A stretch of DNA of 37,582 nucleotides from Bacteroidia bacterium. GTDB lineage: Bacteria; Bacteroidota; Bacteroidia; DATLTG01. The number at the start of each line of letters is the position of its first letter. Position 1 is the first letter of the stretch. Location of the stretch: the NCBI GenBank assembly GCA_039924845.1, contig JBDTAC010000065.1, positions 1 to 37,582 on the forward strand, written 5' to 3'. Positions 1-37,582 of this stretch are shown here, one piece after another. Under the pieces are notes generated by a model. That model worked only from the letters and a program-made list of their open reading frames with translations. It did no database searches and was not told the origin of the DNA. Made by a program: the position numbers and the translations under genes.

Positions 1-190
1 CTGCACCGAGCATTTATCCTCCGGCAAGTATTCGACAAGCACCTGCACCGAGTAGTTACCCTCCGGCAAGTATTCGACAAGCACCTGCACCGAGTAGTTA
101 CCCTCCGGCAAATATTCAATAAGCACCGGCACCGAGTAGTTATCCTCCGGCAAGTATTCGACAGACACCTGCACCGAGTAGTTACCCTTT
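1..190. repeat. 42-bp tandem repeat, about 4.5 units
   Basis: Units start at about 1, 43, 85, 127 and 169 and differ from each other at 3 to 6 bases. The period is a multiple of three, as expected for a protein repeat. There are no spacers, so it is not a CRISPR array. The array probably continues beyond the left edge. Confidence 0.9.
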
Positions 191-290
191 GTCAAAATTA
201 AAAGAGGAACTTTTATTGAACGGAAGTATTAATAATGGAATCTCAAGCCTATCAATTTTCACAGTTCTCTATGAGTTAAAAGAAAATTAG
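3..290 (+). pseudogene. 3' remnant of a gene with 14-residue Pro/Ala/Ser-rich repeats, one in-frame stop
   Basis: The 5' end lies outside the window. In this frame a 42-bp unit is repeated four times and partly a fifth, giving units of the type APSSYPPASIRQAP, followed by a non-repetitive tail that begins after SYP and ends ELKEN at a TAG at 288-290. Differences between units are often silent in this frame (AGC/AGT, TAT/TAC, CCT/CCG, CAA/CAG), while the same changes are nonsynonymous in frame 1, so this was probably the coding frame. The third unit carries CAA to TAA at 120-122, an in-frame stop. The gene is therefore either broken or ends there. Function is unknown; low-complexity Pro/Ala/Ser repeats suggest a surface or linker region, which is inference. 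Frame 1 is also open, to a TAA at 199-201, but shows no silent-change pattern. Confidence 0.5.
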
Positions 291-470
291 AGTTTATATC
301 GAATAAGTACAATCCCTATATTTATGCTTTAGCCCGAGATTGCATAATGTAATTCAATTGCTATATATTCACATTCGCAAATCTTCACATTAACGGCATC
401 TTCATTTAAAATTCACGAAACCATTTTAATCTTGTTGCGAAATCTTCATCAAAAACTTAAAAATAGAAAT

Positions 471-917
471 ATGAAAATCACCAAAAAAATTTTCGCAATT
501 GTTTGCGTTTTTGCATTTACAGCAAGTGCTGCATTTGCACAAATCCCGCTGGAGCAATGGGCGCACAACCATCCTGCTGCATCAAAAGAACTGGGCGAAT
601 GGGTAAAAAATCATCCAAAAGCTGCGCGCATTATGTTTGAGTGGGACGGCAATCATCCGGAGCGTTCACAAGAGTTTGTAACCTGGACTATCAATCATCC
701 GAAACAAGAAATTGATGCTTTTGCAGCGATGCATCCTAATTGGTCTCATTTAGATGAAATAATGAAATCGCATCGTCCAGCTGCAAGGAACTTTATGGCT
801 TGGTGTCGCAAACATCCGAAAGCTGCCCATGATTTAATGGCGCACAAAGGTGGTTTAAAATGGGCTGGCGATCATTTGTACAAAGAATCTTGGAATATGG
901 AAACGCCCAATAAATAG
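471..917 (+). CDS. secreted protein of 14-residue W-x-x-N-H-P repeats
   Basis: I do not recognise the family. The 148-residue product starts at the ATG at 471; an upstream TTG in the same frame would place extra residues before a clear signal peptide. The signal peptide is a Lys-rich start, a hydrophobic core and AFA before Gln24. The mature part is almost wholly a repeat of 14 to 15 residues built on Trp, two variable residues, Asn-His-Pro and a helix-like stretch ending in a large hydrophobic residue (WAHNHP, WVKNHP, WDGNHP, WTINHP, then AMHP, SHRP and WCRKHP). About seven units can be counted. The high His and Trp content is notable and could mean metal or ligand binding, but that is inference. 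It is a single-gene unit closed by a strong terminator. TAATCTTG at 427-434 is a one-mismatch -7 element. Confidence 0.75.
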   Translation: MKITKKIFAIVCVFAFTASAAFAQIPLEQWAHNHPAASKELGEWVKNHPKAARIMFEWDGNHPERSQEFVTWTINHPKQEIDAFAAMHPNWSHLDEIMKSHRPAARNFMAWCRKHPKAAHDLMAHKGGLKWAGDHLYKESWNMETPNK

Positions 918-921
918 TCGT

Positions 922-940
922 TTCAAAAAATATTTTTCAA
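922..940. repeat. dispersed AT palindrome copy, directly before a terminator
   Basis: TTC, six A, TA, five T, CAA. It abuts the GC-rich terminator stem at 941, so it would lengthen the base of that hairpin region. Confidence 0.7.
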
Positions 941-968
941 AGCCTCCGAAATATTCGGAGGCTTTTTT
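941..968 (+). terminator. Rho-independent terminator of the NHP-repeat gene
   Basis: A perfect 10-bp stem AGCCTCCGAA / TTCGGAGGCT with a 3-base loop is followed by a T run. It lies 23 bases after the stop codon. Confidence 0.9.
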
Positions 969-992
969 AGTTTAAATATTTACCTTTAAAAC

Positions 993-1011
993 CTTAAAAA
1001 ATATTTTTTGG
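993..1011. repeat. dispersed AT palindrome copy touching the radC start codon
   Basis: The core AAAAAATATTTTTT ends two bases before the radC ATG at 1012, so it forms the leader. TACCTTTA at 981-988 just upstream is a one-mismatch -7 element. Confidence 0.65.
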
Positions 1012-1707
1012 ATGGCAGAAGAATATGTGAAAAAGAGCATTCGTCTTTGGAGTGTGCAAGACAGACCCAGAGAAAAATTGTTGGGAAACGGTTGTGTTGC
1101 TTTGTCGGATGCCGAATTAATAGCCATTTTAATTGGATCAGGAAACAGAAACGAATCGGCAGTGGAACTTTCGAGAAGAATATTGGACAGCAACAGCAAC
1201 GATTTAAACAAATTGGGAAAATTATCCGTAAAGGAATTAATGAAATTCAAAGGTATTGGAGAAGCAAAAGCATTGAGCATTGTTGCTGCTTTAGAAATTG
1301 GTCGCAGAAGACGTGCGACAGAAGTGAAAGAGCGCGAAAAAATCACTTCGAGCAAAGATGTATACGATTATTTTTCTCATTTAAGTGATTTGCCGAATGA
1401 GGAGTTTTGGATTTTATTGTTGAATCGTTCCAATAAAATTATCGGCAAACAAAATATTAGCAAAGGCGGAATTGCAGGAACTGTGGTGGATGCAAAAATA
1501 ATTTTTAAACATGCTATTGATCAGTTAGCGGAATCCATTATTTTGTGTCACAATCATCCTTCCGGAAATTTGCAGCCGAGTAAAGAGGATATTTTTATCA
1601 CAAAAAAAATAAGCGATGCCGGAAAATTAGTAGATGTAAAAGTGTTGGATCACATAATAGTGGCGGAAACTGGATATTATAGTTTCGCAGACGAAGGGAA
1701 AATGTAG
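1012..1707 (+). CDS. radC: RadC family JAB-domain protein
   Basis: The product is 231 residues, the usual RadC length. The N-terminal half is the UPF0758 helix-hairpin-helix region (FKGIGEAKA). The C-terminal half is a JAB/MPN metal-binding domain with the JAMM-type signature HNHPSG followed about ten residues on by a Ser/Asp-containing helix (SKEDIFITKK) and DHIIV. RadC proteins were once linked to DNA repair, but the E. coli assignment was withdrawn; the molecular role is unsettled and may be as a JAB-type hydrolase in DNA metabolism. The ATG at 1012 follows a promoter-like TACCTTTA and an AT palindrome. It stands alone between a terminator and a repeat cluster. Confidence 0.92.
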   Translation: MAEEYVKKSIRLWSVQDRPREKLLGNGCVALSDAELIAILIGSGNRNESAVELSRRILDSNSNDLNKLGKLSVKELMKFKGIGEAKALSIVAALEIGRRRRATEVKEREKITSSKDVYDYFSHLSDLPNEEFWILLLNRSNKIIGKQNISKGGIAGTVVDAKIIFKHAIDQLAESIILCHNHPSGNLQPSKEDIFITKKISDAGKLVDVKVLDHIIVAETGYYSFADEGKM

Positions 1708-1826
1708 GTTACGAATTGGTTACGAATTGGTTACGAATAAACGAATGATTGCGAATTTACGAAATGAAGTTGGGTTACGAATTACGAATAATTGCGAATT
1801 TACGAATAACAAATGATTACGAAATA
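1707..1826. repeat. TTACGAAT repeat cluster between radC and wecB
   Basis: GGTTACGAATT recurs with an exact 11-bp period at 1707, 1718 and 1729. Looser copies follow (TTGCGAATTTACGAA at about 1749 and 1792, TTACGAATTACGAAT at about 1775). The array starts inside the radC stop codon and fills the whole 121-bp gap up to the next start. No convincing -7 element is seen inside it. Confidence 0.8.
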
Positions 1827-1828
1827 AA

Positions 1829-2983
1829 ATGTTGAAAATACTTACTATTATTGGTGCACGACCGCAAATTATAAAGGCGGCAGCATTAAGTAGAGCCATA
1901 AAAAATAATTTTTCGGATCGCATAAAAGAAATTATTGTGCATACTGGTCAGCATTACGATGCGAACATGTCGCAAGTTTTTTTTGATGAATTGCAAATTC
2001 CGAAACCTGATTATAATTTGAATACAGGCTCCGGTTCTCACGGAACACAAACAGCTTCCATGATTGTTGGAATCGAAAAGATTTTAATAGATGAAAAACC
2101 GCATTGCATCGTAGTTTACGGAGATACTAATTCTACTTTGGCAGGAGCAATTGCTGCATCCAAAATTCATATTCCTGTGGTGCATATCGAAGCCGGATTG
2201 CGCTCCTTTAACAAAGCAATGCCCGAAGAAATCAATCGTATTTTGTGTGATCATGTTTCTACTTTACTTTTTTCTCCAACACAATCTGGTTTCGAAAACC
2301 TTGTGAAAGAAGGCTTTTCGACAAAAAATAAAGCACCGTATTCTGCCGACAATCCGAAAATTTATCATTGCGGAGATGTGATGTTCGACAACAGTATTTA
2401 TTTTTCTGAAATCGCTGAAAAGCGCACTACTATTTTGAAAGAGCTTGAATTGGAAAGTGGAAAATTTATTTTGGCAACCATCCATCGCAACAATAATACA
2501 GATGAACCAAAAAGATTAAATGCGTTGTTTTCGGCACTTCATAAAATTAGTTCTGAAAATAAAATTTTCGCCATACTTCCTTTGCATCCGCGTACTTCTG
2601 GTTTGTTGAAGAAAAATTTAGATCCTATACTTTTCGAAAAAATACATCAAAATAAATTCTTGAAAATAATTCCGCCTGTTTCCTTTTTAGAAATGACAGC
2701 CCTCGAAAAAAATTCAAAAATAGTTCTGACAGATTCTGGCGGTGTTCAAAAAGAAGCCTTCTTTTTCAAGAAACCTTGTATTATTTTACGTTCTGAGACC
2801 GAATGGGTAGAATTAGTAAATGCAGGCGTAGCAAAAATTGTAGATGCAGACGAATCAAACATTTTAAAAGCATACGAATATTTTTCAGGTACTGAAAAAT
2901 TAATTTTTTCGAACCTCTTTGGTGATGGAAAGGCATCCGAATTTATTTGTGCAGAAATGTTACAACACATAGCACATGATTGA
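1829..2983 (+). CDS. wecB: UDP-N-acetylglucosamine 2-epimerase, non-hydrolysing
   Basis: This 384-residue protein interconverts UDP-GlcNAc and UDP-ManNAc or a related amino-sugar nucleotide for cell-surface polysaccharide. Visible family motifs are GARPQ (9-13), HTGQHYD (38-44), GDTNSTLAGA with Asp99, HIEAGLRS with Glu121, MPEE with Glu133/134, and IHR with His219, matching the Asp, Glu, Glu and His catalytic positions of E. coli WecB. GARPQ rather than GTRPE, and YNLNTGSGSHG, resemble the WbpI-like branch, so the true substrate may be a modified UDP-GlcNAc; this is inference. Its last 8 bases overlap the next gene, so the two are translationally coupled. The leader is the TTACGAAT repeat cluster. 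Confidence 0.93.
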   Translation: MLKILTIIGARPQIIKAAALSRAIKNNFSDRIKEIIVHTGQHYDANMSQVFFDELQIPKPDYNLNTGSGSHGTQTASMIVGIEKILIDEKPHCIVVYGDTNSTLAGAIAASKIHIPVVHIEAGLRSFNKAMPEEINRILCDHVSTLLFSPTQSGFENLVKEGFSTKNKAPYSADNPKIYHCGDVMFDNSIYFSEIAEKRTTILKELELESGKFILATIHRNNNTDEPKRLNALFSALHKISSENKIFAILPLHPRTSGLLKKNLDPILFEKIHQNKFLKIIPPVSFLEMTALEKNSKIVLTDSGGVQKEAFFFKKPCIILRSETEWVELVNAGVAKIVDADESNILKAYEYFSGTEKLIFSNLFGDGKASEFICAEMLQHIAHD

Positions 2984-4298
2984 TTCAGAACTACTTATTT
3001 ATACGCATAAAATTACGAGCAGAAACAAATTTGTTTTCAATCTTTTTTTTAGAGATGTGCTCCATGTAAAGCACCGAATGACTTCGGATGCAGCTGTTTT
3101 TAAAAATTATTTGGGAGCTAAGTTTAGTTACACCTTGCATCCTTTGGAAAACGAATTGTTTTTTCTTTCTAAAAATTTATTATTCGAAATGGGAATCAAA
3201 GAGCAAGCCATTTCTATATACGATTGGGAAGGTTCAAAAATTTTTTTTCCGACTGGTAAAAACTCCGCATTGCCTTTCGATCCTTTTGCTGCAGCTTTTT
3301 ATTTGGTGAGCCGTTACGAAGAATATTTGCCGCATATTCGTGATCGACACGATCGTTTTGATGCGAAAGAAAGTTTGGCTTTCCAAAATAATTTTTTGGA
3401 TAAACCTTTGGTAAATACATGGGCAAAAAGAGTAAAACAAATAATTTTAGGATATTTTCCTGATTTTCATTTTCCGGAATCCACGTATCATTTTGTTTCA
3501 ACAATTGATATTGATAACGCATACGCGTATCGCGAAAAAGGTTTGGTACGTAGCATCGGAGCTTATTTTCGAGCAATTGTAAAAGGCGATTTTGCTGAAA
3601 TTTCGGAACGCACAAAAGTGTTATTCGGCAAGCAGCACGATCCGTACGATACGTATGCATATCAATTGGAAATTCAAAAAAAATATAAATTTCGACCGAT
3701 TTATTTTTTTCTGTTGGGCGATTATGCAGCGAACGATAAAAATATTCAGCCTGAAAATAAAAAATTCCAATCGCTCATCAAAGAGCTTTCAGACTATGCA
3801 GATGTGGGCATTCATCCTTCTTATAATTCGGCAGATAACATCGGAAAAATAAAAAAAGAAGTCGGTAAATTATCTAAAATAGTAAATCAAGAAATTACAA
3901 AAAGTCGCCAACATTTTTTGCGATTAAAATTTCCAGAAACATACAGAAACCTCATAGATATTGATATCACAGACGATTATACAATGGGTTATGCTGATTA
4001 TGTGGGCTTTCGGGCGAGTATTTGTACTCCTTTTCATTTTTATGATTTGGATATGGAAACGGAAACACGCCTCGTTATTCATCCTTTTGCGGTGATGGAA
4101 TGTACGTTAAAACAATACATGAACATTGCACCAGAAGAGGCGATGAATTATATAAAGCCATTGATAGATGCCGTAAAATCAGTAGATGGCGTGTTTATAA
4201 TGCTTTGGCATAATGAGACCTTGAGCGATGCCGGAATTTGGAAAAACTGGCGACAAATTTACGAGGACGCCATCGTTTACGCACTCGAGAAAAAATAA
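2976..4298 (+). CDS. polysaccharide deacetylase-like protein
   Basis: The 440-residue product has no signal peptide or membrane segment. A variable N-terminal domain of about 170 residues precedes a region with traits of the NodB-type carbohydrate esterase fold: TIDIDNA (the DxD-like metal site), VGIHPSYNS (the HxxxS-like site), SRQHFLRLKFP, and ITDDYTMGYADYVGFRAS. Deacetylases of this type remove N-acetyl groups from amino sugars. The same arrangement next to a WecB-like epimerase and a FemAB/GNAT-like gene is familiar in Bacteroidota. The overlap with wecB supports a shared role in making an amino-sugar polymer. The family call is good, the exact substrate unknown. Its TAA stop falls in the centre of an AT palindrome at 4287-4306. 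Confidence 0.8.
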   Translation: MIDSELLIYTHKITSRNKFVFNLFFRDVLHVKHRMTSDAAVFKNYLGAKFSYTLHPLENELFFLSKNLLFEMGIKEQAISIYDWEGSKIFFPTGKNSALPFDPFAAAFYLVSRYEEYLPHIRDRHDRFDAKESLAFQNNFLDKPLVNTWAKRVKQIILGYFPDFHFPESTYHFVSTIDIDNAYAYREKGLVRSIGAYFRAIVKGDFAEISERTKVLFGKQHDPYDTYAYQLEIQKKYKFRPIYFFLLGDYAANDKNIQPENKKFQSLIKELSDYADVGIHPSYNSADNIGKIKKEVGKLSKIVNQEITKSRQHFLRLKFPETYRNLIDIDITDDYTMGYADYVGFRASICTPFHFYDLDMETETRLVIHPFAVMECTLKQYMNIAPEEAMNYIKPLIDAVKSVDGVFIMLWHNETLSDAGIWKNWRQIYEDAIVYALEKK

Positions 4299-4306
4299 TT
4301 TTTTAA
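4287..4306. repeat. dispersed AT palindrome copy carrying a stop codon
   Basis: AAAAAATAATTTTTT here supplies the TAA (4296-4298) that ends the deacetylase-like gene. Confidence 0.65.
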
Positions 4307-4315
4307 CCTATTATT

Positions 4316-5230
4316 TTGATAAAATACCTACAACATACCGAAATCAATCAGCAAAAATGGGACGCTTGCATTGCGCATTCCTTCAACGGAATTGTGTACG
4401 CTTATTCTTGGTATTTGAATGTGGTGAACGAAGGCTGGGAAGCGCTTGTAGAAGGCGACTACAAAGCGGTGATGCCACTTACAAAAGCAAATAAAATGGG
4501 TTTAGATTATTTGTATCAACCTTTTTTTACTCAACAATTGGGTGTTTTTTCGGTGGATAAAATCAATGAAAAAGTGGTAGATGATTTTTTGAATGCGATT
4601 CCTAAAAAGTTTTCGTTTGTTGAAATAAATGTCAATACATTTAATAAAGTTATTTCTTCAGAATACACAATAAAATCAAATGTTACACACGAATTAGATT
4701 TGATAAACAGTTACGAAAATCTGTATCAAAAATTTTCAGATAATACCAAAAGAAATATCAAAAAAGCCATTCAACATAAATTAGAATTAAACGGCGAAAT
4801 TACCGTGGATGCGATGATTGATATGTTTCGCGCGAACAGAGGAAAATCAATCAAGAATTTACGCGATGCTGATTACGATATGTTGAAACGTTTGATAACA
4901 AATTGTTTACAACAGAAAAGAGGCCAAATACGTGCAGTTTTTTCAGCCGAAAAAAAAATGCTGGCGTGTGCTTTTTTTGTAGAAAGCAATGGGAAAGTTA
5001 TTTTTCTTTTTTCAGCAAGCAACGAAGAAGCGAAGCAAACAGGAGCGATGCCGTTTTTAATCGATCGTTTTATTTACGACAATTCACAACGTAATTTGGT
5101 ATTCGATTTTGAAGGTTCCAATCATCCCGATTTAGCGCGATTTTACAAAAGTTTCGGTTCTACAGAATGTATATATTTACAAATTCGTAAAAACAAATTA
5201 CCTTTCTTTTTGCGATGGATAAAAGGATAG
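4316..5230 (+). CDS. FemAB/GNAT-fold acyl- or aminoacyl-transferase-like protein
   Basis: The 304-residue soluble protein has the two-lobed pattern of FemAB-related GNAT proteins: an N-terminal lobe with YAYSWYLNVV, AVMPL and YLYQPFF-QQLG, then a C-terminal lobe with RNIKKA, a helix with FRANRG and a closing VFDFEGSNHPDLARFYKSFG, which is typical of this fold. The acceptor cannot be read from the sequence. Context (wecB, deacetylase) suggests transfer to an amino sugar. No ATG is available near the expected N-terminus. An in-frame TAA lies at 4304-4306, and between it and the conserved start of the protein only ATT, ATT and TTG occur, so the TTG at 4316 is chosen. The gap to the upstream gene is 17 bases. 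Confidence 0.75.
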   Translation: MIKYLQHTEINQQKWDACIAHSFNGIVYAYSWYLNVVNEGWEALVEGDYKAVMPLTKANKMGLDYLYQPFFTQQLGVFSVDKINEKVVDDFLNAIPKKFSFVEINVNTFNKVISSEYTIKSNVTHELDLINSYENLYQKFSDNTKRNIKKAIQHKLELNGEITVDAMIDMFRANRGKSIKNLRDADYDMLKRLITNCLQQKRGQIRAVFSAEKKMLACAFFVESNGKVIFLFSASNEEAKQTGAMPFLIDRFIYDNSQRNLVFDFEGSNHPDLARFYKSFGSTECIYLQIRKNKLPFFLRWIKG

Positions 5231-5245
5231 TGAAAAAATGAAACA

Positions 5246-5740
5246 ATGAATTTTAAAGATGTGCTGGAATTGTTGAGTATTTTTTGGCTGTGCACTGTAA
5301 AATTTTCAGTGGCAGGTGTTCCTGCGGCTGTTTTCGCAGGATTGCCATTTTTCGAAGCCGTTACCATTACATCGCTGGGCGGTTTTGCCGGAATTTTAAT
5401 TTTCACCTTTTTGAGCGAAAGTATTTTACGTTGGTGGAAGAAAAAAATAACGCGTTACGCTTTAGTTATTCCGCGCAAACCGCGAAAAATACACTCTTTC
5501 AGAAATAAATTTTTAGTAAAATTTAAACGAAACTTTGGATTAGCGGGTATCGCAGCCATTACGCCCATTTTTTTATCCATTCCTTTGGGCGCATTTATTG
5601 CCGTGCGGTATTACTCCAACAAACAGCAAATACTGGCCTATATGTTTGTTTCTGTTTTTTTATGGGCAGTGGTATTATTTTTCTTTTACGGATTGTTTTA
5701 CAACCACATTCATGTTTTTGCTTTACCGAAAAAGTTGTGA
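5246..5740 (+). CDS. small integral membrane protein, unknown function
   Basis: The 164-residue product has about four membrane segments, at roughly 13-32, 38-61, 96-121 and 129-152, with a basic cytoplasmic loop (WWKKK, PRKPRK) between the second and third. The pattern FGLAGIAAITPIFLSIPLG resembles small multidrug-export or DedA-like membrane families, but I cannot assign it. It starts 15 bases after the FemAB-like gene and is probably the last gene of the polysaccharide operon. It might serve transport or membrane anchoring for that pathway, which is inference only. Confidence 0.7.
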   Translation: MNFKDVLELLSIFWLCTVKFSVAGVPAAVFAGLPFFEAVTITSLGGFAGILIFTFLSESILRWWKKKITRYALVIPRKPRKIHSFRNKFLVKFKRNFGLAGIAAITPIFLSIPLGAFIAVRYYSNKQQILAYMFVSVFLWAVVLFFFYGLFYNHIHVFALPKKL

Positions 5741-5763
5741 TTTCTTGAGTTGAAAAAGAGGAC

Positions 5764-5783
5764 TCAAAAAAATAATTTTTCAA
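5764..5783. repeat. dispersed AT palindrome copy after the polysaccharide operon
   Basis: TCAAAAAAATAATTTTTCAA, 24 bases after the stop codon of the membrane protein and upstream of the rplS promoter. Confidence 0.7.
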
Positions 5784-5821
5784 TACATAAAATAAATTCT
5801 ATCCAATTGTATAGAAACAAA

Positions 5822-5853
5822 TTTGTATATCTAAAAAAACTTCTGTATCATTG
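5822..5853 (+). promoter_or_regulatory. rplS promoter
   Basis: TTTG at 5822-5825, a 20-base gap, and TATCATTG at 5846-5853 fit the Bacteroidota -33/-7 pattern with one mismatch in the -7. The start codon is 48 bases downstream. Confidence 0.6.
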
Positions 5854-5900
5854 CAGTCCTTTTTCAGGAAAATAATAATTGAATTAAAAAGAAAATAGCC

Positions 5901-6248
5901 ATGGGATTATTAGAATATGCAGAAGAAAAATTGGTTACAAAAAGAGAGTATCCTGCTTTCAAAGCTGGTGATACAGTAACCGTTCACTATAAAATTAAAG
6001 AGGGCGATAAAGAACGCGTGCAACAATATCAAGGTGTTGTATTGCAACGCAGAGGTGTTGGTGTGGTAGAATCTTTTACCGTTCGTAAAATTTCTAACGG
6101 AGTTGGTGTAGAACGTATTTTCCCTGTTCACTCGCCTTTCATCGATAAAATTGAGGTAAATAAAGTAGGTGTTGTTCGTAGAGCAAGATTGTTTTATTTA
6201 CGCGCTCTTACTGGTAAAAAAGCACGTATCAAAGAGAAAGTACAATAA
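5901..6248 (+). CDS. rplS: 50S ribosomal protein L19
   Basis: L19 sits at the 30S-50S interface of the ribosome. The 115-residue length is normal. Family motifs are [13 protein letters not shown] near the N-terminus, [32 protein letters not shown] in the middle and RRARLFYLR toward the end. The ATG at 5901 gives the expected N-terminus. It has its own promoter at 5822-5853 and a strong terminator right after it, so it is transcribed alone rather than with trmD and rpsP as in many other bacteria. Confidence 0.97.
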
Positions 6249-6274
6249 TTTCTTTTTGAAAAATTATTTTTCTA

Positions 6275-6298
6275 AGCCCCTAATTTTAGGGGCTTTTT
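6275..6298 (+). terminator. Rho-independent terminator of rplS
   Basis: AGCCCCTA / TAGGGGCT stem with a 4-base loop, followed by a T run. An AT palindrome copy (6256-6275) lies directly in front, the same arrangement as at 922-968. Confidence 0.9.
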
Positions 6299-6309
6299 AA
6301 TTCATTGTG

Positions 6310-7893
6310 ATGAACAAAAAAGAAGAAATAGCGCGACGTAGAACCTTCGGAATCATTAGTCACCCCGATGCCGGAAAGACAACACTTACTGAAAAATTAT
6401 TATTGTTTGGAGGCGCCATTCAAAGTGCCGGCGCGGTTAAATCGAATAAAATAAAAAAGCATGCCGCCTCCGATTTCATGGAAATTGAGCGCCAAAGAGG
6501 GATTTCTGTGGCTACTTCCGTGATGGGTTTCGAATACAAAGGCATTAAAATAAATTTATTGGATACGCCCGGCCACGAGGATTTTGCGGAAGACACTTAT
6601 CGTACACTTACCGCGGTAGACAGCGTTATCATGGTGATTGATTGCGTAAAAGGAGTAGAACCGCAAACGCGAAAATTGCTCGAAGTGTGTCGCATGCGCA
6701 ATACGCCTGTGATTGTTTTTATCAATAAATTAGACAGAGAAGGCCGCGATCCATTTGATTTGATGGACGAAATTGAGAAAGAATTAAAAATACATGTTCG
6801 CCCGCTGAGTTGGCCCATTGGCATTGGAAAAAGATTTAAAGGCGTTTACAATATTTACGAAAAAAACTTAAGTCTTTTTCAAGCTGGAAATAAGCAAAAC
6901 GAAAAAAATACGGTTACCATTCAAGATGTGAATAGCAAAGTTTTAGAGGAACACATCGGCGAAGATTTCGCTAAAAAATTACGAGAAGACATTACCTTAA
7001 TTAATGGTGTTTACAACGATTTCAATAAAAAAGATTATTTGGACGGAAAAATTTCGCCTGTTTTTTTCGGTAGCGCCGTTAATAATTTTGGTGTGAAAGA
7101 ATTGTTGGATTGCTTTATTGACATTGCTCCTGCTCCATTGCCGCGCGAAACAGATGTTCGAATTTTCAAGCCAGAAGACGATGCATTTAGCGGATTTGTA
7201 TTTAAAATCCATGCGAATATTGATCCGAAACACCGCGATCGAATTGCTTTTTTACGAATTTGTTCCGGCGTTTTTGAACGCAATAAAAATTATTTTTTGG
7301 TACGCGAAAATCGTAGTGTAAAATTTTCGAATCCTACCGCTTTTATGGCACAGGAAAAATCCATTATCGACATCGCCTATCCCGGTGATATTGTAGGTTT
7401 GTACGATACCGGAACATTCAAAATTGGCGATACATTGACCGATAATATCAAAGCAGTTTTTAAAGGGATCCCACGCTTTTCACCTGAACTTTTTAAATAT
7501 GTTGTCAATACCGATCCGATGAAAACCAAGCAACTCAACAAAGGGTTGGAACAATTAACGGACGAAGGCGTGGCGCAACTTTTTACAAAAAAAACAGACA
7601 ATCGAAAAATATTGGGAACCGTTGGTGCGCTTCAGTTTGAAGTAATACAACATCGCTTAAAGAGCGAATACAATGCGTCGTGTAATTTCGATCATATTTC
7701 CTTGCACAAAGCATGTTGGATTACCAGTAAAGATCGAAAAAAATTGCAAGAATTTATTGCTGATAAATATTCGCATATTGCTGTGGACAAAGAAGAACAG
7801 CCTGTTTTTTTAGCAGAATCTGCTTGGGCTTTGCAAATGGCTCAAGAAAAAAATCCAGAAATTGAATTTCGATTTATTTCGGAAACAGCTTAA
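6310..7893 (+). CDS. prfC: peptide chain release factor 3
   Basis: RF3 is a translational GTPase that removes RF1 or RF2 from the ribosome after termination. The 527-residue product has a G domain with P-loop SHPDAGKTT (about 17-25), the switch region with [18 protein letters not shown] and NKLD, followed by RF3-specific text such as KEELKIH-type and [14 protein letters not shown], then the beta-barrel and C-terminal domains ([11 protein letters not shown]). A GTG at 6307 directly precedes the ATG; the ATG at 6310 is taken. It follows the rplS terminator by 12 bases, and I see no clear -7 element, so either readthrough or a non-canonical promoter drives it. Confidence 0.96.
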
Positions 7894-7901
7894 AAATAAC
7901 G

Positions 7902-7924
7902 TTCAAAAAATATTTTTTTCGAAG
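7902..7924. repeat. dispersed AT palindrome copy between convergent prfC and alaS
   Basis: TTC, A run, TA, T run, CGAA fills most of the 39-base gap between the two converging genes. No other terminator is visible there. Confidence 0.7.
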
Positions 7925-7932
7925 TCCCTTTT

Positions 7933-10566
7933 TTATTTCAGATAATTTTCCGCTTTTTTCAAAACACTTGCCATTCCGCTTAAATCAGTACCTCCCGCAG
8001 TAGCATAAAACGCCTGTCCGCCACCACCACCATTAATTTCTTTTGCTAATTCGCGAATCATCGTATTGGCATTCCAATTTTTTTCTGCAATTAAATTCTC
8101 CGAAATAAGAATGGAAATCGTCGGTTTTCCGTTTACTTCCGCAATAAGTACCAAAAATAAATTTTTCAAACTGCTTTTTAATCCGAAGCAAATATCTTTA
8201 ATTGCTTCCGCAGAATCCAAGTCAATTTTTTCAGCAATAAAATTAATACCGTTAATCATTTTTATTTTTTGTGGAAGATTTGCCTTGATAATAGTAGCTT
8301 TTTCTTGATACAAATGTTCCACTTGCTTTTTCAATTGCATATTTTCTTTCAATATATTTTCAACGGAAGGCACTATATCTTTGGAATTTTTCTTCAAAAT
8401 AATTTTTAATTTATCAACTGGATGCACAAAATTTTCATACAAATAGGTAATTGCTTTTTCTCCTGTTCGTGCTTCAATCCTTCTGATTCCAGCAGCAATA
8501 GCGGCTTCGGAAGTTATTAAAAACAATCCTATTTTTCCAGTCGCATCAGTGTGCGTTCCTCCACACAACTCAATGGAATAATTCTTATCGAATGTAATCA
8601 CGCGCACTTCATCTCCGTATTTCTCGCCAAACAAAGCCATTGCGCCTGATTTTTTTGCTTCTTCAATCGGTAATATCTTTACCTCCAACAAAATATTTTC
8701 TCTGATTTTCTCATTCACAATTTTTTCAATTTCCAAAATTTGTTCGGCAGTGAGATGAGAAAAATGAGAAAAATCGAAACGTAAATGCTCCTCGCTTACC
8801 AGCGACCCTTTTTGTTCCACATGTGTTCCCAAAACCTTTCTTAATGCCGCATGAAGCAAATGTGTAGCAGAATGATTATTGGCAGTTAATTGACGTTTTT
8901 TTGCATCTACAACCGCCGAAAAAGATTGATATAAATTAGAAGGTAATTTATCAGTGATATGAATAATAACTCCGTGTTCTTTTTTGGTATCGAGTACTTT
9001 TATTTCTTCTTTTGGTTCTGAATCTACTGATATTAAAAATCCAGTATCACCCACTTGTCCGCCACTTTCCGCATAAAAAGGTGTTTCCTTTAATACAATT
9101 TGAAACAGCTCTTTTCCTTTCGCTTTTACTTTTCGATATTGAATTATTTTTGATGCTGCGGTTAATTTTTCGTAGCCTACAAAATCAGATGGCGAATACG
9201 TTTCTAAATTTATCCAATCTTCGGTATCCACACTGGCTGCGGCGCGCGAGCGATTTTTTTGCAATTCCAATTGCTCTTGATAACTTTCCATATCCACAGA
9301 AAAGTTTTTTTCGCGTGCTAAAAGCTGCGTCAAATCTATCGGGAAACCAAATGTATCGTACAATTCAAAAGCGAAATGTCCAGAAATTATTTTTGTACCT
9401 TTTAAGGTTTTTATGTATTCTTCAAAACGAATAATTCCATTGCCTAGCGTACGTAAAAAAGATTTTTCTTCTTCTAAAATTACTTTTTCAATGAGTTCAT
9501 TTTGCGATGTTAATTCAGGAAAAGTTCCTCCCAATTGGTTCACTAAAATCGATACCAAGCGGCAAAGAAAAGGTTCTTGAAGATTTAAAAAAGTATATCC
9601 GTAACGTACCGCTCTGCGTAAAATACGGCGAATCACATAGCCAGCGCCATTGTTAGAAGGCAATTGTCCATCCGCAATAGCGAAAGAAATAGTGCGAATG
9701 TGATCGGAAATAACGCGCATCGCAATGTCTGTTTGTTCGCTTTTTTTGTACGCGATGTTCGTAGTTTTCGAAATAAAATCAATGAAAGGCGTAAAAACAT
9801 CGGTATCGTAATTGGATTTTTTTCCTTGCAAAACCATACACAAGCGCTCGAAACCCATTCCTGTATCAACATGTTGCGCTGGCAATTTTTTTAAACTTCC
9901 ATCTGCCAAACGATTGAATTCCATAAACACCAAATTCCAAATTTCAATCACTTGAGGATGGCTTGCATTTACCAAGGATTTTCCGTCAATTTTTTTACGT
10001 TCTGCGTCATCGCGAATGTCTACGTGCACTTCGGAGCAAGGTCCACAAGGACCAGTATCACCCATTTCCCAGAAATTATCTTTTTTATTTCCATTGATAA
10101 TTCGGTCTTCGGAAATATATTTTTTCCAGCAATCATACGCCTCTTGATCAAACGCCAAATGATCGTCTTTACTGCCTTCAAAAACGGTTACGTACAATCT
10201 ATTTTTATCTATTTTATAAATTCCAGTAAGTAATTCCCACGCCCATTCGATTGCTTCTTTTTTAAAATAATCGCCAAAGCTCCAATTACCAAGCATTTCG
10301 AACATAGTGTGATGATAAGTATCCACGCCAACTTCTTCCAAATCGTTGTGTTTACCGGACACACGCAAACATTTTTGTGTATCCGCAATACGCGGAAATT
10401 TAATGGGCGCATTTCCCAGAAAAAGATCTTTAAACTGATTCATGCCCGCATTGGTAAACATCAAAGTAGGATCGCCTTTAATAACCATGGGTGCAGATGG
10501 AACAAGGGTATGTTTTTTCGATTCAAAAAAATCAAGAAAAGTTTGACGGGTTTCGGTAGAATTCAT
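7933..10566 (-). CDS. alaS: alanyl-tRNA synthetase
   Basis: Charges tRNA-Ala with alanine and edits mischarged Ser and Gly. The 877-residue length is typical. The class II catalytic domain opens with RQTFLDFFESKKH, TNAGMNQFKD and CLRVSGKHNDLEEVG, and continues with HHTMFEMLGNWSFGDYFK and the motif 3 region ERLCMVLQGK. The editing domain shows the zinc-binding HSATH (near residue 563) and CGGTH (near 668). The C-terminal DHHA1 domain ends with the Gly-rich GGGGGQAFYATAGG. The ATG at 10566 is preceded by an AT palindrome and a TAACTTTG -7 element. Confidence 0.98.
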   Translation of the reverse strand: MNSTETRQTFLDFFESKKHTLVPSAPMVIKGDPTLMFTNAGMNQFKDLFLGNAPIKFPRIADTQKCLRVSGKHNDLEEVGVDTYHHTMFEMLGNWSFGDYFKKEAIEWAWELLTGIYKIDKNRLYVTVFEGSKDDHLAFDQEAYDCWKKYISEDRIINGNKKDNFWEMGDTGPCGPCSEVHVDIRDDAERKKIDGKSLVNASHPQVIEIWNLVFMEFNRLADGSLKKLPAQHVDTGMGFERLCMVLQGKKSNYDTDVFTPFIDFISKTTNIAYKKSEQTDIAMRVISDHIRTISFAIADGQLPSNNGAGYVIRRILRRAVRYGYTFLNLQEPFLCRLVSILVNQLGGTFPELTSQNELIEKVILEEEKSFLRTLGNGIIRFEEYIKTLKGTKIISGHFAFELYDTFGFPIDLTQLLAREKNFSVDMESYQEQLELQKNRSRAAASVDTEDWINLETYSPSDFVGYEKLTAASKIIQYRKVKAKGKELFQIVLKETPFYAESGGQVGDTGFLISVDSEPKEEIKVLDTKKEHGVIIHITDKLPSNLYQSFSAVVDAKKRQLTANNHSATHLLHAALRKVLGTHVEQKGSLVSEEHLRFDFSHFSHLTAEQILEIEKIVNEKIRENILLEVKILPIEEAKKSGAMALFGEKYGDEVRVITFDKNYSIELCGGTHTDATGKIGLFLITSEAAIAAGIRRIEARTGEKAITYLYENFVHPVDKLKIILKKNSKDIVPSVENILKENMQLKKQVEHLYQEKATIIKANLPQKIKMINGINFIAEKIDLDSAEAIKDICFGLKSSLKNLFLVLIAEVNGKPTISILISENLIAEKNWNANTMIRELAKEINGGGGGQAFYATAGGTDLSGMASVLKKAENYLK

Positions 10567-10587
10567 TTCAAAAAAATATTTTTTTCA
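10567..10587. repeat. dispersed AT palindrome copy abutting the alaS start codon
   Basis: TTC, seven A, T run, CA immediately upstream of the alaS ATG, so it forms the 3' end of the alaS mRNA leader. Confidence 0.7.
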
Positions 10588-10624
10588 TTAACATAATTTA
10601 ACAACAAGACTTCTTAAAAAAGAC

Positions 10625-10654
10625 TTGCAAAGTTAGATGAAATAATTAAATTTG
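10625..10654 (+). promoter_or_regulatory. promoter of the M23 peptidase gene
   Basis: TTG at 10625-10627, a 19-base gap and TAAATTTG at 10647-10654 match the Bacteroidota consensus. It interleaves with the alaS -7 element on the other strand. Confidence 0.6.
10628..10635 (-). promoter_or_regulatory. alaS -7 promoter element
   Basis: TAACTTTG on the minus strand, an exact TAnnTTTG match, 62 bases upstream of the alaS ATG. No well-spaced -33 TTG is seen. It overlaps the -33 to -7 spacer of the opposite promoter. Confidence 0.55.
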
Positions 10655-10681
10655 CGTTGCTCAACAAAACAGTTTTTTGAT

Positions 10682-10707
10682 GCTTCCAAAAAATAATTTT
10701 TCGAAGC
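10682..10707. repeat. dispersed AT palindrome, full-length form with GCTTC/GAAGC arms
   Basis: GCTTC at the left and GAAGC at the right enclose AAAAAATAATTTTT, a 26-bp near-perfect palindrome in the leader of the M23 peptidase gene. It is the best representative of the family. Confidence 0.75.
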
Positions 10708-10725
10708 GTTATTTTTCAAAGATTC

Positions 10726-11697
10726 ATGTCGAAAGTAAAATACAGGTATAATACAAAATCGCTTACGTACGAGAAGGTTCAAATAGCCTTTAAGGATCGT
10801 TTTAAAAAACTATTATCGTACCTCGCCACCGGAACTGTTTTTGCCGGAGTAACTGTTTTTATTGCGTTTACTTATTTTAATTCTCCAAAAGAATTGGCGC
10901 AAAAACGAGAAATTACCGAACTTAAATTGCAATACGATTTATTGAATAAACGCATGGATTTGGCTTCGCAAGTATTAAATAATTTACAAGACAGAGACGA
11001 CAATATTTACCGTGTTATTTTAGAAGCTCCGCCCATTCCAAATGACGTTCGTAAAGCAGGTTTTGGTGGTGTGGACAGGTATCAAGATTTGCAAGGTTAT
11101 GACAATTCGGATTTATTGGTGGAAACCACTAAGAAGCTTGACATCATTACAAAACAACTTTACATTCAGTCTAAATCGTTTGACGAAGTAGCGAAATTGG
11201 CCGAAAACAAAAAGGAAATGTTAGCAAACATTCCTGCCATACAACCCATTGCTACCAAGGATTTGATTGAGATTGGTTCTGGTTTCGGTTGGCGCATGCA
11301 CCCGATTTTTAAAACCATGCACTTTCATACAGGCGTTGATTTAGTAGCGCACGAAGGCACTCCTATTTACGCTTCTGGCGATGGCGTTGTAGAACCGCTT
11401 GCAAGTACCGAAGATGGCTACGGAAACCATGTGGTGATTGACCATGGATACGGTTACGAATCGCTGTACGGACACATGAGTAAAATAATTGTACAACCCG
11501 GACAAAAAGTAAAACGCGGCGAAGTGATTGGTTACGTAGGCAGCACGGGTTTATCTACTGGTCCGCATTTACATTATGAGGTAATAAAAAATGGAGAAAG
11601 AGTAAATCCCGTTAATTTTTTCTACCACGATTTAACTCCGGCAGAATTCCAACAAATTACCCGTGCAGCTTCACAACCAGGACAATCTTTCGATTAA
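10726..11697 (+). CDS. M23 family metallopeptidase (LytM-type endopeptidase)
   Basis: Likely cleaves peptidoglycan peptide bridges in the periplasm. The 323-residue product has a cytoplasmic N-terminus of about 30 residues, one membrane segment (about 31-51), a helical, probably coiled-coil linker (60-170) and a C-terminal M23 domain. Zinc ligands are visible: His201 and Asp205 in HTGVD, and His283 in HLHYE with His281 as the other active-site His. GSGFGWRMHPI is the usual domain opening. Nothing suggests a degenerate, non-catalytic form. The gene is divergent to alaS, a pairing I associate with Bacteroidota. Its TAA stop lies in an AT palindrome. Confidence 0.92.
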   Translation: MSKVKYRYNTKSLTYEKVQIAFKDRFKKLLSYLATGTVFAGVTVFIAFTYFNSPKELAQKREITELKLQYDLLNKRMDLASQVLNNLQDRDDNIYRVILEAPPIPNDVRKAGFGGVDRYQDLQGYDNSDLLVETTKKLDIITKQLYIQSKSFDEVAKLAENKKEMLANIPAIQPIATKDLIEIGSGFGWRMHPIFKTMHFHTGVDLVAHEGTPIYASGDGVVEPLASTEDGYGNHVVIDHGYGYESLYGHMSKIIVQPGQKVKRGEVIGYVGSTGLSTGPHLHYEVIKNGERVNPVNFFYHDLTPAEFQQITRAASQPGQSFD

Positions 11698-11765
11698 AAA
11701 ATTATTTTTTTGAAGCATATTTTTTATGCCTTTTTTTTCGTTTGAAAAATTATTTTTTTGAAAGC
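11694..11765. repeat. two dispersed AT palindrome copies
   Basis: The first (11694-11715) overlaps the stop codon of the peptidase gene; the second (11741-11765) is TTTGAAAAATTATTTTTTTG plus AAAGC. A weak hairpin with a T run lies between them. Confidence 0.7.
11713..11738 (+). terminator. weak terminator after the M23 peptidase gene
   Basis: GCATA, a 5-T loop, TATGC and then eight T. The 5-bp stem is short but the T run is long, and it lies 16 bases after the stop. Confidence 0.45.
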
Positions 11766-11817
11766 CTCGCAATAAAAAAGATTTCTTAGCGTTTTGGGTA
11801 GAAATAATTTTTCGGAG

Positions 11818-12597
11818 ATGAAAAAAATATTTTCCATACTATTTTTTCTTCTTTTATCTAACTTGATAAAAGCCCAGATTGGAGATAGTTTGATTTCTAA
11901 AAATAATTTTTACGGTGATTTCGGAGATTCCCTCGCACTCAACGATTCAATTGCACAAGCGCATTATGCCGTTGTAGATGCCTATGTGTTGCATCTCAAA
12001 AAAAGATATAGAAACATTCCTTCGCTTGCCAAGGATTTAACAGCAACATTTACTTCGCCAGAAGATAAAGTACGCGCCATTTTTCGTTGGATGACAAATA
12101 ATATTTCGTACGATTGTGCCGATTATCACAACAAAAATAAAACACTTGGCGGCGGCGTTTCGTATTCTTCCACAACTTCCAAATCACAAATAACAGCGCA
12201 ATGGGCAAATATGTATTATAGATACGCCAATCGCGTACTTCGTAAACGGAAAGGGATTTGCGAAGGTTATGCCATTTTATTTTATGAATTGTGTAACCAA
12301 AGCGGGATTAATTGCGAAATAATTCATGGCTTTGCGGATCAGAATTCAAAAAGAATAGGGAAATACAAAACTTTTCACCGAAAATTTACCAACCATGCTT
12401 GGGACAGTGTTGAGTTGAATGGAAATTGGTACGATTTAGATGCCACTTGGGCAAGCGGAAGTTGCGATGAAGAAGTGCGTCATTTTTATAAAGGATTTAA
12501 CGCTGCTTATTATTTAACTTCCGCTAAAAAATCTTTTGCTGACCACATTCAAAGTATTAAAGAAACTGAAAAATTAAATCGAGACATCGGAAATTAA
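11818..12597 (+). CDS. secreted transglutaminase-like protein
   Basis: The 259-residue product starts at the ATG at 11818, which gives a clean signal peptide ending near KAQ (18-20); an in-frame TTG 24 bases upstream does not. The transglutaminase-like core shows the catalytic triad: Cys148 in RKGICEGYA, His193 in TNHAWD and Asp208 in WYDLDATW. These domains act as cysteine proteases, peptide N-glycanases or cross-linking enzymes; in Bacteroidota the substrate of this exported form is not known. It is flanked by AT palindromes on both sides (11801-11817 in the leader, 12617-12637 after the stop). Confidence 0.85.
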   Translation: MKKIFSILFFLLLSNLIKAQIGDSLISKNNFYGDFGDSLALNDSIAQAHYAVVDAYVLHLKKRYRNIPSLAKDLTATFTSPEDKVRAIFRWMTNNISYDCADYHNKNKTLGGGVSYSSTTSKSQITAQWANMYYRYANRVLRKRKGICEGYAILFYELCNQSGINCEIIHGFADQNSKRIGKYKTFHRKFTNHAWDSVELNGNWYDLDATWASGSCDEEVRHFYKGFNAAYYLTSAKKSFADHIQSIKETEKLNRDIGN

Positions 12598-12616
12598 TTT
12601 ACCAACTTTTTATGCC

Positions 12617-12637
12617 TTCAAAAAAATAATTTTTCAA
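12617..12637. repeat. dispersed AT palindrome copy after the transglutaminase gene
   Basis: TTCAAAAAAATAATTTTTC plus AA. The rest of the 155-base gap to yidC is pyrimidine-rich and holds only the yidC -7 element and another palindrome. Confidence 0.7.
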
Positions 12638-12723
12638 CCTGCTTTTTTAACCTTCCTATTTTTCACTTTTCTGCTTTTAAAATCCATCCTTTTTTGGTGC
12701 TTCCATATTTAATTTATAAAAAG

Positions 12724-12731
12724 TATCTTTG
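12724..12731 (+). promoter_or_regulatory. yidC -7 promoter element
   Basis: TATCTTTG, exact TAnnTTTG, 21 bases before the ATG at 12753. The in-frame TTG at 12729 is part of this element, which argues against using it as a start. Confidence 0.6.
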
Positions 12732-12734
12732 CGC

Positions 12735-12752
12735 TCCAAAAAATATTTTTTC
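12735..12752. repeat. dispersed AT palindrome copy forming the yidC leader
   Basis: CCAAAAAATATTTTTTC lies between the -7 element and the ATG, so nearly the whole mRNA leader is palindrome. Confidence 0.65.
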
Positions 12753-14639
12753 ATGGACAAAAATTCGTTTTACGGTTTATTAGTAATAGGTGCAGTGCTT
12801 TTGGGATGGATGTATTATATGTCTCCATCCAAAACGGAACTGGAAAAACAGAAAAGAACGCAAGATTCGATTGCCGTTGTTCAGCAAACAGCTGCGGTGC
12901 AAGCCCAATTGGCGCAAAAAAATAAAAATGTGGTACCCATTGTTTCCAAAAACGATACTGCGAAAACAATTGTTGTAAGTGATTCTGCGAAATCCGTAGC
13001 GAAAAAATCAGCGTACGGTGCATTTGCCGATGATATCGGAAAAATAAATAAAAATATTGTCATCGAAAACGAATTGATGAAAGTTACGCTGAGCACAAAA
13101 GGCGGAAGAATTGCATCTGTTCAATTAAAAAAATACAAAACCTCTGCAGGAACACCTTTGTTTCTTTTTAATTCCGATTCTTCTTCTTTCGGATTGGAAT
13201 TTAGCGCGTTTTCAAAAGGTTTTTCTACCGATTCTTTGTTTTTTACATCTGTCGGAAATCGTTTTATTGTGAGCGGAAAAGATTCTTCACACATCGCAAT
13301 GCGTTTGTACGCGGGTGATTCGACCAAATACATCGAATACGTTTATACTTTGATTGGCAACAGTTATATGATGTCTGTAAAAGTAAATACGGTGGGTTTG
13401 CAAAATATTATTGCTTCTAACGACAATGAATTTAACTTGATTTGGCAAATGAAAACGCCTTCTCAAGAAAAAAATATTATCAATCAACAACGCGCTTCCA
13501 CTATCTATTACCGCTACGCGGATGACGATGTAAATTATATCAGCGAACGAAAAGATGAGAAAAAATCCTTGGAAGACGCCAAATTAAAATGGATTTCTTT
13601 TAAACAACAATTTTTCACTTCGGTTTTAATTGCAGATAATTCGTTCGAAAAACCCAATGATATCGAAACAAAAACGGAAACGGGTTCCGAAAAATATGTA
13701 AAAAATTTCAATGCTGAACTTTCTATCCCTTATAACCACGAACAAAGCGAAAGTTTTCCGATGCACTTTTATTTTGGACCAAACGATTTTAAAACGCTGA
13801 AAAAATTTGATCTCGGACTCGAACATCAAGTGCCACTTGGCTGGGGAATTTTAGGTTGGATCAATCGTTTTGTTGTAATTCCAATTTTCGATTTTTTAAG
13901 TAGCACTGGAATGAATTACGGAATTGTTATTTTAATTCTCACGTTGGTTATCAAGCTCTGCTTGTTTCCAGTGGTTTATAAAACATATTTGTCATCCGCA
14001 AAAATGCGTGTATTGAAACCTGAAATTGACGAAATCGGTAAAAAATTTCCGAAAAAAGAAGACGCACTAAAAAAACAACAAGCCACCATGGCGATGTACA
14101 AAAAAGTAGGCGTAAATCCTTTAGCAGGATGTGTCCCGATGCTTTTTCAAATGCCGATTTTATACGCTTTGTTTGAATTTTTTCCATCTTCCATACAATT
14201 AAGACAACAAGGGTTTTTGTGGTGTCATGATTTATCGACTTACGATTCCATTTATCAATTGCATTTTACCATTCCCATGTATGGCGATCACATCAGCTTA
14301 TTTACTTTGTTGATGACGCTTTCCACACTTTTATATACTTGGTCGAACAACCAATTGATGGGATCGCAAAATCAAATGCCTGGCATGAAATGGATGATGT
14401 ATTTAATGCCTGTTCTGTTTTTGGGATTCATGAATAATTATTCTGCCGGCTTGAGTTATTATTATTTTTTGGCGAATATGATTACGTTCGGACAAACCAT
14501 GATTATGCGCAGCTTTGTGGATGAAGACGCTTTGCACAAAAAGCTTCAAGAAAACAAAAAACGTCCCGTAAAAGTTTCTTCTTTCCAAAAACGATTGGAA
14601 GAAATTTCAAAACAACAACAAGCACAACGCAAAAAATAA
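12753..14639 (+). CDS. yidC: membrane protein insertase YidC
   Basis: YidC inserts and folds inner-membrane proteins, alone or with SecYEG. The 628-residue product has an N-terminal membrane segment (about 6-22), a large periplasmic P1 domain (about 60-360) with the usual GGRIASVQLKKY, and a C-terminal 60KD_IMP domain starting at about residue 380 with GWGILGWINRFVV and five membrane segments (including NYGIVILILTLVIKL and FQMPILYALFEFFP). The tail is strongly basic, as in other YidC proteins. The ATG at 12753 is chosen because the upstream TTG is in the promoter. The stop TAA sits at the centre of an AT palindrome (14629-14646). Confidence 0.97.
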   Translation: MDKNSFYGLLVIGAVLLGWMYYMSPSKTELEKQKRTQDSIAVVQQTAAVQAQLAQKNKNVVPIVSKNDTAKTIVVSDSAKSVAKKSAYGAFADDIGKINKNIVIENELMKVTLSTKGGRIASVQLKKYKTSAGTPLFLFNSDSSSFGLEFSAFSKGFSTDSLFFTSVGNRFIVSGKDSSHIAMRLYAGDSTKYIEYVYTLIGNSYMMSVKVNTVGLQNIIASNDNEFNLIWQMKTPSQEKNIINQQRASTIYYRYADDDVNYISERKDEKKSLEDAKLKWISFKQQFFTSVLIADNSFEKPNDIETKTETGSEKYVKNFNAELSIPYNHEQSESFPMHFYFGPNDFKTLKKFDLGLEHQVPLGWGILGWINRFVVIPIFDFLSSTGMNYGIVILILTLVIKLCLFPVVYKTYLSSAKMRVLKPEIDEIGKKFPKKEDALKKQQATMAMYKKVGVNPLAGCVPMLFQMPILYALFEFFPSSIQLRQQGFLWCHDLSTYDSIYQLHFTIPMYGDHISLFTLLMTLSTLLYTWSNNQLMGSQNQMPGMKWMMYLMPVLFLGFMNNYSAGLSYYYFLANMITFGQTMIMRSFVDEDALHKKLQENKKRPVKVSSFQKRLEEISKQQQAQRKK

Positions 14640-14724
14640 TTTTCGGCGCACTTGGCTATTGCATGGTTTTAGTAGTATAATTACTATGCGAGACTTAAAA
14701 AATAAGATTTTGAATGCTTTCTTA

Positions 14725-14750
14725 ATCGAGTAACATATTTGTAACTCGAT
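14725..14750. promoter_or_regulatory. inverted repeat upstream of porQ
   Basis: ATCGAGT at 14725-14731 and ACTCGAT at 14744-14750 enclose a 12-base loop. It lies 40 to 66 bases upstream of a -7-like TACTTTG (14791-14797) for porQ and could be an operator. Nothing else but short A/T runs is seen in 14640-14802. Confidence 0.35.
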
Positions 14751-14802
14751 ATAATAAAACGCGCTTCATTCCGTTACAGAAAAAAGTGCTTACTTTGCCT
14801 TG

Positions 14803-15858
14803 ATGATGCGAAAATTATTCTCTCTTTTTTTACTTTCCTTTTCTTTCGTTGCGTCAGCTCAAATTGGCGGAAGCGGCACCTACGAATTTTTGAACCTTCC
14901 TGTTTCTGCCAGAACAGCTTCTTTGGGTGGAAACATTATGAGCGTAAAGGACGATGATATCAACGCAAGTTTTCAGAATCCATCACTTTTAAATCCTACT
15001 ATGGACAATAGTTTGAGTTTAAGTTATATCAATTATTTTGCAGGAATTAATTACGGAAATGCTGCTTACGCGAAGGATTTTGAAAAAATAGGCACCTTCA
15101 GTCTTGGCATGAAATTTATCAATTACGGAACATTTACGCAAGCCGATCAAACAGGTCAAATTACAGGTACTTTTAAAGCTGCTGAATATTTATTCAACAT
15201 TGGCTATTCCAAACAATTAGATTCTTGCTTCTCGATAGGAGCCAATTTAAAAACCATTTATTCTTCGCTGGCGCAATATGCCTCTTTCGGTAATGCCATT
15301 GATCTTGGTGGAACTTATTACAATGCAAAAAGCAAATTTTCTATTGCAGCTGTTATCGCAAACTTAGGAACACAATGGAAAACCTATACTCCCGGAAACC
15401 ACGAACCACTGCCTTTAGACGTACAAATAGGGATTTCAAAACAACCCAAACACGCCCCTTTTCGATTATCCATTATTGCACAGCATTTACAAAAATGGAA
15501 TTTAACTTATTCCGATCCGAGCGACACTGCTACGATAGATCCTAGTACAGGACAAAGCATTACATCGTCTGCTCCAAAATGGGCTTTCGGCGATAATTTA
15601 ATACGCCATTTAGTACTGGGTGGCGAATTATTGATTACTAAAAATTTTAATCTCCGTTTGGGATTTAATTATGAACGCAGAAAAGAACTGGAATTGGTAA
15701 CTCGAACAGGATTAGATGGATTTTCATATGGCTTTGGGTTTAAAATTTCGAAATTCCAGTTGAGCTACGGGCATGCCGTTTACAGCTTAGCTGGAGGCTC
15801 TAACCATTTCACCATCAGTCTCCACCTTTCCGAATTTATGGCGCGAAAACAAAATTGA
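14803..15858 (+). CDS. porQ: type IX secretion system protein PorQ
   Basis: PorQ belongs to the type IX secretion system, which moves cargo with a C-terminal sorting domain across the outer membrane; PorQ helps release the sorting signal and attach cargo to the surface together with PorU, PorV and PorZ. The 351-residue product has a signal peptide ending ASA before Gln, then the PorQ/PorV opening GTYEFLNLPVSARTASLGG and a beta-barrel pattern with alternating aromatic strands to the end. Two ATGs (14803, 14806) follow a TTG; the first ATG is taken. Its TGA stop lies in a perfect AT palindrome. The T9SS cargo gene at 30986-33424 shows that the system is in use. Confidence 0.92.
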   Translation: MMRKLFSLFLLSFSFVASAQIGGSGTYEFLNLPVSARTASLGGNIMSVKDDDINASFQNPSLLNPTMDNSLSLSYINYFAGINYGNAAYAKDFEKIGTFSLGMKFINYGTFTQADQTGQITGTFKAAEYLFNIGYSKQLDSCFSIGANLKTIYSSLAQYASFGNAIDLGGTYYNAKSKFSIAAVIANLGTQWKTYTPGNHEPLPLDVQIGISKQPKHAPFRLSIIAQHLQKWNLTYSDPSDTATIDPSTGQSITSSAPKWAFGDNLIRHLVLGGELLITKNFNLRLGFNYERRKELELVTRTGLDGFSYGFGFKISKFQLSYGHAVYSLAGGSNHFTISLHLSEFMARKQN

Positions 15859-15874
15859 AAAATTAATTTTTCAA
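15855..15874. repeat. dispersed AT palindrome, perfect 20-bp copy over the porQ stop codon
   Basis: TTGAAAAATTAATTTTTCAA is identical to its reverse complement. The TGA at 15856-15858 ends porQ. Confidence 0.75.
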
Positions 15875-15953
15875 ACTGTTTTTGTAAGTCTATTTTCATA
15901 AATTATTTTTCAAATTCCAAATTTACAACTCCACTTCTAAGATTTAATATTCA

Positions 15954-15961
15954 TATCTTTG
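15954..15961 (+). promoter_or_regulatory. trxB -7 promoter element
   Basis: TATCTTTG, exact match, 20 bases before the trxB ATG. A degenerate AT palindrome (CAAAAAATCATTTT) follows between it and the start codon. The -33 is not clear. Confidence 0.55.
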
Positions 15962-15981
15962 TTCCCTCAAAAAATCATTTT

Positions 15982-16926
15982 ATGATCGAAGAATTAGAAA
16001 AAGTAAATTGTTTGATTATAGGTTCAGGTCCTGCTGGATATACTGCCGCTATTTATGCCGCTCGTGCGGATATGAAACCTGTTATGTACGAAGGCTTGCA
16101 GCCTGGCGGACAATTGACAATTACCACTGAAGTCGAAAATTATCCCGGATATCCAAAAGGTACAGATGGTCCGAAAATGATGGAAGATTTTAAAGCGCAA
16201 GCGGAACGTTTCGGAACGGATATTCGTTGGGGAGTGGCTACTGCTGTTGATTTTTCAAAGCATCCACACAAAATAACCATTGATGAGAAAAAAATTATTT
16301 TAGCGGATACAGTTATCATTGCTACAGGAGCTTCAGCCAAATGGCTTGGTTTGCCCTCCGAAGAGCGATTAAATGGATTTGGTGTTTCAGCATGTGCCGT
16401 GTGCGATGGTTTCTTTTTTAAAGGACAAGATGTAGCGATTGTTGGAGCTGGCGATACAGCCGCAGAAGAGGCGACGTATCTCGCTAAATTATGTCGCAAA
16501 GTGTATATGATTGTTCGAAAAGACGAAATGCGCGCTTCCAAAGCGATGCAACATCGTGTAACACACACCGCGAATATTGAAATCTTATACAATCACGAAA
16601 CAAAAGAAATTTTAGGAGATAAAGGTGTTACTGGAGCTTTAATGGTAAATTCCAAAACAGGTGAAGAACGCACTTTAACGATCACTGGTTTTTTCGTGGC
16701 GATTGGTCATCAGCCGAACACGGCTATTTTTAAACAATGGCTAAATTTGGATGAAGTGGGTTATATCAAAACTATTCCAGGAACTAGTAAAACCAATATT
16801 GAGGGTGTTTTTGCCTGTGGAGATGCGCAAGATAAAGTGTATCGCCAAGCAGTTACAGCTGCTGGTACAGGTTGCATGGCTGCTTTGGATGCGGAGCGCT
16901 ATCTCGCCGAAAAAGGCATTCATTAA
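15982..16926 (+). CDS. trxB: thioredoxin-disulfide reductase
   Basis: NADPH-dependent flavoenzyme that reduces thioredoxin in the cytoplasm. The 314-residue product has the FAD-binding GSGPAG (14-19), the redox pair Cys138 and Cys141 in CAVCD, the NADPH-binding GAGDTAAEEA (155-164) and the C-terminal FAD motif GVFACGDAQD followed by RQAVTAAGTG. Length and order match the low-molecular-weight bacterial type. It is single, with its own -7 element. Confidence 0.97.
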   Translation: MIEELEKVNCLIIGSGPAGYTAAIYAARADMKPVMYEGLQPGGQLTITTEVENYPGYPKGTDGPKMMEDFKAQAERFGTDIRWGVATAVDFSKHPHKITIDEKKIILADTVIIATGASAKWLGLPSEERLNGFGVSACAVCDGFFFKGQDVAIVGAGDTAAEEATYLAKLCRKVYMIVRKDEMRASKAMQHRVTHTANIEILYNHETKEILGDKGVTGALMVNSKTGEERTLTITGFFVAIGHQPNTAIFKQWLNLDEVGYIKTIPGTSKTNIEGVFACGDAQDKVYRQAVTAAGTGCMAALDAERYLAEKGIH

Positions 16927-16938
16927 ACTATATTTCAG

Positions 16939-16946
16939 TACCTTTG
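16939..16946 (+). promoter_or_regulatory. -7 promoter element of the MORN-type gene
   Basis: TACCTTTG, exact TAnnTTTG, 13 bases after the trxB stop and 20 before the ATG at 16967. Confidence 0.5.
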
Positions 16947-16966
16947 ACTATAACATTTTATTTTTG

Positions 16967-17728
16967 ATGATAAAAAAAATACTTTTCTGTTGCATCTTTT
17001 TCAGTTTCTCTTCTGCTTTATTTGCACAATTTAAATTTAGCGGGCAAATACCTACAGCCAAGCGTTACAAGGCATCGCAAGTAGTGGATTCTGCTTATGG
17101 GATAACCATGTACGACAAGTTAAATCCTTCTATTGGCGGAGATTCCGTTAGAAACGAAAAGGGCTATGCTGCACAAGGTCAAATTATTGATTATTACGAA
17201 GACGGAAAAATTATCCATAAAGGATATTATGTAGATGGACAACTAAAACTCTATTCCAATTATTTTGAAAATGGGCAAATTGAACGCGAATTCAAAATAG
17301 TAACAATCAAAAAATGCCACATGACTATTTTTTATAACACTGGAAAAATAAAGTCGGACATTACCTATTACAACGGACAAGTAGAAAGCGAACAAGATTT
17401 TTATCCGAATGGAAACGTTTCTTACATCGAAGAATCCGATAAAAGTTTAGAACATATTATCAAACGTGATTCGTATCTTGAAAATGGACAACCAGAATCT
17501 ACTTTCGAGTTGCGTGATGCCGATAAAAAGAAACACAAAGAATATCTATACGATAAAAAAGAATATTTCCCGAATGGCAAAGTGAGTAAATCTGGCTCTA
17601 TGAAATACGTTCCGGCAGTGAACGATTATCAGAAAGATGGCACTTGGAATTTGTACGATGAAAGCGGCAAATTAATCGAAGTGGATGATTATATAAACGG
17701 TATGTTGAACGATCAAAAAAGGCAATAA
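16967..17728 (+). CDS. secreted MORN-type repeat protein (YwqK-like)
   Basis: The 253-residue product begins at the ATG at 16967 with a signal peptide ending LFA before Gln. The mature part holds repeated strands of the MORN_2 type: YYEDGKIIHKG, YFENGQIERE, FYNTGKIKSD, FYPNGNVSY, YLENGQPEST, YFPNGKVSKS and LYDESGKLIEV, each with the aromatic, acidic or Asn, Gly and hydrophobic pattern. Similar proteins are often annotated as YwqK antitoxins, but nothing here resembles a toxin-antitoxin pair. A longer open frame reaching back to 16751 overlaps trxB and lacks a signal peptide, so it is not used. Function unknown, probably periplasmic or surface-exposed. Confidence 0.8.
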   Translation: MIKKILFCCIFFSFSSALFAQFKFSGQIPTAKRYKASQVVDSAYGITMYDKLNPSIGGDSVRNEKGYAAQGQIIDYYEDGKIIHKGYYVDGQLKLYSNYFENGQIEREFKIVTIKKCHMTIFYNTGKIKSDITYYNGQVESEQDFYPNGNVSYIEESDKSLEHIIKRDSYLENGQPESTFELRDADKKKHKEYLYDKKEYFPNGKVSKSGSMKYVPAVNDYQKDGTWNLYDESGKLIEVDDYINGMLNDQKRQ

Positions 17729-17734
17729 TCCTCT

Positions 17735-17755
17735 TCTCAAAAAATAATTTTTCAA
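17735..17755. repeat. dispersed AT palindrome copy between convergent genes
   Basis: CTCAAAAAATAATTTTTC plus AA fills the 33-base gap between the MORN-type gene and tamB, with no other terminator visible. Confidence 0.7.
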
Positions 17756-17761
17756 TCGCTT

Positions 17762-20700
17762 TTAATTCGTTGTCGTTGTTTTTTGTTTCGCAGTTTTACT
17801 CCGAAACCTACGATACAGTTCTCCCAAAGTATTAAATTCTTCTCTGTAAAAAATGCCCATACCTTGGGTAAATGGGGCATTGGAAAGTACAATGGTATTA
17901 TCGTTGGATCGATTAAAAGCTTTTACACGTAGTTTACCGTCTTCTGTAAGTTTATATTCTATGTTTACGTCGCCGACAATATTATTCGTATTTTGGGTTT
18001 GTACTGCAGCATTTCCGGCTACTCCAAAATTACCATCAATAGATACTTTGTCATTAAAAAGTTGTGTCGAAAGTGCGACTTCCAGCTCTTTACTGCTCAA
18101 TAAATCTCCCGGTCGGTAATTCACACCCACATCAAAATCATTGCTTATTTGCGAAAGCCAATTACTCAATTGATTCGACAATAACTCGCTAGAAGCCGTA
18201 GTTCCTGCATTTCCTCCTTGTGAAACACCTTGCGATTTCAATTGATCGGGTGGTACAAAACTGTTCATCACCATTAAAGAAAAAATTTGCTTATTCATTT
18301 CTTGCTCCGTAGTTAGATAGCTTTTTATCGTTTGGCGTGTTCCATCATCCACCGTTGGCAAATCAATGTCGAAAGCAATGTTCGGACTGAATAAATTTCC
18401 ACTTAAATTCAAAATACAATTGACGGGATAACGCTTTTTATACAAACCTGTTGAATCGGAAGGAAAAAATGGGCTCAGCGGTGTTTTTACTTGATAAATT
18501 GCATTTAAATTCAGATCTGCGTTGTATGGATCGCCCGACCAGCGAATGGTTCCGCCTTTTTGCAGTTTAAATTTTTTATTGATGATATTTTGTAGCGTGA
18601 ACAAATAACTCCCATCGTCAATCGTATAATCGCCATACATACTAACACTTCCGATACTATTGACCGACATTTTCAGATTTCCATTTCCATGCGCTGTAAT
18701 AATATCTCCAATTTTGGAATCAAAAATAATTTGTACTTGCGCATCTGGCGTGGCTTCTACGTTTAAATTAACTGTCAATCCATTTTGAGACGCCTTGTAA
18801 TCTTGCCCTTTTTTCACCTTCACAGAATCTTTTTTTATGAAGCGCACAAAATCATTATCACCTGCTTCTTGTGGTCCCGTCATCGGAATAAATAATTGCG
18901 TTGTGAATATTTTATGATCAAAATTTATTTTTTCTGTCTTTAAAGATGCGTCAATTGAAATATTATTCAAATAACCATAGACGTTCATTATTCCCGATCC
19001 AAAAGCGGTTCCGTAATATAGATTATCCGTATTATCAGATGTATTTAAACATAAAAATTTACTTGCCTCAATATCAAAATCTAATTGAAAATCTTTAAAA
19101 TTATTGTGAAAAACACTTCCATTTACGATGGCAGTATGCCCGTAAATATCATATAAAACAAGGCTATCTATACGAAAAGAAGTAGGATGTATTATAATAT
19201 CCTGATTGAAACTGTACGAAGTATTCAAATAATTGACGGTAACTTTTTTCGCATGGAGCGTTAATTTACCTCCCAACAAAGGATTATTTATCGCACCTTT
19301 TATCGTTACCTCTCCGCCAAATTGTCCTTTAAAATCACGGCAATAATCCTTCACAAAAGGTTCGAAAATTTGCATTTCCATGTTGTGCAAAGTCATATCC
19401 ATATCCACATTATTTGTATCTCTCGTAGGATAATAAAAGCCGGAAATAAGGATATTTTGAATACTGTCTTTACTAAAATTTCCATGCAAATAAATAGCTT
19501 GTTTTTTATCGTTCCAAAGCGTTTCTAAAACTCCATTACCAATATTTTCATTGTTCAATTTTATTTTCTGGAAATTGATGGAACTGCTAAAAACAGGATG
19601 CTCATAGATACTTGAAATAGTGGTTATGCCATCCACAGCACCATTTAATTTCAATCCACTTTTAGCTATAAACTGATTCAAATTTTCCAACCTAAATTGA
19701 GAAAGATTGATTTGTATTGCTTGCGATTTATTTTCTGAAATAAAACCATTTACGGCAATGGCTTGCTGTCCATTTCGAAACGACAAATTAGTAACGGCTA
19801 TCTGTGATGAATCTATTTTTATCTCATTGTCTTCGCTCATTTTCCAAACGGAATCAGCAATCACAATTTGAGAATGCAACAATTTAATTTTTAATTGTGG
19901 ATGTTGATCAAACAACACGAGTCCGTCAAAATTTCCGCTATACTCAATGTCATCATTGCTTTTCCAATTCAACTTCCACGTTACACTGTCATTTAAAGCA
20001 GTTGCAGATATAGCTAAATTATCAGCTCCAATGCTGTCGCTAATATCCAAACGCTGACAGCCCATTTTCATTTTTATTTTTTGTTGATCCGAAAATACTT
20101 CCGCACTCCACAACGAAATTTTCTTCCCACTCAACACTAATTGACGTGCTTTTGCATTTAAGATTATTTTTTGATCTGTACTGTTATAACTTCCATTCAC
20201 GTATGTATCTGGGCTGATTTTTAGTTTTGGAAAAAATAATTCTGTTAAAGGATTTGGCTTGTTAAAATGAACTGAATAATTAAAATTTTCAGGTTGTTGA
20301 ATGCTCTTTAATTTTAGTTTAGGAACATAAGAAGGTGCATAGTGGTTTAAAAAATTAATGATAGAGGTGGGTAATTCACTTAGCTCGAAATTCCCTTTAA
20401 TGGTGGCATCCAAAAAATCGGACGATAAAAAAACAGATTTCTTTCCATCCTTTTCCTTCTGCGATACCAAATTCAAATGCTGCATTTCGTATTGAATATT
20501 ATTCTGGATAAAAGTAGTTTTTCCGATTAAGGCTTCGCCCAATAAATCATCCTCGTTGCTACCAGTAACATTTACTGTAAGTTGAGAGGAAAGAATAGCT
20601 GGCGTTTTACTTTGTATAAAATGGAGCGCACTCAAATCGGCTCGATTAATGGTGGAAACGAAATCCGTTACCGGAATTTTTTCATTAAAATCCACATCTC

Positions 20701-22225
20701 CGTTAAAATCCATGCTTAAGTTAGTATCCCGAACAGCAAGCATTCCTTTAAACACTCTTTTCGCCAAATTTCCCGCTACATTCAGATTTTGATAATTGTA
20801 TTTATTAAACTCAATATTTTTGATAGCACCTTTAATGTTCGCCGCAATATTATCGCGCTCCAAACCTTTGCCATCCACCTGTCCATCCAAACTTATTTTT
20901 CCGAGAATTCCAATCCCTAAAAATTTTCCGATATCAAAATTATCTGACTTTATTTTTCCGCTATAAGTAGCAACGGAATTCCCCAATGGTTTTTGCATAT
21001 CAACATCGGATGAAATATTCCCGAGGTCAGTGGTAAATTTCCCGTACGCCACAAAATCTGAATAGAAACCTGAGAAATTGCCACTAAATTTAATTTTTCC
21101 GAGAAGTCCAATACTTTCAGGCACTTCCAATGTTTTTTGTTCGTTAAATGGTGGTACCGGAATTTGCTCCAAATCTTCGCGTGTGGTGGTAAGTCGGTTT
21201 ATATCCAAGTGCATATAGGTCTCAGAAAAATTCGGTAAGCCGCTCATATCAATATTTCCACTGAATTGTGTATTATCTCCGAATAAAATATTCATATTTT
21301 TTCCGCGCAAATCATTTACAGTTCCGCTAATGTCGCCCGAAACCGTTAGTGTTTTGTACATTCCTTTTAAATCGGTCGAAAAATAAGCGATGTCATTCAT
21401 CTCCAAACGCGATTTCGTAAACACCGCTTTCATCTTCACTTTATGGATAAAATCATTAAAATCGCCATATTTAGAATATTTTAAAATCAAATCAGTGGAA
21501 ATTTCACTTTGCGCAGTTTTAATCCGAAGTTGATCCAACTCCATGCCTACCGGACTCAATTTCACATAACACGCAAAATCCCGAAGTTGAAATCCTGATT
21601 TTTCAGTTGTAGAAAGATTATCAATCGTAGCCCGAATCGTATCACCAAAAAATTCCACATCGCTGATTCCCGCATGGATATTTTCAGCGTGTAAATCTGA
21701 AAAATTAATTCCCGTAGTGGTCGATGTATCGTTTCTATCTTGCAATTTAAAATCCACATTATTCAGCAACAATCCGCCAAATCTAAAATGCCAAGCGACC
21801 GCAGTAGTATCAGCTATTGTATCTTTGGAAGCAAATTCATTGATGATAAATTGTAAATTAAAATCTTTTTCTTTTTGATACGTAATTAATGCGAGTTTCG
21901 TGTTTTTCAACTCCACACTTGTTATAAAAATTTGATGTGTTTGACGATTGATATCTCCGATGCTCAACGCTAATTTTTCGGCGTATAGCAAAGTATCTTT
22001 GTGCAAATCTTCCACGTATACTTTTTCTAAAATCACTTTGTTGAAAAAACCGATATCTACCCCCCCTACTTCCACTTTGGTATGTAATTTCTCAGAATAA
22101 TAAGAGGCAATTTTTTGCGTTAGCCACGTTTGCACAGAACTTGTACGAAGCAATAAATACGCAATCAGCAACAAGAAAGCGAGCGAGCCTAAAAAGTAGA
22201 GTAATATGTTGCGTAATTTTTTGAT
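17762..22225 (-). CDS. tamB: TamB-like translocation and assembly module protein
   Basis: TamB/AsmA-like proteins span the periplasm as a long hydrophobic groove and serve lipid transport or outer-membrane biogenesis. The product is about 1487 residues: an N-terminal membrane anchor, a very long beta-rich body with recurring Gly-Asn/Asp strands, and a conserved C-terminal DUF490 domain (about 1130-1460) including TIRWSGDPYNADLNLNAIY, PNIAFDIDLP and QIFSLMVMNSFVPP. The first ATG/GTG/TTG-type start is a TTG at 22174, which would cut the membrane anchor to about nine hydrophobic residues. The frame stays open upstream to a TAA and adds IKKLRNILLYFLGSLAF, the normal TamB anchor, with only ATC (22225-22223), ATA or GTT-type codons available. 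The ATC is given here as the start; this is inference. It converges on the MORN-type gene and diverges from tsaD. Confidence 0.88.
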   Translation of the reverse strand: MKKLRNILLYFLGSLAFLLLIAYLLLRTSSVQTWLTQKIASYYSEKLHTKVEVGGVDIGFFNKVILEKVYVEDLHKDTLLYAEKLALSIGDINRQTHQIFITSVELKNTKLALITYQKEKDFNLQFIINEFASKDTIADTTAVAWHFRFGGLLLNNVDFKLQDRNDTSTTTGINFSDLHAENIHAGISDVEFFGDTIRATIDNLSTTEKSGFQLRDFACYVKLSPVGMELDQLRIKTAQSEISTDLILKYSKYGDFNDFIHKVKMKAVFTKSRLEMNDIAYFSTDLKGMYKTLTVSGDISGTVNDLRGKNMNILFGDNTQFSGNIDMSGLPNFSETYMHLDINRLTTTREDLEQIPVPPFNEQKTLEVPESIGLLGKIKFSGNFSGFYSDFVAYGKFTTDLGNISSDVDMQKPLGNSVATYSGKIKSDNFDIGKFLGIGILGKISLDGQVDGKGLERDNIAANIKGAIKNIEFNKYNYQNLNVAGNLAKRVFKGMLAVRDTNLSMDFNGDVDFNEKIPVTDFVSTINRADLSALHFIQSKTPAILSSQLTVNVTGSNEDDLLGEALIGKTTFIQNNIQYEMQHLNLVSQKEKDGKKSVFLSSDFLDATIKGNFELSELPTSIINFLNHYAPSYVPKLKLKSIQQPENFNYSVHFNKPNPLTELFFPKLKISPDTYVNGSYNSTDQKIILNAKARQLVLSGKKISLWSAEVFSDQQKIKMKMGCQRLDISDSIGADNLAISATALNDSVTWKLNWKSNDDIEYSGNFDGLVLFDQHPQLKIKLLHSQIVIADSVWKMSEDNEIKIDSSQIAVTNLSFRNGQQAIAVNGFISENKSQAIQINLSQFRLENLNQFIAKSGLKLNGAVDGITTISSIYEHPVFSSSINFQKIKLNNENIGNGVLETLWNDKKQAIYLHGNFSKDSIQNILISGFYYPTRDTNNVDMDMTLHNMEMQIFEPFVKDYCRDFKGQFGGEVTIKGAINNPLLGGKLTLHAKKVTVNYLNTSYSFNQDIIIHPTSFRIDSLVLYDIYGHTAIVNGSVFHNNFKDFQLDFDIEASKFLCLNTSDNTDNLYYGTAFGSGIMNVYGYLNNISIDASLKTEKINFDHKIFTTQLFIPMTGPQEAGDNDFVRFIKKDSVKVKKGQDYKASQNGLTVNLNVEATPDAQVQIIFDSKIGDIITAHGNGNLKMSVNSIGSVSMYGDYTIDDGSYLFTLQNIINKKFKLQKGGTIRWSGDPYNADLNLNAIYQVKTPLSPFFPSDSTGLYKKRYPVNCILNLSGNLFSPNIAFDIDLPTVDDGTRQTIKSYLTTEQEMNKQIFSLMVMNSFVPPDQLKSQGVSQGGNAGTTASSELLSNQLSNWLSQISNDFDVGVNYRPGDLLSSKELEVALSTQLFNDKVSIDGNFGVAGNAAVQTQNTNNIVGDVNIEYKLTEDGKLRVKAFNRSNDNTIVLSNAPFTQGMGIFYREEFNTLGELYRRFRSKTAKQKTTTTN

Positions 22226-22232
22226 AACTTTG
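22225..22232 (+). promoter_or_regulatory. tsaD -7 promoter element
   Basis: TAACTTTG, exact match, 60 bases before the tsaD ATG. It overlaps by one base the proposed tamB initiation codon on the other strand. No -33 with normal spacing. Confidence 0.5.
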
Positions 22233-22259
22233 GTCTTTTATTCTGTATTTATTTTCTTT

Positions 22260-22281
22260 TTTGCCTTGTGAGCAAGGCAAA
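22260..22281. promoter_or_regulatory. perfect 9-bp inverted repeat between tamB and tsaD
   Basis: TTTGCCTTG, loop TGAG, CAAGGCAAA. It ends 10 bases before the tsaD ATG and overlaps the tamB -7 element. It can act as an RNA hairpin in the tsaD leader or as a protein-binding operator. Confidence 0.6.
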
Positions 22282-22285
22282 GTTA
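22278..22285 (-). promoter_or_regulatory. tamB -7 promoter element
   Basis: TAACTTTG on the minus strand, exact match, about 53 bases before the proposed tamB start. The two -7 elements of tamB and tsaD are identical and face each other, so the two leaders overlap. Confidence 0.5.
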
Positions 22286-22291
22286 CACATT

Positions 22292-23320
22292 ATGACGCAG
22301 TCAACGATAATAATTTTAGGAATTGAATCTTCTTGCGATGATACCGCAGCTGCTGTGATTGTTGATGGCAAATTGCTTGCCAATTGTATCGCCAATCAAA
22401 AAATTCACGAATCTTACGGCGGCGTGGTTCCAGAATTAGCTTCCAGAGCGCATCAGCAAAATATTATTCCGGTAGTAGACGAAGCACTTAAAAAAGCCAA
22501 TGTCAAAAAAACAGATTTAGCCGCTGTTGCGTATACGCGTGGTCCCGGATTAATTGGTTCTTTATTGGTCGGTGCGTCTTTCGCTAAAGGTTTTTCGCTC
22601 GGTTTAAACATTCCTTTGATTGAAGTAAATCACATGCAAGCGCATATTTTAGCACACTTTATTGACGATGAAAAAAATAATTTTTCGAAGCCCGAATTTC
22701 CTTTTTTGTGCCTTACCGTTTCTGGCGGACATACACAAATTGTGCTCGTAAAGAATTATTTTGAAATGGAAATAATCGGTCAAACAATGGATGACGCTGC
22801 GGGAGAAGCTTTTGATAAAATTGCGAAAATAATTGGCTTTCCTTATCTCGGTGGCGTATTTATTGATAAATTGGCGCAAGAAGGAAATCCGTTGGCGTTT
22901 AAATTTCCGGTGCCATTGGTGCCTGATTTGAATTTTAGTTTCAGCGGATTAAAAACAGCTTTTTTATATTTCATCCAAAAACAAACAAAACTAAATCCAA
23001 ATTTTATTGAAGAACATAAAGCTGATATTTGTGCGTCTATCCAAGCAAGTATTGTCAATATCTTAACAGAAAAATTAAAAAAAGCAGCGGAACAAACGGG
23101 AATTTCTCAAATTGCAATCGCTGGCGGAGTGGCGGCGAATTCAGGATTACGAAATAAATTACACGAAATTTCAGTGCAAAAAAATTGGAAAATTTTTATT
23201 CCTCAACAAGCGTATTGCACGGATAACGCTGCAATGATTGCCATAACGGGATATTTAAAATTTCTAAAAAAAGATTTTTCAGAACAAAATGTAGCGCCAA
23301 CTGCTCGATACGATTGGTAA
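22292..23320 (+). CDS. tsaD: tRNA N6-threonylcarbamoyladenosine transferase TsaD
   Basis: Transfers threonylcarbamoyl to A37 of tRNAs that read ANN codons, together with TsaB, TsaC and TsaE. The 342-residue product opens with ILGIESSCDDT, has the metal-binding His114 and His118 in HMQAH, VSGGHTQIV, DDAAGEAFDK and GGVAANSGLR near the end. The ATG at 22292 gives this start; a GTG at 22268 lies within the leader hairpin and would add eight odd residues. Residues about 125-134 (DDEKNNFSKP) are encoded by an AT palindrome copy at 22667-22691, in the surface loop after HFI. Confidence 0.97.
   Translation: MTQSTIIILGIESSCDDTAAAVIVDGKLLANCIANQKIHESYGGVVPELASRAHQQNIIPVVDEALKKANVKKTDLAAVAYTRGPGLIGSLLVGASFAKGFSLGLNIPLIEVNHMQAHILAHFIDDEKNNFSKPEFPFLCLTVSGGHTQIVLVKNYFEMEIIGQTMDDAAGEAFDKIAKIIGFPYLGGVFIDKLAQEGNPLAFKFPVPLVPDLNFSFSGLKTAFLYFIQKQTKLNPNFIEEHKADICASIQASIVNILTEKLKKAAEQTGISQIAIAGGVAANSGLRNKLHEISVQKNWKIFIPQQAYCTDNAAMIAITGYLKFLKKDFSEQNVAPTARYDW
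22667..22691. repeat. dispersed AT palindrome copy inside tsaD
   Basis: GATGAAAAAAATAATTTTTC followed by GAAGC, read in the frame that gives Lys-Asn-Asn-Phe and avoids the TAA. Confidence 0.7.
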
Positions 23321-23327
23321 AAGGAAT

Positions 23328-23370
23328 CTTCAAAAAATAATTTTTCAAACGCGAAAAAATATTTTTCAAA
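23328..23370. repeat. two dispersed AT palindrome copies after tsaD
   Basis: CTTCAAAAAATAATTTTTC at 23328 and GCGAAAAAATATTTTTC at 23351, one base apart, directly after the tsaD stop and ahead of the RRM gene promoter. Confidence 0.7.
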
Positions 23371-23409
23371 ATCAAAATTTGATTTATTTTAAAATTGAAC
23401 ATTAAAATT

Positions 23410-23417
23410 TATATTTG
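23410..23417 (+). promoter_or_regulatory. -7 promoter element of the RRM gene
   Basis: TATATTTG, exact TAnnTTTG, only 8 bases before the ATG, so the mRNA would be nearly leaderless. Confidence 0.5.
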
Positions 23418-23425
23418 TCGTCGCT

Positions 23426-23674
23426 ATGAAACTATTTGTTGCCAACATCGAAGAATCCATCAATGAATTTGTGTTAGAAAGTATTTTCGCGCGCTTCGGC
23501 GAAGTTATTTCCACCAAAATTGTGTACGATCGAATTACGTACGAATCGAAAGGTTACGCTTTTGTGGAAATGGCGAAAAAAGAAGATGCTTTAAAAGCCA
23601 TCGAAAGCCTTAACGACAAGGATTTAAAAGGAAAAAAATTAGTGATTAAAGAAGCTGACGAAAAAAGACGCTAA
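23426..23674 (+). CDS. small RNA-binding protein with one RRM domain
   Basis: The 82-residue product is a single RRM with the two RNP motifs: LFVANI (3-8, RNP2) and KGYAFVEM (about 42-49, RNP1). Spacing and the closing strand KLVIKEADEKRR fit the Rbp-type RNA-binding proteins found in Bacteroidota and cyanobacteria, which bind single-stranded RNA. It is a stand-alone gene that converges on the VWA gene. Targets are unknown; a role in post-transcriptional control is inference from the family. Confidence 0.9.
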   Translation: MKLFVANIEESINEFVLESIFARFGEVISTKIVYDRITYESKGYAFVEMAKKEDALKAIESLNDKDLKGKKLVIKEADEKRR

Positions 23675-23695
23675 GTTTTTTTCTCAAAAAAGGTA

Positions 23696-23720
23696 CTTCG
23701 AAAAATTATTTTTTTGAAGC
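23696..23720. repeat. dispersed AT palindrome, full-length form with CTTC/GAAG arms
   Basis: CTTCGAAAAATTATTTTTTTG plus AAGC lies between convergent genes, ending three bases before the VWA gene stop codon. Confidence 0.75.
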
Positions 23721-23722
23721 GA

Positions 23723-25813
23723 TTAATACGCACCATTTCTTTTTCGCAAAAACCATTCTGCACTCAGTAAAAATAAAAGGAGAAAAAATACTGCTTTCAA
23801 ATCTACCAAATCAGAAAGTTTTTTTTCGGAATACACTACCGATTTTAAATCGTCGCGTTTGTCCAATGCGTCGGAAATTTTCTGCAAGTCTTGCGGATAC
23901 ACCATTTCGCCGTCGTGCGAATGCGCCAATTGATACAACAATTGATGATCCGCTACCGCGTTTACCGCTTCGATGTGCAAAGGATTAATTACAAATGCAC
24001 CGCGTTTCGAATACATTTTATCGCCCACTTTTGTAGTGGCTTCGTACGTGTAATTTCCAGTCGGCAATTCGCCTGCTTCCAAATGATACGCATTGGAAGT
24101 TTTACTGAATGTAAAATCAAATTTCTTGGTAGCATCGTTTGTAAAATGAATCAATACATCACCTCCATTTATCAACTCGTAACTTTGGTTATACACTTCT
24201 GCATCCATTGTTATTGGCTCATCTTCGTTAAAAGTATGATTGGCATTGATGCGAAAAAAACTTTTGTCTTCTTTCACTAATAAATACTGTATGGTTTTAT
24301 CAATTAATTCTTGAAAAAAATCAAAATTGGAATTGTCAGAGTAATCGTGTAAACGCCATTTCCACAAACCTTCTCCAGCAATTATTGCATTTTTTTTATC
24401 TGCATTTTGATTGAAAACAATCAATGGATTCTGAGTAGTAATTGCGCCATTTTTTTGATAAAACAAAACGTTGGCAGCCGCGCCCATTCTATAATTTCCG
24501 AAAGGAGATTTCATTGCAGGCAGCTCCGAAAAATAATTTTTGAACGCATCGCTCAGCGTAAAAAGCGTAAAGTTTTCATCGTAAGAAATCGTGATTTCAT
24601 CTGTTTGAGAAGTCAGAGAAGATATATTTAAACCAGTCTGTAAGGCATTAAATTCGGGCAAAGCAGAACGTGAACCTACAATATAAATCACCGGAATATG
24701 TTGCTCTTCTATTTTTTTCAACAATGGAATTGATTTATTTTTTAAGGAAGGCAATTGATCTAAAATCACCAAATTATACGCCGCCAAAGGTTTCGTAAAA
24801 TCGCTCAATAAATAAACTTCCGCTTCGTAATTTTGATTTGCATCAATGGCTTGTTTCAGCGCACCCATGTCAGGATCTGGCGCATCCGAAAGTAATAACA
24901 CTTTTTGCTTTTCATCTACCACTTCCACAAAAACATCTTGTGAATTGTTTTCTAAATTCGTTTCGCCATTTGCTTCCGTAAGCGCGATGTGATAGCGTTG
25001 TGTGCCTTTTTCATCCGCATTTAATTCTACCGGAACATTTAAATGAAAAGAATTATCCGAAATAAATATGGGTTTCGTAAATAAAACTTGTTTATTTTTT
25101 GTAACAGTCAGTGTGCTCGTTTCGCCCTTTAACTGATTGGCTTGCAAAACAATTTCCAACGGAAAAGTATTTCCCAGAAAAGCGATTTTGTTGTGTTCTA
25201 CTTTTTGTAAAACGAGGTCTTTTTTTACGGTCGTATCTCCCATCGCAACCGTGTAAATTGGTACTTTTATTTTTTCGGAAGCGTAAATCGGATTACTGCC
25301 TTTGTTGTAAATTCCGTCGGATGCAATAATAACTGCGCCCAAATTTCTATTCTTAAAACGATCGTTTATTTCGCCGAAAAGCGCAGCCATATCTGTTTCC
25401 TTTTCATTGAATTGATAATTGATATTTTGCGTGATTTTCTCTCCAAAAGAATATGTTTCAACCGTGTATTTATCAGACAAATGCGCAATTAGTTTTTGAA
25501 GATTTTCTTTGTATTGATTCTTGTAAAAAGAAGAATCTTTTGTCAGTATTAAAGAATAAGAATTATCCTGAGCAATAACAATAATAGGTTTTTCGGTAGT
25601 TCGAGAAGTATCTTTTAAGAGTGGAGATAAAAGTAAAAATGCTAAAAAAGAAACCGTCAAAAAACGAAATGATGCGGTTAAAATTAAAATTGTTTTCGAA
25701 AATGCGTACGTGCCTTTTTCTCGGAAATACAAAGCAAAAGAATACAAAGCACCAAGCAAAATGCAAAAAATGCTGAACCACAAAGGATATTCGGTGATGA
25801 TGGTAAATCCCAT
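23723..25813 (-). CDS. VWA-like membrane protein
   Basis: The 696-residue protein has two N-terminal membrane segments (about 10-30 and 40-63), a large periplasmic region and a C-terminal membrane segment ending in WFLRKRNGAY. A von Willebrand A-like fold follows the second segment: IVIAQDNSYS contains a MIDAS-type DxSxS (Asp83, Ser85, Ser87) and IIASDGIYNKG carries the further Asp. After this come Ig-like beta domains and a glutamine-amidotransferase-like region (VLLLSDAPDPDMGALKQAI). The architecture resembles BatA/BatB-neighbour proteins of Bacteroidota of unknown function. It follows fabG on the same strand by 77 bases with two AT palindromes between. Confidence 0.8.
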   Translation of the reverse strand: MGFTIITEYPLWFSIFCILLGALYSFALYFREKGTYAFSKTILILTASFRFLTVSFLAFLLLSPLLKDTSRTTEKPIIVIAQDNSYSLILTKDSSFYKNQYKENLQKLIAHLSDKYTVETYSFGEKITQNINYQFNEKETDMAALFGEINDRFKNRNLGAVIIASDGIYNKGSNPIYASEKIKVPIYTVAMGDTTVKKDLVLQKVEHNKIAFLGNTFPLEIVLQANQLKGETSTLTVTKNKQVLFTKPIFISDNSFHLNVPVELNADEKGTQRYHIALTEANGETNLENNSQDVFVEVVDEKQKVLLLSDAPDPDMGALKQAIDANQNYEAEVYLLSDFTKPLAAYNLVILDQLPSLKNKSIPLLKKIEEQHIPVIYIVGSRSALPEFNALQTGLNISSLTSQTDEITISYDENFTLFTLSDAFKNYFSELPAMKSPFGNYRMGAAANVLFYQKNGAITTQNPLIVFNQNADKKNAIIAGEGLWKWRLHDYSDNSNFDFFQELIDKTIQYLLVKEDKSFFRINANHTFNEDEPITMDAEVYNQSYELINGGDVLIHFTNDATKKFDFTFSKTSNAYHLEAGELPTGNYTYEATTKVGDKMYSKRGAFVINPLHIEAVNAVADHQLLYQLAHSHDGEMVYPQDLQKISDALDKRDDLKSVVYSEKKLSDLVDLKAVFFLLLFLLSAEWFLRKRNGAY

Positions 25814-25831
25814 TTCAGATAAATTGCACAG

Positions 25832-25884
25832 TAGAAAAATAATTTTTCAATAAAATTTCGGCTTCGAAAAAATAATTTTTCAAA
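25832..25884. repeat. two dispersed AT palindrome copies between fabG and the VWA gene
   Basis: GAAAAATAATTTTTC at 25834 and GCTTCGAAAAAATAATTTTT at 25861. Confidence 0.7.
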
Positions 25885-25890
25885 TCGTTT

Positions 25891-26637
25891 TTAGGTCAGC
25901 ATTCCACCGCAAACATTAATAACTTGCCCGGTAATGTACGCCGACATATCCGATGCTAAAAACAAAACCAAATTGGCTACATCTTCGCCTGTTCCACCGC
26001 GTTTCAAAGGAATGGCATCGCGCCATTGTTGCACTACTTTTTCGTCCAAAGCAGCTGTCATTTCTGTTTCGATAAATCCAGGCGCAACAGCGTTGCAACG
26101 AATATTTCGAGAACCTAATTCCAAGGCAACCGATTTTGTAAATCCTATAATTCCAGCTTTAGAAGCCGCGTAATTTGCTTGTCCGGCATTGCCTTTTACG
26201 CCCACCACCGAAGTCAAATTAATCATCGAACCTTTGCGTTGTTTCAACATCGGCTTTTGCGCCGCTTTTGTCAAATTAAATACCGATTTTAAATTGGCAT
26301 TTATTACGGTGTCCCATTGTTCTTCGGTCATTCGCATCAACAAACCGTCGCGTGTAATTCCGGCATTGTTTACTAAAATATCTATCGTTCCGAAATCGGC
26401 AACAACGTTGTTGGCTAATTCTTCCGCGGCTTTAAAATCGGCTGCATCCGAACGATATCCTTTTGCTTTTATTCCGTACGCTTTCAATTCTTCTTCCAAA
26501 GCTTGTCCTTTTTCAACGGAAGATAAATACGTGAAAGCGATGTTTGCACCTTGTTCCGCAAATTTTTTCGCGATTTCTTTCCCAATGCCACGAGAGGCTC
26601 CAGTAATAAGTGCTATTTTTCCTTCTAATAATTTCAT
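25891..26637 (-). CDS. fabG: 3-oxoacyl-[acyl-carrier-protein] reductase
   Basis: NADPH-dependent reductase of the fatty acid elongation cycle, a short-chain dehydrogenase. From the ATG at 26637 the 248-residue product shows TGASRGIG (12-19, cofactor), NNAG (90-93), Ser143 in LTSVVG, and Tyr156 and Lys160 in YAASK, then PGFIETEMT and the closing GQVINVCGGML, all typical of FabG. An ATG two codons upstream (26643) is possible. A TATCTTTG -7 element lies at 26699-26692 on the minus strand. Confidence 0.93.
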   Translation of the reverse strand: MKLLEGKIALITGASRGIGKEIAKKFAEQGANIAFTYLSSVEKGQALEEELKAYGIKAKGYRSDAADFKAAEELANNVVADFGTIDILVNNAGITRDGLLMRMTEEQWDTVINANLKSVFNLTKAAQKPMLKQRKGSMINLTSVVGVKGNAGQANYAASKAGIIGFTKSVALELGSRNIRCNAVAPGFIETEMTAALDEKVVQQWRDAIPLKRGGTGEDVANLVLFLASDMSAYITGQVINVCGGMLT

Positions 26638-26691
26638 ATTCATTTTATTTTTTTATACTTTCGCTTTGTCTTTTTTTAATAAAAAACCATT

Positions 26692-26699
26692 CAAAGATA
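26692..26699 (-). promoter_or_regulatory. fabG -7 promoter element
   Basis: TATCTTTG on the minus strand, exact match, about 55 bases before the fabG ATG. Confidence 0.55.
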
Positions 26700-26739
26700 G
26701 ATGAAAAAGCAATATCTGTTTCACTCAAAAAACAATCCT

Positions 26740-27441
26740 ATGAAAAAAATATTTTTTTTAGCTGCTTGTACATTCATTGCAGCAACAAGTACTCAAGCAC
26801 AAGGTTTTTATATCGGAGTTCGTGGTTCGGCAGCATCCACTTGGCTATTTAATACCAATGTTTCCAATGCTGGAAATTCGCTAAACTACAAAGCCGCTTT
26901 TGGGTATGATTACGGCTTGGATTTACGCATGGAATTTAACGAGCACGTGGGTATACTGCTAAATGTTTTGCAAGGCGAACACGTGCAAGGATATTCGGGA
27001 CAAATTGGTACAAATGGTTCTATTTCTTATACTTCTACCAATTCTTTGAACGAACTTTCCATTCCTCTTTTGTTTCGCTATAAATCAAAAGGTGCGTATG
27101 TTGAAATCGGACCAGAATATCAAATTGTAAATAGCGCTACTTATAAAAATTCGATGAATCCCAGTGCTATAGATGTTTCTAATTATTTCGCGACAAGCAA
27201 TATCGCTGCCGTTTTAGGTTTTGGCGTTGACAGCAAATTGAGCGATCATTTATTTTTAACAGCAGGTTTGCGTTTTGCTTACGGTTTAACCGATTTAAAA
27301 GGTGTTGACGGCTTAGGACAAAATTTAAGTGATCCAATTGCTTATCCTAAATATGCTCCAACTAATTCGGCTTACGGGGCTTTTGTAATTGGCTTGAATT
27401 ATAAGTTTGGAAAAAGTGAAGACGCTGCGGCAAGTAAATAA
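26740..27441 (+). CDS. outer membrane beta-barrel protein (PorT/OmpW-like)
   Basis: From the ATG at 26740 the 233-residue product has a signal peptide (MKKIFFLAACTF, ending near TQA before Gln) and an eight-strand-like beta-barrel: GFYIGVRGS at the first strand, LSIPLLFRYK and YVEIGPEYQI in the middle, and a closing FVIGLNYKFG. An in-frame ATG at 26701 would put 13 extra polar residues ahead of the signal peptide and is less likely. It fits the porin-family outer membrane proteins of Bacteroidota; the ligand is unknown. A strong hairpin terminator follows. Confidence 0.85.
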   Translation: MKKIFFLAACTFIAATSTQAQGFYIGVRGSAASTWLFNTNVSNAGNSLNYKAAFGYDYGLDLRMEFNEHVGILLNVLQGEHVQGYSGQIGTNGSISYTSTNSLNELSIPLLFRYKSKGAYVEIGPEYQIVNSATYKNSMNPSAIDVSNYFATSNIAAVLGFGVDSKLSDHLFLTAGLRFAYGLTDLKGVDGLGQNLSDPIAYPKYAPTNSAYGAFVIGLNYKFGKSEDAAASK

Positions 27442-27460
27442 TTGATTTTAGTTCTTCTTT

Positions 27461-27494
27461 AAAAGGATAGAAAAATTATTTTTTCTATCCTTTT
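27461..27494. terminator. long hairpin terminator with an AT palindrome as its core
   Basis: AAAAGGATAGAAAAA and its 15-base complement enclose a 4-base loop, followed by a T run (and preceded by A, so it may work in both directions). The inner part AAAAATTATTTTT is the same core as the dispersed palindrome. The rest of 27442-27590 holds nothing I can name. Confidence 0.85.
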
Positions 27495-27590
27495 TTTTAT
27501 CTTCTTTCTTTTGTCTTATAAACAAAGAAGAATTCAAGATGCCGATTTCTTATTTCAGTAAGATAATTGGTAAATCTTCCAATTTTTAAA

Positions 27591-29576
27591 TCAATTAAAA
27601 CTTCTTCCTAATTTTTTAAAATTTTTCCAAATAATAATAATATCGCTGAAAGGCTTGTAATCTTTGGCGTACAATATATTCATATCGTTCAACATTTGTT
27701 CCGAAATATTTTTTTTCGACAATACATCTGTCGGATTTAAAATGCCATTTTTTATTTCCGGTAATTTTAATTTATTTTTTTCTTGAACGCTTGTATTCGA
27801 CGTGTAACCTACAAAAGAAAGCTTTCCAAACAGTACCGAAAAAATATTTTTCAGAAAGCCTTTTTTATTTTTCACGATAAAAATATTCAGCGGAAGCGTT
27901 ATTATAAAACAAAGGCTTATTAAAAAATCGAGCAAACGCTTATTCCGTTTGTTAGCTGATTTCGCAATGGAATTAATATCAATTACGTACAATTCTCCAG
28001 ATGCATGAATGGAATTACTTCCAATCACAGAAAGGCTTTCGGGCGGTGCAATTTTATATTCAATGTCTGCATTCATCGGCTGCGACATTTGATCCATGAT
28101 GCGTTGTGCACTTAAATCTTTCGCGCAAAAAATAATTTCATCAATTCTATAAATTTCAATAATTTCTTTCAACTGATTTATACTCCCCGAAAAATTATTT
28201 TTTTGATCGTATGGATATCCATCGGGCGCCACGTAAGAAATAAATTTCGGATGAATTTCCATTTGCTTTATCAAAGCATGAACACGTTCACATTCGAGTT
28301 GTTCGCCTACAATTAATACTCGTTTTTTTTCGGTGGAATTAAGTTCGAAATTTTTTATTTTAAGCAGATGCAAAATAAAACGTTCGGATACCAATCCGAC
28401 AATTGCCCAAACAGTTCCAAGTAAAATAATGGCTCTCGAAAAACGATAATACTCTGGCAACAAGGCATAAACAATCAGAATTCCAGCAGAGCCCAACAAA
28501 ATACCGCGAATAATTTTTTTGATTTTTATCGGATAATCGTATCCGCCACTTACAAAAATAGCGCTTAGCCAAATGAAAATATAAAGCGGTAAAATACGCG
28601 TTATGACAAGGGCGGGATATGTTCCGCCATCCGGAAATTTAATCCATTCGGCATATATTTTTTTCAATAAAAAAAGTCCTCCAAATAAAATAAGAGCATC
28701 AAAAAAAGGCACACTTATTTTCCTCAAAAAGCGCATCAACAAAGCCACTGAAGCGCGTAAATAAACAGCCATATTAATGAGCGTCGAAAATAAATTTGCA
28801 TTTTTTTTGGAGAAATGTTTTTTCGCAAAAATGATCATCGCATTGTAAAATACAAATACGTAATTAACACTACTTTTTTTGGTGCTTTCGCCTTTGTAAT
28901 GAATGATGCGAGTTTCCGGAAAATAATAATTTTTAAATCCGCCGAGCTTGATGCGATAGGAAATATCAATGTCTTCGCCATACATAAAGAAAGATTCGTC
29001 CAGCAAACCAATCGTATCCAACACGGATTTTCGAAGCAACATAAAAGCGCCCGAAAGGATATCCACCTCGTGTGTTTTATCTTTATCTAAAAATCCCAAA
29101 TGGTATTTTCCAAATTTTTTCGATTTCGGAAATACTTGTGAAAAACCAAATATTTTGTAGAAAGCCACCCAAGGCGTGGGCAATCCGCGTTTTGATTCCG
29201 ATAAAAAATTTCCTTTTCCGTCTAACATTTTTACGCCCAAACCGCCGGCTTCCGGATGTTCGTCCATGAAAAAAATAATTTTTCGAAAGGTATCTTCTTC
29301 TACCAACGTATCTGGATTCAATAATAAAATATAGTTTCCTGTTGCTCTGAGAATGGCTTGATTATTGGCTTTTGAGAAACCTGTGTTTTCTTTGTTTTCA
29401 ATTAAAATTACTTCTGGAAATTTTTCTTTCACTATCGCAACCGATCCGTCAACCGAATGATTGTCGACCACAAAAATTTCTGCTTCTATATTTTCCGAAG
29501 CTTTGCGAACAGAATACAAGCATTGCTCCAAAAAATATTGGACGTTGTAATTGACAATGATGATGCTGATTTTCAT
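27591..29576 (-). CDS. glycosyltransferase family 2 fused to a degenerate undecaprenyl-phosphate sugar transferase
   Basis: The 661-residue protein begins with a family 2 glycosyltransferase domain (about 1-230): [23 protein letters not shown] (metal site) and GEDIDISYR. Several membrane segments follow (about 290-400), then a nucleotide-binding CoA_binding_3-like domain (RVLIVGEQ onwards, about 415-530) and the start of a sugar-transferase domain ([27 protein letters not shown]). The catalytic part of that last domain, including the usual DELPQ-type segment, is missing or altered. It therefore probably adds a sugar to a lipid-linked glycan rather than priming one. It overlaps recR by 4 bases (ATGA). 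An AT palindrome occurs in frame at 27837, 28188 and 29266. Confidence 0.82.
29266..29289. repeat. dispersed AT palindrome copy inside the glycosyltransferase gene
   Basis: ATGAAAAAAATAATTTTTCG plus AAAG, read on the minus strand as Arg-Lys-Ile-Ile-Phe-Phe in the helix before DEHPEAGG. Confidence 0.7.
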
Positions 29577-30193
29577 TTTATTGTAAGCGAATTTTCATAC
29601 GGCATTCGGTTTACAATAGAGCGACCGAGCGTTATTTCATCGGCATATTCTAATTCGTCGCCAATTGCAATTCCGCGGGCAATTGTGGTAATACGAATTG
29701 GATATTCTTTCAATCTTTTATAGATATAAAAATTGGTGGTATCGCCTTCCATCGTGGTACTCAGCGCCATTATGACTTCATTTACTTCGCCTTCGGAAAT
29801 TTTTTTCACGAGCGATTCAATCGTTATATCGGATGGACCAATTCCATCCATTGGAGAAATAATTCCGCCCAAAACATGGTACAATCCTTTGTATTGCGAT
29901 GTATTTTCAATTGCCATCACATCGCGAATATCTTCCACTACGCAAAGTGTAGAGCGATCTCGATTTCCCGAAGAACAAATTCCGCAAATTTCTGTGTCTG
30001 AGATATTATGGCAATTTTTACAATATTTCAATTCATCGTGCAAACGCAAAAAAGTAGTTCCAAAATTGGTTACATCCGTTTTATTTTGCTTTAACAGATG
30101 CAATACAAAACGAAGCGCGGTTTTCTTTCCTACGCCTGGCAGGCGCGAAAATTGTTCCACAGCTTGTTCAATCAGAGAAGATGAAAAATTCAT
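29573..30193 (-). CDS. recR: recombination mediator protein RecR
   Basis: RecR works with RecO (and RecF) to load RecA at gaps in DNA. The 206-residue length is standard. The N-terminal helix-hairpin-helix is [10 protein letters not shown] (about 17-26), followed by a four-cysteine zinc finger (Cys58, 61, 70, 73 in YCKNCHN and ICGIC), then the TOPRIM domain ([14 protein letters not shown]) and the Walker-like end with [24 protein letters not shown] -7 candidate at 30205-30198 would give a nearly leaderless transcript. Confidence 0.97.
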
Positions 30194-30229
30194 TTTTCAA
30201 AAGTAGGAAAAAAATTGCAAGGATTTGAT

Positions 30230-30237
30230 TATTTTTG
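30230..30237 (+). promoter_or_regulatory. -7 promoter element of the WbqC-like gene
   Basis: TATTTTTG, exact TAnnTTTG, 30 bases before the ATG at 30268. An in-frame TTG at 30235 lies inside it and is therefore not the start. Confidence 0.5.
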
Positions 30238-30267
30238 AGCCGCTCTATTATATTAGAAAAAACAAAA

Positions 30268-30882
30268 ATGCCAACAACAGCAATCGTTTCATCAGCTTAC
30301 CTTCCTCCTATCGCGTTTTTTAAAATACTGACGGAGCATCCAAGTGTTTCGATGGAAGCGTTCGAACATTTCCCGAAACAAACCTATCGCAATCGTTGCG
30401 AGATATACGGCGCCAACGGTTTATTGAGTTTAAGTATTCCGATTGAAAAAAATTCAATTCGCACCTTAACAAAGGATATTCGGATTGCGTACGATCACAA
30501 TTGGCAGCATTTGCATTGGCGTTCCATGCAATCAGCATATCGGCGTTCACCTTTTTTCGAGTTTTATGAAGATGATTTCGCGCCTTTTTATCGCTCTCAA
30601 AAAAATATTTTTTTGAAGGACTATAACGACGAATTTTTAATCTTGCTTTTTAAATTGTTGAAGATAAATCCGAGTATAAAAAACACAATTGCTTACGAAA
30701 AGAATTATGAAAGCGTGTTGGATTTCAGAAATAAAATTACCCCCAGAAAAAGCGCTGAACCTTTTGTCTATAAAGCAAAAACTTATACGCAGGTTTTTGA
30801 AAGCAAACACGGATTTATTCCCAATTTAAGCATTGTGGATTTGCTTTTTAACCAAGGACCAAAAGCGACGGAATATTTTTAA
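30268..30882 (+). CDS. WbqC family protein
   Basis: The 204-residue product (from MPTTAIVSS) has the WbqC-like pattern: a start with SSAYLPPIAFF, YRNRCEIYGANGLLSLSIPI, DIRIAYDHNWQHLHWRSMQSAYRRSPFFEFY, and PNLSIVDLLFNQG at the end. WbqC proteins occur in O-antigen and exopolysaccharide loci and related ones also near lipoprotein-sorting genes; the reaction is not established. It is divergent from recR. An AT palindrome at 30596-30619 encodes KNIFLKD in frame. Confidence 0.85.
   Translation: MPTTAIVSSAYLPPIAFFKILTEHPSVSMEAFEHFPKQTYRNRCEIYGANGLLSLSIPIEKNSIRTLTKDIRIAYDHNWQHLHWRSMQSAYRRSPFFEFYEDDFAPFYRSQKNIFLKDYNDEFLILLFKLLKINPSIKNTIAYEKNYESVLDFRNKITPRKSAEPFVYKAKTYTQVFESKHGFIPNLSIVDLLFNQGPKATEYF
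30596..30619. repeat. dispersed AT palindrome copy inside the WbqC-like gene
   Basis: CTCAAAAAAATATTTTTTTG plus AAGG, read as Lys-Asn-Ile-Phe-Leu. Confidence 0.7.
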
Positions 30883-30985
30883 GCTGAATAAATTGTTTCT
30901 TATGCTATAAAATACAAAATCAACAATAGGGAACAAACAGACAACATTGTCCAAAATATCTTGGAATGAACGCTTATTTCCCAAT

Positions 30986-33424
30986 TCATTGAACGATTAT
31001 TTTTTTAGTTTGCACTTGATTTAGTGTTTGCACCTTCACGAAATACATTCCTTTCGAGAATCGAGATAAATCAATATTTTGAATAGCTTGTATAACTGTA
31101 TTATCAGCAGAAACAGAAAACAATTCTTGTCCTAACACATTGTATATTTGAATACTCTGCACATCCTTTTCCATACCACCGTTAAGTTGCAACGTAAATT
31201 GTCCGTTAGTCGGATTTGGGAAAACAACCCAACTCTTCTCCGCATTACCGCTACAAGTAACATCAATCGTATTAAAGGATACGGTGTTTCCATCGTAATC
31301 AGTTTGAGAAAGACGGTAATAATTGGTTCCCGAAGTTTCATTAAGAGTAAAAAAATAATTCTTTGTTTGTGTGGTTGTTCCTGCACCCGGAATAGTTGCC
31401 ACGTTTGTCCAATTACTACCATCCACCGTACTTTGAATGGTAAAATAATGATTATTAGTTTCCGAAGCAGTACTCCAATTAAGTGTGGTTACACCATTAT
31501 TACAAGCTCCAGTAAAAGAAAGTAAACTAATAGGCAATGGAGCTGCCGCTTGGTTAATAGAACCTATTGTAAAATAACCAACAGCCGAAAAATCACTATA
31601 AGGAACACTAAAATAAATAGTACCGCTCGTTGCAGGATAACCTGCATTGGGCGTAATAGTATATTCTCCTGCAGAGCCATCTCCGAATTTAGCATTATTA
31701 TCTACCAACAATACTACATCTGCATTGGCATTGGTACCTAAACCACCTGGTCCCATAACTTGGCTCATATCCACCGCAATAATAACATTGCCTGCGGGAG
31801 CTCCTGTTTTTTGTGTACGCCATACACGTTGTATTTGATCATAAATAGCCGTGGAAGGACCTCCATGAGTATATATCGGAGTTCCTACAGGAACCATCCA
31901 TAAGGATGAAAACTTTTTACTACCTCCTGCATAAAGTGCAGAATCATTGTTTCCCCAAATCAAATAAGTACCATCAGCCATAGTAACAGGTGCTGCATAA
32001 TTGCTATTTGCCATACTAATGACATCACTAATAGTATTTCCTGTTGTAATAGATTTAGGCTGATTTAAACCTTCTAAAGCCACATCGGCACCTATCCCAG
32101 TAACATTGTAATGATACCCTGTTCCTGCAGCCCATATAGTAGTAGCATTTGGGCTGGTATATGCCATAGTGGTAGCACCATTACCACCGAGGGTAAGACC
32201 ATATTTAACAGACAAATAAGATTCTACTTTGTTGGTTTGTGCTGCAGTTAATGTAGCTGGATAAAATACTGTTTCGGCTATAAGCCCCCAAGAAAAACGA
32301 GGATGATTACTTGCATCACCTGGATGTCCTAAATCTTGTTCTCCAATTTGAAAGCCTGCACTTGTAGTTACCGCGCTTCTTGTTACTCTGCATAAATTCC
32401 AATAGTAAGCATGAGAAAGTGTTTGAACTCCGTTGATATATGTTTCTGCTGCTGCATTCGAAAAATCATTGCCTCCTTCATGCTCAGAATATAATCCAGT
32501 TCCAAATACTTCTTCTCTGCCTAAGTCCAGATTATCTTGTTTCCATTCGTGAACAATTCCAACATACCCTTCAATAGCAGGATTTAATTGTTGTACTACA
32601 AAACCCTCTTGTTCTGTCCAACTATCAGCACCAGAACTTCCATCGTCAAGTGCTTCTACATCTGTACTTGAACCATACCAACTAACAGGGCTATTATTGG
32701 TATAACTAACAGCCGGATTAAAATTAGCAGCATTAGTGGTATAAACAGGACCAACTCCTGTATTTGTTTGTGTTAAAAGAATATCATTTGTAAGCGAATT
32801 CCAATTAGTAACTGTAGAGCCATTTGTTGCAGGCGTAACGTTTGTATTGGCTTCAAACCAAATACTTGGAGAACTTACACCACCTGGAGGCGCTGCTACT
32901 GTTAAAACACCTGTTGGTGTTGGTATTGGTGTTGGAGTACTAGTACCTGGAGACGAAGTACCTATATTGAAACTGGTGCATTGAGCATTTAAAACATCTC
33001 CCCCAGCAGCACTCGCACTTACATCATACGCTATCCAAAAATAATAGTGCGTACCTGTAGTAGCTATTGAATAAGGTGTAGTAGCAGTATAAACAGTGGA
33101 AGCTAAGGCTGGAGCAGAACCACCAGCTATCAATTCAGTAGCAGTAGAAAATGTAGCCATAGTCCCTGTATAATAAATATGTATTTTACTTGCATCTGTA
33201 GTGATAGCAGTGGAGCCTAAGGCATTTATTGTCAAGCTATAAATAAAATAACCCGAGGTATTCGATTTCACTTTAAGTTCTACAACTTGCTGAGCAGTAT
33301 TGCCTGGGTAAACAGTATAGGATGATGAAATACAATTTGACGTTATTGTAACCGCCGCTTTTGTAACTGGCAGATATACTACAAACAAAATCAATACAAA
33401 AACTATTTTTTTAGAGATATTCAT
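30986..33424 (-). CDS. large secreted T9SS cargo protein with C-terminal sorting domain
   Basis: The 812-residue protein has a signal peptide (about 1-23), an N-terminal Thr/Ser-rich beta domain, a Pro/Thr linker (TPTPIPTPTG near 165), a concanavalin/LamG-like region (about 185-400, with SPSIWFEANTNV at the start and SYLSVKYGLTLGG at the end, as in many Bacteroidota surface proteins), a BNR-like part and a Fn3-like module (LSFTGACNNGVTTLNWSTAS). It closes with the type A T9SS sorting domain: FPNPTNGQF, YNVLGQELF, SRFSKGMYFVKV and a basic TKKIIVQ end. The outer membrane T9SS (see porQ) would export it to the surface. The ligand is unknown. A hairpin overlaps the start codon. Confidence 0.88.
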   Translation of the reverse strand: MNISKKIVFVLILFVVYLPVTKAAVTITSNCISSSYTVYPGNTAQQVVELKVKSNTSGYFIYSLTINALGSTAITTDASKIHIYYTGTMATFSTATELIAGGSAPALASTVYTATTPYSIATTGTHYYFWIAYDVSASAAGGDVLNAQCTSFNIGTSSPGTSTPTPIPTPTGVLTVAAPPGGVSSPSIWFEANTNVTPATNGSTVTNWNSLTNDILLTQTNTGVGPVYTTNAANFNPAVSYTNNSPVSWYGSSTDVEALDDGSSGADSWTEQEGFVVQQLNPAIEGYVGIVHEWKQDNLDLGREEVFGTGLYSEHEGGNDFSNAAAETYINGVQTLSHAYYWNLCRVTRSAVTTSAGFQIGEQDLGHPGDASNHPRFSWGLIAETVFYPATLTAAQTNKVESYLSVKYGLTLGGNGATTMAYTSPNATTIWAAGTGYHYNVTGIGADVALEGLNQPKSITTGNTISDVISMANSNYAAPVTMADGTYLIWGNNDSALYAGGSKKFSSLWMVPVGTPIYTHGGPSTAIYDQIQRVWRTQKTGAPAGNVIIAVDMSQVMGPGGLGTNANADVVLLVDNNAKFGDGSAGEYTITPNAGYPATSGTIYFSVPYSDFSAVGYFTIGSINQAAAPLPISLLSFTGACNNGVTTLNWSTASETNNHYFTIQSTVDGSNWTNVATIPGAGTTTQTKNYFFTLNETSGTNYYRLSQTDYDGNTVSFNTIDVTCSGNAEKSWVVFPNPTNGQFTLQLNGGMEKDVQSIQIYNVLGQELFSVSADNTVIQAIQNIDLSRFSKGMYFVKVQTLNQVQTKKIIVQ

Positions 33425-33460
33425 TTATCCTTTTTTTTAATTTGCATGTAAGGATAAATG
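33422..33460 (-). promoter_or_regulatory. hairpin covering the start codon of the T9SS cargo gene
   Basis: CATTTATCCTT (33422-33432) and AAGGATAAATG (33450-33460) are perfect 11-base complements around a 17-base loop. In the mRNA the stem contains the AUG and an AGGA Shine-Dalgarno-like sequence. A -7-like TACATTTA at 33462-33455 overlaps its distal arm, so the transcript may begin at or inside the hairpin and the pairing may then be incomplete. Confidence 0.5.
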
Positions 33461-33489
33461 TATTTTATTGTTTTATAAGCGAAAACTTC

Positions 33490-33518
33490 ATAAGTGGTGG
33501 GTATTTAGGGATAAGTGG
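33490..33518. promoter_or_regulatory. pair of direct repeats ATAAGTGG spaced 21 bp
   Basis: Exact ATAAGTGG at 33490-33497 and 33511-33518, two helical turns apart, 66 to 95 bases upstream of the T9SS cargo gene start. The spacing fits a pair of adjacent regulator half-sites. Confidence 0.35.
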
Positions 33519-33573
33519 CTGATAATGTTGCATAAGCACATTAAAAGTTGAGCCTAACATGAGGCAAGTTACA

Positions 33574-33780
33574 CTGAACGTATGGCGCGCGCAGATGAAC
33601 CTATGACACGCGCAGCTGAACCTATGACACGCACAGATGAACGTATGGCACGCGCAGATGAACGTATGGCACGCACAGATGAACGTATGGCACGCGCAGA
33701 TGAACGTATGGCACGCACAGCTGAACTTATGGCACGCGCAGCTGAACTTATGACACGCGCAGATGAACGTATGGCATGTT
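33574..33780. repeat. 21-bp tandem repeat, about nine units, also a possible 68-residue ORF
   Basis: Units begin at 33582 and every 21 bases to 33771. The frame from the ATG at 33582 to a stop at 33786-33788 reads MARADER, MARTDER, MTRADER, MARAAEL and so on, a heptad made of Met, Ala, Arg, Thr and acidic residues. An in-frame TAA lies just upstream. Changes between units are mostly nonsynonymous (CGT/CCT/CTT, GAT/GCT, GCA/ACA). No -7 element is visible and it has no clear neighbour relation, so a minisatellite is more likely than a gene, but a helical repeat peptide is not excluded. Confidence 0.7.
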
Positions 33781-33832
33781 TAATTTAAAATGTGGAATGA
33801 TTTGCAAATTTGAGAATGTGCGTATGTGCAGA

Positions 33833-33852
33833 TTGAAAAAATATTTTTTGAA
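33833..33852. repeat. dispersed AT palindrome copy
   Basis: TTGAAAAAATATTTTTTGAA, close to perfect, in the gap between two minus-strand genes. Confidence 0.7.
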
Positions 33853-33889
33853 CGCGCGCTGGCAATGTTTCATTTTAGAAGCCTCACCA

Positions 33890-33947
33890 AAATCCTCTCC
33901 AAAGGAGAAGGGAGTATTAAAAAATTCCTCTTCTTTGGAGAGGATTT
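33890..33947. repeat. imperfect inverted repeat (Bacteroidota-type intergenic element)
   Basis: AAATCCTCTCCAAAGGAG at the left (33890 onward) and CTTTGGAGAGGATTT at the right (33933-33947) pair over about 23 bases with a few mismatches and a short loop. Elements built on CTCTCCAAAGGAGA are a known type of intergenic repeat in Bacteroidota genomes. It may form a hairpin or be a non-autonomous mobile remnant. Confidence 0.6.
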
Positions 33948-34005
33948 AAGACAGGACTTTATTCGAAATAAGATACCCGAAAAATAGGTTTACAAAATTG
34001 TGTTT

Positions 34006-34122
34006 TCAAACAAAAAACAACACACCTACAATAATGATAATAGTGATAAGGAGATATGCCCAAATATCTGCGGGGAAGTAATTTTTGTACTTTTCATATT
34101 GTTCTATTAAGCCATTCAGCAT
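34006..34122 (-). CDS. 38-residue single-span membrane protein
   Basis: Below the usual ORF length limit. The ATG at 34122 starts a 38-residue peptide beginning MLNGLIEQYEKYKNYF and ending in a hydrophobic stretch (about 20-38; AYLLITIIIIVGVLFFV). It lies 27 bases after the TonB receptor stop on the same strand, so it would be the third gene of that operon. The start lies directly after an AT palindrome (34126-34146). Function unknown; the regular amphipathic head plus one membrane span looks like a real small membrane protein. Confidence 0.5.
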   Translation of the reverse strand: MLNGLIEQYEKYKNYFPADIWAYLLITIIIIVGVLFFV

Positions 34123-34149
34123 CGTTTCGAAAATTATTTTTTCAACCGT

Positions 34150-36714
34150 TTAAAAACCAACCACCAAACGTAAATTTACTTCACGCGTGGTAAGGTAATT
34201 CGGAACGGCATATTGCCTGCCATTTACATCGGTTATCCAAGTATAAGAAATGGTATTGTTGATGTCTAAAATATTGAATACTTCCAAGCCAAGCCAAATG
34301 GATTTTAAATGATTAAAAGCATTGTGAGGAGAAAGTTTCCGCCCTTCTTTTAAAATTTGATACGAAAAGCCGATGTCCACTCTTCGGTAAGGCGGCATTC
34401 TTAAGGTGTCTTTATAACGCATTTGATCTGGCGGACCAAAAGGCAATGCGCTTCCGAAAATCAAACCCAAGTGCATTTTAAAATCAGGGAATTTTGGTAA
34501 ATAATCTTGAAAAAAGATACTGAACGTTACCAATTGGTCGGTTGGGCGCGGGATATAACCAGGATTGTGTTTCACACTATCAGTAGCAATATTGTTATAG
34601 GTATATCCCGGAATGATTTGTTGTCCTGCACTGTTGTAAAAGGTATAATAACTGTAATCTGGACTTTCTTCGCGCGCTTGCATAATGGATAAACTTGCCC
34701 AAGATTGAAGTGTTCGCACAAACTCTCCACTCACTTTCATATCAATACCAGTTACATAACCTTTTGCATCGTTATTGGCAAAATAATGAACGTGTACATC
34801 GTCAATTTCGTAAGGGTCAATGTCATTCAAGGCTTTGTAAAAAGCTTCTGCCGTAAATTTAAAGGGGCGATCCCAAGCCTTAAAATTCAAATCGCTGCCC
34901 AGCACATAATGAATGGACTGTTGCGCTTTTACGTTGGTGTTCAGGTTGCCGCTGTAATCGAGCATCTCTCTTAAAAAAGGCGGTTGATAGTAAAAGCCAG
35001 AAGAAGCGCGAAACAAAATATCTGTTTTCCAATGTGGTTTGAAGGCAAACGTGGCACGTGGACTAACTACATTTTGATGATTGAGGTCTAAATAATTACT
35101 ACGGATGCCAGCTGTTAAAGTGATGTGCGAGGTATCCTTCAATTGTTTTGTCCACACATTTTCAACATATCCTTCTACTTGATTGGCAAGGATGGTATTG
35201 TTTGCTTTCACTACGTTTTGCAAGGTAATTTCGTTGGCAGGTGTTTGTGGCAGTGAATAGCCTGCGGAATCAATCATGTTCCATTCGCTAAGCTGATCGG
35301 TGATGTTTTCGAGTTTATAGGTTAGCCCCCATAAAAATTGATTTTTCCCATAATTAATGGTTCCTTTATTGGCAAGACTAAAAACAGTAGCATTCAAATA
35401 ATCACGTGCATGATTCAAAAAAGAACCTACTCCTAAATTGTACGCTACTTGTCCGAAGGTGGGTTTACTTAAATCTGTTTCCAATTGATTGATGTAATAT
35501 TGCCCAAGAATATCATACGTTTCATCTTCAATATCTTTGTAGGCAGAAGCAATAAATTTGATATTCGTTTTTTCATTTGGATGGTAAATGAGCGAAAAAG
35601 CTCCCGTCCCTGCTTCAAACTGATCCACTTCTTGTCCACCAAAATACACTTGTAAATCAAGCGCTTGGTTAATGGTACCAAAAGAGGTTTGACGCGATTG
35701 AGGAACGGTTAAATATTTATTTCTCGAGAGGTTTCCTAAAAAATCCAATTCCCATTTATCCGATAAATCATAGGTCAGATAGGTTTGCACATCGGTAAAC
35801 GAAGGTTTATAATCGCCTTTGGTATCTAAACTATTCAATAAATATTGCGTTGTTTTTTGTCGAACACCTACAATCCAAGTAAAACGATAATTATCGGAAG
35901 AGCCTTCTAAATGGAGTGATCCTCCTAATAAACTACCTGAAGCCGTACCAGCAAACTTTCTGGGTCGGCGGTATTTTACGTCTAATACAGAGGACATTTT
36001 ATCTCCGTATTTAGCTTCAAAGCCTCCGGCAGAAAACAAAACGGATGAAACCATGTCTGGATTTATAAAACTTAATCCTTCCTGTTCTCCTGATCTAACA
36101 AGGAAGGGACGATACACTTCTATATCGTTTACATACACTAAATTCTCGTCATAATTTCCTCCTCGCACAGAATATTGGGAACTTAACTCATTGTTGGTAT
36201 GCACACCGGGTTGGGTCATCAGCAGTGCATTGAAATCCTCGGAAGGGCTGGGCATCGCGCTTATCAATTTCGAATCTAAGCGGGTCATTTCAGTGGAACG
36301 GTCTCGTTCGTCGGTTACTTCTAATATTTTCAAATTGCTTTTCGCAGAAGGAAAAAGCTGTTGGTTGATTTTTATCATTCGCCCTTTTTGCAAATCAATC
36401 GTTGTTGTTTTTTCTTCCTCGTAACCCAATCCAGAAAAAACCAATTGAAGCGCTTTGTTTGCCGGAATTTTGAGGAGGTAATGTCCTTGTGCATCAGAAT
36501 AAGCAGGTGTAATTGCCAATCCAAAAACAGAAACAGTAACACCTTCAATCGGCGTACTATCTTGCGCCAATACAAAACCAGATACACTTGCACTGTCCTG
36601 TGCATAAAGTATTTTTGAAGGAAGGAAAAAGAAGAGTAATAGGCACGTCAAAAAACTAATTTTTCGATTGAAAAAATATTTCTTGGAAGTGTTTTTCAGG
36701 GACTTATTTCTCAC
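34150..36714 (-). CDS. TonB-dependent outer membrane receptor
   Basis: Energised by TonB-ExbB-ExbD, it would import an unidentified ligand. The 854-residue protein has a signal peptide (basic start, then LTCLLLFFFLP, ending LYA before Gln), a carboxypeptidase-like regulatory domain (about 40-115; VSGFVLAQDSTPIEGVTVSV), a plug domain (about 140-245, with QPGVHTNNELSSQYSVRGGNYDENLVYVNDIEVYRP), and a 22-strand-type barrel ending LVVGF, with aromatic terminal Phe. It follows the CarboxypepD_reg gene by 16 bases in the same operon. No SusD partner is present, so it is not a classical SusC pair. Confidence 0.92.
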   Translation of the reverse strand: MRNKSLKNTSKKYFFNRKISFLTCLLLFFFLPSKILYAQDSASVSGFVLAQDSTPIEGVTVSVFGLAITPAYSDAQGHYLLKIPANKALQLVFSGLGYEEEKTTTIDLQKGRMIKINQQLFPSAKSNLKILEVTDERDRSTEMTRLDSKLISAMPSPSEDFNALLMTQPGVHTNNELSSQYSVRGGNYDENLVYVNDIEVYRPFLVRSGEQEGLSFINPDMVSSVLFSAGGFEAKYGDKMSSVLDVKYRRPRKFAGTASGSLLGGSLHLEGSSDNYRFTWIVGVRQKTTQYLLNSLDTKGDYKPSFTDVQTYLTYDLSDKWELDFLGNLSRNKYLTVPQSRQTSFGTINQALDLQVYFGGQEVDQFEAGTGAFSLIYHPNEKTNIKFIASAYKDIEDETYDILGQYYINQLETDLSKPTFGQVAYNLGVGSFLNHARDYLNATVFSLANKGTINYGKNQFLWGLTYKLENITDQLSEWNMIDSAGYSLPQTPANEITLQNVVKANNTILANQVEGYVENVWTKQLKDTSHITLTAGIRSNYLDLNHQNVVSPRATFAFKPHWKTDILFRASSGFYYQPPFLREMLDYSGNLNTNVKAQQSIHYVLGSDLNFKAWDRPFKFTAEAFYKALNDIDPYEIDDVHVHYFANNDAKGYVTGIDMKVSGEFVRTLQSWASLSIMQAREESPDYSYYTFYNSAGQQIIPGYTYNNIATDSVKHNPGYIPRPTDQLVTFSIFFQDYLPKFPDFKMHLGLIFGSALPFGPPDQMRYKDTLRMPPYRRVDIGFSYQILKEGRKLSPHNAFNHLKSIWLGLEVFNILDINNTISYTWITDVNGRQYAVPNYLTTREVNLRLVVGF

Positions 36715-36730
36715 TTATTTGATCGGATAA

Positions 36731-37387
36731 TTATTGTACTTTCAGTTGCCCGCTTTTCCATGCTTCAATAAACTTTGCCCAAGCAAGGGGGTTTAACAAA
36801 CTAATAACAGGGTATTGTCCGGTACTGTATAATTTACTGTCTTGGTTCTCCATGTAATTGGCATAATTGGCACCTGCATCCATTTTCGATCCATAGCGCA
36901 ATTCTTTCTTCTGCGCCAGCGCCATGTTCTTTTTAGCACGTTCTAAATCATCGTTGGGAGTATTCAAATTTAAGAAAGCAGCTTCAAATTGTTCTTTGGT
37001 TGGCCAAGGATAAATGAGTGTTTCTTTCAAATTAAAAGTATCTTTCTTCAACACTTGTATTAAGGAATATTTGTCTGTTAAAAGCGTGTCTGAAATGATG
37101 TAATTAATTTTCCGGTAACCCAAAGCGTTAAATTCAATCGTATCATTTGTTTCCGCCACAAATGAAAAATAGCCAAAATAATCACTGATAGTACCTCGAT
37201 TAGAATGTTTTATCATAATACTGACGAAGGGAATCGGCTTTAAACTGTCGTGATCTACAGCAACACCTGAAAATTGTATCAGAATGTTTTTTTGATTGTC
37301 TTTCTTTTTCGAGTTATTCTGCGCTGAAGCAGAAGGGATGCTTCCTAACAAAAAGAGGAAGGCAAAGAAGGAAATGAGTTTTTGCAT
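36731..37387 (-). CDS. exported protein with carboxypeptidase-like regulatory domain
   Basis: The 218-residue protein has a signal peptide ending ASA before Gln (about residue 23) and a CarboxypepD_reg-like beta domain (about 37-115; FSGVAVDHDSLKPIPFVSIMI, RGTISDYFGYFSFV). Its tail of about 100 residues is helical and charged (AKKNMALAQKKELRYGSK) and ends in WAKFIEAWKSGQLKVQ. It is the first gene of the TonB receptor operon, with the -7 element TACATTTG at 37421-37414. A periplasmic partner of the receptor is likely but not proven. Confidence 0.85.
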   Translation of the reverse strand: MQKLISFFAFLFLLGSIPSASAQNNSKKKDNQKNILIQFSGVAVDHDSLKPIPFVSIMIKHSNRGTISDYFGYFSFVAETNDTIEFNALGYRKINYIISDTLLTDKYSLIQVLKKDTFNLKETLIYPWPTKEQFEAAFLNLNTPNDDLERAKKNMALAQKKELRYGSKMDAGANYANYMENQDSKLYSTGQYPVISLLNPLAWAKFIEAWKSGQLKVQ

Positions 37388-37413
37388 AAATAAGTAGGCT
37401 ATTGTTTTGTTGT

Positions 37414-37421
37414 CAAATGTA
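37414..37421 (-). promoter_or_regulatory. -7 promoter element of the TonB receptor operon
   Basis: TACATTTG on the minus strand, exact TAnnTTTG, 26 bases before the ATG. A -33 TTG is not seen. Confidence 0.55.
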
Positions 37422-37452
37422 CGAAAACGTACAGATTAGGATAAAAGTATCT

Positions 37453-37472
37453 TTGAAAAAATAATTTTTCAA
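37453..37472. repeat. dispersed AT palindrome copy
   Basis: TTGAAAAAATAATTTTTCAA, upstream of the TonB operon promoter and downstream of the gene that enters from the right edge. Confidence 0.75.
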
Positions 37473-37491
37473 TGTGCCTTTTCAAGGACAT

Positions 37492-37523
37492 AAAAAAACG
37501 CCTTGTATTTTGTACAAGGCGTT
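37492..37523 (-). terminator. Rho-independent terminator, minus strand
   Basis: AACGCCTTGTA and TACAAGGCGTT form a perfect 11-bp stem with a 5-base loop; read on the minus strand it is followed by a T run. It lies 22 bases after the stop codon of the partial gene at the right edge. Confidence 0.85.
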
Positions 37524-37545
37524 GTAGGTTTTAAAAGTGATTGTG

Positions 37546-37582
37546 TTACTTGCTTGTTTTATTTAACCAAGGATACATGACC
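37546..37582 (-). CDS. 3' end of a minus-strand gene, unidentified
   Basis: Reading from the right edge the last codons give VMYPWLNKTSK and TAA at 37548-37546. The terminator just downstream supports a real gene end. Too little is present to name a family. Confidence 0.5.
   Translation of the reverse strand, partial: VMYPWLNKTSK

Follow-up and report, generated by a model that had tools for sequence, protein, structure and literature searches.

A 148-residue exported protein with a 14-residue His-Pro repeat and its apparently undescribed family of predicted helical envelope proteins

The stretch of DNA that we analyzed, referred to here as the window (37,582 nucleotides), comes from a Bacteroidia genome of 2.66 Mb, in which it is contig 65; this genome is the sole one of its order in our comparison set. 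An open reading frame on its forward strand (471-917) runs from an ATG to a TAG stop (915-917) and encodes a product of 148 amino acids; this was taken as the whole gene on the basis of the ORF call and its relatives, and an alternative upstream TTG start at 432 would add merely 13 residues ahead of the signal peptide. Downstream on the same strand lies an intrinsic terminator, found by its sequence pattern as a 12-pair stem followed by a T run (939-965), as had been proposed in the first-pass annotation, and the next gene is radC (1012-1707, Pfam PF04002). A search of positions 1-2000 of the window against Rfam returned zero matches. Two other repetitive tracts were also seen in the window: a 42-bp tandem array of 4.5 copies, 89% matching, at the extreme left contig end (1-188), which probably caused the contig break, and, between radC and the gene that follows it (1707-1823), short tandem repeats of degenerate TTACGAAT units.

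That 471-917 is a real gene, as had been suspected, is borne out by the existence of relatives and by the pattern in which they differ from it. Differences at codon positions 1/2/3 numbered 34/23/70 in comparison with L074 (the same gene as L064), 36/29/69 with L031 and 38/35/69 with L025, and residues that were identical in the two proteins were specified by a different codon in 42 of 75, 32 of 72 and 35 of 71 cases, respectively. Because the differences fall mostly at third codon positions in all three comparisons, coding is supported, and we concluded that 471-917 is under protein-level selection.

The protein begins with a signal peptide, MKITKKIFAIVCVFAFTASAAFAQ (471-542, forward strand), which we read by eye as ending in an AXA-type cleavage motif (AFA-Q) with cleavage just before or at Q24. 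Since this signal lacks a lipobox Cys, the protein was not classed as a lipoprotein, and no C-terminal sorting domain was seen on the 148-residue chain. Most members of the family described below, L033 among them, also carry an N-terminal export signal by eye, either of the ordinary Ala-X-Ala type or with a lipobox; lipobox motifs were read in L026 (STAC), L034 (ALGC), L035 (LPAC), L044 (ASGC), L074 (SFGC) and L058 (PSC). That some forms are soluble and others lipid-tethered suggests a place in the cell envelope, where we infer that the 148-residue protein is also located. The product had been called secreted: export is supported, but an envelope location is the better reading, several relatives being lipoproteins by motif.

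Nearly all of the mature chain (residues 25-148, 124 residues) consists of a degenerate repeat, W-x3-H-P-x-A-A-x2-L-x2. Self-matches within the chain numbered 23 at a lag of 14 residues and 15 at a lag of 28, against 3-9 at other lags; across lags of 5 to 39, a count of 23 never occurred in 5,000 shuffles. The exact pattern W-x3-H-P occurs five times (W30, W44, W58, W72 and W111), where 0.054 occurrences were expected and five were reached in 0 of 20,000 shuffles. The repeat first noticed from the sequence therefore holds, exact and degenerate units together filling nearly all of the mature protein, but its description as Trp-xx-Asn-His-Pro units holds only in part: only four units, at 34, 48, 62 and 76, have a literal NHP, the stretch from residue 77 to 110 departs from the regular pattern, with HPNW at 88-91 and HRPA at 101-104, and in the final unit the sequence is WAGDHL.

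In addition to the gene at 471-917, which is single-copy and has no paralog in its own genome, we found 15 full-length relatives, for a total of 16 full-length members, and six divergent ones. The full-length relatives comprise L025, from an uncultured Bacteroidetes metagenome-assembled genome (MAG), L026, from a MAG recorded as Proteobacteria, L031, L064-L066 in Bacteroidia, and nine additional strong members from six genomes of the phylum of L026. All 16 share W-x3-H-P units at 14-residue spacing, F56, D59, H62, F84, H88, W111, a GLxWAG motif and an export signal. The divergent six are L030 and L068, from a single genus, and L038-L041, in which much of the C-terminal part is missing. These proteins are rare and their distribution is patchy: one order had them in 1 of 36 genomes, another in 4 of 11, and one taxonomic family in 2 of 30. 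They come from at least two bacterial phyla, one of them that of the Bacteroidia; in a tree the two phyla were not cleanly separated, which is compatible with a single origin. Two diverged copies lie within 1.8 kb of each other in genome G703 (L054, 8726-9166 and 9969-10475), which carries a third on a different contig.

Several other candidates were rejected as relatives. L027 (E = 1.8e-4 in one of 395 genomes, hhalign 60) is an OmpA-type protein with a WAxTHP linker, L069 and L070 are long coiled coils, the reading frame of L042 was not gene-like, and the weak matches from early searches other than G044 were also set aside. The L027 linker (1501-1689) is made of 13-14-residue GLWARTHPxGKDTT repeats, which have the Trp-x3-His-Pro spelling of the 148-residue protein without its helix-forming part. 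Separately, the products of L078 (7819-10023) and L079 (5975-8263) are very long coiled coils in which a LMNQTQQHEQAAEG-type unit of 14 residues is repeated; their genes lie beside similar smaller ones.

Across 17 loci, for which we used our own gene calls, no neighboring gene was conserved, which fits a stand-alone protein and gives no lead to function. Neighbors were common only to close lineages (L054/L056 and L059/L062), and in two genomes of one genus (L058/L077) a similar lipoprotein gene, with DUF4399 in L058, and an HTH gene adjoin the family gene.

We modeled the 148-residue protein with AlphaFold2 using 18 sequences, together with L045, a member from the other phylum that is 36-38% identical to it. 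The mature window protein was predicted to be all helical (pLDDT 91.6, pTM 0.85), L045 scored similarly (pLDDT 87.4, pTM 0.80), and the five models made for each protein scored alike. On this evidence we regard an all-helical fold as likely, bearing in mind that AlphaFold2 may be over-confident on repeats, as is reported for beta-solenoids (PMC11795689). Units with a short helix had been anticipated and are helical in the model, and disorder, which had been named as a possible refutation, was not found.

The AlphaFold2 model (DSSP assignment) opens with four predicted helices, encoded on the forward strand like those that follow: helix 1 (L27-N33, mature 3-9; 549-569), which holds the invariant W30; helix 2 (P35-N47, mature 11-23; 573-611), after the joint His34; helix 3 (P49-N61, mature 25-37; 615-653), after His48 and containing the invariant F56 and D59; and helix 4 (P63-N75, mature 39-51; 657-695), after the invariant joint His62. 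The irregular part is predicted to form a short helix 5 with the invariant F84 (mature 57-63; 711-731) and, after the loop H88-P-N-W91, helix 6 (mature 68-76; 744-770). Helix 7 (mature 78-90; 774-812), with the invariant W111, follows the joint His101, and helix 8 (mature 92-99; 816-839) follows His115. The conserved C-terminal unit, with its GLxWAGxH motif, corresponds to predicted helix 9 (mature 104-112; 852-878), and a short helix 10 (mature 114-118; 882-896) ends the chain.

At each of the five regular joints (His34, 48, 62, 101 and 115; mature 10, 24, 38, 77 and 91), the model breaks for a single residue, and in four of the five this His is followed by Pro. In the L045 model the helices are interrupted for one residue at H14, Y28, H42 and H95, which correspond to His34, 48, 62 and 115; its break at Tyr28, in the place of His48, suggests that the joint survives replacement of His by Tyr. 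Unlike in the window protein, helices 6 and 7 are fused into one in L045 (72-94). The regular unit is thus predicted to be one helix of about 13 residues, with one residue outside the helix, in most cases His, standing directly ahead of Pro. A Foldseek search of the PDB gave no match at E ≤ 0.001 (best E = 1.9 for the window protein and 5.0 for L045), and the window-protein model had no match among viral models; as Foldseek may be weak on small helical repeats, we take the PDB result to mean that there is no obvious match and not that the fold is proven new.

Thirteen positions are invariant in the 16 full-length members: W30, W44, A52, F56, D59, H62, W72, F84, H88, W111, A119, L122 and L129. 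H101 (15/16) and H135 (14/16) are nearly so, both above the variable joint His (H34, H48, H76 and H115), where relatives may have N, F, Y, D or S instead. The first-pass annotation had suggested that the regularly spaced His might line up on one face and bind metal or sugar. This idea did not fare well: the 4-3-4-3 spacing of Trp, His, Ala and Leu is that of a buried stripe, and most His are therefore best understood as joint residues between helices within this heptad stripe, which weakens the case for a metal-binding face. No evidence for sugar binding was found in this analysis. What the conservation does make possible is a localized polar site, with the invariant pair D59-x-x-H62 (645-656, forward strand) as a candidate together with H88 (732-734), H101 (771-773) and H135 (873-875). 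This candidate site is not common to all distant kin, since D59 is lost in the divergent L038-L040.

If these five residues converged in one site, as opposed to His arrayed along one side, the protein could be an envelope protein that binds or handles metal, which we consider unlikely. They exceed the other His in conservation, D59 stands one residue past Trp, a place that in other units mostly holds a small or hydrophobic residue (A, V, T or C) and where an invariant acid is unusual, and the mature chain is rich in His (12 among 124 residues). However, the joint role also explains His at regular joints, several joint His vary, and no metal-related neighboring gene recurs. The invariant D59, H62 and H88 and near-invariant H101 would also suit an enzyme whose catalytic D/H site is borne on an unusual small helical fold, but no enzyme family matched, the repeat architecture leaves little non-repeat sequence, and these residues are lost in divergent members, making catalysis very improbable.

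Another possibility is a purely structural repeat protein, one that might serve as a filler or spacer between layers of the envelope, in which conservation arises from folding alone. Most invariant positions are of core type (W, A, L and F) and the gene context is not conserved, which would fit; D59, H62 and H88 nevertheless seem to go beyond what joint packing needs, and the confidently predicted compact fold does not resemble an open linker, so that we doubt this explanation as well. The patchy carriage and the tree in which two phyla are not cleanly split, though one origin is compatible, might also suggest an accessory gene that moves between lineages and serves in competition or self-protection, and indeed an integrase lies near L075 and a transposase adjoins L052. 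We judge this improbable nonetheless, given that ordinary chromosomal genes surround most loci and that nothing turned up for the family in plasmid, phage or viral-contig collections, PHROGs or PADLOC.

Our preferred reading, to which we give somewhat less than an even chance as a whole, is that 471-917 encodes a member of an undescribed family of exported helical HP-repeat proteins that act as a binding or scaffold module in the envelope. Each regular unit would be one 13-residue helix with Pro as its first residue, and the residue preceding Pro, usually His, would be the lone non-helical joint between helices, as both models predict; Trp, His, Ala and Leu, judging from their spacing and conservation, would form a buried stripe. 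The N-termini suggest that such a protein would be soluble in the periplasm here and lipid-tethered in relatives with a lipobox. The resulting small, rigid module could bind or scaffold an envelope partner, probably through the region of D59, H62 and H88, although we put this role forward only tentatively. Similarly speculative is the broader proposal of a new helical-repeat class, with a 14-residue single-helix unit, one-residue joints (usually His) before Pro, a compact fold not in the PDB, and a role as a binding module of the envelope, equipped with an invariant Asp/His site. Should the models prove correct, the unit would be an unusually short helical repeat with a simple code (W...HP.AA..L..), of interest for repeat-protein design and classification, and the members in Bacteroidia and a second phylum would make up an unannotated envelope family overlooked by current family libraries.

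We also compared the family with known proteins. The earlier view that it belongs to no named family stood, as PHROGs, PADLOC and the PDB gave no match to the family and Pfam and NCBIfam none above their curated cut-offs, no described repeat family was hit, and no enzyme or defense family matched. The best Pfam/NCBIfam score of the window protein, 16.6 bits to SP24, covered the signal peptide and first unit and fell short of the cut-off of 30. None of 18 members reached the cut-off of any Pfam repeat family, and even with E values as high as 1 allowed, no named helical repeat (TPR, HEAT, Sel1 or PPR) was among their hits. A weak match of about 55 residues to a segment of nicalin (PDB 7tm3; E = 0.026 with profile A3 and 0.2 with profile A4) was absent from the fold search and was attributed to chance. 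The open literature on His-Pro or 14-residue helical repeats yielded nothing relevant. Within the scope of Pfam, NCBIfam, PHROGs, the PDB and the open literature, the best explanation is that this family of small exported helical-repeat proteins is undescribed.

L043 (1207-1944, reverse strand) encodes a secreted protein with about nine 17-residue [WF]-x3-HP-x2-A-x2-L repeats and no convincing Pfam family. It shares with the family the order W/F, HP and Ala/Leu ([WF]-x3-H-P-x2-A-x2-[LI]) and reaches an hhalign probability of 93 against the family profile, but each of its units is about three residues longer; it may be a longer-unit cousin. The alpha-helical repeat proteins TPR, HEAT, PPR, Sel1 and ankyrin have units of about 31-42 residues, the HEAT unit being two helices (PMC11514114). 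Like these proteins, which generally serve for binding, the family would consist of tandem stacked helices with a short repeat and few signature residues; it differs from them in having no Pfam or PDB match and in its unit, which is 14 residues long and predicted to form a single helix.
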